From an uncultured Ignavibacteriota bacterium (GTDB taxonomy: Bacteria > Bacteroidota > Ignavibacteria > Palsa-1295), in NCBI GenBank assembly GCA_903900335.1, contig CAIUMP010000002.1, positions 1 through 43,843 on the forward strand: 43,843 nt of DNA. The letters run 5' to 3'. Shown here piece by piece: positions 1 to 43,843 of this stretch; position 1 is the stretch's first letter, and each line of letters begins with the position of its first letter. Under the pieces are notes generated by a model. The model did not search any database and was not told the DNA's origin. It was given only the letters and a program-made list of their open reading frames with translations. The position numbers and the translations under genes are program-made.

Positions 1-219
1 GTTCGCGGGTCCATCCGTGTCATCATCGGAAAATCGAACCACGATTGAGGTGTGTAGCCGTTCATAATATTATGAGTTCATGTGTGTTACGTAAGTCATT
101 TGGCGAGCTATTCTCGCCGCAATTGAACGATACAAACTTACATGGAGAGATGGGAAATTGTCATACTCGCTTTCTCACTTGCATATCACAGGTTTCTCAA
201 TGGTTTATCACAATTGCGC
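1..219. repeat. Left copy of terminal inverted repeat, end of an IS-like element
   Basis: Bases 1-141 are identical to the reverse complement of the last 141 bases of the window, and the similarity continues with scattered mismatches and no indels to about position 212. Read outward, the inferred element end starts at 212 with TGTGATAA and carries two degenerate 22-bp direct repeats (units TGTGATAAACC.. and TGTGATATGC.., each followed by a TGAGAAA box; 171-190 and 193-212 on the plus strand), then a GGCGAG/CTCGCC hairpin (102-118), the palindrome TCATAATATTATGA (62-75), and an outward open frame starting ATG at 65-63 that runs off the contig. Iterated sites near an end are typical of transposase binding sites, but no transposase is visible here. 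The exact 141-bp identity equals a common de Bruijn graph overlap length, so the break is probably an assembly limit. Confidence 0.8.
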
Positions 220-305
220 TAGATTTATCACCGGAGGGCATTCGGTGCAAGAGCAAAAAGGTGCGGGTTCGAACTCTTCCGCCATTTCCGGCATAACAGT
301 TTGCG
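220..305. other. Short intergenic stretch before asnB
   Basis: These 86 bases separate the element end from the asparagine synthetase start. A third weak match to the 22-bp unit (GGTGATAAATC read outward, 232-222) lies here. A GGTTCGAAC string at 265-273 recalls a tRNA T-loop, but its flanks do not pair, so no tRNA is called. No clear Shine-Dalgarno sequence precedes the ATG at 306. Confidence 0.4.
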
Positions 306-2150
306 ATGTGTGGAATTGCCGGAATACTCTCTCTTGATGGAAGCCCATTAGCGCCCGCGGCCACCGAGGCTGCGCTTGCTCGTATGTCCGCCGCGCTGCG
401 TCACCGCGGGCCGGATGACGAAGGCCGCTTCGTAAACAGTGACCGGCGCTGCGGCCTCGTTCATCGTCGGCTTGCGATCATCGATCCGACGCCCGAAGCG
501 CACCAGCCCATGGTGGCCTCGAACGGCGACGCGCTGATCTTCAACGGAGAGATTTACAACTTTCGCGAGCTTCGTGCGCGATATGGATTGCGCGTGCCGG
601 AGTCCGACACGGCGGTGCTGCTTGCATTGCTTCAAGCGAAGGGGGAGAGCGCACTGCCGGAACTACGCGGCTTCTTTACATTCGCCTACTGGAATGAGGG
701 CGCCCAGACACTCCTCATCGCTCGCGATGCTCTCGGGAAGAAACCTCTCTATTATGCTGAGCGCGGCCAGCGGCTTCTCTTCGCTTCAGAGGAGCGGGCG
801 CTTGTGGCAAGTGGAATGGTGTCCGGCGATATTTCGCACGAGGCGTTTGCACAATATCTTGCATACTACTCCGTACCCCATCCCGCATCCATTTATGAAG
901 GCGTACGCGCATTACCGCCAGGAAGTATATTGCGTGTCACGGCAGAGGGCACGCAGTCGATAGGGCACTGGTACCGCTTGCCGAAGTATGAGCCGATCAA
1001 GATTGGATATCCGGAGGCTGTCTCAGAGGTGCGGCGACTACTGGAAGTATCCGTCAATTATCGATTGGTTAGCGATGTGCCTGTTGGGGCGTTCCTTTCT
1101 GGCGGGTTGGACTCGAACGCCATTGTTGGGTTGATGTCGCGGCAGGTGTCGAATCCAATTGAGACGTTTACGATTGGGTTTGAGAGTTCATCCACCCAGA
1201 GCGAAACGAAGTGGGGGCAAATCGGCGCGGAGTCCTTTGGCGCTCGGCACCACGAGCGTATCATCACCGGCGGAGATGTGGCGAGGTCCTTGCCAAGGTT
1301 CTTTGCAGCGATGGACTCGCCAACGGGTGATGGTTTGAACAGCTTCCTCGTATCGACATTTGCAAAGGAAGTTAGTCCTGAATTACGGGTTGTTCTTAGT
1401 GGTGTTGGCGGGGATGAATTGTTTCTGGGTTACCGCAAATACCGTTGGCTCGCGAAGCACGGGATGACCCTGCGGGCCGCCCACCTTCTGCCAACAGGGT
1501 TGCGAAGTTGGATCGCGGAGCGTCTTCTCAGCGCATCTACCCACCGCCGATTGATTGCGCTCGCTACCGTGCTCGATCCGTTCAACATTCGTAGACTCTT
1601 CAATGCCGACGAGGTCAGCAACTTGACTGGCATACCAAGACCCACAGCCGCACAAGACCCGCATGAGGAGGATGCACTTCTGCAATTGCTTCGCGGGGAT
1701 ATCGAAGGCTACCTGCCGGACATGCTTTTGCGCGATCTGGATCAGTTTACAATGTCGGTTGGTCTGGAAGCCCGTGCACCGCTGTTGGATGTGCCACTAA
1801 TGGAATTCGCATGGCAGTTACCGATGGGGTTGAAATCACAAGGCGGATCCAAACAACTGCTTGCCGATGCAGTAGCAGATGTTCTTCCCAAAGCGCTAAA
1901 AGATAAGCCAAAGACCGGATTCGAATTGCCGATGAAGGAGTGGTTAATTACCGGAGAGTTAAGCCGTTACCTAGCTATCCTTCAGTCCGATGAGATGTTG
2001 CTGGTACGAGATGGCTTTTTGAAAAGTTCGTCGGTTCGCGCCGTACATCGGGATTTTGTGCAGGGCCGCTCGCATTATCTCAAACCGTGGAGCATCATTG
2101 CCATGGAGTGGTGGTACCGAGCGCAAATGGGGATCGGGGGGCCAGAATGA
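306..2150 (+). CDS. asnB: Asparagine synthetase B (glutamine-hydrolysing)
   Basis: A 614-residue class II glutamine amidotransferase/synthetase. The start is fixed by the obligatory N-terminal Cys2 nucleophile (MCGIAGIL), which releases ammonia from glutamine. The N-terminal Ntn domain spans about residues 2-200 and includes the RHRGPD motif near 33-38. The synthetase domain has the ATP pyrophosphatase loop SGGLDS at 265-270 and a later SGVGGDE motif. Length matches the family. The next gene, a glycosyltransferase, overlaps its stop by an ATGA junction. That coupling is common for AsnB paralogues in surface-polysaccharide loci, where amidation of sugar acids or amino groups is a possible role. 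True asparagine synthesis cannot be distinguished from that by sequence alone. Confidence 0.9.
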   Translation: MCGIAGILSLDGSPLAPAATEAALARMSAALRHRGPDDEGRFVNSDRRCGLVHRRLAIIDPTPEAHQPMVASNGDALIFNGEIYNFRELRARYGLRVPESDTAVLLALLQAKGESALPELRGFFTFAYWNEGAQTLLIARDALGKKPLYYAERGQRLLFASEERALVASGMVSGDISHEAFAQYLAYYSVPHPASIYEGVRALPPGSILRVTAEGTQSIGHWYRLPKYEPIKIGYPEAVSEVRRLLEVSVNYRLVSDVPVGAFLSGGLDSNAIVGLMSRQVSNPIETFTIGFESSSTQSETKWGQIGAESFGARHHERIITGGDVARSLPRFFAAMDSPTGDGLNSFLVSTFAKEVSPELRVVLSGVGGDELFLGYRKYRWLAKHGMTLRAAHLLPTGLRSWIAERLLSASTHRRLIALATVLDPFNIRRLFNADEVSNLTGIPRPTAAQDPHEEDALLQLLRGDIEGYLPDMLLRDLDQFTMSVGLEARAPLLDVPLMEFAWQLPMGLKSQGGSKQLLADAVADVLPKALKDKPKTGFELPMKEWLITGELSRYLAILQSDEMLLVRDGFLKSSSVRAVHRDFVQGRSHYLKPWSIIAMEWWYRAQMGIGGPE

Positions 2151-3322
2151 GAATTGGCATTGCGGCAATAGGAAGAGTCTCGGAAGACACCGGCGGGAAG
2201 AACTACATCATTCATTTCTTGCGGGAGATCGAGCGCGCAAAGACTAAGCATGAGTTCGTACTCTTCCTGAGCGAAGGCGAGGCCGGGAGACTTGGTATTT
2301 CTACTAGCGAGCGAGTTACTGTGGTAACTGTTCCGAACTCGAAGAATACTCCGCTCCATAAGGTAATCGGCGAGCAGTGGAAGCTACCCGCGTACATACG
2401 TCAAGAACGAATTGACCTGATGTACTACCCCGGCAATTTCGTGTCGCTTCTGTCGCGAGTGCCGTCGGTGGTAAACATACGTTCGGCGGCACATTTCTAT
2501 GGAGCGGAGTATGGGATCAGCGGAATCCGTCGGCTGGTGCGGGCATGGCTGATGCCGGCATCGGCACGCAAGGCAGATGCGATCATTACCCCCAGCAACG
2601 ATATTAAGCGCGATGTTGTACGCTTCACCCGCGCAAGCGCCACGAAGATCGAAGTGATTCCGCACGGCGTTGATCTATCGCTGTTTGATGGCGACCGAAA
2701 CCGTGGGACCGTGGAAAGTACGGAGGTGCTCGACCGCTGTGGGCTTACCTCTGGTGCCTATCTTCTTTTTGTCTCTGCATTGTGGCGATACAAGAATCAG
2801 GATAAACTCATTCACGCTCATGCCGAAGTCGTGCGGCAAGGATTTCCCGAGTTAAAGCTGGTATTGGCTGGCAAAGGGACTGGAACGGATCCAAAGTACA
2901 TTCGAGAGATCACGGAGTTGCCCAAGTCCGTAGGTACGGAGTCGTTAGTGGTGATGACGGGTGGACTGGATCAACGAACATTGGCGAGCCTCTATGCGAA
3001 TGCTGCTGCGTTTGTTTTTCCATCCAGCTATGAAAGCTTTGGCAATCCAATTTTCGAGGCTTGGGCTTCGAGTGTCCCGGTAGCCACTGCAAATGTTCAT
3101 TCCTTCCCGGAGATCGTTGCCGATGCAGCCTTATTGTTCGACCCGCTTGATCGGCAGGGAATGGTCGAAGCGATCCTAAAGCTGTTGAATGACAAGGAAC
3201 TAGCTGCTGAGCTTAAACGCAGAGGTAGTAGCCGTGCGAAAGATTTTTCCTGGGAGCTGGCGGTTTCGAGAACGCTCCGACTATTGGAACGTGTTTACGA
3301 AAAGCACAGTGAACACCCTTAA
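2147..3322 (+). CDS. Glycosyltransferase family 4 (GT-B fold)
   Basis: A 391-residue retaining glycosyltransferase of the GT4 type, which transfers a sugar from an NDP-sugar to a lipid-linked or glycan acceptor at the cytoplasmic membrane face. The C-terminal donor site is visible: a LLFVSALWRYKNQDKLI strand-loop, then the E-x7-E motif in ESFGNPIFE, followed by GNPIFEAW..VPVAT and an EIV..AALLFDP stretch. The start at 2147 is chosen because its ATG overlaps the asnB stop codon as ATGA and begins the Rossmann strand MRIGIAAIG. An in-frame start at 2087 would add 20 residues that lie inside asnB. The substrate is unknown. Confidence 0.87.
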   Translation: MRIGIAAIGRVSEDTGGKNYIIHFLREIERAKTKHEFVLFLSEGEAGRLGISTSERVTVVTVPNSKNTPLHKVIGEQWKLPAYIRQERIDLMYYPGNFVSLLSRVPSVVNIRSAAHFYGAEYGISGIRRLVRAWLMPASARKADAIITPSNDIKRDVVRFTRASATKIEVIPHGVDLSLFDGDRNRGTVESTEVLDRCGLTSGAYLLFVSALWRYKNQDKLIHAHAEVVRQGFPELKLVLAGKGTGTDPKYIREITELPKSVGTESLVVMTGGLDQRTLASLYANAAAFVFPSSYESFGNPIFEAWASSVPVATANVHSFPEIVADAALLFDPLDRQGMVEAILKLLNDKELAAELKRRGSSRAKDFSWELAVSRTLRLLERVYEKHSEHP

Positions 3323-3433
3323 GTTATTGATTCTTTGCTACTTGGAGTCGAACGCCCAGAGTTGTTATTGTGCAGCGCCAGCCCCGTTCGTTGTTCCGTT
3401 AATCCAAGCCATCACAGAGGACTTCCGTCGATT

Positions 3434-3733
3434 ATGACAAAAGCCGACATCGTTAACCGTCTCGCAAATGCCACCGGAATCACCAAGTTCGAAACGGAGA
3501 TTCTCGTCGATGGATTTTTCAAGACCGTCGCTGAGGCGCTGGCCAATGGTGAGCACTTAGAGGTTAGGGGATTTGGAACATTCCGAACGAAGAAGCGCCC
3601 GGCACGGAATGCACGCAACCCGCGAACAGGGGAGACCGTCCATCTCGATGAGCACTATGTGCCGACATTCAAGCCATCACGCGAACTGCGACAGGTAATC
3701 GACGAGCGTCAAAAGAAATTGGCCAACGGCTAA
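3434..3733 (+). CDS. HU/IHF-family DNA-binding protein
   Basis: A 99-residue histone-like protein of normal HU/IHF size. It begins MTKADIVNRLA and has the GFGTF turn and the R-NPRTGE arm (RNARNPRTGETV) that inserts proline into the DNA minor groove. It should act as a dimer that bends nucleoid DNA. The ATG at 3434 is used because homology starts there. An upstream in-frame start at 3335 would add a 33-residue non-homologous leader. It follows the glycosyltransferase after 111 bases and is probably transcribed separately. HU cannot be separated from IHF subunits by inspection; the DEHYVPTFKPSRELR tail is as in the IHF-like branch. Confidence 0.92.
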   Translation: MTKADIVNRLANATGITKFETEILVDGFFKTVAEALANGEHLEVRGFGTFRTKKRPARNARNPRTGETVHLDEHYVPTFKPSRELRQVIDERQKKLANG

Positions 3734-3823
3734 GCATTTGAAGCTGCTGCGTTCGTATTCCTCCCTGCGAGCGCAACCTCAACTATTCCTTCCGAATTTA
3801 CCGAACGAAACGATCTGCTCAAC

Positions 3824-4708
3824 GTGAACGAAGCTACAGGACCAGCAACCAATGATTCTCGCATAACGTACTGTCCGAGTTGCGCAGCGCGCTTTGGAGA
3901 GGATATCTCGGCAGGGCAAAGCCTCAAGTGCCCGGTATGCGGCACGGAGTTCATCTCGGGTGCAAGTGCCGAGAGTGCCGAGAGCGAGATCGCAAAGTCC
4001 GACCAGCCACTATCGCAGGCCGAAGGCAAGCGCAGGCAATCCACCGAGGACATGCTGCTCGAACGCCTTCAGAATGAACCACCACTGAAGCGGCCGATCC
4101 CGGTAGCTGGGGTGGCTGTCATACTTATCGCGATACTCGCGGCGAGTATCGCGATCTTCAAATACACCGCAAAGCCAGACAAGTTCGCTGCAGGGCAAGA
4201 AATAGACTCGAATGCGATCGCAGAGAAGCGGATCTTCTTGCAGCATATCATTGACTCGATCGGCACCATGCTGAAGAGTAACCCGAACGATACGAATCTC
4301 CACGTTTCGCTTGCTGACGCCTATTATGATGCCGGACGTTGGGATCAGAGCATGGGTGAATTCCAAACGTACCTGCGGTTGAAGCCGAAGGACCCCGACG
4401 CACGCGTGGACTATGCCTATGCGATCGCGCAGGGTAAGCAGGATCTGCAACTGGCGATCTCGGAGATAGACACCGCCCTCATTTTCAAGCCTGACCATCT
4501 GAATGCCCTCATTAACGCGGGCATACTGAGCGCGCAAGCGATCAACGACACCAACCACATGGCGGCGCTGGCTCGCTCCCGCAAGTACTTCGAACGCGCC
4601 AAAGCCATTGCCGCAAAAACCGACCCCAAAATGGCTGGCCGCATTGACACACTCCTCCAGGAGATCAACCGCACAAGGGAGCGCATGACGGGGACAGGGA
4701 AGGAGTAG
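3824..4708 (+). CDS. Zinc-ribbon, membrane-anchored TPR protein
   Basis: A 294-residue protein read from a GTG at 3824. The N-terminus has two CxxC pairs (C17/C20 and C36/C39; YCPSC..KCPVCGTEF), a rubredoxin-knuckle zinc ribbon. A low-complexity linker follows, then one membrane span (about residues 93-113, VAVILIAILAASIAIF) and tetratricopeptide repeats from about 150 to 280 (ADAYYDAGRWDQSMGEFQTYL and following). The topology predicted is a cytoplasmic zinc ribbon with periplasmic TPRs. The function is unknown; such proteins usually scaffold envelope complexes. Its stop abuts the convergent gene at 4709 with no spacer. Confidence 0.75.
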   Translation: MNEATGPATNDSRITYCPSCAARFGEDISAGQSLKCPVCGTEFISGASAESAESEIAKSDQPLSQAEGKRRQSTEDMLLERLQNEPPLKRPIPVAGVAVILIAILAASIAIFKYTAKPDKFAAGQEIDSNAIAEKRIFLQHIIDSIGTMLKSNPNDTNLHVSLADAYYDAGRWDQSMGEFQTYLRLKPKDPDARVDYAYAIAQGKQDLQLAISEIDTALIFKPDHLNALINAGILSAQAINDTNHMAALARSRKYFERAKAIAAKTDPKMAGRIDTLLQEINRTRERMTGTGKE

Positions 4709-5896
4709 TTACTCCCTCACAACCTTCCGCATCACCGTTCCATTCGCGGATAGGATGCGAAGGAAGTAGGTGCCTGAGGCAAAGCGCGAAAGATCGAGCG
4801 TGAGCTCGCTTGCGCGAATGCTTGGCACATTAAGCACCTCTGCACCCAGCACATTGAGCACACTCACCCGCTCAAGGGAATAGCTGCCACGAATGGTAAC
4901 GAGGCCGCTGGCAGGATTGGGAAATACTTCCAGCGTATCCCGCACCGGCACAGCAGCCACGCTCTTCACCCCGCTCTTAGGAACCATCGCGGGGATGGAG
5001 CAGACGAACAAGTTATAGCCAACCGATTTGATAACCAAGTCAGCAAACAGAAGTGTATCGAACACTCCAATGCTACCCACACTCAGTGGGTACGCAAAGA
5101 GGGGCAAACCTGCGTTAACTGTCTTCCAAGTGACGCCTGTATCCGAAGATACTAGCACACCGTTGCCCTTAGTTCCAGCGAACAGAGTTTCACCGTCCGT
5201 ACTGAGACAAGTAACATACTCCTGTTCTCCTCCAGTATCCACCGTGAGAGTACTCCAGTGCGAACCATTATCACGGGATAGGAGGATGGTGGTACGGTCA
5301 GCACAGATCAATAGCAGCGATCCCATCACTGTCATGTTGCCGATGAAGGGCGGAGCAAGTTGGAACCAAGCTAAGCCGTTATTCGTGGAACGCCAGAGCG
5401 AACTGCCTGTATTTAGGAAAACGTTTGTACCTAAAGTGGCAAGGCCAGAGATAGAGAGATTTGTGAGCGAATCCCATGATTTGCCACTGTCCAGAGAACG
5501 CGCAACTCCTATGTTACCCCACCCACCGAACAAGTATGTACCATTGCTAATGACCGGGCTCGCAACTTTAGGTTCACTCCAGTGCGTACCGTTATCCATT
5601 GAGGAATATTCTCCCGCCTGTTTCCCGTCCGAAAAAGTCTGTCCAGCAAAGAAGTACCTACCTATGGAAGCAAAGGACGTGATGTTCCCTTGTGTGAAGT
5701 CTATCCCGGCATCGGCACGGCCACCGTTGTAACGCCAAATTCCTCCGCCGCCTCCGCTTAAGAACAAACTGGAGTCATGGACACCAAATGCGATGATCGG
5801 ATTAGGATCATAACCCGCATTTTTCCACTGCGCTCTCGCTGGAAGTATCACGAAAGCAACGATAATAAAAGATGAAAATAGGAGATTCTTCTTCAT
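4709..5896 (-). CDS. Secreted BNR/Asp-box beta-propeller protein with T9SS sorting domain
   Basis: A 395-residue exported protein. It begins with a signal peptide (MKKNLLFSSFIIVAFVILPARA). The body is built of about 40-residue repeats with Asp-box cores such as SMDNGTHW, SLDSGKSW, STNNGLAW, SRDNGSHW and SSDTGVTW, the signature of sialidase/sortilin-like beta-propellers. The last 75 residues form a type A T9SS sorting domain (FPNPASGLVTIRG..VLNVLGAEVL..GTYFLRI..KVVRE), which directs export through the outer membrane. No catalytic sialidase residues were identified, so it is more likely a binding or structural surface protein. A similar but longer protein is encoded at 30071-32187. Confidence 0.85.
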   Translation of the reverse strand: MKKNLLFSSFIIVAFVILPARAQWKNAGYDPNPIIAFGVHDSSLFLSGGGGGIWRYNGGRADAGIDFTQGNITSFASIGRYFFAGQTFSDGKQAGEYSSMDNGTHWSEPKVASPVISNGTYLFGGWGNIGVARSLDSGKSWDSLTNLSISGLATLGTNVFLNTGSSLWRSTNNGLAWFQLAPPFIGNMTVMGSLLLICADRTTILLSRDNGSHWSTLTVDTGGEQEYVTCLSTDGETLFAGTKGNGVLVSSDTGVTWKTVNAGLPLFAYPLSVGSIGVFDTLLFADLVIKSVGYNLFVCSIPAMVPKSGVKSVAAVPVRDTLEVFPNPASGLVTIRGSYSLERVSVLNVLGAEVLNVPSIRASELTLDLSRFASGTYFLRILSANGTVMRKVVRE

Positions 5897-5909
5897 TGGA
5901 GTCCCTTCC

Positions 5910-6531
5910 TTAGTGCTGTGGCATTGGGCTTATGGAAGATGCATTAGTCAAGTCCCAGACCTTGACATAGTCGATTAAGTGATGAGCCGTCGGCTTGCCG
6001 TCGATAGGCCAACAACCGGAGCAAGTCGATCCAAAAACTTCAAAGAATGCCTTTTCGAGAACACCCGTCGGGCCGCCATCCATGTCGAATTGGGCTGGGT
6101 GAATGTTCACGGGTGAACGCGCGTAGGTACTTGCCCATTCGTATAATGGACTATTACGAGGGATGAGGCGATCCGGCAATCGACGTACCACATTGCTATC
6201 ATAAAGGATTCGAACTTCATTTGGCAACCACTCCATGCCAAACGTATGGTATCTATAGGGAGTGGTTGCATAAGCTACCATTCCCGCCGAGTCCAGCCCA
6301 GCCGTGTCCCTGTCCATCACCACGGGAGGGATCGGAGAGAACCCTTCGCTAACGGAATAGGTGATGTGCGCTACACTACTGTGTAGATCCCTGCTCGCCA
6401 TGGAATCATCCAGGAACGGCCAACCTGTATCTCCAAGACTGTTAAAGTCATGTTTCCAATGACACCTAAGTGTTCTGTCTATTCCGTTGCCCAACGAATC
6501 AAAAAAAAGATTATGCAATGTAACTGATGTC
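5910..6531 (-). pseudogene. Glycoside hydrolase family 16-like protein, 3' part only
   Basis: About 207 residues without a credible start: the frame has only a TTG at 6518 and is otherwise open to the boundary of the IS element at 6532. The segment YHTFGMEWLPNEVRILYD and the terminal LIDYVKVWDL match the back half of GH16 (laminarinase-like) jelly rolls, where the final strand reads DYVRVY. The catalytic E-[ILV]-D-x-x-E box, expected further upstream, is absent. The gene was probably interrupted by the IS and is inactive. It lies 13 bases upstream of the T9SS protein on the same strand. The family call rests on short motifs, so another jelly-roll lectin is possible. Confidence 0.55.
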
Positions 6532-6563
6532 TGGACTTACCCCAATACATCAGACAGTGGATT
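6532..6563 (+). repeat. IS3-family terminal inverted repeat (orfB side)
   Basis: This 32-bp end starts TGGACTTACCCC and ends GACAGTGGATT. It pairs with 7573-7604 in inverted orientation. The orfB stop codon (6550-6552) lies inside it, as is usual in compact IS3 elements. Confidence 0.75.
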
Positions 6564-7540
6564 CCGCCTTCAGCTTAGTTGTAGCTGATTGATTGAATGA
6601 TGCTTCGAACGCATCCGGCGACTGAAAGTTCAGTGCCGAGTGCATCCGTTGCCGATTGTAAAAGATTTCGATGTATTCGAAGATGCTCCGAGCCACCTCC
6701 GAGCGTGTTTCGTACTTCTTCTCATAGACCAATTCGACCTTCATCATTTTGAAGAAGCTCTCCATGGGTGCATTCTCCCAGCAGCCTTCTTTACGGCTCC
6801 TGCTCTGTTGAAGGCCGTGTTTCTAGATGAGCGCACGATACGCGTCTGATGGGTATTGCACGCCACGATCCGAGTGCAGCAACAGCCCTTTGGGTGGCTG
6901 GGCGCGTTGGATGGCTTGACGCAGTGCGTGCAAAACCAACTCCTGTGAGAGATCGGCACGCATCGAAAGCCCGACGATCTTCCGTGTACAGAGATCCATG
7001 ACCGTTGCCACAAAGAGCCAATCCTAACTTGGCTCCACGTAGGTAATGTTCGCAGTCCATGCAACGTTGGGCTTCAAGACATGGAAGTGTCGATCCAACA
7101 GATTCGGACTCGCCTTGCGATGATCCGACTTCGTCGTAATGACATACTTCCGCCTTTGCCACGCTGCCAGCTGGTCTTCTCGCATGATCCGCGCCAGGCG
7201 ATTACGGGAACATGTGAAGCCCTCTGCGCGCAGCACGCGGGTCACCCGTGGACTCCCATAGAGTTTATGGTATGAGGCATAGATCGCACGCGACCGCTTT
7301 TTTAAAAATGTCCAGCTCCATTTTTGTCCGCTACAACTCCGCACGAAGCTGTGTCACTCCGTCCTGGTTGTGGGCGGTATTACCATGAACGGACGGTGTC
7401 ACCCAATACCGCTTACGCGAACCATAGAGCTGATTCGAATGAAGGCCGAGATCGCGAGCAACCTTCGATGCTCGCTGTCCCGATTCGATTAACCGAACCA
7501 CATTCCTCTTGAAATCTTCATCGTATTTAATATTCCCCAT
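6550..7540 (-). pseudogene. Broken IS3-family transposase (orfA + orfB)
   Basis: orfA starts at 7540 (MGNIKYDEDFKRNVVRLIESG, an HTH) and hits an in-frame TAG at 7331-7333, just before the conserved MELDIFKKAV tail. A slippery A6G site (TTTAAAAAAG) follows, as in programmed -1 frameshifting of this family. orfB resumes at the KLYGSPRV motif, so roughly 60 residues at its start are missing. Its single frame is then cut by TAGs at 7024-7026 and 6823-6825. The rve core is recognisable: the first catalytic Asp is replaced by Asn (WTANITY), the second is in LHSDRGVQY, and the Glu is in ENAPMESFF. The element cannot transpose by itself. Confidence 0.85.
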
Positions 7541-7572
7541 AGTGTATTCGATATAGCTCCAAAAGCCAACCA

Positions 7573-7604
7573 AATCCACTGTCCATGAATTTAGGGCAAG
7601 TCCA
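7573..7604 (-). repeat. IS3-family terminal inverted repeat (orfA side)
   Basis: Read on the minus strand it starts TGGACTTGCCCT and ends GACAGTGGATT. Both outer blocks, seven bases and eleven bases, are identical to the other end, while the middle seven bases differ. Confidence 0.75.
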
Positions 7605-7797
7605 CTCCAACTACGTTGCATGCCTCGAAAGAGCAGAAGATACTATAAGTGTCAGACGGTTGGAAAAGATTGTTAGGGCGCTTAAGATCGACCCTCACGT
7701 ACTTTTCATTCCAGAGAGCTACAAGGGATAGCTCTTGGCCCGGGCTGCCTACCAAGATTTCCCCAACTATTTTCCGCAAAAGGTGTAACTTTTGTTC
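7605..7797 (-). pseudogene. Fragment upstream of the IS, possible 5' part of the disrupted gene
   Basis: On the minus strand an open frame runs from about 7785 into the IS end and reads ..SPGQELSLVALWNEKYVRVDL..SDTYSIFCSFEACNVVG. It has no ATG, only a TTG at 7779, and a stop further upstream. The pattern is vaguely that of a fascin-like or beta-trefoil repeat. Excising the IS with a 3-bp target duplication does not put it in frame with the GH16-like part, so either a frameshift occurred or the two pieces are unrelated. Confidence 0.3.
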
Positions 7798-7901
7798 GTG
7801 AGATGGGTTCTTATTGTGTCAAACAGTGCGAGTGTCGGTTCCCGGTCATTCACGTTTTCATTCTTCACTTCATCATGATACTCAACTCGTCTCGTATTCG
7901 G

Positions 7902-9017
7902 ATGGTTATTCGTCCGAGTAATATCATTAGCGCAGCGGCCCTTGGGCTTGTTGTGCTATCGGTCATGTCGGTTTCGAGCTGTCGCAAACTTGTGCAGCCA
8001 ACAGCTCCACCTGTGGTGGATACTGTCGTCGTTCATCCAGATACAACGGTTCACGGTAAGGATACCACCGTCCATATTCCGGACACAACTATCCATCCTG
8101 GTGGCCCACTTAGCGCTGCGCCGGTTTCGGCAGGTGTGCTTGGCGTCAAGGCGATCGCCTCGCTTGGCAATGCTGGGGACTTCGAAGTTGACCTGTTCGT
8201 CGCCGATGCCGATGGCAAGCCGGTTTTGAATCTTCCTCCGGGCGCGCTTTCCATGCTCGGCGGATTGGATACCCTCTTTACGCCAGGTAATCTGGTGGCG
8301 GCTACGTCAGCGGTTTGTGGACCATTTTCTGCTGAGTTGTTGCTGGATCAATCCAACAGCATGGCAACGAATGATCCCTTGAATCTTCGCCTAAAGGCAG
8401 CGAAGATCTTCCTCGATGGAATCTCGCTGTTGGGCGGCGGTAAGGACGAGGTGCAGGTTTCCCAGTTCTATGATATCTATGAGGGGGGCTTGCAGACCTT
8501 TGGGCCATTCACGACGAACGGGGACTCCTTTGATCCTGCCGTGGATAACCTCGCGGGCAACCTTGGACCAGGGACACCGCTCTATGATGCGATGTATTAC
8601 ATGGTGGATTCGCTCGTCCAGCAGAGTCACAACCTGAACAAAGTACTCATCGTCTTCACCGATGGGGAAGACAACGAGTCACAGTTCGGGCTTTGGGATG
8701 CGATCAATTATGCGAAGTATAACAACGTGAAGGTTTTCGCGATCGCGCTAAAGACGGGCATCAATCTCCCTCTCATTTCTACCGCATTGAGCACAGGTGG
8801 CAGCGTTATGCACGCTGATGATGCTTCACAGCTTAGCTCCTACTTTGGATCACTCTCGAAGCAGGTGCATGGCGGCGAATCGTATTATAAGACGACGTGG
8901 CACGTCAAGGTGCCGAACGCTTACACTTTGAGCGGCCAGACCGTCACGGGGACGATGAAGATTGCCATTGCTGGTAACAAGACGGTGAACGCACCGTTTG
9001 CAGTAACCTTCCCGTAA
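7902..9017 (+). CDS. VWA-domain lipoprotein
   Basis: A 371-residue protein with a lipoprotein signal sequence ending in MSVSSC and a short Pro/Thr-rich spacer containing repeated PDTT motifs. The von Willebrand A domain (about residues 140-320) has an intact MIDAS: the DQSNSM box, a downstream Thr region near TPLYDAMYYM, and VLIVFTDGEDNES. It should bind a metal ion and a protein ligand at the outer membrane or periplasm. The start at 7902 (MVIRPSN) is preferred because it gives a normal signal peptide; ATGs at 7803 and 7875 would add residues before it. A strong terminator follows at 9045. The partner is unknown. Confidence 0.78.
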   Translation: MVIRPSNIISAAALGLVVLSVMSVSSCRKLVQPTAPPVVDTVVVHPDTTVHGKDTTVHIPDTTIHPGGPLSAAPVSAGVLGVKAIASLGNAGDFEVDLFVADADGKPVLNLPPGALSMLGGLDTLFTPGNLVAATSAVCGPFSAELLLDQSNSMATNDPLNLRLKAAKIFLDGISLLGGGKDEVQVSQFYDIYEGGLQTFGPFTTNGDSFDPAVDNLAGNLGPGTPLYDAMYYMVDSLVQQSHNLNKVLIVFTDGEDNESQFGLWDAINYAKYNNVKVFAIALKTGINLPLISTALSTGGSVMHADDASQLSSYFGSLSKQVHGGESYYKTTWHVKVPNAYTLSGQTVTGTMKIAIAGNKTVNAPFAVTFP

Positions 9018-9044
9018 GTTATGAATAGTTAGAATGCGCTTATG

Positions 9045-9073
9045 GCGCCGGAGGGAGACTTCCGGCGCTTTTT
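9045..9073 (+). terminator. Rho-independent terminator after the VWA lipoprotein gene
   Basis: A perfect 8-bp stem, GCGCCGGA (9045-9052) with TCCGGCGC (9061-9068), and an 8-base loop are followed by a run of five T. It lies 28 bases after the stop codon at 9017 and only 18 bases before the next start at 9091. Confidence 0.85.
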
Positions 9074-9078
9074 CTTTG

Positions 9079-9086
9079 TATCTTTG
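9079..9086 (+). promoter_or_regulatory. Possible Bacteroidota-type -7 element before the 9091 gene
   Basis: TATCTTTG fits the Bacteroidota consensus TAnnTTTG. It ends four bases before the ATG at 9091, which would make the transcript leaderless or nearly so. No good -33 TTG lies at the expected distance, where the terminator stem is instead, so this is tentative. Confidence 0.3.
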
Positions 9087-9090
9087 TGCA

Positions 9091-10014
9091 ATGGCGAAAC
9101 GGAAACTGCGGCTCCTGCTTGTGTTACTATCCTCGCTCTGGAGTGTCGGGTGCAGCAGCACCTGGTATTTTCCAGAAGGACTTCCGCAGCAAAAGATCTG
9201 GGTTGATACCACAGTCAACTTTCGCTCGTTCCAGACATTTGCGATGATCCCGAATTCAGCGCTCGCGAATGACCGGTCGCTGACCCAAGACGAAGAAAAT
9301 GGCCTGATGTTCTATACTGTAAATCAATTAGAATTAAGGGGTTATCGTTGTGTCGATAATTTGGATTCTGCTGATTTCGTGATATGCCAGCAGGTATCAA
9401 ATGATTATGTAAAAGGAGAGAACCTGGATCCTAGCGTTGATACGCAACTCGTGTGGCAAGCAGTTAAGCCGTTCTCGCTACTGACGAGTGGTTTTGGTAC
9501 CTACTTCGACGTTCCTATCCCTGAAAATTGGGATTATCGTGTTGTGCGGATGCACCCAAAGCTTCGGGAGACTATCTTTGATGGGAAGACACATCGGGTA
9601 ATCCGGCGCTTCGCCGGCGGCGGCGTGGTTGCCGACGAAAATTACCGCACTGCGTCGCAATACCTTATCTGGTCCTTCGGTGTCTCGCTACCGTTTGCCC
9701 GGGCGGATGGCCGAAAAGGGTTGTTCGGCACAGGCATGATGGGATTGATATTCAACATATCCAGCTATGATGGTCATAACTTTTGGCCGGTGGTCACCTC
9801 AGTTGTGTCGAAATCACCCGCCGAACATCATGAGCTAAAACCTGGTGACAACCTGCTTTCGCTTGACGGACAAAGCCTGAAGAATGTGGACGCTTTCGAC
9901 TTCCTCCGGAAAGTCCGTGGTCCACCTGGTCGGGCGCTCCACTTCCGAGTGTGGCACTGGGGAGGAAAATTGCGCGACGTGACAGTGATCATGGGGGAGC
10001 GGACCAATCCGTGA
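9091..10014 (+). CDS. DUF4136-like lipoprotein with C-terminal PDZ domain
   Basis: A 307-residue exported lipoprotein (MAKRKLRLLLVLLSSLWSVGC). Residues about 30-200 resemble DUF4136 envelope lipoproteins (FRSFQTFAMIPNS..QLELRGYRCVDNLDSADFVICQQ). The C-terminal 80 residues look like a PDZ domain (VVSKSPAEHHELKPGDNLLSLDGQSL), with the typical P-A-x-x-G..GD-x-ll-x-ldG pattern partly degraded. PDZ domains bind exposed C-termini, so a role in envelope protein quality control is plausible, but it has no protease domain. The start at 9091 is chosen over 9034 because the earlier start lies within the upstream terminator. Confidence 0.62.
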   Translation: MAKRKLRLLLVLLSSLWSVGCSSTWYFPEGLPQQKIWVDTTVNFRSFQTFAMIPNSALANDRSLTQDEENGLMFYTVNQLELRGYRCVDNLDSADFVICQQVSNDYVKGENLDPSVDTQLVWQAVKPFSLLTSGFGTYFDVPIPENWDYRVVRMHPKLRETIFDGKTHRVIRRFAGGGVVADENYRTASQYLIWSFGVSLPFARADGRKGLFGTGMMGLIFNISSYDGHNFWPVVTSVVSKSPAEHHELKPGDNLLSLDGQSLKNVDAFDFLRKVRGPPGRALHFRVWHWGGKLRDVTVIMGERTNP

Positions 10015-10082
10015 AGAATGCACGAATTCGTTCACGTGCCGTGCAATGTTCACGACGATCTGGGTGTTAAGAGGCGCTAATT

Positions 10083-10106
10083 CGCCAAAAATCGCTGTTT
10101 TTGGCG
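10083..10106 (+). terminator. Perfect 9-bp hairpin in the 10015-10223 intergenic region
   Basis: CGCCAAAAA (10083-10091) pairs with TTTTTGGCG (10098-10106) around a 6-base loop. The T run is within the stem rather than after it, so it may act as a weak terminator for the gene ending at 10014, in either direction. The rest of this 209-base gap should carry the promoter of the exbB operon; TATAGAAT at about 10121-10128 is a candidate -10. Confidence 0.45.
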
Positions 10107-10223
10107 TTGGCATTGATTTTTATAGAATTAGTAAGCGGATGGACGATCATCGTCAAGAAGAACGGTCATCTACAGTGTCTTGCGTAAAGAAGATTTTCTG
10201 AAAAACCATAACTTCAAGAATCC

Positions 10224-11024
10224 ATGAAGAACAACTCACTTTTTGTAACAGTCACGATCATTACAGCTTTCGTGGCGGCAGTTCTCCTCTATATGTTCGT
10301 ATTCGGTGCAGCGGCCCACTTCGCGGACCCGGCAGTCAAGGAGCATCCAAAGGACATCATGGGCATTATCTATACGGGCGGTGTCATCGTGCCGTTGCTG
10401 CTCATGCTGACGATCATGGTCTTCACGTTTATCATCGAGCGCTTCTTCTCACTCGGCAAGGCAAAGGGTTCTGGCGATCTCGGCAAGTTCTTGCATGAGA
10501 TCGAGACAAGCCTGAACGCTGGCAACATTGACGCCGCACTTGACCTTTGCAACAAACAGCGCGGTACGGTGGCGAACATCGTTCGTGCAGGCCTGGAGCG
10601 TTTCAAGGAACTTCGTTCGGAAAATCGCCTGGATGCCGAGCGCAAGATGGCGGAAGTCAAGCGCACCATTGAGGAAGCGATGAGCATCGAGACACCACTT
10701 CTGGAGCGCAATCTCGTCGGTCTTTCGACGATCGCCTCTATTAGCACGATGGTCGGTCTTCTCGGCACAGTTCTCGGTATGATCCGGTCGTTCCGCGCTC
10801 TCGGTGAGCAGGGTGCAGCCAGCGCGACAGGCCTTTCTATCGGTATCTCCGAGGCGCTTGTTAACACAGCATTTGGTATCTTCGGCGCTATCATCGCCAT
10901 TGTGTTCTATAACTTCTTCACGACGAAGGTTGACGGGTTCATCTACATGATCGACGAAGCATCGCTCAACTTGGTCGAAACGTTGAACACCCGTTTCCTG
11001 GGTAAGGGCGATTACGCCGCGTAA
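10224..11024 (+). CDS. exbB: MotA/TolQ/ExbB proton-channel protein
   Basis: A 266-residue inner-membrane protein. It has three membrane regions: an N-terminal span (residues about 8-30), one at 50-72, and the conserved pair in the last third (LVGLSTIASISTMVGLLGTVLGMI and ISEALVNTAFGIFGAIIAIVFY). The GLLGTVLGMI motif and the Thr/Ser-lined pore helix are characteristic of ExbB/TolQ. With ExbD it forms the proton-driven motor that energises TonB. It is the first gene of an exbB-exbD-exbD-tonB operon. The extra N-terminal span, relative to E. coli ExbB, is usual for Bacteroidota. Confidence 0.92.
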   Translation: MKNNSLFVTVTIITAFVAAVLLYMFVFGAAAHFADPAVKEHPKDIMGIIYTGGVIVPLLLMLTIMVFTFIIERFFSLGKAKGSGDLGKFLHEIETSLNAGNIDAALDLCNKQRGTVANIVRAGLERFKELRSENRLDAERKMAEVKRTIEEAMSIETPLLERNLVGLSTIASISTMVGLLGTVLGMIRSFRALGEQGAASATGLSIGISEALVNTAFGIFGAIIAIVFYNFFTTKVDGFIYMIDEASLNLVETLNTRFLGKGDYAA

Positions 11025-11110
11025 TTGGTAGTGGCGCGGAATGCGCGCCGGTAATGAGGGAAAGCGCGGCAGAAGCTGCGCTGCACAAACAACTCTAACA
11101 CTATCCAAGT

Positions 11111-11641
11111 ATGTCAAAAGTAAAAATGAAACGGCACGGTTACCGGCTCGACATGACGCCGATGGTCGATGTGGGATTCCTTCTGCTCACGTTCTTCATG
11201 CTGACGGCAAAGTTCAAGCCGCAGTCGGACGATCCGTTGGCGATCTCGCTGCCAGTCGCAATGGCGGACACTACCAAGCTGCCGGACGCGAACATCGCTA
11301 TTGTTAGCGTCGGGATGCGAGGGGCAGACACCGTCATCACGTTCGGGCTTTCGAATGAGAAGGACCGTGCGCCAGTATTCAAGCCTCTGAACCTGACAGA
11401 CCCCAAGACGGGAAGGCCGCTGACCGATGCGGAGCTTGCAATGAAGGGGGATGTTCGGGTTTCCAAGGCATCGCTCGAAACGGTCATTCAGCAGGCACGC
11501 TTGCAGAACCCCTCGATGCGCTACGCGATCAACGCAGATTCTTCCGTGAGTTATGGCACGGTTGATGACGTGATGCACGCTCTGCAAAAGTATGGCGCCA
11601 CGCGCTTCAATCTGATCACGATGAACAAGGAGAAGAGCTAA
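11111..11641 (+). CDS. exbD: ExbD/TolR-family biopolymer transport protein (first copy)
   Basis: A 176-residue single-span protein. The conserved MTPMVDVGFLLLTFFML segment carries the membrane Asp (in VDV) that conducts protons with ExbB, and a periplasmic domain follows. The periplasmic part includes about 100 residues and a C-terminal VMHALQKYGATRFNLIT segment, as in ExbD. It lies 86 bases after exbB and two bases before the second exbD copy. The two copies differ greatly outside the membrane motif, suggesting a heteromeric ExbD pair rather than a recent duplication. Confidence 0.9.
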   Translation: MSKVKMKRHGYRLDMTPMVDVGFLLLTFFMLTAKFKPQSDDPLAISLPVAMADTTKLPDANIAIVSVGMRGADTVITFGLSNEKDRAPVFKPLNLTDPKTGRPLTDAELAMKGDVRVSKASLETVIQQARLQNPSMRYAINADSSVSYGTVDDVMHALQKYGATRFNLITMNKEKS

Positions 11642-11642
11642 C

Positions 11643-12146
11643 ATGGCTGAAGTAGTACAAAGTGGCGGTGGCCACAAAAAGAAAGGTGTAATCCGGAAGA
11701 ACCGCGTTGGCGTTCGTTTGGACATGACACCCATGGTCGATGTCGCGTTTCTTCTGCTGACATTCTTCATGTTAGCGACGACGCTCCTGACCCCGCAGGT
11801 CATGGAAATATCCTTGCCGCCGGATAGCAAGATCCCGGTGCAGATCGCCGAGTCAAACCTACTGACGCTTCGCGTTCGTAAGGACCAGACGGTGTTCTGG
11901 AATATTGGTAATGAGCCTCCGCAGAAGATCGCGCAGAAGGAAGTATCCCGCGTGATGAAGGAGTGGCTGACGAAGAATCCGAAGATCTCGACCCTGATCA
12001 AGATCGACAAGGACTCTCGGTATCAGACGCTCGTGGATATGGTGGATGACCTGAACGTCACGCAGGGTCAGCTTCATCAAACAGAGAAGCGGTTCAGCCT
12101 CGTCGCAATGGACGAGAAGGACTATGCACTTATTGGCAGCCTGTAA
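11643..12146 (+). CDS. exbD: ExbD/TolR-family biopolymer transport protein (second copy)
   Basis: A 167-residue ExbD paralogue with the motif MTPMVDVAFLLLTFFMLATTL, including the proton-conducting Asp, and a periplasmic domain ending LVDMVDDLNVTQGQLHQ..FSLVAM. A good ribosome binding site (AAGGAG) precedes the ATG at 11643, inside the end of the previous copy. Paired, diverged ExbD genes are common in Bacteroidota TonB operons. Confidence 0.9.
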   Translation: MAEVVQSGGGHKKKGVIRKNRVGVRLDMTPMVDVAFLLLTFFMLATTLLTPQVMEISLPPDSKIPVQIAESNLLTLRVRKDQTVFWNIGNEPPQKIAQKEVSRVMKEWLTKNPKISTLIKIDKDSRYQTLVDMVDDLNVTQGQLHQTEKRFSLVAMDEKDYALIGSL

Positions 12147-12164
12147 GAGAAAAGGAGACAGACT

Positions 12165-12920
12165 ATGGCACTAAGTAATTTAGTTGTTGAGAAGCTCGAA
12201 CAGTACGGCGGCATTGACCTGAAAAGGAATGCCCAAAAGTACTTTTCGAACGCGATGGGGATCTCCATCGCGATGCATCTTCTGTTGATCTTCCTCTATG
12301 TCGGTTGGTCCTGGTTCACCAACGATGAGAAGCGGGTACCACATATCCGTATCCATTCGATCGCTGAACTCGCACCTCCGCCTTCGACACAAGACAAGCC
12401 AGAAGAAGCACAGCCTGTAACGCCACCGCCGCCGAGCGACGTGGTCAAGCCCAATCTGGGCATTCCGGTGCCAGTGCCGGACGCAATCGCGCCGCAGCTT
12501 ACACTTCCGAATATGAATGAGCCACCGCCACCTGCGGCAGTTCAGAATAACGGACCGGTCAGCTCGAATGCACCTGTTGATCTACACATTGAGACACCGG
12601 TAACGGAGGCAGAGCCTTCGCCGGATGAATTCGTTGATGTTTCCGAAGAGCCTGCGCCGATCGTTGCGATCGAAAAGCTCATTGTCTATCCTGAGGTAGC
12701 AAAACGCAGCGGACTCGAAGGGAAGGTCAGCGTACAGGCGCTCATCGCGAAAGATGGGCATGTGGAGAAATGCGAAGTGCTGAAAGCGGATTACGACGTC
12801 TTCAAGGATGCCGCCGTAAAAGCGATGATGAGCGCGAAGTTCACCCCGGCCCGGCAGAACGGAACACCGCTACGCATCTGGATCACGAGAACAATTACGT
12901 TCAAGCTGGTCACCAGATGA
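12165..12920 (+). CDS. tonB: Energy transducer TonB
   Basis: A 251-residue TonB. It has a cytoplasmic N-terminus, one membrane anchor (about residues 29-50, MGISIAMHLLLIFLYVGWSWF), a long Pro-rich periplasmic linker (PPPPSDVVKP.., about residues 65-145), and a C-terminal TonB domain (YPEVAKRSGLEGKVSVQALIAKDGHVEKCEVLK..). It transmits the ExbB/ExbD motor force to TonB-dependent outer-membrane receptors. A strong site AAGGAGA sits just before the ATG. A terminator follows at 12935. No receptor gene is in the window, so the transported substrate is unknown. Confidence 0.93.
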   Translation: MALSNLVVEKLEQYGGIDLKRNAQKYFSNAMGISIAMHLLLIFLYVGWSWFTNDEKRVPHIRIHSIAELAPPPSTQDKPEEAQPVTPPPPSDVVKPNLGIPVPVPDAIAPQLTLPNMNEPPPPAAVQNNGPVSSNAPVDLHIETPVTEAEPSPDEFVDVSEEPAPIVAIEKLIVYPEVAKRSGLEGKVSVQALIAKDGHVEKCEVLKADYDVFKDAAVKAMMSAKFTPARQNGTPLRIWITRTITFKLVTR

Positions 12921-12934
12921 GTTGATTTCACAGA

Positions 12935-12964
12935 GGACGGCCACGGATGGCCGTCCATTTTTCT
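12935..12964 (+). terminator. Rho-independent terminator after tonB
   Basis: A perfect 9-bp stem GGACGGCCA (12935-12943) / TGGCCGTCC (12948-12956) with a CGGA tetraloop is followed by ATTTTTCT. It separates exbB-exbD-exbD-tonB from the membrane protein/PstS-like genes, although only about 17 bases remain before the next start. Partial read-through would give lower expression of the downstream genes. Confidence 0.88.
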
Positions 12965-12980
12965 CTAAAACATTATCACA

Positions 12981-13280
12981 ATGCTACCCAGCAGCCTAAT
13001 GAAATCGCTTCCCGAGGAGCCGCCGAGCAAGGTGGCGGGATTCATTTACCTATTCCTCGGACTGTTCTCGCTCGGCGTTGCCGCATTCGTTTTGGTTATT
13101 CCTCAGAGCTTCTGGGGTGCGACCAATTTCAGGATCGGGATAGGCATCGTGATGGCATTGTGGGGTATCTTCCGCATTACCACAGGCGTCCGGATCATTC
13201 GTCAGGCCAATGCGGCCGAAAAACGTGTCAAGCTGGAAGGAACATCCTCCGCCAACCAGGCTCACTCACCAAAGAGCTAA
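12981..13280 (+). CDS. Small two- or three-span membrane protein of unknown function
   Basis: A 99-residue hydrophobic protein with spans at about residues 19-39 (IYLFLGLFSLGVAAFVLVI) and 49-70 (FRIGIGIVMALWGIFRITTGV), ending in a charged tail. No family was recognised. An alternative ATG at 12999 (MKSLPEE) would remove six residues. Its TAA overlaps the ATG of the PstS-like gene (TAATG), so the two are translationally coupled and likely functionally linked. It sits right after the tonB terminator. Confidence 0.7.
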   Translation: MLPSSLMKSLPEEPPSKVAGFIYLFLGLFSLGVAAFVLVIPQSFWGATNFRIGIGIVMALWGIFRITTGVRIIRQANAAEKRVKLEGTSSANQAHSPKS

Positions 13281-14233
13281 TGATCTCCCGGCTATATCTC
13301 GCATGGATCGTGATCGCCCTCACAGTGGGCGGCTGCGGGAAATCCGAGAAGGGTGGACCTTCGGAGAATGCAACGACCGGAAGCTTCGAGCTGGTCGCAG
13401 ACGAGGTCTTGAAGCCAGTTATTGATAGTTTGGTGACGGGCTTCATGTCCGAGAATCCTCTGGCGAAAGTGACGGTGAAGTACGTCAGTGCCGGAGAGGC
13501 GGTTCGCGAGTTGCTGAACAAGCAAGCGCGAGCCATCATCATTGACCGAGCACTAACGCCACAGGAACGTGCGGCAGCAGCGCTGGACTCCGTTTCGCTT
13601 CCGGCGCTCGCGATTGCCGCTGATGGTATCGGCTGCATTGTTTCGAAGAATAATCCGCTCGCGGCGATTCGAATGAGCGATCTGCGGAAGATCATCAGCG
13701 GTGAGATGAAGTCGTGGTCGGAGATGGCAAAGCCAATCGTGGAGCCGGGCGACAGGATCAACGGCACCATTACAAAGATCTTTCCCGCGTATCCATCGAG
13801 TATCGAATTTCAACTTGATTCGATCTTGATGGGTCCAGCAAAATTGACGGGTGGGCAAGACACACGGTTCGCGAGCGCTGACAGCACATTCCGCGCGGTT
13901 GCACAGGATGCCGGCGCGATAGGATTTGTCGGCTCGGCGTGGATCCACTGGTTCTCAGCGCACGGAGATTCTGGGACAAAAGTGTTACCGATCATCCCTG
14001 CCGACTCCAGTTCACGCGGCGTCACGGAGCCGATCCTGCTACACATGGCGTATGTGTATGAGGGACTTTATCCGCTGGTGACTCCGGTCAATGGCTACTC
14101 CACCGAGGGGCTGAACACCGTGCCACGCGGCTTTCTATCCTACGCGATGACTGCGCACGGTCAGGTGGTTTTTAAGAATTTCGACGTATTGCCGAAGACC
14201 CAGATCATCCACCTGGTGGCGCAAAAGCCGTGA
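13280..14233 (+). CDS. PstS-like phosphate-type substrate-binding lipoprotein
   Basis: A 317-residue lipoprotein (lipobox VGGC, Cys19) of the PBP-like PstS superfamily. The N-terminal lobe reads FELVADEVLKPVIDSLVTGFMSENPLAKVTVKYVSAGEAVRELL, and the hinge and second lobe are present, with the typical IMSDLRKIISGEMKSWSEM-like segment. No pstC, pstA or pstB gene is nearby. In Bacteroidota this PstS homologue is regularly found next to exbBD-tonB and a TPR protein, as here, suggesting a TonB-linked periplasmic role rather than classical phosphate uptake. The start overlaps the previous stop. Confidence 0.82.
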   Translation: MISRLYLAWIVIALTVGGCGKSEKGGPSENATTGSFELVADEVLKPVIDSLVTGFMSENPLAKVTVKYVSAGEAVRELLNKQARAIIIDRALTPQERAAAALDSVSLPALAIAADGIGCIVSKNNPLAAIRMSDLRKIISGEMKSWSEMAKPIVEPGDRINGTITKIFPAYPSSIEFQLDSILMGPAKLTGGQDTRFASADSTFRAVAQDAGAIGFVGSAWIHWFSAHGDSGTKVLPIIPADSSSRGVTEPILLHMAYVYEGLYPLVTPVNGYSTEGLNTVPRGFLSYAMTAHGQVVFKNFDVLPKTQIIHLVAQKP

Positions 14234-14316
14234 GTTGTTTTTCACTGTGAATCGCGTATCCATACTTGCGGGTTCTCGTAGAGCTTAAGTAGATTATCAG
14301 AGAAGGAACAGTTAGA

Positions 14317-16065
14317 GTGAAAATTCGGAACAGCACAATGAAGGGCCTCCTGCTAGCGGCAGCCACTTTTCTACTGTCCATTACTGGGACGCAGAACGCC
14401 AGTGCGCAAGCCACGGATGAACACGTAAAGGCCGCGCTCCGACTGCTGGACCTGGGAAACAGCAGGGAAGCCGATCTAACGCTTCGCGATCTCGTCGCGG
14501 CTGAGCCAAAGAACGCGGAAGCCCACGCGGGTTTGGCGATAACAGAGGTAGAAGTAGGCGATCTCGCAACGGCGGCCACGCATGCACAGACCGCCTTCGA
14601 CATTGACCGCCGCAATGTGCTCGCACGAGTTGCGCGTGGAATGGTCTACGCCAAACAGCAAAAGCGGCAGGACGCGCTCTCGGAATTTCAGCAGGCGATC
14701 AAGCTGAACGACAAGGAAATGGGAAGCTACTTGGCGCTGAGCCGATTCTACATTGCCGCAGACTCTCTGAAAGTTGCGGAGATCACTCTCTATCGCGCGC
14801 AGGCGATGAATGCCAAGGATGTTCGCTCTTTCCTCGGTCTTGCAGAGCTCTATGAGCGCCAGCATATCCCGGAACTCGCCATCGGGCAGTACGAGCAAGC
14901 CATGAAGATCGACCCGAAAGAGTTGACTGTTCACGCAAAGCTTGCCGGACTCTATTTCCGCACACGCAAATACAATGAGTCCGCGGCGCAGTGGTTGAAG
15001 ATCATCGAGCTGGACTCCACCTATGCGGACGCTTACTACCAGATCGCGAACCTCTATTTCCTTGCGAAGCAATACCCCAACGCGGCGAAATTCGCGACGA
15101 AGTACTCCGCGTTGAAACCAGCCGATCTCGTAGGTCAGTGGTTGCTCGCACGCGCACTGACCGAGAATGGTCAGTATAAGGAGGCGCTTTCCGCGCTGGA
15201 GGCCGTATCCTCGAACGACTCATTGAAGGGGCTTTCCCAGTTGCTCCTCGCACGAAGTTATTTCTATTCCAAGGATTATGCGAAGGCACTGGACATCTAT
15301 AAGTCATCCGCAAAACTTGGTCCGAAGGATTTGAGCAACTACGGCTCTATTCTCATCGTCAACGGGGACACGGCAGGCGGTGTGGAGAAATACAAGTTAT
15401 CGCTCGTCGACGACACCGTACGCACCCCAGCGCAGAAATTGGAAACGCAGATCGCGATCGTGAATTTGCTCTACAAGCTAAAGCAGTTCGAGGCGGCGGG
15501 TGACATGTTCGTAAGCATGGCAAAGGCACATCCTACGGTGGATTGGTTTGTGCAGGCGGCGATGGCCTACAACACGGCGAAGAAGCCGGAGCTGGCAAAG
15601 GACAATTACGAAAAGGCGTTAGCGCTCGATCCCAATTCCTTAAAGGTTAGGACCCAGATGGCGTTGGATGAATTCTACGCCGGACCGGCATCCCAGTCCG
15701 CCCTTGATGCCTTCACCAAACTAGAAGAGACGGCCAAGGGGCACAACAGCGCAGACACGATCGCGCTGGCCGAAGGCTTCATGGGCTACCACTTCGCCTC
15801 CATCAAGGAGTGGCAGGCTACGATCGATCATCTCTCCATCGCTGTAAAGACCCTGGAGACAGGGAAGTCACCATACTTGGTGAGCTTTACGTATTTGCTG
15901 GGTTCCGCGTATCATCAGCTTCACGAGCTTGCCAAGGCGAAGGAGTATTATGACAAGACGCTCGCACTCGACCCCAATAACGAGGGTGCGAAAAAGGGTC
16001 TGGAGTATCTGAAGCAAGCTCCGGCCTCCCAAGAGGAAAAACCGGGAAAGAAGACGAAGAAGTAG
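14317..16065 (+). CDS. Exported TPR-repeat protein
   Basis: A 582-residue protein made almost wholly of about 14 tetratricopeptide repeats from residue 30 to 570 (for example VLARVARGMVYAKQQKRQDALSEF.. and PYLVSFTYLLGSAYHQLHEL). It has an N-terminal signal sequence (MKGLLLAAATFLLSITG.. ASAQ). A GTG at 14317 with GAAGGAA upstream is used; an ATG at 14338 is an alternative start just before the signal core. The Lys-rich end (KPGKKTKK) is unusual. It completes the exb/ton/PstS-like/TPR group and probably scaffolds an envelope complex. Confidence 0.85.
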   Translation: MKIRNSTMKGLLLAAATFLLSITGTQNASAQATDEHVKAALRLLDLGNSREADLTLRDLVAAEPKNAEAHAGLAITEVEVGDLATAATHAQTAFDIDRRNVLARVARGMVYAKQQKRQDALSEFQQAIKLNDKEMGSYLALSRFYIAADSLKVAEITLYRAQAMNAKDVRSFLGLAELYERQHIPELAIGQYEQAMKIDPKELTVHAKLAGLYFRTRKYNESAAQWLKIIELDSTYADAYYQIANLYFLAKQYPNAAKFATKYSALKPADLVGQWLLARALTENGQYKEALSALEAVSSNDSLKGLSQLLLARSYFYSKDYAKALDIYKSSAKLGPKDLSNYGSILIVNGDTAGGVEKYKLSLVDDTVRTPAQKLETQIAIVNLLYKLKQFEAAGDMFVSMAKAHPTVDWFVQAAMAYNTAKKPELAKDNYEKALALDPNSLKVRTQMALDEFYAGPASQSALDAFTKLEETAKGHNSADTIALAEGFMGYHFASIKEWQATIDHLSIAVKTLETGKSPYLVSFTYLLGSAYHQLHELAKAKEYYDKTLALDPNNEGAKKGLEYLKQAPASQEEKPGKKTKK

Positions 16066-16164
16066 TTTTTGGTGTTGTCCCTGCGCTGGTGGTCATTTCT
16101 GAGATGGCCACTGGTATTTCGTCGAATCCACTCACCAAATGCGCGGCATTAATAGAATCCACTT

Positions 16165-16860
16165 ATGCTCAACGAGCAACAGGGCTTCGAAACCGATCCT
16201 GATTTTCTACCGAAATTCAGCCGCCACCTGGCCCATCAGCTGAACAATCCGATCGGCGCCATCTCAAGTTGCGCCTACTTGCTGGAGGATTTCATTGCCT
16301 CATCTACCACGGGTACGCTTTCCGTCGAAGACGTGCGTCCCTTTATCACGAGCATTCGGGAAGAGTGCGAATCAATGAAGCTGCTTGTGCAAGAATTCTC
16401 CAAATTCTTTGCTACGACGGGGATCCTCACATCACCTATAGAACTTAATGAGTTCTTGGCGCACAGAGTTGACGAGATGCAACGCGGGGGCCTGCCGGTT
16501 ACGATGGTAGAGACCGAGCGGCGCAGGACAATTGAGGGAGATGCTGGAGCGGTGCAGTCGGTGATTCGAATACTCGTTGAAGATGCGATTCGCGAAGGGG
16601 CAACCACCGTCGCGATTGAACTCGGCTCAGAAGAATGGCCAGAGATCACGATTCGCGACAACCGCGTGAAGGACGTTAGTCCAGATGCGTGGACGACACA
16701 AGTGGAGGGGTTCGCGCCCCGGCACGGCGGCGGGGTTGGGCTGAAGCTTCCATTGGTCGGCAAGCTCGTGCGCTTGCATCGCGGTTCCATCGAGGCGAGC
16801 AGCGCGGATCCAACAGGCCTGATCGTCAGGATTCGACTTCCCGGAATGGCGACGGCATGA
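16165..16860 (+). CDS. Soluble, degenerate histidine kinase
   Basis: A 231-residue protein with only the dimerisation/phosphoacceptor and ATPase parts of a sensor kinase. The H-box reads HLAHQLNNPIGAISS with the likely phosphoacceptor His24. The G-box region is clear (HGGGVGLKLPLVGKLVRLHRGSIEAS), but the N-box is ILVEDAI instead of N-x-x-x-N-A, and the D-box is IRDNRVK instead of D-x-G-x-G. No sensor domain or membrane span is present. It probably receives its signal from another protein or acts as a phosphatase or pseudokinase. It lies 68 bases upstream of the NtrC-type regulator, its probable partner. Confidence 0.75.
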   Translation: MLNEQQGFETDPDFLPKFSRHLAHQLNNPIGAISSCAYLLEDFIASSTTGTLSVEDVRPFITSIREECESMKLLVQEFSKFFATTGILTSPIELNEFLAHRVDEMQRGGLPVTMVETERRRTIEGDAGAVQSVIRILVEDAIREGATTVAIELGSEEWPEITIRDNRVKDVSPDAWTTQVEGFAPRHGGGVGLKLPLVGKLVRLHRGSIEASSADPTGLIVRIRLPGMATA

Positions 16861-16928
16861 TTCACTGGGTCACACGTGTTGCAGGGCAGGAATTGACGAG
16901 GCAGATATAGCAGGAGATCAGCGTACGA

Positions 16929-18299
16929 ATGGCAAGTGTAATTTTAGTTGACGACGAGCAGAGTGTTCTGGTAGGCTATAAGGCAATACTGGAGCGCGGG
17001 GGGCATCGGGTATCGACTGCGGGTACGGCCGAGGATGCAATACTCCTGTTCGAAAGCGAAGGTGCCGACGTCGTCGTGACCGATGTGAATATGCCAGGAA
17101 TGTCCGGCATTGAGCTACTCGGCATCATTCTCAAGCGATCTCCATGTACGGAAGTGATCGTGATGACAGGCGCCGGCTCGGAACGTACGGGCATCCAGGC
17201 AATGCAGGCGGGCGCGTACGACTATCTCCGCAAGGTAGATATCCATCCCGAGGAGCTGGTGCTACTCGTTGACAAAGCAGCCGAGAAGAGCAGCTTGCAA
17301 ATGGCGATCGCCTTGAGCACGCGTATCGCTGGGCTTCGTGAGGGATTTGAGAATATCATCGGGGAGGATCCGGCGTTGATGGAAGTGCTCCGGATCGTGA
17401 AGAAGGTTGCGCCAACGGACTCGACTGTACTCATTAATGGGGACTCCGGGACGGGAAAAGAGCTTATAGCTGAAGCGCTTCATTTGAACTCGTCTCGAAA
17501 GAACAAGCCCTTCGTGCCGATCAATTGCGGCGCGTTGCCCAAGGATCTTCAAGAAAGCGAGCTGTTCGGTTATGTCAAAGGTGCCTTCACCGGAGCGCAG
17601 GCCAATAAGAAGGGACTCTTCGAAGAGGCCAACGGTGGGACGGTCTTCCTCGACGAACTTGGCGAAATGGAGCCACCGCTGCAAGTGAAACTTCTGCGCT
17701 TCCTCCAGGATCACAAAGTCTATCGGATCGGCGACTCGAAGCCGATTCCCGTGGATATCCGAATTATTTGCGCCACGAACAAAGATCTGAAGAAGCTCAT
17801 CGCGGAGAAGAAATTCCGCGAAGATTTGTACTACCGTGTAAACGTGATATCCCTGACTCTTCCGCCGCTGCGTGATCGAAAGTCGGATATTCCGGTGCTC
17901 GCACAGTACTTTGTGGATCTTTACTGCGTTCGGTTCGGGCGTCCTGAGAGCCGACTTTCGCCGGAGGCCATGAAGGAGCTTGTCGCCTATGATTGGCCCG
18001 GAAACATTCGCGAATTGCAAAATGTGATGGAGCGCTCTGTGATCCTGGCTGAGTCGGAGGTTATAGGTTCGGAGCATTTCCCCAAAGATCTGCTCGAAGG
18101 CCATGTGAACGTGGAGAAGATGTTCGATGGCCAGCCGTCGCTGGAAGAGCTGGAGAAACGCTATATATTGGCGATACTGAAGGCATGTCGCGGCAATAAG
18201 CTGGTAACGTCTGAACGCCTTGGCATTTCTACCACCACGCTCTGGAGAAAGCTCAAGCAGTGGGGACTTACGCACGAGGCAAATTCCGAAGAAGAGTAA
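16929..18299 (+). CDS. NtrC-family sigma-54-dependent response regulator
   Basis: A 456-residue activator with three domains: a receiver domain (residues 1-120, phosphoacceptor Asp52 in VVVTDVNMPGM), an AAA+ domain (about 145-375) with Walker A GDSGTGKE (171-178), the GAFTGA loop (218-223) that contacts sigma-54, and Walker B GGTVFLDELGE, and a C-terminal Fis-type helix-turn-helix. It should bind upstream sites and open sigma-54 promoters by ATP hydrolysis. A good sigma-54 promoter lies about 320 bases downstream, before the Mla-type operon. Upstream is a soluble histidine kinase, likely its partner. Confidence 0.93.
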   Translation: MASVILVDDEQSVLVGYKAILERGGHRVSTAGTAEDAILLFESEGADVVVTDVNMPGMSGIELLGIILKRSPCTEVIVMTGAGSERTGIQAMQAGAYDYLRKVDIHPEELVLLVDKAAEKSSLQMAIALSTRIAGLREGFENIIGEDPALMEVLRIVKKVAPTDSTVLINGDSGTGKELIAEALHLNSSRKNKPFVPINCGALPKDLQESELFGYVKGAFTGAQANKKGLFEEANGGTVFLDELGEMEPPLQVKLLRFLQDHKVYRIGDSKPIPVDIRIICATNKDLKKLIAEKKFREDLYYRVNVISLTLPPLRDRKSDIPVLAQYFVDLYCVRFGRPESRLSPEAMKELVAYDWPGNIRELQNVMERSVILAESEVIGSEHFPKDLLEGHVNVEKMFDGQPSLEELEKRYILAILKACRGNKLVTSERLGISTTTLWRKLKQWGLTHEANSEEE

Positions 18300-18391
18300 T
18301 TGACCGAGATCGGAAATCAGGGGACAGAGTCCTGACGTTTGAGTTAATGCAATTAGGATAGAATGTTGAGCTTTTCCATAAGGAAATTCCG

Positions 18392-18541
18392 ATGTGGTTT
18401 TTGACAACGCTACTGCTGATACTCTGGCTATCGGCGTTCATTACGTTCGGAGCAGGGGCGTACTGGGTGCATATTCTCTTGATCGTTGCGATCCTCTTCT
18501 CTGTCATGAACAGGTTTCGAAATAGAAGATCCGCTACATGA
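18392..18541 (+). CDS. Small hydrophobic lmo0937-like membrane protein (49 aa)
   Basis: A 49-residue ORF preceded by AAGGAAA about seven bases upstream of the ATG. It reads MWFLTTLLLILWLSAFITFG.. AYWVHILLIVAIL.. and ends with a basic tail (NRFRNRRSAT). Two hydrophobic segments with a W-L centre and a short glycine-containing turn match the small lmo0937-type membrane proteins, usually stress-associated; their role is not known to me in detail. It lies between the NtrC-like gene and the sigma-54 promoter, on the same strand. Confidence 0.65.
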   Translation: MWFLTTLLLILWLSAFITFGAGAYWVHILLIVAILFSVMNRFRNRRSAT

Positions 18542-18616
18542 GGAGCACTCTCTTCCGCTAATGGAATGTTGTAGGTCTTCCCACAGATAGTTAGTGAGGA
18601 ATTCACTTTTTAAAGT

Positions 18617-18632
18617 TGGAACGGCCTTTGCA
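18617..18632 (+). promoter_or_regulatory. Sigma-54 (-24/-12) promoter of the Mla-type operon
   Basis: TGGAACG-GCCT-TTGCA matches the consensus TGGCACG-N4-TTGCA with a single mismatch, and the invariant GG (18618-18619) and GC (18630-18631) are exactly ten bases apart. Transcription would start near 18643, nine bases before the ATG at 18652, so the leader is unusually short. It lies about 320 bases from an NtrC-type activator with an intact GAFTGA motif. Confidence 0.72.
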
Positions 18633-18651
18633 ATAGGCAACAGTAGGAATA

Positions 18652-19527
18652 ATGGAAAACGAATCAACTGGGCAGCCGAATACTGTGTCCGCCAGCTCCG
18701 CTCCGGAGCTTGGCGGTGCCCGTGGTTTGCCGACAGCTCCTGCGCCTGCCGAAGCGGAGTCAAGCCCCCGTGTCTGGGGTACTTCGCTGATCCACCTTGG
18801 TGGACTATGGAAGTTTGGGATGCGTTTCTTTCGAGCGCTTAGCAGACCACCGTATGAGTTCAAGGAGATCATTCGGCAACTGAATGTCATCGGGTTTCGG
18901 TCGTTGTCACTGGTTTCCGTCGTTGGTGTGGTCATTGGCGCAGTTCTGACGATGCAGAGCCGGCCGGTCATGATCAAATTTGGCGCGGAAGCATTCATCC
19001 CGGCGATGGTTGCGATCAGCGTAATGCGTGAGCTCTCTCCGGTTCTGATCTCCGTCATTCTCGGTGGCCGCGTAGGGGCAGGCATCGGCGCGGAATTGGG
19101 CTCCATGAGGGCCAGCGAGCAGATCGATGCAATGGATGTTGCAGCGCTCGACCCCTATAAGTATCTTGTCTTTACGCGCGTTGTCGCTTGTATGATCGCG
19201 CTGCCACTCCTGTGTATCTACGCGGACTTCCTGGCGCTCATCGGCTCCTGGATCGTCGAACGTGTAGAGGCCGGAATGAGCGTCAACCTTTTTGTCAATA
19301 GTGTCGTAAGCAGCGTGGAGTTTTCGGACTATCTCCCCGGCGTAGCAAAGACGATCTTTTTCGGATTCACGATCGGGGTAGTTGGCTGCTATGAAGGATA
19401 CAACTCGACTGGCGGCACAGAGGGAGTAGGGAAGTCCGCGACGGACGCGGCGGTGACAAGCTCGCTACTCATCATTTTGCTGGACGTGTTGTTCGTGAAG
19501 CTCACTTTAATGATCTGGCCGCCGTGA
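18652..19527 (+). CDS. mlaE: MlaE-family ABC transporter permease (lipid transport)
   Basis: A 291-residue permease. After a Pro/Ala/Ser-rich N-terminus of about 55 residues (longer than usual), it has the MlaE core: the GMRFFRALSRPPYEFKEIIRQL amphipathic segment, then VVGVVIGAVLTMQSRP, the conserved ELSPVLISVILGGRVGAGIGAELGSMRASEQIDAMDV motif and a C-terminal pair of spans. It forms the inner-membrane channel that moves phospholipid with the ATPase and MCE protein encoded next. The stop overlaps the next start (GTGA). The sigma-54 promoter just upstream suggests conditional expression. Confidence 0.9.
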   Translation: MENESTGQPNTVSASSAPELGGARGLPTAPAPAEAESSPRVWGTSLIHLGGLWKFGMRFFRALSRPPYEFKEIIRQLNVIGFRSLSLVSVVGVVIGAVLTMQSRPVMIKFGAEAFIPAMVAISVMRELSPVLISVILGGRVGAGIGAELGSMRASEQIDAMDVAALDPYKYLVFTRVVACMIALPLLCIYADFLALIGSWIVERVEAGMSVNLFVNSVVSSVEFSDYLPGVAKTIFFGFTIGVVGCYEGYNSTGGTEGVGKSATDAAVTSSLLIILLDVLFVKLTLMIWPP

Positions 19528-20384
19528 TCCACCTCTTCAAACATGAGACAAAGGAGGAAACTCCGAAAGGGGGGATGTTGCTGCGTGTCGAACACGTATC
19601 GGTGGCGTTCGACCATCCGGTGCTTCGGGATGTGAGCATTCATGTTGCTCATGGGGAGACGCTTGCGATCCTTGGGAAGAGCGGCACTGGAAAGAGCGTG
19701 CTGTTAAAACTGATCGTCGGTTTACTTGATCCTGACAAGGGCAAGATCTTCTACAAGGACAAGGACGTCACAAATCTGAAGGAAGAAGCGCTCATGGAGC
19801 TTCGGACACAGATCGGCTTTCTGTTCCAGGGTTCGGCTCTTTTCGACTCGATGACCGTCGGGCAGAACCTGGATTTCTTTCTGTCGAAACACACCGAGCT
19901 TGAGCCGGATGCCCGAGAGAAGAAGATCGTTGAAGCATTGGATATGGTGCAACTGGGTCGCGCGATTGACAAACTTCCGTCGGAGCTTTCAGGTGGGATG
20001 AGGAAGCGAGCGGGGCTCGCCCGCTCCATTGTGCTGGAGCCAGAACTCATTCTCTATGACGAGCCTACGACTGGTCTGGACCCACTGACGGCGTCCTCCA
20101 TCGCCGAGCTTATTTTGGAGATGCAATCCCGGTTGGGAATCGCATCCATTGTCGTTACGCACGATCTGCCCACAGCGTTCACTGTGGCGGACCGCGCAGT
20201 CGTACTGAATGAAGGATACGCTGTTTTCGAAGGCAGGCTTGAGGATCTTCACGACTCCAGCGACGAGTTTCTTCGCGAGTACGTCGGGGCCTCCCATTTG
20301 GATCGGGCCAGAAGGGAAAAATTATTGGCGACGAAGCAGTGGGCGCAAGGATTACAGCACAAAACTGTGGCGCCGCCCATTTGA
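19524..20384 (+). CDS. mlaF: MlaF-type ABC transporter ATPase
   Basis: A 286-residue ATPase with Walker A GKSGTGKSVLLK (residues about 51-62), Q-loop IGFLFQGSALFDSMTVGQN, signature LSGGMRKR (LPSELSGGMRKRAGLARS), Walker B LILYDEPTTGLDP and the H-loop VTHDL. It powers the MlaE/MlaD lipid transporter. A GTG at 19524 overlaps the permease stop and is taken as start. The C-terminal part (about 30 residues after the H-loop region) resembles the MlaF extension that contacts partners. Confidence 0.9.
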   Translation: MIHLFKHETKEETPKGGMLLRVEHVSVAFDHPVLRDVSIHVAHGETLAILGKSGTGKSVLLKLIVGLLDPDKGKIFYKDKDVTNLKEEALMELRTQIGFLFQGSALFDSMTVGQNLDFFLSKHTELEPDAREKKIVEALDMVQLGRAIDKLPSELSGGMRKRAGLARSIVLEPELILYDEPTTGLDPLTASSIAELILEMQSRLGIASIVVTHDLPTAFTVADRAVVLNEGYAVFEGRLEDLHDSSDEFLREYVGASHLDRARREKLLATKQWAQGLQHKTVAPPI

Positions 20385-20447
20385 ACGAAGCCGGGTTCGC
20401 CTACGAACAACAGTATTCACCAGCTATTACTTGATCAGGCATAGAAC

Positions 20448-21440
20448 ATGAAGCGTAAAGCCGTACCATTACTTAGAATCGGGATATTTGTCCTCGTGGG
20501 CTTTATACTTCTGATCGTCTTTATCTTCTACTTGGGGAGCAAGGAGAAGATGTTCTCTTCGACATCGGAAGTGAAGGCTCGTTTCGCTACGGTCAGCAGC
20601 CTGAAACGCGGGGCGGAAGTGGACATGGCTGGGATCAGCGTGGGAAGCGTAAAGGAGATCGAGTTGCCGAAAAATGCCCGGGACTCCGTCACGGTCACCA
20701 TGAAGATCATCACGGACGCGCTGAAACTGATCCATACGGATTCCAAAGCATCCATCACAACGCAGGGGATCATCGGGGACAAGGTCATCTTCATTTCGAT
20801 GGGAGGAGATTCAACCGCTGCCGTCGCACCCGGAAGTATGATCGGAGGGCTTGGGTCACCGGACTATACGCGTATCTATGATACACTCCTAAACGTCGTT
20901 TCTCAGCTCGATTCCGTTGCGGTCGCCGCAACGCAGTTGATCCAGAAATTGCACTCTGGCAACGGCACCCTGGCAAAGCTTGTCAATGACGACGGCCTCT
21001 ATAACAACGCGAACGCTGCAGCAAGCGCCGTGCGCAGTACCCTGGAGCATGCCAACGGAGCAATGGAGAAGATCTCTGGTGGCGTGGACTCGTTCACACA
21101 TCAGATGAGTGACATCATTGGCAAAGTGAACCGGGGAGAGGGATCGATCGGGAAGCTGCTTACCAGCGAGGATATATACGACAATGTGAAGAAGACCACG
21201 GAGAACCTGATCACCTCCACAGACGACCTGCACGACGCGTTGGCAAAGATCGCGCTGGCCTCCGGCCGAGCGGCAGAGATCACCGAGGCCTTCAAGCACA
21301 ATTTCCTGGTCAAGGGCTACTTTGAGGATCGCGGATTCTGGGATGCACCGGAATTTGAAATGACGATCGACAGAAAGATCGATTCTCTCAAACGTATTCA
21401 GCGTGCGATCCAACAGCAAAAAGAGCATGCACCCCATTAG
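20448..21440 (+). CDS. mlaD: MlaD/MCE-domain protein
   Basis: A 330-residue protein with one N-terminal anchor (residues about 8-28, LLRIGIFVLVGFILLIVFIFY), an MCE domain (about 38-130; FATVSSLKRGAEVDMAGISVGSVKEIEL, GIIGDKVIFISMGG), and a long C-terminal alpha-helical region with two repeated HSGNGTLAKLVNDDGLY / NRGEGSIGKLLTSEDIYDN segments, as in Bacteroidota MCE proteins. It is the lipid-binding ring of the transport system. No outer-membrane or periplasmic Mla partner (MlaA, MlaC) gene is present in the window. Confidence 0.9.
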   Translation: MKRKAVPLLRIGIFVLVGFILLIVFIFYLGSKEKMFSSTSEVKARFATVSSLKRGAEVDMAGISVGSVKEIELPKNARDSVTVTMKIITDALKLIHTDSKASITTQGIIGDKVIFISMGGDSTAAVAPGSMIGGLGSPDYTRIYDTLLNVVSQLDSVAVAATQLIQKLHSGNGTLAKLVNDDGLYNNANAAASAVRSTLEHANGAMEKISGGVDSFTHQMSDIIGKVNRGEGSIGKLLTSEDIYDNVKKTTENLITSTDDLHDALAKIALASGRAAEITEAFKHNFLVKGYFEDRGFWDAPEFEMTIDRKIDSLKRIQRAIQQQKEHAPH

Positions 21441-21499
21441 CCACGCAGCAGTTCTGCTCGTAAAGTTGGATCGCGCAACGATCCGCCCCTTCCTGCTGA

Positions 21500-23410
21500 A
21501 TGTTTAGGAGCCTTCACACCAAGATCCTTGCAGGTTTTCTCCTGGTCATAGCACTGATGGGGCTCCTCGGGGTGTGGACCGTAAGGAATATGGCCGAGAT
21601 CCAGGATCGAACAAGTGCCGCCATCCAGGATCGATTCGAGATACTCAGCGCGCTCGACCAACTGGACGCCTCTGCCGCAAGGATGCGAAGTGCCTCGATC
21701 CAGTTGCTCGACAACCGTTCTGATCCGGACGTCGTGTCACAGTATCGCACCTGCGAATCCTCCATCACAGCAGCACTGCAGAAAGTTGCTGCGGTCAAAA
21801 CTCACCTCGCTAATAAGCCCGATCTCTTTCTCTCTTTCGAGGAGATCCTACGTTTGGCCTCGAGCATCCACACTCAGGTCCAGTTGGACCCGACGGTGGA
21901 CTTGTCGAAGCTAAGAGGGGACAGGCCCAGACAACAACCGTCGGCACTCGCTGTAAGCCGGAGAGGCATGGTGACGCATCAAATGGATTCACTCTTCGAC
22001 AATTTGAATAGCGATATACGCCTATTCCAAAGCAATTACCTTGGCTCCCTGGGCCGCCTGGCATTTTCGTCTCAAGAGGAGCAACGGAAGATCGGAGCCG
22101 TCGTTGCCCTTCTTTCTGTCTCGATGTTCCTACTCTGCATCCTATTCTCGATCCGATTCTCGAGCCTCCTTGTGCGGCCAATTATTGAACTGACCACCAT
22201 GACCAAGCGGATCGCTGCAGGGGAGTTGCGTCAGGTTGTAACACCGCGATCTAATGACGAGGTGGGGAGACTCGGTCAGCAGTTCAATCTCATGGCCCAG
22301 AAGCTTGGGGAGTACGAAGATCTCAATGTGAAGAAGATTCTGGAGGAGAAGGCGATCTCGGAGTCGATCGTACAATCCATGGACGATGCGCTCGTGCTGG
22401 TTGATAGGAATGGGAAAATCCTATCGGTAAACCGGCGAGCGCAGGAGCTACTGGGACTCAGAGACGTGATCGGCAAGGATTGCCTGGTGGCAGCACGAGG
22501 CGTGCCTGTACTGGAGACTCTCTGCGGCGCGGCGCTAACCGGAAGCTGGCGTGAAGAACACGCGCTGGAAACTGTTGAGTACGAACTGCTGGGCAAGAAG
22601 CTGTACCTCACCCGAGACGTCATCCCGATACGCTCTGGCGAATCGTCGGAGACAGTCGGTTACCTGCTGCTTCTCCGCAACGTCACCGCCTCTCACCAAC
22701 TCGAAAGGATGCGCTCCGACTTCGTTGGGATGGTCTCCCATGAGCTACGTACACCTCTGACGGCAATACGAATGAGCGTGGATCTCTTAGGCGAGCCAGC
22801 ACTAGGTCCGATGAGCGAAACGCAGCACCAATTCGTGGAGGCAATTCACGAAGAAAGCGACCGCTTGCTTCGTATTGTTAACGATCTCGTGGATTTGTCC
22901 AAAATGGAGTCGGGAAAGTTCGATATTCGCGCTCAACCAATCGAATTGGCATCATTTTTCGAGCATCTCCTAATACCATTCCGAGCATCGGCGCACGAAT
23001 CCGGCATTACGATCGTGACACAGTTGGACAACGAAGTGCCCAGCGTATCTGCTGATTCGGATAGGCTCAAGCAGGTCTTTGTTAACTTGATTTCTAACGC
23101 GCTTCGCTACACCCCGGCCGGCGGACAGATCACGATCGGGGTTCGAACATCGGTGGTCAGCGATGGTTTGGTTCACTTCTTCGTTCGGGACACAGGCAGC
23201 GGGATAGAGCCGGAGTTCCTTCCGAAGATCTTTCAGCGATTCGCTATCCAGAGTTCGGATGCAAAATCTGGGACAGGGCTTGGTTTGGCGATCGCAAAGG
23301 AGATCGTGCAGGCGCATGGTGGGGCCATCGAGGTTTCCAGCGTACCCGGAGAGGGTACCGAATTCTGGTTTACCATCCCTTTGGTGAACCGAGGCCACGT
23401 GCGCTCGTAG
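21500..23410 (+). CDS. Membrane sensor histidine kinase (HAMP-PAS-HisKA-HATPase)
   Basis: A 636-residue kinase. Two membrane spans (residues about 9-28 and 199-220) flank a periplasmic sensor of about 170 mostly helical residues. HAMP follows (about 221-273), then a PAS domain (about 289-400, SMDDALVLVDRNGKILSVNRRAQELLG), HisKA with His414 (MVSHELRTPL), and the ATPase with all boxes: NLISNALRYTP (N-box), VRDTGSGIEPEFL, and KSGTGLGLAIAKEIVQAHGG. The overall layout resembles KinB/NtrY-type kinases. It sits directly upstream of a response regulator with TPRs, its likely partner, and downstream of the Mla-type operon. Confidence 0.92.
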   Translation: MFRSLHTKILAGFLLVIALMGLLGVWTVRNMAEIQDRTSAAIQDRFEILSALDQLDASAARMRSASIQLLDNRSDPDVVSQYRTCESSITAALQKVAAVKTHLANKPDLFLSFEEILRLASSIHTQVQLDPTVDLSKLRGDRPRQQPSALAVSRRGMVTHQMDSLFDNLNSDIRLFQSNYLGSLGRLAFSSQEEQRKIGAVVALLSVSMFLLCILFSIRFSSLLVRPIIELTTMTKRIAAGELRQVVTPRSNDEVGRLGQQFNLMAQKLGEYEDLNVKKILEEKAISESIVQSMDDALVLVDRNGKILSVNRRAQELLGLRDVIGKDCLVAARGVPVLETLCGAALTGSWREEHALETVEYELLGKKLYLTRDVIPIRSGESSETVGYLLLLRNVTASHQLERMRSDFVGMVSHELRTPLTAIRMSVDLLGEPALGPMSETQHQFVEAIHEESDRLLRIVNDLVDLSKMESGKFDIRAQPIELASFFEHLLIPFRASAHESGITIVTQLDNEVPSVSADSDRLKQVFVNLISNALRYTPAGGQITIGVRTSVVSDGLVHFFVRDTGSGIEPEFLPKIFQRFAIQSSDAKSGTGLGLAIAKEIVQAHGGAIEVSSVPGEGTEFWFTIPLVNRGHVRS

Positions 23411-23468
23411 TCGGGAGGTGGGGCGGAAACAAGGGTTTTATTACTCAGCAACTTTAGGAAACGTGCTC

Positions 23469-24209
23469 ATGGCTGACTTTGATACAGATGAGATGACGAT
23501 TACGCGCACGGCAGAGCTCGAACTCGCCGGATTCGAGGCATCGCGTCGGACCAGCTCCCACCCGAAACGACGGGTGCTGGTCGTTGATGACGAGAAGAAT
23601 ATTCGGATGACCGTACAGCACGCGTTGCTATCCCTGGATTACGAAGTAGAAACCGCAAGCGACGGACTTGAAGGGCTCTACAAGTTTAAGGAGGGTACCT
23701 ACGACCTTGTGATAATGGATCTCCGAATGCCGCAGTTGAATGGTATCGAGATGCTCCGGGAGATCCGGCGTAGCGACAGCCAAACCGCCGCAGTTGTCAT
23801 AACGGCCTATCTTACCATCGACACCTTGCTTGAAGCATTTTCGCTTGGGGTCTCCGATTATATCCGTAAGCCATTCTCACCGAATGACATTCGTGAGACG
23901 GTGAAGCGGGTTTTGGAAAGGGAGCATCTTGATCTAGGTCATCCAAGCGAACAGGCAATCGCCAATCTCGAGGCCTCAAGAAAAGCGCTGGCTGAGCAGG
24001 ACATGCCACGCGCCCTGGACCTTGCGAACGAGGCGGTGGATAAGAACGCAAATAACCCGGATGCACAGGCCTTTCTTGGCATCCTCGATCATCTTGCGAA
24101 CATGCCCAAGGCAGCAGAGCATCGATTTCGTGAAGCCCTTCTCTTAGACCCGCAGCACAAACTCAGCCGGGACTACCTTTTCTGGATCCAATCAAAGCCA
24201 AAGAAGTAA
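23469..24209 (+). CDS. Response regulator with C-terminal TPRs
   Basis: A 246-residue protein. A 33-residue acidic/polar N-terminal arm precedes a receiver domain (about 34-155) with acid pocket DDEKN, phosphoacceptor Asp84 (VIMDLRMP), and the later Thr/Ala (ITAY) and Lys (RKPF) switch residues. The C-terminal 80 residues form TPR-like helices (ALAEQDMPRALDLANEAVDKNANNPDAQAFLGILD). There is no DNA-binding domain, so the output is probably protein-protein contact. The start at 23469 is used because AGGAA lies eight bases upstream; an in-frame ATG at 23418 would add 17 residues. It is coupled to the kinase at 21500. Confidence 0.88.
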   Translation: MADFDTDEMTITRTAELELAGFEASRRTSSHPKRRVLVVDDEKNIRMTVQHALLSLDYEVETASDGLEGLYKFKEGTYDLVIMDLRMPQLNGIEMLREIRRSDSQTAAVVITAYLTIDTLLEAFSLGVSDYIRKPFSPNDIRETVKRVLEREHLDLGHPSEQAIANLEASRKALAEQDMPRALDLANEAVDKNANNPDAQAFLGILDHLANMPKAAEHRFREALLLDPQHKLSRDYLFWIQSKPKK

Positions 24210-24333
24210 CTCGACATAAGTCGTTACTGAGGCCATACTTACCAGTATTTGCACAGAAGGTACATTACTCCTTCCCACAGGTCCGATCGAATTAGCAGGT
24301 CCAGCCATTGCTACCGCGAATTGTCTCTCGCCA

Positions 24334-24702
24334 TTAGAAATTGGTGCGATTATCCCTCTGCCGCTTCAAAAAACGCTCCTTGTACTTGAATGGAGTACGT
24401 TCATCGACATCCACCAGATCGTATTTCACCAGCAATGCATTGAGAAAAGTACCATCCTCACGGTAAAGGTAGGCGAGGGGTAGCCCTGTTTCGTCAGACT
24501 TGAGTTTGTCCTGGTTCATGAACACCAACGTTTCCGCGGTTGCTCTTTCTAGAAATCGCATGGCCTTGTCGAACTGAAAGGGATTCGTTCGGATGCCCAA
24601 GAGCCGAATTTTGCCAAAGGACTCAAGCGAAACAATCTCTGGGGACTCCACAGAATCGACTTTGTAGAGCGGTTTGGTTGTGTGGTCGACTGAATGCTCC
24701 AT
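24334..24702 (-). CDS. Staphylococcal-nuclease-like (SNase fold) protein, catalytic residues partly lost
   Basis: A 122-residue protein resembling the OB-fold of SNase. The block SFGKIRLLGIRTN corresponds to the RLLLVDTPE strand and retains the first catalytic Arg, but the following Asp/Glu positions are not clear. The block DETGLPLAYLYREDGTFLNALLVKYDLVDVDE matches the DRYGRTLAYVYLEDGTMLN.. segment, but the second catalytic Arg (GR in SNase) is replaced. There is no signal peptide, whereas SNases are normally exported. It may have lost nuclease activity. It is a single gene, convergent with the response regulator; a 124-base gap separates them. Confidence 0.6.
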   Translation of the reverse strand: MEHSVDHTTKPLYKVDSVESPEIVSLESFGKIRLLGIRTNPFQFDKAMRFLERATAETLVFMNQDKLKSDETGLPLAYLYREDGTFLNALLVKYDLVDVDERTPFKYKERFLKRQRDNRTNF

Positions 24703-24838
24703 GCGAGAAAAACACTAAGCAGTTGAGAACACTAGCAGATGAAGCTCCAGAGGCAAACACCTCACCAGGGGAATACGCTAGGGGGTGGATAGCTCAGAGG
24801 CTTATTCACGGCAGTCCGGGAAAATGTGACTTTACATA

Positions 24839-24934
24839 ATGTATCTTATGGACATTTACGAAATCCACATTCCGAATATCATTGGCTGGTTGGCGGCTTG
24901 CTTCTTCATGGTCTTCAGATTACTAAGGGCCTGA
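24839..24934 (+). CDS. Possible 31-residue membrane miniprotein
   Basis: A very short open frame reads MYLMDIYEIHIPNIIGWLAA.. FFMVFRLLRA, with one hydrophobic stretch and a basic end; the second ATG at 24848 would give a 28-residue form. There is no clear ribosome binding site. It lies alone in the 245-base gap between the SNase-like gene and the convergent epimerase gene. It could be chance. Confidence 0.25.
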   Translation: MYLMDIYEIHIPNIIGWLAACFFMVFRLLRA

Positions 24935-24947
24935 GCTGACTTCGGGA

Positions 24948-26063
24948 TCAGCGCTTCGTCTCGCGTAATACGTTGAGCGAGCGCATGTTCTTTTCCGCGT
25001 ATTCGAAAATATCCCCAACATCTTTCTGGCTGCGGAGCCAGTCAACGTAGGCCGTGACGCTGTCTTGCATTGTGTGCATTGGCTTCCACCCGAGCCCCTT
25101 CAGCTTTGCAGTGTCCGAGCAGGAATTGCGGGTGTCGCCGTATCGGAAGAAGCCCGGGATGCTGGGCTCGATCTCGGGACAGCCAGAGATCTCGGCTACG
25201 ATCCGATCGAACTCCCGGACAGTGTACGCCTTGCCGCCGCCAACATTTAGGACTTGACCGACGGCCTCCGGATTGTCGAGAGCGATCAAGTTGGCTCGGA
25301 CGACGTCTTGATAATTCACAAAGTCCCGATTCATCAAGCCGTCTTCATAAATGGTTGGGGCCTTCTTAAAGAAATAGTGCAGGGAGAAAATTCGGCACGC
25401 GCCCGAGTAGGCATTGTAGAATGACTGCCTTGGACCCTGGACTATCGAGTACCGCATGGCGGCGCTCGGAATGTCATATCTGCGCCCAAACGCGAGCGTC
25501 ATGTTCTCCTGCGACTGTTTGGAGAGCGCGTACTGGTTTTCGGGATGCGCGAATGTTTCGGAGGTCCAGGCCCAGTTCATGTTGCGGTTGCACTGGGGAC
25601 ATTTGTACTCCCAATCGCCTCGCTCCAATTGCTCCAGCGGCCTGGCTGAAGGTGCCTGAAGTCCATGCTCGGCACACCGATATTGCCCTTCACCTGCGAC
25701 TGCCTGCGAACTCGCAACGACGACCCGCTTTACTGGCAGTTTGTTTGAAACGATAAGCTCGTACAAGAGCGCCGTACCGACGGCATTCACGCTGAAAAAC
25801 GTGCTAAAATCTGGCAGGTAGTCCTGATATGCTGCCAGATGAAAGACGGCATCGACTCCTTCCAGAGCTTCGAGGAAGACTTTCGGGTCGCGAACGTCCC
25901 CGATTATCAGCTTTGCCTTTGGATGAAGGTAAGTCGGTATCCCCTTGAGATGAACAGGTTTAGATAGGTTATCGAGTAGGACTACGTCATCGCCGCGCTC
26001 GATCAGAGCGTCAGCGGTATGGGAGCCGATGAAACCGGCTCCTCCGGTAATAAGTACTTTCAA
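24948..26063 (-). CDS. NAD-dependent sugar epimerase/dehydratase with zinc-site insertion
   Basis: A 371-residue extended SDR. The NAD motif is GGAGFIGS (7-14), the Ser region SSQ (118-120), and the catalytic YxxxK pair is Tyr178-Lys182 (YALSK). Between the Ser and Tyr blocks there is an insertion with CxxH (C130/H133) and CxxC (C155/C158), a zinc-ribbon-like pattern. A similar insertion is found in dTDP-L-rhamnose 4-epimerase-like enzymes, so that activity is a reasonable guess but is not proven. The gene is single, downstream of the secreted protein genes at 26127 and 27041, and may supply an NDP-sugar to the polysaccharide cluster to the right. Confidence 0.85.
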   Translation of the reverse strand: MKVLITGGAGFIGSHTADALIERGDDVVLLDNLSKPVHLKGIPTYLHPKAKLIIGDVRDPKVFLEALEGVDAVFHLAAYQDYLPDFSTFFSVNAVGTALLYELIVSNKLPVKRVVVASSQAVAGEGQYRCAEHGLQAPSARPLEQLERGDWEYKCPQCNRNMNWAWTSETFAHPENQYALSKQSQENMTLAFGRRYDIPSAAMRYSIVQGPRQSFYNAYSGACRIFSLHYFFKKAPTIYEDGLMNRDFVNYQDVVRANLIALDNPEAVGQVLNVGGGKAYTVREFDRIVAEISGCPEIEPSIPGFFRYGDTRNSCSDTAKLKGLGWKPMHTMQDSVTAYVDWLRSQKDVGDIFEYAEKNMRSLNVLRETKR

Positions 26064-26126
26064 TGTATCGCTATTCTTTCATGAACTCCTGGCAATCCGT
26101 GCCTCTGTGGGCCCGCATTCGAGTTG

Positions 26127-26954
26127 CTACTTCTTGATCTCAATGGAGCGAACAGACGGCGAATGGACCCCATCCAGTATTCGAACGAAATAGGATCCGT
26201 TCGGAAATGCGCTAAGATCGAGCTGTGCATCCTTGTCAAGATCAATGTTTTGAGAGGATATCCACTTCCCTGCTGCATCGGTGACCTTTAGTGCAGCATG
26301 TCCCCGAAAGTTGCTGCCAGCAAGGGTGATGTGCCCATTTGACGGATTGGGATAGAGTTGGATCAAAGGTGCTGCGACGGCAGACTCAGCGACCGCACCG
26401 TTACCTGCCAGCACGTGGACAGTATATTGCGTCAGATTCCACATGTCGCCGTCGTTCTGGAGGTCCCCATTTGCCGCATTTCCAGCGGCGCGGAGGGTAT
26501 CGGTGGTGGCATGATCGGGGGCGGTGTATTTGAAGCTCCAGACTGCGGAATCCGTCGTTCCGAATGACTTCGGACTCGAATGGGTGAGATCGCCCGTAAA
26601 TTGGTCGTCGAGCCAGAGGCCTGATCCGGCAATTGCGGCAAGCGTGCCAGAATCGGTGCTGATGTCACATCCCGCGCTGTTCTGCGTCGTCGTCGGGTTC
26701 TTGACGCTAAGCTGGAAAGTGTAGGTCTTCCCGGCAATGATCGGCGTTGTTGGCGGAAGAAACGTGACCACTGTAGATGCGGATGGCTGCGGGGAATGGC
26801 AGGCCGGCCCACGGCAACCAATGGTGGTTCGTCCTGTTATACCCGCCTTCTGGGCTTCGGCATGGTGAACGGTGTAGGCGGCAAGGGCAAGGAAGCCAGG
26901 GATGATCCACACAGCTTTTCGCTTGAGAACGGAGAGTACCGATGGGAGCTTCAT
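26127..26954 (-). CDS. Secreted protein with haem-like C-X4-CH motif and T9SS sorting domain
   Basis: A 275-residue exported protein. The start at 26954 gives a signal region (MKLPSVLSVLKRKAVWIIPGF..) and is preferred over 27002. Just after the signal is GCRGPACHSP, a C-X4-C-H motif (C47, C52, H53), where the relatives known as choice-of-anchor V or Reeler-like proteins usually have C-X2-C-H. The central domain (PIIAGKTYTFQLSVKNPTTTQNSAGC..) resembles that anchor-V fold. The C-terminus is a type A T9SS sorting domain (LYPNPSNGHITLAG..). It probably binds a single haem or a metal at the cell surface. Confidence 0.75.
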   Translation of the reverse strand: MKLPSVLSVLKRKAVWIIPGFLALAAYTVHHAEAQKAGITGRTTIGCRGPACHSPQPSASTVVTFLPPTTPIIAGKTYTFQLSVKNPTTTQNSAGCDISTDSGTLAAIAGSGLWLDDQFTGDLTHSSPKSFGTTDSAVWSFKYTAPDHATTDTLRAAGNAANGDLQNDGDMWNLTQYTVHVLAGNGAVAESAVAAPLIQLYPNPSNGHITLAGSNFRGHAALKVTDAAGKWISSQNIDLDKDAQLDLSAFPNGSYFVRILDGVHSPSVRSIEIKK

Positions 26955-27040
26955 GAGAATTGAGTAGTTGAAAATGAAAATGTGTCTTGAACTAACGAGC
27001 AATGCATTGGCAGCGTTTCTTGGGAGTAGTTACACAGCGC

Positions 27041-28309
27041 TCAGTCATTCGGCGCGCCGCGATCGATCCACGAAATAATTTTTGAAACCGTGCAGGAATC
27101 CAGCTGTGCACAGTATTTCGGCATTTGCGGATGCGACGGAAGATGACAAATAGCCCCCGAAAGTTGACCGCTGAGCGCTACGGACTGGATCCCAGCAAAC
27201 GTGGAAAGATCCACACCCGCCGAAGTATAGACATGGGTCCCGGAATGGCAGCCCACGCAGTAATTCGCGATCTCGGGTTTGATGTAGGTCGAGAAGTGAA
27301 CGTTGGTGGTATCACAACCACTCATCCCCTGCCCGCATGTACTATTCGGCGCGCCGCCCAGGATCCACTGACCGATCTGCGCGATCTGATCTTTCCGCAA
27401 CGGATTCAATACATGCAGTACTCGGAAATACAGCGGGCTGTGGGCCGTATCACCCGGCACTACTTTTACCATCAGGCCGTCGTAGGTGGTAAAATCAATT
27501 CCGGCCGTGCGATCGACAGGATTGTGGCAGCCTGAGACACCGCAATTGCTGACGATCATGGGTTGAATGATACTCTGAAAGCATGGGGCCGCCGGAGGCT
27601 CGACGGTCAGAGAGCATTGCATCTTGACCGTAGGGTCTGCAAGTGAACTGGCTTCGACTGCTACAAAGGCATGCGGTCCAACAACCGCCATCGGTGCCGT
27701 GTAGAGACCAGTAGCGGACAGCGTCCCCGGTCCCGCCATAAGCTTCCAGGCAACATCCGTGTTTTGAGTGCCGCTCACAGCTGCCTGAAGCTGCAGCGAC
27801 TTTCCCGTTAGAATTGTCGCAGAAGAAGGTGTGATCACCAATCGGATCTGTGCCTGCGAAGTGGTGTCAATTGTCGGAAGGACTGTCACGACGCACAGTG
27901 CGTAGCGTGTCGTGTCCTCGTTGGAGCGTGCCCGGATCGTGACGAGTTCGACAGACGCTGATACGATCTTTGGAGCAGAGAAGGTTGGGTTGGATCCGGA
28001 AGCGGTGATAGCGCCGCAATCCAGATCTTCATTCGATGGATCCTGCACGATGGACCAGGTAACCGTGCTATCGTGCTTCCAATGAAGCACCTGCGCTGAA
28101 AGTGGTAAGGTTGCACCGGCTGCCAGCGTGGATGAGCGAGGGGTAATGTGGACAGTTAGCGGCTCTGCAACCACACTTGGCTGCACGGGACCATCGTTCC
28201 GGCACGCAGAAAATCCCACGGAAATAACGGCCAGCGCGCAGAACACGGCCTTACCCCAACGAGTGGCTTGGTACGTGAGCGGTCGGAATGATCTCCCGTG
28301 CTTAGGCAT
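27041..28309 (-). CDS. Lipoprotein with Ig-like and c-type cytochrome-like domains
   Basis: A 422-residue protein with a lipoprotein signal (ending FSACRN). The N-terminal half contains two beta-sandwich (Ig/BIG2-like) domains with LTVHITPRSSTLAAGATLPLSAQVL and ITPSSATILTGKSLQLQAAVSG. The C-terminal half resembles cytochrome-c-like domains of secreted proteins: C-X4-CH near residues 255-261 (CGVSGCH) and a normal CXXCH near 350 (CVGCH). Met residues downstream (for example in QMPKYC) could be axial ligands. Cytochromes outside the membrane would need the c-haem maturation system, which is not in the window. It is next to the other C-X4-CH protein. Confidence 0.75.
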   Translation of the reverse strand: MPKHGRSFRPLTYQATRWGKAVFCALAVISVGFSACRNDGPVQPSVVAEPLTVHITPRSSTLAAGATLPLSAQVLHWKHDSTVTWSIVQDPSNEDLDCGAITASGSNPTFSAPKIVSASVELVTIRARSNEDTTRYALCVVTVLPTIDTTSQAQIRLVITPSSATILTGKSLQLQAAVSGTQNTDVAWKLMAGPGTLSATGLYTAPMAVVGPHAFVAVEASSLADPTVKMQCSLTVEPPAAPCFQSIIQPMIVSNCGVSGCHNPVDRTAGIDFTTYDGLMVKVVPGDTAHSPLYFRVLHVLNPLRKDQIAQIGQWILGGAPNSTCGQGMSGCDTTNVHFSTYIKPEIANYCVGCHSGTHVYTSAGVDLSTFAGIQSVALSGQLSGAICHLPSHPQMPKYCAQLDSCTVSKIISWIDRGAPND

Positions 28310-28437
28310 GTAGTGCCGAGGTGAATATTGGAATTACGGATTAGTGGGATACGCCAATGCAAGACCGGAAGCGCCTCCAACAGTAAGGACACTCTAAGTC
28401 AACGCAACGTTACATCGAAGCGTCGAATTCCGGGCAA

Positions 28438-28998
28438 TTAGGCAAGTTCGACGTGGCCGTCATCCCGAAGCAGGTACTCCTCCCCTTCCGAACTGGCCTT
28501 GCCATTGACGAATGACAGTCGCTCACCTGTGCGCGACACCCAGCCCGCGTGACGCGCCGGGTTGCCAACGACCAACTCGAAATCACGCACAGCTTTTGTT
28601 ACTACGGCACCAGCGCCGATCATGGCATACTTCCCAATTGTTACTGGGAGGATCGTGGAGTTCGCGCCGAAGGAAGCGCCATCGTTTATCCGAGTTCGAG
28701 CAACTTCCGCGTGATAGACTTTGCTGCGGGGGCGAATATCGTTCGTGAAAGCGACGTTCGGACCAATGAAGACAGAGTTGCCGATCTCGACACCATCCCA
28801 AATACTGACGCCGTTCTTGACCGTTACGTCATTGCCAAGCGAAACGCCGGACTCGACAAACGCGTGATCGCCAATATTGCAGCCCGTCCCGATCCGCGCA
28901 CCTTTCATCACATGCGCGAAAGCCCAGACACGGGTGCCTGCGCCAATATCCTCAGACTCAACAATTGCATGCGCGTGTACGAAAACGGTAGTATCCAT
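28438..28998 (-). CDS. wbpD: WbpD/WlbB-like sugar N-acetyltransferase
   Basis: A 186-residue left-handed beta-helix acyltransferase. Hexapeptide-type repeats run through VFVHAHAIVESEDIGAG.., IGTGCNIGDHAFVESGVSLGNDVTVKNGVSIWDGVEIGNSVFIGPNVAFTNDI.., then GANSTILPVTIGKYAMIGAGAVVTKAV. The DIRPRSK segment and the C-terminal VVGNPARHAGWVSR are typical of the UDP-2-acetamido-3-amino-2,3-dideoxy-glucuronate N-acetyltransferase group. Together with the dehydrogenase (33634) and aminotransferase (36258) in this cluster it could make a 2,3-diacetamido sugar. UDP-GlcNAc 6-dehydrogenase (WbpA) and the later epimerase are not in the window. Confidence 0.83.
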   Translation of the reverse strand: MDTTVFVHAHAIVESEDIGAGTRVWAFAHVMKGARIGTGCNIGDHAFVESGVSLGNDVTVKNGVSIWDGVEIGNSVFIGPNVAFTNDIRPRSKVYHAEVARTRINDGASFGANSTILPVTIGKYAMIGAGAVVTKAVRDFELVVGNPARHAGWVSRTGERLSFVNGKASSEGEEYLLRDDGHVELA

Positions 28999-29024
28999 GA
29001 AGCCTAAACATCGGTTAATTCACT

Positions 29025-30002
29025 TTAGTCGTCGAGCGGAGATGGCTCCTGCAAGACGGACAGAATCTCCGACACGCAATTCTGAATCGAATGATGTCGT
29101 AGCGTGAGAACAAGCCCGGCCAAAACTTTCTCGGTATTCTTGTTCGGTGGGTTTTGTAGCAAGGCACACAGTTCATCGTCGGTGTTATAGGTTGTGCCGA
29201 ATTCGCGGAGATCGGATGCAGCAGCAATGTCGTTCGCGATCCAGGGCGTGCGGTTGGCCATCGCTTCCAAAAGGGCTAGGCCAAATCCCTCGTACGAAGA
29301 GTGCATGATGTACAAGTCGGCTTCGCGCATTGCGGAATAGACATCCTCTTGCGGGCTGCCGAGCAGTGTGCGCACGTACTGGGATTCCTTCGGAAGATGA
29401 TTCTCACGGTTATCGTAGCCCATCAGCACGAGCGTGGTGTCCGGGACTTTGGCGTTATTGAAGCCCGTGACCAACTCTTTCATCCGCTTGTGCGTCCAAT
29501 ATCCGCCGACGGAAAGATACATTTTAGAAGTGGTGATTCCGTACCGCTTACGAAAGCCGGTGTTACCAACGGAGTCCGGGGAAATGGCATGATGGTATTG
29601 CCGCGCCTTCGCGGATTGGTTATGCTTTTGAATATAGGCAAGATCAAAGCTGGTGCTCCAACCGAGGTACTTCACGTCGGCCAGACCGGCAAGCATCGGG
29701 GCGGAGTCCTTCGGCTCGACCAGCATGAGATAGATCGGAGACTTGATCTTCTTCGCGTTCAGCATGGCCACTTGCTGCGGCCATTCTTTGGGACCATGGA
29801 CGACGATCAGATCCCAATCGGACAAAAGCACGTAGGGGTCTGCTGTGAGACGCACGCCGTTCTGATCTCCCCGGTGATCCTTTGCCAGCGCAGTAACCTC
29901 ATGCCCCTGGCGCAGCGCTTCCTCCGCCATCCAGCGGACGAAATTCTCGGAACCGCCGGGATACGGGTAGTAACGCTGAACAACAAATAGGATGCGACTC
30001 AT
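29025..30002 (-). CDS. Glycosyltransferase family 4
   Basis: A 325-residue GT4-type enzyme starting at 30002 (MSRILFVVQRYYPYPGGSENFV), the first strand of the GT-B fold; an in-frame ATG at 30035 would add 11 residues. The donor-site motif reads YEGFGLALLEAMANRTPWIANDIAA, with the E-x7-E pair. GKT-like loops are absent, as expected. It follows the frameshifted beta-propeller gene and precedes the WbpD-like acetyltransferase by 26 bases on the same strand, so it should be part of the polysaccharide operon. The acceptor and sugar are unknown. Confidence 0.85.
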   Translation of the reverse strand: MSRILFVVQRYYPYPGGSENFVRWMAEEALRQGHEVTALAKDHRGDQNGVRLTADPYVLLSDWDLIVVHGPKEWPQQVAMLNAKKIKSPIYLMLVEPKDSAPMLAGLADVKYLGWSTSFDLAYIQKHNQSAKARQYHHAISPDSVGNTGFRKRYGITTSKMYLSVGGYWTHKRMKELVTGFNNAKVPDTTLVLMGYDNRENHLPKESQYVRTLLGSPQEDVYSAMREADLYIMHSSYEGFGLALLEAMANRTPWIANDIAAASDLREFGTTYNTDDELCALLQNPPNKNTEKVLAGLVLTLRHHSIQNCVSEILSVLQEPSPLDD

Positions 30003-30070
30003 GCTGTCTTTGGATGGTTCGCTTGCGAGAACCATCGCTCACGCCGCAACATTCCAAACACGCGCGAGAA

Positions 30071-32187
30071 CTACCTCAACACCATCATCCCCACCCGCTC
30101 CACTCCCCCATTCATCCGAACGAGGCACTCGTACATCCCATCGGGCATGGCGGCGGGCTTGCTCCACACGAAGCTATGCTCCCCTGCCTCCAGCGTACCC
30201 GAAAACAGCCGCGCGACCTCCACGCCAAGCAGGTTCACAACCGAGACCTCCGCATACCCGCCGGGGGATGAGAGGGTGATGGTTGTGGACGTGGTGAGGG
30301 GGTTGGGAAGGAGTGGAGTTCTTGCTTTGGTGAGGATTGTTCCAAAGCTACGGAGCTTTCCGCGAGTATCTCTGCTATCGGGCGAAGCCAGACGCCAAAG
30401 GTGTCAGTAGAAGCATACAGGTCGGAACCCCTCACGAAAAGAGCTAGTACATTACGGCGTGTCAAACCACTATTCGCTGTTTCCCAACTTGACCCATTGT
30501 TCGTTGAAACATAAACCCCGTTGCCGTTACTACCTAAAAAGAGATTCGTGCCACTTACGGCGAAGGCGGAGCCAGTCACTCCGGTAGAATTGGAAGTCCA
30601 ATTTGCACCATGGTCAGTAGAGCAAAAGACTGTATTGTAAGATGCAGCGAAGAGATTCTCACCCATTGCTGTCAAGGCTTGTATCGAGGACCGTAGTGTC
30701 AACGCATTATTGAAATCGTACCAGATCGAACCGGTGTCCGTCGAACGACAGATTCCTTTGCCGCTTGTACCAGCAAAAAGGGTATCGCCAAAGACCGCAA
30801 GTGTATTGATCGTAGTGCCAGTCACGGCAGTAGTTGATCCAATCCAATTATTCCCATTGTCCGACGAGGCAAACGCACCCTCTGTGCCAGTCCCAGCAAA
30901 AAGAAGTTTTCCACTCTGAGCAAAAGAACTCGGGAATCGCACCGCCGATAGCGGTTGGGACCAACTAAGACCACTGTCTGTAGAGCGCACTATTCCCGCA
31001 TAGGTAATGCCGGCATAGAGATCGGAGCCATGAACCATAAGCGTTCGCACGTCTGTGTAGGTCAGCCCAGTGTTGGCAGGAGTCCAACTGGTACCCTCAT
31101 CGGTTGTGAAGAAAACGCCCCGGTTCGAACCAACAATAAGGGTCTTACCAATCACGGCAAAGCTGTTAACAACAGTACTCGCGGTTAGACCGGAACATAC
31201 AGCCAGCCAATGAGAACCGTCGTCGGTAGTCCGGAAAATCCCCCCACTACCCGAGAAAGAAGATGCGCTTATCCCGGCAAAGAGATTCGCGCCATTCGAG
31301 GCAAATGCCGCAACTCGTCCCGTGGCGAATCCGGTGTTTACTGCATTCCAACTCGTGCCGCTGTCAGTAGAAAGAAAAACCCCGGAGTCGGTTCCTGCCA
31401 ATAGATTCGTTCCGATTGCTGTTAAGGCATAGATTGTTGTGGCAGTCAATCCAGTGCTTGCGGCACTCCAGTTGATGCCCTTGTTCGTGGAAAGATAGAC
31501 GCCGTCGCCAATCGTACCGGCAAAGAGATTCGTCCCTATTGCCGCCAGAGACCTCACCGCTGTGTTGCTTGTGAAGCCGGTATTTACCACTGTCCAGCTT
31601 TGACCTTTGTCAGTCGAACGATAGACGCTCTCAGACGCAGCGCCGGCATAAAGATCGTTACCGCTCATCAAAAGGCAATAGACACATTCAGTACCCGATA
31701 TTCCTGTGTGCGCTGGTGTCCAGGATGTGCCATTATCTGTCGAACGGAAGAAGCCATTGTTGTAAGAACCGGCAAATACGTTTGCGCCGCTCGCCGCGAG
31801 AGCGTCGACCCCTGTTTTGCTCGGCATCCCGGTGCTTGCCGCAACCCACGTCGCGCCATCATTCGTCGAGAGATAAACGCCGCCCGTCCGTGGCGTTCCA
31901 GCGAAGATATTCGTGCCGCTCACAGTGAGCGCGCTTACTACACGGGGTGTGTAACGATTGCTCGGTAAGCCTGTATCGACCGCTGTCCAGCTCGTGCCAT
32001 TATCAGTTGAGAGGAGCACGCCATCCTCAGTCCCTGCAAAAATATTTTGTCCTCTCACGGCAAGTGAATAGACGTCGTTGCCGCCCTGCCCATTGACTTG
32101 CCTCCACTGCGCCCACAAAGGGGAAGGCGCTGTCAGGAAGCACACAACAACCACCGAAAGGAAAATTCGTCTATTCACGACAATCAT
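30071..32187 (-). pseudogene. Secreted beta-propeller protein with T9SS domain, one frameshift
   Basis: The frame starts at 32187 (MIVVNRRIFLSVVVVCFLTA.., signal peptide) and runs through about 13 Asp-box repeats (for example STDNGTSW, STNDGATW, STDKGQSW) to ELHSFPTPS. Near 30305-30307 one base of a G/C run seems to be missing. The T9SS sorting domain continues in the other frame (LLPNPLTTSTTITLSS..AEVSVVNLLGVEVARLF..) to the stop at 30071-30073, whereas the unshifted frame ends at 30235 after a nonsense tail. The lesion may be real or a sequencing error. Without the sorting domain the protein should not be exported across the outer membrane. It resembles the gene at 4709. Confidence 0.8.
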
Positions 32188-32222
32188 TCGTTTGAAGAGT
32201 AGATCTCTCTCAGGTCGAACAC

Positions 32223-32304
32223 CCCACTCCCTCGTAATCCTCCCCAGAATCCTCACCACCTCCGCCCCAATCGGCCCGCCGCGAGAGGGGTTCGTTGCCG
32301 GTTT
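32223..32304 (-). repeat. Partial copy A of the wbpB 3' end
   Basis: About 80 bases match the 3' end of the dehydrogenase gene at 33634 (ACCGGCAACGAACCC.., encoding the N-E-P..GGPIGAEVVRIL..ITRE peptide) in the same orientation, with a frameshifting extra T and a missing A. It begins exactly at the stop codon of the PIN toxin gene and ends in front of the beta-propeller gene start. It has no start codon and is not a gene on its own. Confidence 0.85.
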
Positions 32305-32716
32305 AGGATTTTTCAAGGAATGGATTAATCACGGTCACTCCTTCGATTATCTGTCCATTCTGAAAATCTTCGGAATACAACACGGTGCAATTTGCCTCGG
32401 ATGCCGCTGCGAGCATAAGGCTGTCAAAGTATGGGACTTTCATTCTCTCGGCGATTTCGATTGCATGGTCGATCGTGTTCTCCTGCACTCTTATCACTTC
32501 AAACAGGTGCCTCAATTCCTGGATGATGGCCCGAATTTCACTCCACTCCATGCCGAATTTCTTGCGCAGCACGTTACATGTCTCGGACAGCACTTGCGTG
32601 CTGACAACTAACTCCTCATTAGCAACCATCAATGATCCCGCGACCTCGCGCTTCCGAGGTTCGCTAAGTGTGTAATAATAGATGACGATGTTGGTATCGA
32701 GGAATCCTCGTTTCAT
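32303..32716 (-). CDS. vapC: VapC-like PIN-domain ribonuclease toxin
   Basis: A 137-residue PIN-domain protein. The four acidic metal-binding residues are visible: Asp7 (FLDTNIVIYYY), Glu44 (LSETCNVL), Asp97 (VPYFDSLMLAAA) and Asp116 (YSEDFQNG). It should cleave RNA when free of its antitoxin. Its ATG overlaps the stop of the antitoxin gene by four bases (ATGA). Its stop directly touches the partial wbpB copy A. It appears intact, so this module may be functional. Confidence 0.87.
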   Translation of the reverse strand: MKRGFLDTNIVIYYYTLSEPRKREVAGSLMVANEELVVSTQVLSETCNVLRKKFGMEWSEIRAIIQELRHLFEVIRVQENTIDHAIEIAERMKVPYFDSLMLAAASEANCTVLYSEDFQNGQIIEGVTVINPFLEKS

Positions 32717-32931
32717 CGTTCGTTTGCTTCATCTCGATTAAATCTCCAGCCGCGGGTATCGAGCCGAGGAAGAGAAAATTGCTCAAGTGCTTCCGCAACG
32801 GTTCTTGGACGGTTGCCCGGCCTGTTGACTCCAATGTCGTCGAATGTTACACGCACACGATGTCCGACCATTTCCTGTGGCACTTCGAGGACAACCGAGG
32901 TCTTCTGGGGAATAATGACTTCTGTAAACAT
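32713..32931 (-). CDS. vapB: VapB-like antitoxin
   Basis: A 72-residue protein starting at 32931 (MFTEVIIPQKTSVVLEVPQEMVGHRVRVTFDD). The N-terminal beta-strand part may form a DNA-binding swapped fold, and the C-terminal part (RTVAEALEQFSLPRLDTRGWRFNRDEANER) could wrap the toxin. It overlaps the PIN gene by ATGA, the usual antitoxin-first order. It was not assigned to a specific antitoxin family. Its promoter should lie in 32932-33003, between this gene and wbpB copy B. Confidence 0.75.
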   Translation of the reverse strand: MFTEVIIPQKTSVVLEVPQEMVGHRVRVTFDDIGVNRPGNRPRTVAEALEQFSLPRLDTRGWRFNRDEANER

Positions 32932-33003
32932 ACTAAGGAAAGTCAAAGACGCTTATTCTCGTTCCTTTTGTAAGGAGTACACGCAGAAACCCGCCGCAGG
33001 GGA

Positions 33004-33114
33004 CTATGCTTTTGCCATCTCCCTCGAAATCATCTCCAAAATCCTCACCACCTCCGCCCCTATCGGCCCGCCGTTGAGGGGTTCATTGCCGGTTTCGATT
33101 CAGTCGTTAAGCTG
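33004..33114 (-). repeat. Partial copy B of the wbpB 3' end
   Basis: About 110 bases match the end of the dehydrogenase gene in the same orientation, at about 90% identity by eye over its last 90 bases. Differences are mostly at third codon positions (for example AAC/AAT, ATC/ATA, ATA/ATT), and the copy ends in its own TAG after MAKA. It starts directly after the DUF2283 stop codon. Because the differences are largely synonymous, it derives from a diverged functional homologue, not from a recent local duplication. Confidence 0.88.
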
Positions 33115-33324
33115 CTAATGCGCGTGTTCGAACGCAACTCTCACTTGGCTTGGATGCTGATAATGAACGTTCAGCTTCTCAAAACCTAGAACCTTACCTG
33201 TTACGCTCTTCATCACAACAATATCATCCCCTATCGCTTCCGAGAACGACTCTTCTAGTGGATCGTCAAACCAAACCGTGAGCGTCCGGCCCGTCTCATC
33301 GTAATAGACTTTTATCTGCTCCAT
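33115..33324 (-). CDS. DUF2283-family protein, probable antitoxin
   Basis: A 69-residue protein starting at 33324 (MEQIKVYYDETGRTLTVWFDDP). The KVYYDETG..TLTVWFDDP..EEVGDDI and GKVLGFEKLNV blocks match the DUF2283 family. In other genomes such genes often follow small RNase-like genes, which suggests an antitoxin role. Its start overlaps the 3' end of the frameshifted toxin gene by 13 bases. Its stop directly abuts wbpB copy B. Confidence 0.75.
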   Translation of the reverse strand: MEQIKVYYDETGRTLTVWFDDPLEESFSEAIGDDIVVMKSVTGKVLGFEKLNVHYQHPSQVRVAFEHAH

Positions 33325-33637
33325 AGTTGCTCTCCTTCTTTGATCGCATCGGTTACGTACGTTGTAATCAGGAATCCCACTTCTTCCGTTACTTCCTTCA
33401 CTACCGCGCAGACCCATCTTTTCGAACGCAGAGTTCGATAAAAAGATACACGTTCGAATCGCTTTTGCTTAGTCGAATCTCATCGGGATTTTGGATCGTG
33501 TCGCGAACGAGATCCTCCTTCCCCGACATCACGGGATGCTTGTGAGTGGTGATGACTTGCCAGTATTCCTTCATCACTCGGACTGAAAAGCCGAGCGGTG
33601 TTGAGACTTCGAAGAGAATTTCATCGATGCTCTTCAC
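33312..33637 (-). pseudogene. Small RNase-like (PBECR/DUF4258-type) toxin gene with one frameshift
   Basis: A GTG at 33637 overlaps the dehydrogenase stop codon. The first frame reads MKSIDEILFEVSTPLGFSV..VITTHKHPVMSGKEDLV..NPDEIRLSKSDSNVYLF and then ends early at 33401. After one inserted base in the T run (about 33440-33444) it continues as YRTLRSKRWVCAVVKEVTEE.. GFLITTYVTDAIKEGEQLW to a stop at 33312. Both blocks are typical of small RNase-like toxins next to DUF2283. The lesion may be a true toxin-inactivating mutation or a homopolymer error. The family name is my best reading, not certain. Confidence 0.7.
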
Positions 33638-34638
33638 TTCTTCCCCATCTCCCTCGTTATCATCTCCAATATCCTCACCACCTCCGCCCCGATCGGCCCG
33701 CCGTTGATGGGTTCGTTGCCGGTTTCGATGCAGTCGATGAAGTGGCGGCACTCGGCTGAGAGCGGCTCCTGGCGCGGGAGCGTGGGTATGAAGATGTCGC
33801 CGGGGCGATAGGATAGTTCGACGGACTTGGTGTCGTCCGCGCCGACGCGTGTATCGACGCCCTGACTGAAGACCTTGATCTTCTCGGTCGGCTGCATGTC
33901 GTCGAAGACCACGGTGCCGTGCTCCGCACTGATTTGCAGCAGCCGCACTTTGTTCGATGTAACCCAGCTTACGTGAATGTGCGCGCTGAGTCCGCAGGTG
34001 AACTCGATGAAGATGTGAATGAGGTCGGTCAGCGAATCCTTGACGAAATTGTTGCCCATCACCTGCAGCTTCGAGACTTCTGTGGATAGCCCCGACTGCC
34101 ACATGATGTAGATGAGAATGGAGAGATCGTGCGGAGCTAAGTCCCACACGACATCCACTTCGGAGTAAGGCGGTCCGAGATTGATGCGGATGGAGTCAAC
34201 GTGAAAGAGCTTGCCGAGCTTGCCACTGGCAATTCGCGATGCGAGCCACTGCACTGCGGGCGAAAATTGATAGACATGACCAACAGTGAGGATCAGCCCT
34301 TTCTCGGTAGCGAGATCGCGCAACGCTGCCGCTTCGCCGAAGTTGTGGGTCATCGGCTTCTCGATCATGAGGTGCTTTCCCGCTTCGAGCACCGCTTTGC
34401 CGTGGGCGTAGTGCATAGGGACCGGTGTGGCGATGACCATCGCGTCAACGTTCGGATCATTCAGGAGACTATCCATATCATCCGTGACACGGATATGCGG
34501 ATAACGCTTCTCCACGAAGCCGAGTCTCCCCTGCTTTTTGTCACACACGGCGACGATCTGCGCGCCCTCTGTGTCGTTGAAAGAGCGTATCAGATTCGAA
34601 CCCCAATATCCTGCACCGACGATTCCGATTCTTACCAT
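33634..34638 (-). CDS. wbpB: WbpB/WlbA-like UDP-sugar dehydrogenase (Gfo/Idh/MocA family)
   Basis: A 334-residue NAD-dependent oxidoreductase. The N-terminal Rossmann motif is GIVGAGYWGSNL (residues 5-16), then EKPMTHNFGEA in the middle (the EKP motif of the family), with the C-terminal domain ending in ECRHFIDCIETGNEPINGGPIGAEVVRILEMI. It should oxidise C3 of UDP-2-acetamido-2-deoxy-glucuronate, the step before WbpE-type transamination. Its last 110 bases are repeated twice downstream, each copy after a toxin-antitoxin-like module. It precedes the toxin gene, whose GTG overlaps its stop codon. Confidence 0.87.
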   Translation of the reverse strand: MVRIGIVGAGYWGSNLIRSFNDTEGAQIVAVCDKKQGRLGFVEKRYPHIRVTDDMDSLLNDPNVDAMVIATPVPMHYAHGKAVLEAGKHLMIEKPMTHNFGEAAALRDLATEKGLILTVGHVYQFSPAVQWLASRIASGKLGKLFHVDSIRINLGPPYSEVDVVWDLAPHDLSILIYIMWQSGLSTEVSKLQVMGNNFVKDSLTDLIHIFIEFTCGLSAHIHVSWVTSNKVRLLQISAEHGTVVFDDMQPTEKIKVFSQGVDTRVGADDTKSVELSYRPGDIFIPTLPRQEPLSAECRHFIDCIETGNEPINGGPIGAEVVRILEMITREMGKK

Positions 34639-34661
34639 TGATTAATGCTTTTCGCGTTACG

Positions 34662-34791
34662 AATAATTGTCATTGCGAGGAGACCCCGGAGGGGTGACGA
34701 AGCAATCCGTTATCGTGGGACGCTCCTGCACCTCGACAACGGATTGCTTCGTAGGCCTTCGGCCTCTTCGTAATGACATTATTGCCAAAGT
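34662..34791. repeat. Palindromic dispersed-repeat-like element between genes
   Basis: A long imperfect inverted repeat: GTCATTGCGAGGAG.. and GACGAAGCAATCCG on the left match GTCATTACGAAGAG.. and TACGAAGCAATCCG read from the right. Each arm contains its own small hairpin (CCCCGGAGGGG; GGCCTTCGGCC). The TCATTGCGAGGA..GAAGCAATC pattern resembles dispersed palindromic repeats seen in several bacterial phyla. It fills most of the 162-base gap between the wbpB-like and polyprenyl-phosphate transferase genes. Confidence 0.8.
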
Positions 34792-34800
34792 TTTAACTGA

Positions 34801-36258
34801 CTACCCTCCCCCTTTACCTGTCAAAACAACACCGATCGTCCGTAGCACGATTGCTGCATCGAGCCAGAGCGAGATGTTATGGATGTAGTAAAGATCGAGG
34901 ATCACCATGTCGTTGAATGACACGCTGCTGCGTCCGCTGACTTGCCAGAGGCCAGTCATTCCAGGGCGCACCACGAAGCGCTCTTTGTGCCACTCGGAGT
35001 ATTGTTCGAACTCGTATGGCAAGCACGGGCGCGGGCCGACGAGGCTCATGTCGCCGCGAAGAACATTCCACAGCTGCGGAAGTTCATCGAGAGAGTGCTT
35101 TCGCAGCCAGGTGCCGATGGTTGTTATTCGTGGGTCGTTCTCCAGTTTACCCGTTGGTCGGCTGCCGAGGCGGATGTGCTCAGCTACATGCTCGCGGTGC
35201 TGGGCGTCTTCTGTTCCGAGTGACATCGTTCGAAACTTGTACCAACGGAAGGACTTACCACGCTTGCCGATCACGGTAGTATGATAGAAGAGTGGTCCTT
35301 TGCTGCCAAACTTGATGCCCAGTGATATCGCCAGCAGAAAAGGTGATAGGACGATGATCCCAAACACTGCTCCAAAGAGATCTACGATGCGCTTGAGCAA
35401 GCTCGAATAGAATCCGCGCAAACCGTGGGAAATGGGTGCGGCGGTGACATTTAGGAATTCCGAGGTGCTCTTCGTGACGCGCTCTTGGATGACCTTGAAG
35501 TGATCACTCAGAAGATGAATCGGCACTCCGGTGTCGCGTGCTTCGGAAATGAGGCGGACGACGTTCTCGTAAGGAAGGTCGTTCTCGGCAACGACGATCT
35601 CGTGAATGTTATTTGCTTGAACAAAGTCCCGTAATAGTGGGACAGCATGTAGAATAATAGCGGAAGAATCATCTGCTGTGTAGGTACCGCTTTGATCGAC
35701 GATGGCCACGACTTCGAACGGACGCAGCTTGCCACTGGCGGAGTCCGCGATGAGCTCTTGCGCCTGCTCCCCTGCGCCGACGAGCAATATGCGGCGAACT
35801 TCGAGCCCTGTGATGGCGGGCAGGAGAAGCTTTCGGAAGAGAACGATACGAAAGAAGGAGAGGAGAATGAGCGAGTTCAGTGTAAAGAGAAAAAGATTAA
35901 CACGGCTGTGCTGTATCCAATCCTCTCTCAAAAAGAACAACACTGCGATAAGCAGTAACGCATTGATCAGCACCGCGCGAGCAAGTTGTGCAAATTGCGA
36001 TACTCCTGTCGAATATACTTTCAGCTTGTAGAGCAGGTTTTGCCGGAAGATGAGGACCAGTAACGGAAACGACGCGTAGAGGATCGCGATACGTAGCACG
36101 TACTCACCGAGCGAGTGCTCCGTGTCATATTGGTCGTAACCCGTAAAGTAATGCAATACGAGCGTAGCCACCGCGGCGAGCGTAACGGCGAGCCAATCCA
36201 GGATGACAAGCGTCACCTTGGGCCAGCCGTGTCGGCGAACGGTCGCTTCGAAGATCAT
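34801..36258 (-). CDS. Polyprenyl-phosphate sugar phosphotransferase (WcaJ-like)
   Basis: A 485-residue initiating transferase. It has four to five N-terminal membrane spans (residues about 15-160), a Rossmann-like middle part (RRILLVGAGEQAQELI..), a further span, and the C-terminal sugar-transferase domain with FKWYKFRTM-type KFRTMSLGTEDAQHRE, SLDELPQLWNVLRGDMSLVGPRP and PGMTGLWQVSGRSS motifs. It transfers a sugar-1-phosphate from an NDP-sugar to undecaprenyl phosphate and so starts repeat-unit assembly. Its start shares one base with the stop of the aminotransferase gene (TGATG), so the genes are translationally coupled. Confidence 0.93.
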   Translation of the reverse strand: MIFEATVRRHGWPKVTLVILDWLAVTLAAVATLVLHYFTGYDQYDTEHSLGEYVLRIAILYASFPLLVLIFRQNLLYKLKVYSTGVSQFAQLARAVLINALLLIAVLFFLREDWIQHSRVNLFLFTLNSLILLSFFRIVLFRKLLLPAITGLEVRRILLVGAGEQAQELIADSASGKLRPFEVVAIVDQSGTYTADDSSAIILHAVPLLRDFVQANNIHEIVVAENDLPYENVVRLISEARDTGVPIHLLSDHFKVIQERVTKSTSEFLNVTAAPISHGLRGFYSSLLKRIVDLFGAVFGIIVLSPFLLAISLGIKFGSKGPLFYHTTVIGKRGKSFRWYKFRTMSLGTEDAQHREHVAEHIRLGSRPTGKLENDPRITTIGTWLRKHSLDELPQLWNVLRGDMSLVGPRPCLPYEFEQYSEWHKERFVVRPGMTGLWQVSGRSSVSFNDMVILDLYYIHNISLWLDAAIVLRTIGVVLTGKGGG

Positions 36259-37364
36259 CAGGCCTTGTTATAGAATTCGAAGATAGTCTGAGCAACGAAC
36301 TCGATCTGGTCATTCTGCAACTCTGGGAACATCGGCAGCGAAAGCAGTCGACGTGCCGCGCGCTCTGCGTGGGGAAAAGCTCCTTCTTTATAGCCGAGAT
36401 TGTGGAAACACGGCTGACGATGGAGCGGCACGGGATAGTGCAGTCCGGTGCCGATCTCTGCGCGTTCGAGGTGCTCCTTGAGGCCGTCACGGTCATTTGC
36501 AAGGATGACAAAAAGATGGTAGACGCCCTTTGCGCCGGTGCGCTCCTTGGGAAGCGAAATCTGTTTGCAGTTGCTAAGCAACTCGCAGTAGTGTGCCGCG
36601 TGCGCGCGCCGAGCAGTAGTCCACTTCGCGAGGTGAGGCAATTTCACTCCAAGAATCGCACCCTGGAGCGCCTCAAGACGGTAGTTATGTCCCGCCAACT
36701 CGTGGTTATATTTGGAGGCGGAGCCGTGATCCCGAAGGATTCGCATCTTTGCGGCAAGTGCGGCATCATGGGTGATAACAGCACCGCCCTCACCGTAGGC
36801 ACCGAGATTCTTTCCTGGATAGAAGCTGAAACCCGCGGCACTCCCCCACGATCCGACGGGCTTGTCATGATACGTGGAAAGATGGGCCTGCGCAGCGTCT
36901 TCGAGAATCATCAGACCGTGCCGGTCGGCCAGCTTTTTCAACGCGTCCATGGCACCGATCTGTCCATACAGGTGCACGGGGATGATCGCTTTTGCGCGGC
37001 GCGTGATGCGGCTTTCCACCTGATCAACGTCGATCTGGAAGAACTCATCGTGATCCACGAAAATGGGAGTGGCTCCTGTTAGCAACACCGCTTCGGCAGT
37101 GGCAATGAACGTATTCACTGGCAGGATCACCTCGTCTCCGCGTTGCACGCCCATTGCCCACAGCGCGAGATGCAATGCAGAGGTGCCGTTGTTGGTCGTT
37201 ATCGCGAACGGAGCGCCATGGGCCTCGGCGAAGGCCTGCTCGAACTTCTGAATCTCCGGCCCCATGATGTAATGGGTGGAGTCGAGTACGCGCTCAACCA
37301 CAGCGAGGATCTCCGGACGAAGGGTATTGTATTGAACTTTAAGATCGAGGAAAGGTACGCGCAT
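36258..37364 (-). CDS. wbpE: DegT/DnrJ/EryC1/StrS sugar aminotransferase (WbpE-like)
   Basis: A 368-residue PLP enzyme. The FLDLKVQYNTLRPEI start, TTNNGTSALHLAL (phosphate-binding part), IPVHLYGQIGAMDAL, EDAAQAHLS (the PLP-contacting Asp) and the catalytic Lys in SFYPGKNLGAYGEGGAVIT are all visible. It should transaminate a 3-keto UDP-sugar made by the WbpB-like dehydrogenase. It is followed by the polyprenyl-phosphate transferase at the same strand and preceded by the polymerase gene after six bases. Its product would be the substrate of the WbpD-like acetyltransferase at 28438. Confidence 0.92.
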   Translation of the reverse strand: MRVPFLDLKVQYNTLRPEILAVVERVLDSTHYIMGPEIQKFEQAFAEAHGAPFAITTNNGTSALHLALWAMGVQRGDEVILPVNTFIATAEAVLLTGATPIFVDHDEFFQIDVDQVESRITRRAKAIIPVHLYGQIGAMDALKKLADRHGLMILEDAAQAHLSTYHDKPVGSWGSAAGFSFYPGKNLGAYGEGGAVITHDAALAAKMRILRDHGSASKYNHELAGHNYRLEALQGAILGVKLPHLAKWTTARRAHAAHYCELLSNCKQISLPKERTGAKGVYHLFVILANDRDGLKEHLERAEIGTGLHYPVPLHRQPCFHNLGYKEGAFPHAERAARRLLSLPMFPELQNDQIEFVAQTIFEFYNKA

Positions 37365-37370
37365 GGTGTA

Positions 37371-38690
37371 CTAAACAGGTTGTAATGATCCCATCTCTTC
37401 ACGAATGGCTTGAACTTCCGAGGGGTCAAGCGTCAGATCTTCTCGCCCCTGAATGACGCGTTCCTCATAGCACAAACGCGCGCCAAAGCCCATGAACACA
37501 AAGAGGTACTGGGTAAACACATAAAAGTAGAAGAAGGTATTGTCGTTGGTACAACTGACAGCAAACATGATCGGTGTCATCACAAGGATCGCCCGGAAGG
37601 GAAAGTACGCCTTGACCCCGCGGCCCCAGAGCAATCCTCGCACGAGCATATCTGCCAGCCCGAGGTAGAACAGCATCAGTCCGATCTGCCCACCATCAAA
37701 GCGAATTCGGAGATACTCGTTATGCGGCGCACCGACGAGCGTGATGTGCTGCGTGATCCACTTGGCATATTCCTCTGTGCCACCAGCACCATAACCCCAA
37801 AGTGGTCCTTCGTTTGCCTTATCTTCGAAGTACTTCTGGAAGAAACCACGCCCGCTGTCACGCATATTTACGGATTCGTCGGCATTGAAGAATTTCGACT
37901 TTGTAGGTAACATGAGGAGTATCCCTACCAACAGCGCGAGGACTACGGTACCGATCGCCGTAAAGCGGAGATTGCGGCGATAGACCATCGCAACGATCGA
38001 GCCTGCGATAAAGACGAACGTTGGGGTTCGACTCCCAGCAATAAGCAAAAGGGAAACATTCACGATATAGAGCAACAACAGTCGAATGTCGAACTTGTCC
38101 ATCATGCGCATCATGAGGATCGTGGCCATCGTTACGTAGAAATAGGCCGTCACCGTTCGGTAGCCGATCACCCCCTCTGTCATCGAGCCTGCAACTTGAA
38201 TGGCGGACCAACCGGTCGTCGCATTGTACACGTCGAAAATTGCTACGGTGATATTGATCCACATCATCCACTTGTAGTAGCGCTCTAAATGGAAGTCATT
38301 CTGGATGGCATTGAAGGCGACCAAGTACATGAATGAAGGGAAAGCCAATTCGAGCACGGTGCGAATGCCCGTCGATACGTTATTGGACCATCCCAGCGAG
38401 ACAAAGTAGTAAATGAGGAAAATCCACCAAAGCTTCGGAGAGTATTTCCATGCACGGCTTTTTTCCGTGCTGCTAAGTTTGTTCCAGGTCATGATACAGA
38501 CGATCATGGGAAGTACGCCACTGAAGAGCTCCACTTCAGTGAATCCAAGGTTCAGGTAGATGCTCTTAAAGCCGAAGACGATGTAGAACACCGGGGTGGC
38601 GAAAGACCACAGAAGCGTATAGGGTCGCGCCGTCTTCGAAATAAGACCAATGAGCAGGAGCACCAGGACGAGTGTGATGATATCATTCAT
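37371..38690 (-). CDS. O-antigen ligase/Wzy-like polymerase
   Basis: A 439-residue polytopic membrane protein with about ten to eleven hydrophobic spans. The large external loop between later spans (NADESVNMRDSGRGFFQKYFEDKANEGPLWGYGAGGTEEYAKWITQHITLVGAPHNEYLRIRFDGG shortened here by residues 272-340) carries the typical G-x-G..H-N-x-x-L motif of the WaaL/Wzy family. It ligates or polymerises lipid-linked repeat units at the periplasmic face. Its start overlaps the previous glycosyltransferase by four bases. Ligase and polymerase cannot be separated by sequence alone; the context favours polymerase. Confidence 0.83.
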   Translation of the reverse strand: MNDIITLVLVLLLIGLISKTARPYTLLWSFATPVFYIVFGFKSIYLNLGFTEVELFSGVLPMIVCIMTWNKLSSTEKSRAWKYSPKLWWIFLIYYFVSLGWSNNVSTGIRTVLELAFPSFMYLVAFNAIQNDFHLERYYKWMMWINITVAIFDVYNATTGWSAIQVAGSMTEGVIGYRTVTAYFYVTMATILMMRMMDKFDIRLLLLYIVNVSLLLIAGSRTPTFVFIAGSIVAMVYRRNLRFTAIGTVVLALLVGILLMLPTKSKFFNADESVNMRDSGRGFFQKYFEDKANEGPLWGYGAGGTEEYAKWITQHITLVGAPHNEYLRIRFDGGQIGLMLFYLGLADMLVRGLLWGRGVKAYFPFRAILVMTPIMFAVSCTNDNTFFYFYVFTQYLFVFMGFGARLCYEERVIQGREDLTLDPSEVQAIREEMGSLQPV

Positions 38691-39979
38691 GTGCGGGCTT
38701 TCCCTCCTCCGATCGATCTACCCTCTCGTAGCATCCAATCATATATCGCCGCCTGCTTTCGGGCGATAATGTCCTGCGTGAAGTGCTCATCCACACGCCT
38801 CCTCCCGGTCTGGGCAAGCGTCTTACACGTCTGGGGTTCGCACAAAAGCTGATCCAAATGACGAGCAAGCGCGAGCGAATCGCCTTCGGTGAAAATGAGT
38901 CCCGCCTCGCCTATGACGTTAGGTATCTCTCCAGAGGAGGAGCCGATGACCGGAATGCCGTAGGCCATCGCCTCTAGCAGAATATGCCCAAATTGCTCCA
39001 CCCATTCTGGTGTGCTCAGGCTCGGTAACACCAGGACATCCATCTTGAGAAGGTGCGCTGGCAGCGCATCGTTCATCACTGGGGGCTGATGTGTAAGTGG
39101 AATGTTATTCAGTGCAGCGCGCCGCCGAACAACCTCCAGTGCATCGCCAGCGCCGACGAAATAGAGCGACACATTCGACTTTGTCTGCATTTTGCTCACC
39201 GCATCAACGAGGTCAAGCACTCCCTTTTCCTTCGTGATCCTCCCGGCGTAGCCGATGACGAAGGCATCCGTCGAGCGCAATGGGCGCTCCACCACAGTTG
39301 GAAGCTCCATCCCGAGTTGCGGCAGTACGTATATCGGTTGGTGAAATCCGTGCTGTTGAAGGATCGCTTTTGCGGCTTCATTTCCGGCGACAGCGGCTGC
39401 AGAATGCGATAAGTTGAAGCGCTCGGTCAGCTTCTTTACGCCTCGCGGAGTGTAGGGTAAATTCCACCAGGTGAAGAACGCTGCCTTCGATCGAGGAGAA
39501 AAAAGTCGAAGCAGAAACAGGATTTGCGCATACACCACTGCATACGCGCCTTGCTCTACATGGACGATGTCGGGCTTGAGACCTGCGAGGAGCGAGATGA
39601 TGGAGGGGCCGAAGAAATAGGCGCCTTCTTTGCCGATAAAGTAGGCCCTTAGAATTCTGTGATCAACAATGCCTACAGGAGAGGCAGGCTCTGCACCCTC
39701 GCGAAACGAATTGCCATTCCCGCGAGCGCGGGAATCCATAGAGTTGCTTGCCGACAAAATCGGAGTGGATTCCCACGTTCTCTGGAATGAGAACCCTGGA
39801 GGTAGAGCATCCAAGGATTGTTTCTCAAATAGGTCTGTGCGATTCTCATACAATGGCCCCTTCCAGGCGTGAGGTGTGAGCAGCGTGATCTCCGCATTGG
39901 GCATAGCTCGAGCCAGCGCTGCGATCTTCGCGTGATTCGCGCGCACGGTGTAGGTATGCCCAACGTAGAGGATCTTCAT
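38687..39979 (-). CDS. Glycosyltransferase family 4 carrying an in-frame palindromic repeat
   Basis: A 430-residue GT4-type enzyme. The N-terminal Rossmann half begins MKILYVGHTYTVRANHAKI, and the donor half shows YAGRITKEKGVLDLVDAV and EQFGHILLEAMAYGIPVIGSSSGEIPNVIGEAGLIF (E-x7-E). Residues about 63-90 are encoded by a palindromic DNA repeat (39713-39791) inserted without frameshift, which lengthens a loop between early strands. The enzyme may still work. It overlaps the polymerase gene by four bases (ATGA) and follows the CgeB-like transferase by five. Confidence 0.87.
   Translation of the reverse strand: MKILYVGHTYTVRANHAKIAALARAMPNAEITLLTPHAWKGPLYENRTDLFEKQSLDALPPGFSFQRTWESTPILSASNSMDSRARGNGNSFREGAEPASPVGIVDHRILRAYFIGKEGAYFFGPSIISLLAGLKPDIVHVEQGAYAVVYAQILFLLRLFSPRSKAAFFTWWNLPYTPRGVKKLTERFNLSHSAAAVAGNEAAKAILQQHGFHQPIYVLPQLGMELPTVVERPLRSTDAFVIGYAGRITKEKGVLDLVDAVSKMQTKSNVSLYFVGAGDALEVVRRRAALNNIPLTHQPPVMNDALPAHLLKMDVLVLPSLSTPEWVEQFGHILLEAMAYGIPVIGSSSGEIPNVIGEAGLIFTEGDSLALARHLDQLLCEPQTCKTLAQTGRRRVDEHFTQDIIARKQAAIYDWMLREGRSIGGGKART
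39713..39791. repeat. Palindromic repeat inserted in frame in a glycosyltransferase gene
   Basis: The arms CCATTCCCGCGAGCGCGG.. GAATCCA (39714-39738) and TGGATTCCCACGTTCTCT.. GGAATGA (39766-39790) pair imperfectly. Each arm is itself a short hairpin of the ATTCCC..GGGAAT type. The 79-base element with its junctions adds about 27 residues (FSFQRTWESTPILSASNS.. ) to the protein without a stop. Confidence 0.8.
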
Positions 39980-39984
39980 CGGGG

Positions 39985-40986
39985 TTACCGCGCTAATCCG
40001 AGGATTTCAAGCATTGTGCGAACACGTTTTGCATACGTCTCCTCGCGAACGCGTTCGTACCCACGAACTGCAACGGATCGGGCGTGATCGAGATCCTCCT
40101 TTAAAAATCGTATCTTCTCCAATAGCTCTTTTGAACTGGCAAAACACTCGATCTCACTTCCTTCGGCAAGCATTTGGCACTGTTCCTTCGAGCGAGTCGT
40201 GAGCATGGCCGTACGCGTGGCGGGAATTTCGAAGGTGCGCATGTTGTGGCTTCCTTCGTTTTGTGGGCGAAGAATGTTTAATGCGCACGGCGCGAGGCCG
40301 AGTACCCTTGTCGCCTGGTCGCCGTATATCGCTTTCGACTGAATCCACTCCCGAGGCACCCTGCTCGATCTCGTCCAGCCATTTCCCCAAATGCCGATCG
40401 TACAACCGCGGAGTGAAGCCAACAGTTTGTCACGCTCCGGAGAGTAGGTGCCAACAAAGACCGCATCGAATTGACTTTCGGTGGCTATTCCTTCGACGGG
40501 GAAATGAAGCGATGGGTCGTGGGCAAATGGAAGGAAGTGTACAGCTTTGGCACCAGCAGATCGAAATTGATCCACGAGGTGACTGTTCCACGTGAAGTGA
40601 ACATCATACTCCGGGATGCTTTGCTTCAATCGTATTGAAGAGTTTTGCTTCTCCCAAGGGCTATCGGGATTAAGATTGATTAGCGGCCTTCCGGAGAGTA
40701 GTTTGTGAATTTGCAGCAGATCCTCCGGGTTGATCGTGCGGCCCTTGACAACGAATACGAAGTCAGGACGTGACTCCTCTACTGCATTCACAAGCCACTT
40801 CCCTACTCTGTCTGCAATTTTTGAGCGAAGCAGTTTATCGATGAACGCAACGGAAGCAAGCGGATGCGCGCGAGCGATCTGCTCCCAGTCAAACCGGACA
40901 ACGCTCCAACCGACACTCTCGAACGCCCTCGCGTAACTCTCTTCGAGAGAGCCATGCCAAAACGCGCCGGAGATGAGTACCTTCAT
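39985..40986 (-). CDS. CgeB-like glycosyltransferase
   Basis: A 333-residue GT-B type enzyme of the spore-maturation CgeB / Glyco_trans_1_2 kind. The N-terminal part has MKVLISGAFWHGSLEESYARAF and DFVFVVKGRTINPEDL; the middle reads LINLNPDSPW and FLPFAHDPSLHF; the donor half has FDAVFVGTYSPERDKLLASL and ALNILRPQNEGSHNMRTFEIPATRTAML, the GSHNMRTFE block being typical of the group. The sugar and acceptor are not known. It overlaps the fused GT-methyltransferase gene by four bases. Confidence 0.85.
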   Translation of the reverse strand: MKVLISGAFWHGSLEESYARAFESVGWSVVRFDWEQIARAHPLASVAFIDKLLRSKIADRVGKWLVNAVEESRPDFVFVVKGRTINPEDLLQIHKLLSGRPLINLNPDSPWEKQNSSIRLKQSIPEYDVHFTWNSHLVDQFRSAGAKAVHFLPFAHDPSLHFPVEGIATESQFDAVFVGTYSPERDKLLASLRGCTIGIWGNGWTRSSRVPREWIQSKAIYGDQATRVLGLAPCALNILRPQNEGSHNMRTFEIPATRTAMLTTRSKEQCQMLAEGSEIECFASSKELLEKIRFLKEDLDHARSVAVRGYERVREETYAKRVRTMLEILGLAR

Positions 40987-43046
40987 TGAATCGGCTTCCG
41001 AGCGCGGATGATGATGTGCGGTGCAAATGCAGAGGGCCAGAGCTCTTCGAGAAACGCCAATCGTGCCACGCGCGGCAGCTTTCGACGAAGCAAGGAGGTT
41101 ACGTGCTGCGTACCGTAGCCTCCAAAGGCATCAAGGCCATCAAAGATGGAAGCATCACCGTTGGAGCGAATGGACTCAACGACGAATCCGGAGACCTCAA
41201 ACATTCGTGTAAATGATTTCAGGCTGTAAAACCGGATGTGTGCACCCTTCCATTCATTCGAGAAATCGGTGATGGAGGTGGACATCTCGGCGCGCGTAAT
41301 AGCTTTCAAGCGTTCTCGGAAATAGCCGTTGTTTGGGACGCTACCGACAAAGAGTCCACCGGGCTTGAGTACACGGAAGATCTCCTGCACGGTGAACTTT
41401 GGGTCGTAGAGATGTTCCAGCACCTCGATCGAGATCGCACCATCAAAGGAGTTGCCTTCGTATGGGAATCGCTGTGAGAGATCGTGAACCTGGGCGTCGA
41501 TCCCCATTCGGCGCGCCACAGCGATACCGGTTTCGCTGATGTCTATTGCCTTCAGGTGAGCGACCTGACCGACCAGCCAGGATTGATAGTTAGACGCATC
41601 ACCGCAACCAACATCGAGCACCGTGTCGGATGGCTTGAATGCACCCTTGAAGTGAGTCGAAAGCTGCTCGTCGGTGAAGCTGTGGATAGGCGTCCAGCCG
41701 GCGGAGCGATTCCAGTAGGAATCGTAAAAGCTGGCGATCTCGCTGCTCGATTGTGATGCTCCTTCTGAGGGGTGTGCGGACGAGGACGTCTGCACTACAG
41801 CAGGCGAGGACGCGTGCTCCACGTTGCTAATGATTTGAGTTGGCCCGAGAATCCGGTTGTAGGATTCCAGTATCGCATCACCATAGGAATCCCAACCGAA
41901 AAACTTGGATGCTTCGGCGGCGCTGGCTCCAAGCTGAAGTGCAGCGATAGGGTTAGCGATCAGTTCGGTCAGTGCTACGGCGAGCGCGGCGGCATTCCCT
42001 GCTTCGACGATGCGGCCATTGACGCCATCTTCGATGAACTCCCTCCCGCCGGTATTCTCTGTCGCCACAACCGGCAAGCCACTCGCCATTGCTTCTGCAA
42101 TGACGAGAGCAAGGCCTTCCTGGATAGATGGAAGACAAAAGATCTGTGCGTCATGGAAGTGCTTCGGCAATTCGTGATTGGCAACGAAGGGAATGTGTTG
42201 GTCTATCTCCGAACGGAGCGGGCTCGATTTCAGCCAGGCTTCAAAATCGCTTTCGAAGCGCCCAATAAGTTTTAAGCGGAGCTTATTACCGCTGGCTCGA
42301 AGTGCTCTCACTGCTTCGAGCAAGTGCGGCACACCCTTCTGAAATCCGATAGCGCCGACGAAGAGAATGGTTGGAATATCTTGCCACGCATTCCGTTCGA
42401 TCGCAGTGAACCTGCTTAGGTCAACGCCATAGCGAACCTTCAACAGCTTTGCACTGCTCAATCCGCGAGTGAGAAAGCTTTGCCGAACGAACTCGCTGGG
42501 GACCATGAGATAATCTGCCTCATGGTACTCCTTTAGCTGCTTCTCTTCGAGCATCCTATCCCATTGGGATGCCCTCTGCTCAAGGCCTGACCCGAATCCA
42601 AAACGCCTTCGCTCTTCGTCAAGAAGGCGGTACTGCTCGGAAATATGCGTCGAGCCGCGCTCGATGATCGTCTTCGCGCCACGCGCTTTGGCCTCGCGAA
42701 GTTGGAAGAGCGATTGGCTAGCCCAGCCAACGAAAAGGTCGGAGTTCGGGATGTGCTTGACCGCGGCGCGATCATAGCTGTTATCCTTGACGAAATAGGC
42801 AAGCGACTGAGCCTCGGCGGTCGGCAACTTGCGGAGAGCGTAACAGAGATATTCCGGGAGCGGGATCTGGTGCACCCGCTTTCGGAACTCAGCCTTGCCG
42901 CGAAGCCCATCGGGCAAGCGGCGGTTCGGGAGCAGTTTGTCGTTGAGGGTCGTGGTGATAAAGCGGTCTAAGTGACCGCGACGGTAGAGCTCATCAACAA
43001 GATTGAACGCATGGAAGCGTCCGGCAGCGCTGACAGTGACGCGCAT
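40983..43046 (-). CDS. Fusion of a GT4 glycosyltransferase and a SAM methyltransferase
   Basis: A 687-residue protein in two modules. Residues about 1-405 are a GT4-type glycosyltransferase (LFVGAIGFQKGVPHLLEAVRAL; PSIQEGLALVIAEAMASGLPVVATENTGG with E-x7-E). A linker rich in Ser/Ala follows (about 405-440). Residues about 440-687 are a class I methyltransferase with motif I VLDVGCGDAS near 474-483, then AIDISETGI, and the FDGAISIEVLEHLYDP block. It should add a sugar and then methylate that sugar or another, perhaps as chain cap. It is the most upstream gene of the polysaccharide cluster in the window. Confidence 0.87.
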   Translation of the reverse strand: MRVTVSAAGRFHAFNLVDELYRRGHLDRFITTTLNDKLLPNRRLPDGLRGKAEFRKRVHQIPLPEYLCYALRKLPTAEAQSLAYFVKDNSYDRAAVKHIPNSDLFVGWASQSLFQLREAKARGAKTIIERGSTHISEQYRLLDEERRRFGFGSGLEQRASQWDRMLEEKQLKEYHEADYLMVPSEFVRQSFLTRGLSSAKLLKVRYGVDLSRFTAIERNAWQDIPTILFVGAIGFQKGVPHLLEAVRALRASGNKLRLKLIGRFESDFEAWLKSSPLRSEIDQHIPFVANHELPKHFHDAQIFCLPSIQEGLALVIAEAMASGLPVVATENTGGREFIEDGVNGRIVEAGNAAALAVALTELIANPIAALQLGASAAEASKFFGWDSYGDAILESYNRILGPTQIISNVEHASSPAVVQTSSSAHPSEGASQSSSEIASFYDSYWNRSAGWTPIHSFTDEQLSTHFKGAFKPSDTVLDVGCGDASNYQSWLVGQVAHLKAIDISETGIAVARRMGIDAQVHDLSQRFPYEGNSFDGAISIEVLEHLYDPKFTVQEIFRVLKPGGLFVGSVPNNGYFRERLKAITRAEMSTSITDFSNEWKGAHIRFYSLKSFTRMFEVSGFVVESIRSNGDASIFDGLDAFGGYGTQHVTSLLRRKLPRVARLAFLEELWPSAFAPHIIIRARKPIQ

Positions 43047-43094
43047 TCGGGAAATGATGAATTATGAATGATGAATTGCGAGGGGCATCACAAT

Positions 43095-43613
43095 TCACTC
43101 ATGGGCAATCTCTATTAGAATGGCATTTTTCTCAACTGAGGTTCCCGCAACAGCGCGCACTTGCTCCACACGGCCCTTGACACCGGCAAGAATGTTGTTC
43201 TCCATCTTCATGGCTTCCAGGACAAGCAGCGTGGTATTACGCTCGACAATATCACCGGCAGAGACCATGATGGCCCGCACCAGTCCCGGCATTGGGGCTT
43301 TCACCATGTGCGCACCGCTCTTCGCTCCCTTTGCACCGCTCGTCATCTTGAAGCGCTCGCGAACAATTCGCTCGCGCTCGGACTCCACGGTTAGCTCGAC
43401 TCCATCCAGCGATCTACCATCGCTGAGTGTGCCGTTGTGCTCGAAGACTTCATGGATGGTAGCGCCGTCGGAAACGAGGTAGTGGCCTGGGGCAAGTTCG
43501 GTCACGGCGCGCTCCGTCAGGGCGATCTCACGCGGCTCGCCGTTCCACTCGATGTGTAGGGTTTTCTCAGTCACGATGGAACAACGGCGGGGGGACGGAT
43601 AGGGTTCGCGCAT
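43095..43613 (-). CDS. Biotin carboxyl carrier-type protein
   Basis: A 172-residue biotin carrier. The C-terminal biotinyl domain has the conserved EAMKM box, with Lys136 as the biotin attachment site, preceded by VKAPMPGLV and a Gly-Asp turn. The N-terminal part (LHIEWNGEPREIALTERAV..) is like the linker/BT-like region of small carriers of acyl-CoA carboxylases. An alternative GTG start at 43574 would remove 13 residues. It shuttles CO2 between a biotin carboxylase and a carboxyltransferase, neither of which is in the window. It lies 48 bases upstream of the fused transferase gene and next to the right terminal repeat. Confidence 0.88.
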   Translation of the reverse strand: MREPYPSPRRCSIVTEKTLHIEWNGEPREIALTERAVTELAPGHYLVSDGATIHEVFEHNGTLSDGRSLDGVELTVESERERIVRERFKMTSGAKGAKSGAHMVKAPMPGLVRAIMVSAGDIVERNTTLLVLEAMKMENNILAGVKGRVEQVRAVAGTSVEKNAILIEIAHE

Positions 43614-43624
43614 GTTGATTTTGT

Positions 43625-43843
43625 GCGCTTATGTGATAAGCCAGTGAGAAACCTGTGATATACCAATCAGAAAGCGAGTATGACAATTTCCCCTCTCTCC
43701 AGGTAAGTTTGTATCGTTCAATTGCGGCGAGAATAGCTCGCCAAATGACTTACGTAACACACATGAACTCATAATATTATGAACGGCTACACACCTCAAT
43801 CGTGGTTCGATTTTCCGATGATGACACGGATGGACCCGCGAAC
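43625..43843. repeat. Right copy of terminal inverted repeat, end of an IS-like element
   Basis: The last 141 bases are the exact reverse complement of the first 141, and the match continues to 43632, again 212 bases from the end. From 43632 it reads TGTGATAAG.., with two 22-bp units (43632-43653 and 43654-43675, TGTGATA..CCA.TGAGAAACC pattern). The outward frame begins ATG at 43779 (MNGYTPQSWFDFPMMTRMDP..) and runs off the contig. The equal 212-base distance on both sides supports a single element type with a defined end. Confidence 0.8.

Follow-up and report, generated by a model that had tools for sequence, protein, structure and literature searches.

Is the operon of an MlaEFD-type lipid transporter in this genome switched on by sigma-54 and a neighbouring NtrC-type activator? 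The question is raised by a stretch of 43,843 nucleotides (the window), contig C2 of the 4.0-Mb draft genome (G000; 100% complete by estimate) of an uncultured Ignavibacteriota bacterium, in which a -24/-12-like block stands directly in front of mlaE. Work on lipid transporters of the MlaEFD type usually treats them as constantly running upkeep systems. If this one is indeed under strict sigma-54 control, it could be shut off completely and would be brought into play by a two-component signal, in a host group, the uncultivated soil Bacteroidota of the Kapabacteria group, of whose gene control little is known. We hold it to be highly probable that the block is a working sigma-54 promoter of mlaE-mlaF-mlaD-HK2-RR2, opened under a signal by the activator encoded at 16929-18299.

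The element before mlaE and its neighbourhood

Positions 18617-18632 of the plus strand read TGGAACGGCCTTTGCA, with exact GG-N10-GC spacing and one mismatch to the consensus TGGCACGNNNNTTGCW (TGGCAYR-N4-TTGCW), an A for C at position 4. The element, TGGAACG-N4-TTGCA with the spacer GCCT, ends 19 bases before the mlaE ATG (18652) and begins 318 bases after the activator stop (18299). The sequence-only reading had described the same element, about 20 bases before the permease gene and about 320 after that of the activator; both distances hold, and a small gene within the latter stretch had been overlooked. With a start placed 12 nt after the C of the -12 element, the predicted leader would be 9 nt long (18643-18651, plus strand), with AGGA ahead of the ATG. 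Such a short leader, also predicted in that reading, is conserved: of six congeners measured, five have 8-11 nt, and in G004 the predicted length is 32 nt. The search for an RNA element around the site returned a sub-threshold match to a miRNA family and nothing else; we attribute the match to chance and rejected such an element.

On both strands of the window, TGGAACGGCCTTTGCA is the sole site with at most one mismatch and intact GG and GC. Second-order Markov random windows contain a mean of 0.375 such sites, or about 4e-4 per 100-base promoter. When two mismatches were allowed, 9 sites were observed and 7.6 expected, which is no excess. The whole genome holds two occurrences of TGGMACGNNNNTTGCW, counting the promoter site itself; the other (C18:34491) falls within a nadB-like coding frame and was ruled out as a co-regulated promoter. 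By window statistics alone, the element is only moderately unusual, a fair lead and not decisive.

No convincing sigma-54 site was found before the TPR, HK, activator, DUF5670, mlaF, mlaD, HK2 or RR2 genes described below, and no conserved one ahead of the second MlaE copy of this genome and its congeners. Genome-wide matches to TGGMAYNNNNNTTGC numbered 45 as against 34 for the reversed control, and most of those inspected lay in open frames; we found this count unconvincing as evidence of a regulon. Across the genus, TTGGAAY-N5-TTGC occurs 51 times and the reversed control 14 times, a comparison of little weight since the control loses base order. The next best intergenic sigma-54 candidate observed in the genome, TGGCATTGGCTTTGCT (L150, C41:29118), lies 29 bases ahead of a 296-residue frame with a secreted-protein-like start. 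We also observed TGGAATCGTGATTGCC in identical form at C10:31568, C31:43769 and C33:77735 (L131, L144 and L145), each time opposite an open frame of 541-804 codons, which looks like a repeated gene rather than a promoter.

The genes of the window run in the order TPR (14317), HK (16165), activator (16929), DUF5670 (18392), mlaE, mlaF, mlaD, HK2 (21500) and RR2 (23418), those from HK to RR2 on the plus strand. HK (16165-16860) is a soluble histidine kinase with HisKA and HATPase_c domains and no sensor domain recognised by Pfam; its orthologs adjoin the activator gene in four congeners (G001, G004, G005 and G006), and it is the probable partner of the activator. The activator itself (16929-18299) is an NtrC-type response regulator with a receiver, an AAA+ domain and a Fis-type HTH. 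All its hallmarks are present: D52, Walker A/B (171-178), GAFTGA (residues 218-223, intact as had been noted earlier), arginine fingers (R303 is the counterpart of PspF R168 in an alignment of the FRxDLxxR motif), and the HTH at 404-445. The overlooked gene (18392-18541), between activator and promoter, encodes a 49-residue DUF5670 (lmo0937-type) membrane protein.

Downstream of the element, mlaE (18652-19527) is the first gene of the operon and encodes an MlaE-family permease. It overlaps by 4 bases the gene for an MlaF-type ATPase (19524-20384), which is followed by that for an MlaD/MCE-domain protein (20448-21440). After a gap of 60 bases comes HK2 (21500-23410), a membrane histidine kinase with a 4HB sensor region, HAMP, PAS, HisKA and HATPase domains, which follows mlaD in the same four congeners as well and probably shares a transcript with mlaEFD. 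RR2 (23418-24209), a receiver-domain regulator without a recognised DNA-binding domain, would be the last gene of this transcript. Since the spacing is tight and the gene after RR2 lies on the opposite strand, the five genes mlaE to RR2 are probably all transcribed from this promoter.

Conservation across the genus

The earlier reading had named two computational checks, a search for rpoN and a look at the site before mlaE in relatives, and both came out in its favour. The genome contains rpoN (E = 1.5e-53, RpoN box ARRTVAKYRE) and eight full sigma-54 activators. We compared six other species of the genus, G001 to G006, with the window genome, and rpoN is retained in all seven. The sites before mlaE read TGGAACGTGCATTGCG in G001, TGGAATACGCATTGCT in G004, TGGAATAGGCATTGCT in G005 and TGGAATACACCTTGCT in G006. 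Every species whose activator is intact, five with the window genome, has TGGAA-N6-TTGC a short way before mlaE. In the two congeners without an intact activator, the -24 GG is lost.

When the five species were aligned, all 8 consensus positions were invariant, as against 5 of the 93 other columns. Because the alignment was anchored on the motif, the Fisher value, 6e-9, looks rather better than it should. Free of that anchor, all four relatives would carry TGGAA-N6-TTGC somewhere in the 110 positions upstream with a chance of about 4e-14, a figure that assumes independence and a word defined after the sites were seen. The 13 bases directly upstream of the site are 56% identical, and the further flanks are 26% identical, as unrelated DNA would be. 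Among these genomes synonymous changes have come close to saturation or passed it, and neutral DNA should therefore no longer show similarity. A chance match, with mlaE transcribed from further upstream or by a promoter that escaped detection, would suit the window counts, where two-mismatch sites are no commoner than expected, and the chance occurrence of the same consensus in the nadB-like frame. That four diverged relatives carry the site in the same position makes a chance origin of TGGAACGGCCTTTGCA improbable on conservation already; we rejected it on these grounds and give it hardly any credence.

Both G001 and G004 have the gene arrangement of the window. In G005 and G006, TPR, HK, activator and DUF5670 are found on one contig and mlaEFD, HK2 and RR2 on another, and the site remains with mlaE. 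Because it is kept there despite the separate loci, the site is not a by-product of gene order. The DUF5670 gene accompanies the kinase-activator pair rather than mlaE, even in these two species with mlaEFD elsewhere.

Further out in the class, none of 19 members (L015-L033) has a site of such quality before mlaE, and sigma-54 control of mlaE appears, from these comparisons, to be confined to this genus. In the related genera G007, G008, G010 and G012 the TPR gene adjoins mlaE, and kinase and activator do not lie between them. It is likely that a kinase-activator-DUF5670 block entered the space between the TPR gene and mlaE in the common ancestor of the genus, and that the -24/-12 element was gained with it. 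In G008 and G012 (L011 and L012) the TPR gene is separated from mlaE by a hairpin that resembles a terminator (GGCACGTC...GACGTGCCTTGCGTTTTT), so that mlaE would need its own promoter in these sister genera too. In G010 (L014), which belongs to another genus of the family and has no adjacent activator, TGGCATGTAATGTGCA lies 99 bases upstream of the portion of mlaE that was matched, with GG-N10-GC spacing and one mismatch to TGGCAYG-N4-TTGCW; it could be either chance or an independent sigma-54 promoter.

Loss of the -24 GG together with the activator

The sequences before mlaE in G002 and G003 read TAGAATGAGCGTTGCG and TCGAATTAGGCATTGC, respectively. The -24 GG is gone in both, and both retain the motif residue GAA...TTGC. 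Activator orthologs are 76-78% identical in G001, G004, G005 and G006 and 60% in G002; G003 has none, its best match being a 47% paralog. The MlaEFD tree pairs G002 with G001 (support 100) and G003 with G004 (86) as sisters, so the GG was lost on two separate occasions. No orthologs of HK, HK2 or RR2 were found in G002 and G003, and rpoN, mlaE, mlaF and mlaD are all retained in them.

The activator frame of G002 (L161, bases 8121-9458, minus strand) is still open, and it evolves fast: its identity to the G001 copy is 65%, whereas the G001 copy shares 82-84% with those of G004-G006, to which it is less closely related. Its changes include D52N at the phospho-acceptor, T221A, which turns GAFTGA into GAFAGA, R303C in an arginine finger and E178K in Walker A; the recognition helix ERLGISTTTLWRKLK is unchanged. 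In PspF, the T86A mutant, altered at the same GAFTGA position, keeps its ATPase but does not engage the sigma-54 closed complex (PMC4132715). The G002 protein may be decaying, or may be becoming a sigma-54-independent regulator.

The states of the -24 GG and of the activator agree in all seven genomes. By our own arithmetic, two losses would match two losses among seven tips by chance about once in 21, and the agreement taken alone supports rather than proves a link. The co-loss gains weight because it agrees with the sequence conservation and with the nature of the residues lost. Taken as a sequence comparison, the paired decay in two separate relatives is good evidence that promoter and activator work as a pair.

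The same data bear on two other explanations. The block could be another kind of promoter or operator, bound by a repressor or by a sigma factor of the housekeeping or ECF class, that resembles a -24/-12 element by chance. The conservation does reach GCAG/GAGT just upstream, beyond the consensus, the G002 block reads TTAGAATG, near a -10 hexamer, and part of the block survives in G003, which has no activator; a GAA...TTGC residue is perhaps unexpected of a freely decaying site and counts against the sigma-54 reading. We nevertheless consider such an element very unlikely, given that the positions which do not vary belong to the sigma-54 consensus and keep its exact spacing, that a search ahead of mlaE detected no sigma-70-like site, and that loss of the -24 GG goes with loss of GAFTGA, the part of the activator that contacts sigma-54. 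Alternatively, the site could be a real sigma-54 promoter served by another activator, the neighbouring one controlling something else. Eight full activators are encoded in the genome, G005 and G006 have the activator gene away from mlaE, and no enhancer motif ties it to mlaE: searches for dyads and gapped words upstream gave nothing common, though degenerate sites would escape them. Against this, the -24 GG disappeared in just those species in which this activator is missing or damaged but the other activators and rpoN are retained, and we regard control by another activator as unlikely.

Proposed mechanism and known systems

From the site, the gene set, their conservation and the repeated co-loss we infer the following course of transcription, with its phosphorylation partners, signal and HK2/RR2 feedback. 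RpoN-polymerase would wait on 18617-18632 as a closed complex. The kinase encoded at 16165-16860, and possibly HK2 too, would phosphorylate the activator (16929-18299), which would then open the promoter through its GAFTGA loop and ATP hydrolysis, presumably in preference to the seven other activators of the genome. The lipid transporter and HK2/RR2 would thus be made only under the signal. Pfam recognises no sensor domain in HK, so a cytosolic cue may supply the input, or else the membrane kinase HK2, with its four-helix-bundle sensor region, may do so. That HK and HK2 were lost together hints, short of showing it, that both kinases signal to the activator.

More tentatively, the locus could form a closed envelope-lipid circuit, in which two kinases and the NtrC-type activator drive MlaEFD with feedback through HK2 and the receiver protein, and from which two lineages escaped sigma-54 by losing the -24 GG; we see this extended scheme as possible rather than probable. 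The -24 change in G002 creates TAGAAT, a possible -10 hexamer, and if the scheme is true, G002 would show in nature how a promoter passes from one sigma class to another while its activator decays. With promoter and activator both decayed in the two relatives, the genus provides a natural before/after comparison for an operon leaving sigma-54 control.

MlaE, MlaF and MlaD all match their families. No match to MlaC (PF05494) was found in the genome, complete by estimate, and the MlaE and MlaD scores are under the curated cut-offs for E. coli-type equivalogs. As judged from these matches, the operon is the MlaEFD core and not the full Mla pathway, and the controlled transporter is best called an MlaEFD/MCE-type lipid transporter; with a second MlaE copy in the genome, it is perhaps the conditional one of two MlaE-type transporters. 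The activator-dependent sigma-54 control proposed in the sequence-only reading is thus largely supported by conservation and co-loss, with an MlaEFD core in place of the Mla-type operon. That reading had also tied the site to outer-membrane lipid balance; MlaEFD genes do follow the site, and the tie itself is an extrapolation in a genome with no MlaC found.

Sigma-54 has been linked with the cell exterior (Francke 2011, PMC3162934; a cross-phylum regulon study of 2025, PMC12316311), and envelope and lipid functions recur under its control, for example a lipid A gene in Desulfovibrio (PMC4641369). A text search of the main text of PMC3162934 and PMC12316311 gave no mention of Mla or MlaE, and the literature searched, mostly outside subscription journals, yielded no report of an mlaE gene or mla operon controlled by RpoN/sigma-54. 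An MlaE-type permease of Bradyrhizobium is induced in low oxygen and is marked as outside the NifA/RpoN regulon (PMC6515984).

Like the sigma-54 systems of the NtrC/AtoC/ZraR/FlgR class, the locus combines a GG-N10-GC element, RpoN, an activator made of a receiver, a GAFTGA AAA+ domain and a Fis-type HTH, and an adjoining kinase gene; the best NCBIfam scores of the activator are to AtoC and NtrC, below the equivalog cut-offs. It differs from that class in its MlaEFD target, the absence of a detected enhancer motif, the predicted leader of about 9 nt and a kinase without a recognisable sensor. With the Mla/Ttg2/MCE systems it shares an MlaE permease, an MlaF ATPase and an MCE-domain MlaD in one operon, and it departs from them in lacking a detected MlaC, in scores below the equivalog cut-offs and in having a probable sigma-54 promoter in front.

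Follow-up and report, generated by a model that had tools for sequence, protein, structure and literature searches.

An in-frame palindromic dimer, probably an old CGTC-1-type REP insertion, in a glycosyltransferase gene of an uncultured Ignavibacteriota bacterium

Introduction

In the sections of the survey by Di Nocera, De Gregorio and Rocco (2013, PMC3733652) on which we draw, CGTC REPs are defined by a stem, a loop, a tail and a tag; the accepted tags are CGTC, or TGTC, CCTC, with TGTC a common variant. These repeats form head-to-head dimers, and their intragenic copies, when dimeric or grouped, mostly encode 20 to 30 residues. The CGTC-1 family is stated there to include dRS3 of Neisseria and RPE-6 of R. 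conorii, the phyla listed for it include Chlorobi and Bacteroidetes, and in 2013 it had yet to be established how CGTC REPs move (PMC3733652). The Rickettsia palindromic elements (RPEs), as first reported, measure about 150 bp, carry a conserved peptide and lie in genes in nearly half of cases, and in-frame RPE fusions are described in the parts of the 2024 review used here (PMC10969869).

A palindromic dimer lies in frame within the glycosyltransferase gene described below. We consider it an old, tolerated in-frame insertion of a CGTC-1-type REP head-to-head dimer, with a probability of roughly 0.88. What is new is a further member of a described REP family; intragenic copies of such repeats were already known. 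A literature search by sequence words returned no relevant repeat paper among the matches listed.

Results

The window, by which we mean the whole stretch of 43,843 nucleotides that was analysed, is contig C2 of a 4.0-Mb genome in 62 contigs. The host gene is part of a polysaccharide cluster that also contains genes for a Wzy_C protein, a DegT aminotransferase, a bacterial sugar transferase and further glycosyltransferases. The features discussed are as follows.

38687..39979, minus strand: host gene for a 430-aa GT4-type glycosyltransferase (Pfam Glycos_transf_1, E 4.3e-25, residues 235-394; ATG start; open frame)
39676..39814, minus strand: approximate full segment absent from homologues (46-48 residues), about 57-63 nt of it outside the REP dimer; from the homologue alignment, the non-REP part being single-copy where tested
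39712..39792, no strand assigned: head-to-head REP dimer including the tag positions, 81 bp, delimited by sequence; read in frame on the minus strand it gives about 27 residues, SFQRTWESTPILSASNSMDSRARGNG
39712..39738, plus strand: intact REP unit, TGCC (a probably decayed tag) + ATTCCCGC-GAGC-GCGGGAAT + CCA; 1 of 23 fixed positions off the family core
39739..39765, no strand assigned: unique 27-nt spacer between the units (spacers vary among dimers)
39766..39792, minus strand: second REP unit, inverted and decayed, TCTC + ATTCCAGAGAACGTGGGAAT + CCA; 4 of 23 fixed positions off the family core

Also on the minus strand, 40983-43046 encodes a 687-aa protein in which a group 1 glycosyltransferase is fused to a C-terminal methyltransferase domain. 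The stretch EQFGHILLE, which we take to be an E-x7-E-like motif, is intact in the GT4 protein.

The stem, loop and tail of the intact unit occupy 39716-39738 on the plus strand, with TGCC ahead of them where the TGTC tag would stand. Folded as single-stranded DNA, the element strand is more stable than any of 200 shuffles (z = -4.30), and the GT4 reading frame stays open throughout. Searched at gathering scores, Rfam gave no match in the window. The exact inner-pair pattern retrieved 10 elements from the genome and the exact single-unit pattern 35 matches, against 0 for the reversed-pattern control in both cases. The fold and these controls confirm the two inverted hairpins that a first-pass annotation had reported within the GT4 gene; its palindrome of about 79 bp is indeed there and measures 81 bp once the tag positions are included. 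A chance palindrome in a fast-evolving loop, outside any repeat family, might be suggested by the loss of both tags and the decay of one unit. However, the other unit is exact over 23 pattern positions, the inner pair is exact, and copy number together with the zero matches in the reversed controls rules out chance, whose probability we place close to nil.

By structure and copy number, the element belongs to a family that occupies at least 25 distinct places in the genome, so the further copies that the first-pass annotation had proposed to look for do exist. This count is a lower bound, since the search admitted exact or near-exact matches only. The DNA read held 26 places, or 25 when the one shared by the contig ends of C38 and C54 is counted once; 20 places are dimers, 65-86 bp long, in a set that leaves out C54. 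Both contigs end in the same 141 bp, element included, which indicates that the assembly breaks at this repeat.

The family consensus reads TGTC-ATTCCCGC-GAAn-GCGGGAAT-CCAG, a spacer, and then the inverse. Its 8-bp stem (ATTCCCGC/GCGGGAAT) starts with AT and is imperfect in the second window unit. All 35 exact matches fit this stem with a 4-nt loop, though 4-10 nt were permitted between shorter arms, and the CCA tail of the family is kept in both window units. Head-to-head dimers predominate (20 of the 25 distinct places), and the TGTC tag is well preserved: 8 of the 20 dimers agree with the tagged core throughout its 46 fixed positions, and 19 depart from it at two or fewer. The window copy itself has TGCC and TCTC at these positions, so its own sequence alone would not qualify by tag; compared with the other copies, the missing tags are read as decay.

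On these grounds the family fits a CGTC-1 REP. As far as the consulted sections of the survey describe that family (PMC3733652), the two share the 8-bp AT-starting stem, the 4-nt loop, the CCA tail, the TGTC tag, a predominance of dimers with rare singles, and intragenic copies, whereas the window copy differs in being without both tags.

Homologues of the GT4 protein in six genus mates and one family mate align over nearly full length with 48-58% identity by blastp (52-58% overall for the genus mates), and both sides of the insert are conserved. Between the motifs TD.F and HRIL the window protein has 58 residues; the seven mates from the genus and family have 10-12, and six more remote relatives have 9. 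The segment is absent from all 14 aligned rows besides the window protein, two of which (L025 and L042) are one sequence, and none of the aligned relatives carries the same peptide without the repeat, in agreement with the insertion claimed by the first-pass annotation. The alignment suggests that the element was inserted into the GT4 gene, and both the event and its approximate borders are drawn from this comparison. With conserved N- and C-terminal parts in a single frame, translation through the element would be the simple reading. The first-pass annotation had put the addition at about 27 residues without a stop or frameshift; the element does encode about 27 and the frame is open, but the net excess over homologues comes to 46-48 residues (138-144 nt), and the element and its tags account for 81 nt of it. 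A plain insertion therefore leaves about 57-63 nt unexplained here, and about 58 nt at the second genic copy.

This second copy lies at C36:1711-1775 (L088), where a REP dimer is in frame within a 977-aa protein with FG-GAP repeats. Homologues occur in five of the six genus mates; their match stops at residues 529/530 and restarts at 573-576, and alignment of the five gives a net insert of 41 residues around the 65-bp element, a segment that the homologues lack. With 0 differences from the tagged core at 46 positions, the C36 dimer is a perfect and apparently recent copy. Its 65 bp are not a multiple of three, so extra DNA is needed there to hold the frame. A larger mobile unit was considered and rejected: the flank 39640-39712 has no second copy in its own genome, and in 163 kb of own DNA the flanks of the two genic copies, which are unlike each other, match nowhere else. 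The two copies are also read in different frames. An inverted 8-mer beside the C36 copy (CGGTCTTC/GAAGACCG) was judged a likely coincidence.

We counted how many copies lie in genes, as the first-pass annotation had proposed. Nine of the 26 places are outside any stop-free frame of at least 100 aa and 17 are inside one. Homology extends to both flanks at two of these 17 (the GT and FG-GAP copies). At four others Pfam recognises a domain only in the part downstream of the element (VWA, Ppx-GppA, enoyl-CoA hydratase and CrcB), and 11 are without a Pfam match, which does not by itself prove a frame non-coding; one of the 11 looks by eye like a gene beginning after the element. Apart from the GT and FG-GAP copies, those examined lie between genes, upstream of a recognisable gene, or in a frame that Pfam does not support. 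Of 28 places in the genus mate G003, taken from a longer list for that genome, 5 fall in a frame of at least 120 aa that extends 30 aa to either side of the element. Four of these frames match nothing in Pfam; in the fifth, read by eye, the domain lies downstream of the element. With homology-supported coding on both sides at 2 of 25 places in the window's genome, the REP family here would appear to lie mainly outside genes.

The window dimer is the most diverged of the 20, differing from the TGTC-tagged core at 5 of 46 fixed positions compared with 0-2 in the other 19, and its RNA hairpin is the weakest (-35 versus -44 to -66 kcal/mol). Judged by this decay, the window copy is probably old. 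Across the 20 dimers, 62 of 120 dimer-by-frame combinations are open, and 27 of 120 are both open and a multiple of three in length, so surviving in-frame insertions are to be expected and a special mechanism is unnecessary.

The combination of age and an open frame could also mean that the enzyme has come to use the inserted peptide, for instance in acceptor binding or in contact with a membrane or partner, and that selection keeps it; the weakened hairpin would likewise fit selection against strong mRNA hairpins within genes. Yet four of the five fixed-position changes alter a residue, which leaves no visible constraint on the peptide, although this is a very small number read by eye against the family core. 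As far as sequence tells, homologues manage with 10-12 residues at this site, the GC3 of the extra segment is lower than that of the rest of the gene (0.52 versus 0.62-0.67), and the insert is modelled at very low confidence. We therefore regard selection for the peptide as improbable. The model in question, an AlphaFold prediction from two sequences, has a mean pLDDT of 54.6, with 23-38 in the insert blocks. It places strands 30-37 and 104-111 on either side of the insert. The first-pass annotation had assigned the insert to a loop between early strands, which on this low-confidence model is a tentative placement. Matches in a PDB sequence search were limited to about the C-terminal half (earliest query residue 167), without the insert region.

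Still less probable, in our view, is that the GT4 gene is a decaying pseudogene that has yet to gain a stop. The fivefold decay of its element relative to other copies and its oversized loop are what such a gene might display, but the 430-aa frame is open over its full length, both conserved halves are intact after an apparently long time, and the neighbours in the polysaccharide gene cluster are intact as well.

Of 61 genomes, 17 contain the exact unit pattern, among them all seven genomes of the genus, with 1 to 91 matches each and 112 in one distant relative. Y1_Tnp (PF01797), in turn, was found in 49 of the 61, with six matches in the window's own genome. No unit directly flanks a transposase gene in the 30 loci scanned or in stretches of own C24, C26 and C54, of G003 C30 and C43 and of G043 C137, which cover four of the six own matches, and next to the elements inspected we saw no dedicated transposase. 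Within this scope the result would agree with the statement, in the sections of the survey consulted, that CGTC REPs are without a dedicated transposase (PMC3733652). Loose unit matches lie about 1.1-1.4 kb from the transposase loci in L109, L114 and L128. Three relatives have units but no Y1_Tnp match, G012 and G025 at more than 90% completeness and G009 at 67%. On C54, a Y1_Tnp match with one stop (2175-2501, within L094 at C54:2175-3013) lies 429 bp from a REP dimer. The distant relative G043, whose 112 exact units are the top count among the 61 genomes, has a single Y1_Tnp gene with no unit in the surrounding 11.5 kb.

Discussion

The first-pass annotation had likened the element to RPEs. 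The comparison is apt in that RPE-6 is placed in the same CGTC-1 family in the sections consulted (PMC3733652), and the element resembles RPEs as a palindromic repeat in frame within a gene of unrelated function whose peptide is absent from homologues. In-frame insertion into a gene is seen in both the GT and the FG-GAP gene. However, the dimers here measure 65-86 bp (81 bp in the window) and their genic copies are read in different frames, whereas RPEs, as described in the parts of the review used (PMC10969869), measure about 150 bp with a conserved peptide. The share of places in supported genes (2 of 25) is likewise unlike the nearly half of RPEs, and the family here is mainly outside genes. 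Neisseria dRS3 is also assigned to CGTC-1; as far as the survey sections go (PMC3733652), it occurs mostly in large clusters, in contrast to the dispersed dimers here. With the GTAG REPs and their RAYT transposases the family shares short tagged palindromes in head-to-head pairs, and Y1_Tnp genes are present in the genome, but the tag is not GTAG, the stem is another one, and no tyrosine transposase gene flanked by the repeat was found among those examined.

We propose that a CGTC-1-type REP dimer entered the GT4 gene at what may be a surface-loop position, driven by some mobilising activity that would have acted in trans. A net length that is a multiple of three and a frame free of stops kept the N- and C-terminal parts of the enzyme in one frame. 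The inserted peptide would most likely be a tolerated, presumably neutral passenger, and point mutations have meanwhile degraded the REP copy. The case does not solve how CGTC REPs move. It does document REPs inserted in frame into conserved genes, in a genus that has a Bacteroidota-labelled member; the homologue L042 comes from a metagenome-assembled genome deposited as Bacteroidetes bacterium. An old genic copy and an apparently fresh one, both in a single genome, form a pair suited to testing toleration of the peptide against selection, and to asking what else an insertion carries with it.

In G002, the orthologue L023 contains an unrelated dispersed palindrome in frame (C65:7102-7154), in another loop that is about 20 residues longer than in the window protein. 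Taking the CGTC REP of the window together with this GCAGGCTGGAAGCC-type repeat, one enzyme family has been struck by two unrelated palindromic repeats. A wider reading, which we hold to be unlikely, is that new protein loops in the genus arise repeatedly from palindromic repeats (two unrelated repeats, two loops, two species) and that about 60 nt of additional DNA came with, or was drawn in by, each genic CGTC insertion. If true, insertion would deliver more than a REP dimer, and old copies may by now serve the enzyme as functional parts. The unit GCAGGCTGGAAGCC occurs in five copies in G002, in one in G003 and in none in the other five genomes of the genus, and TGCGCCAC follows it at each of the four other places in G002.
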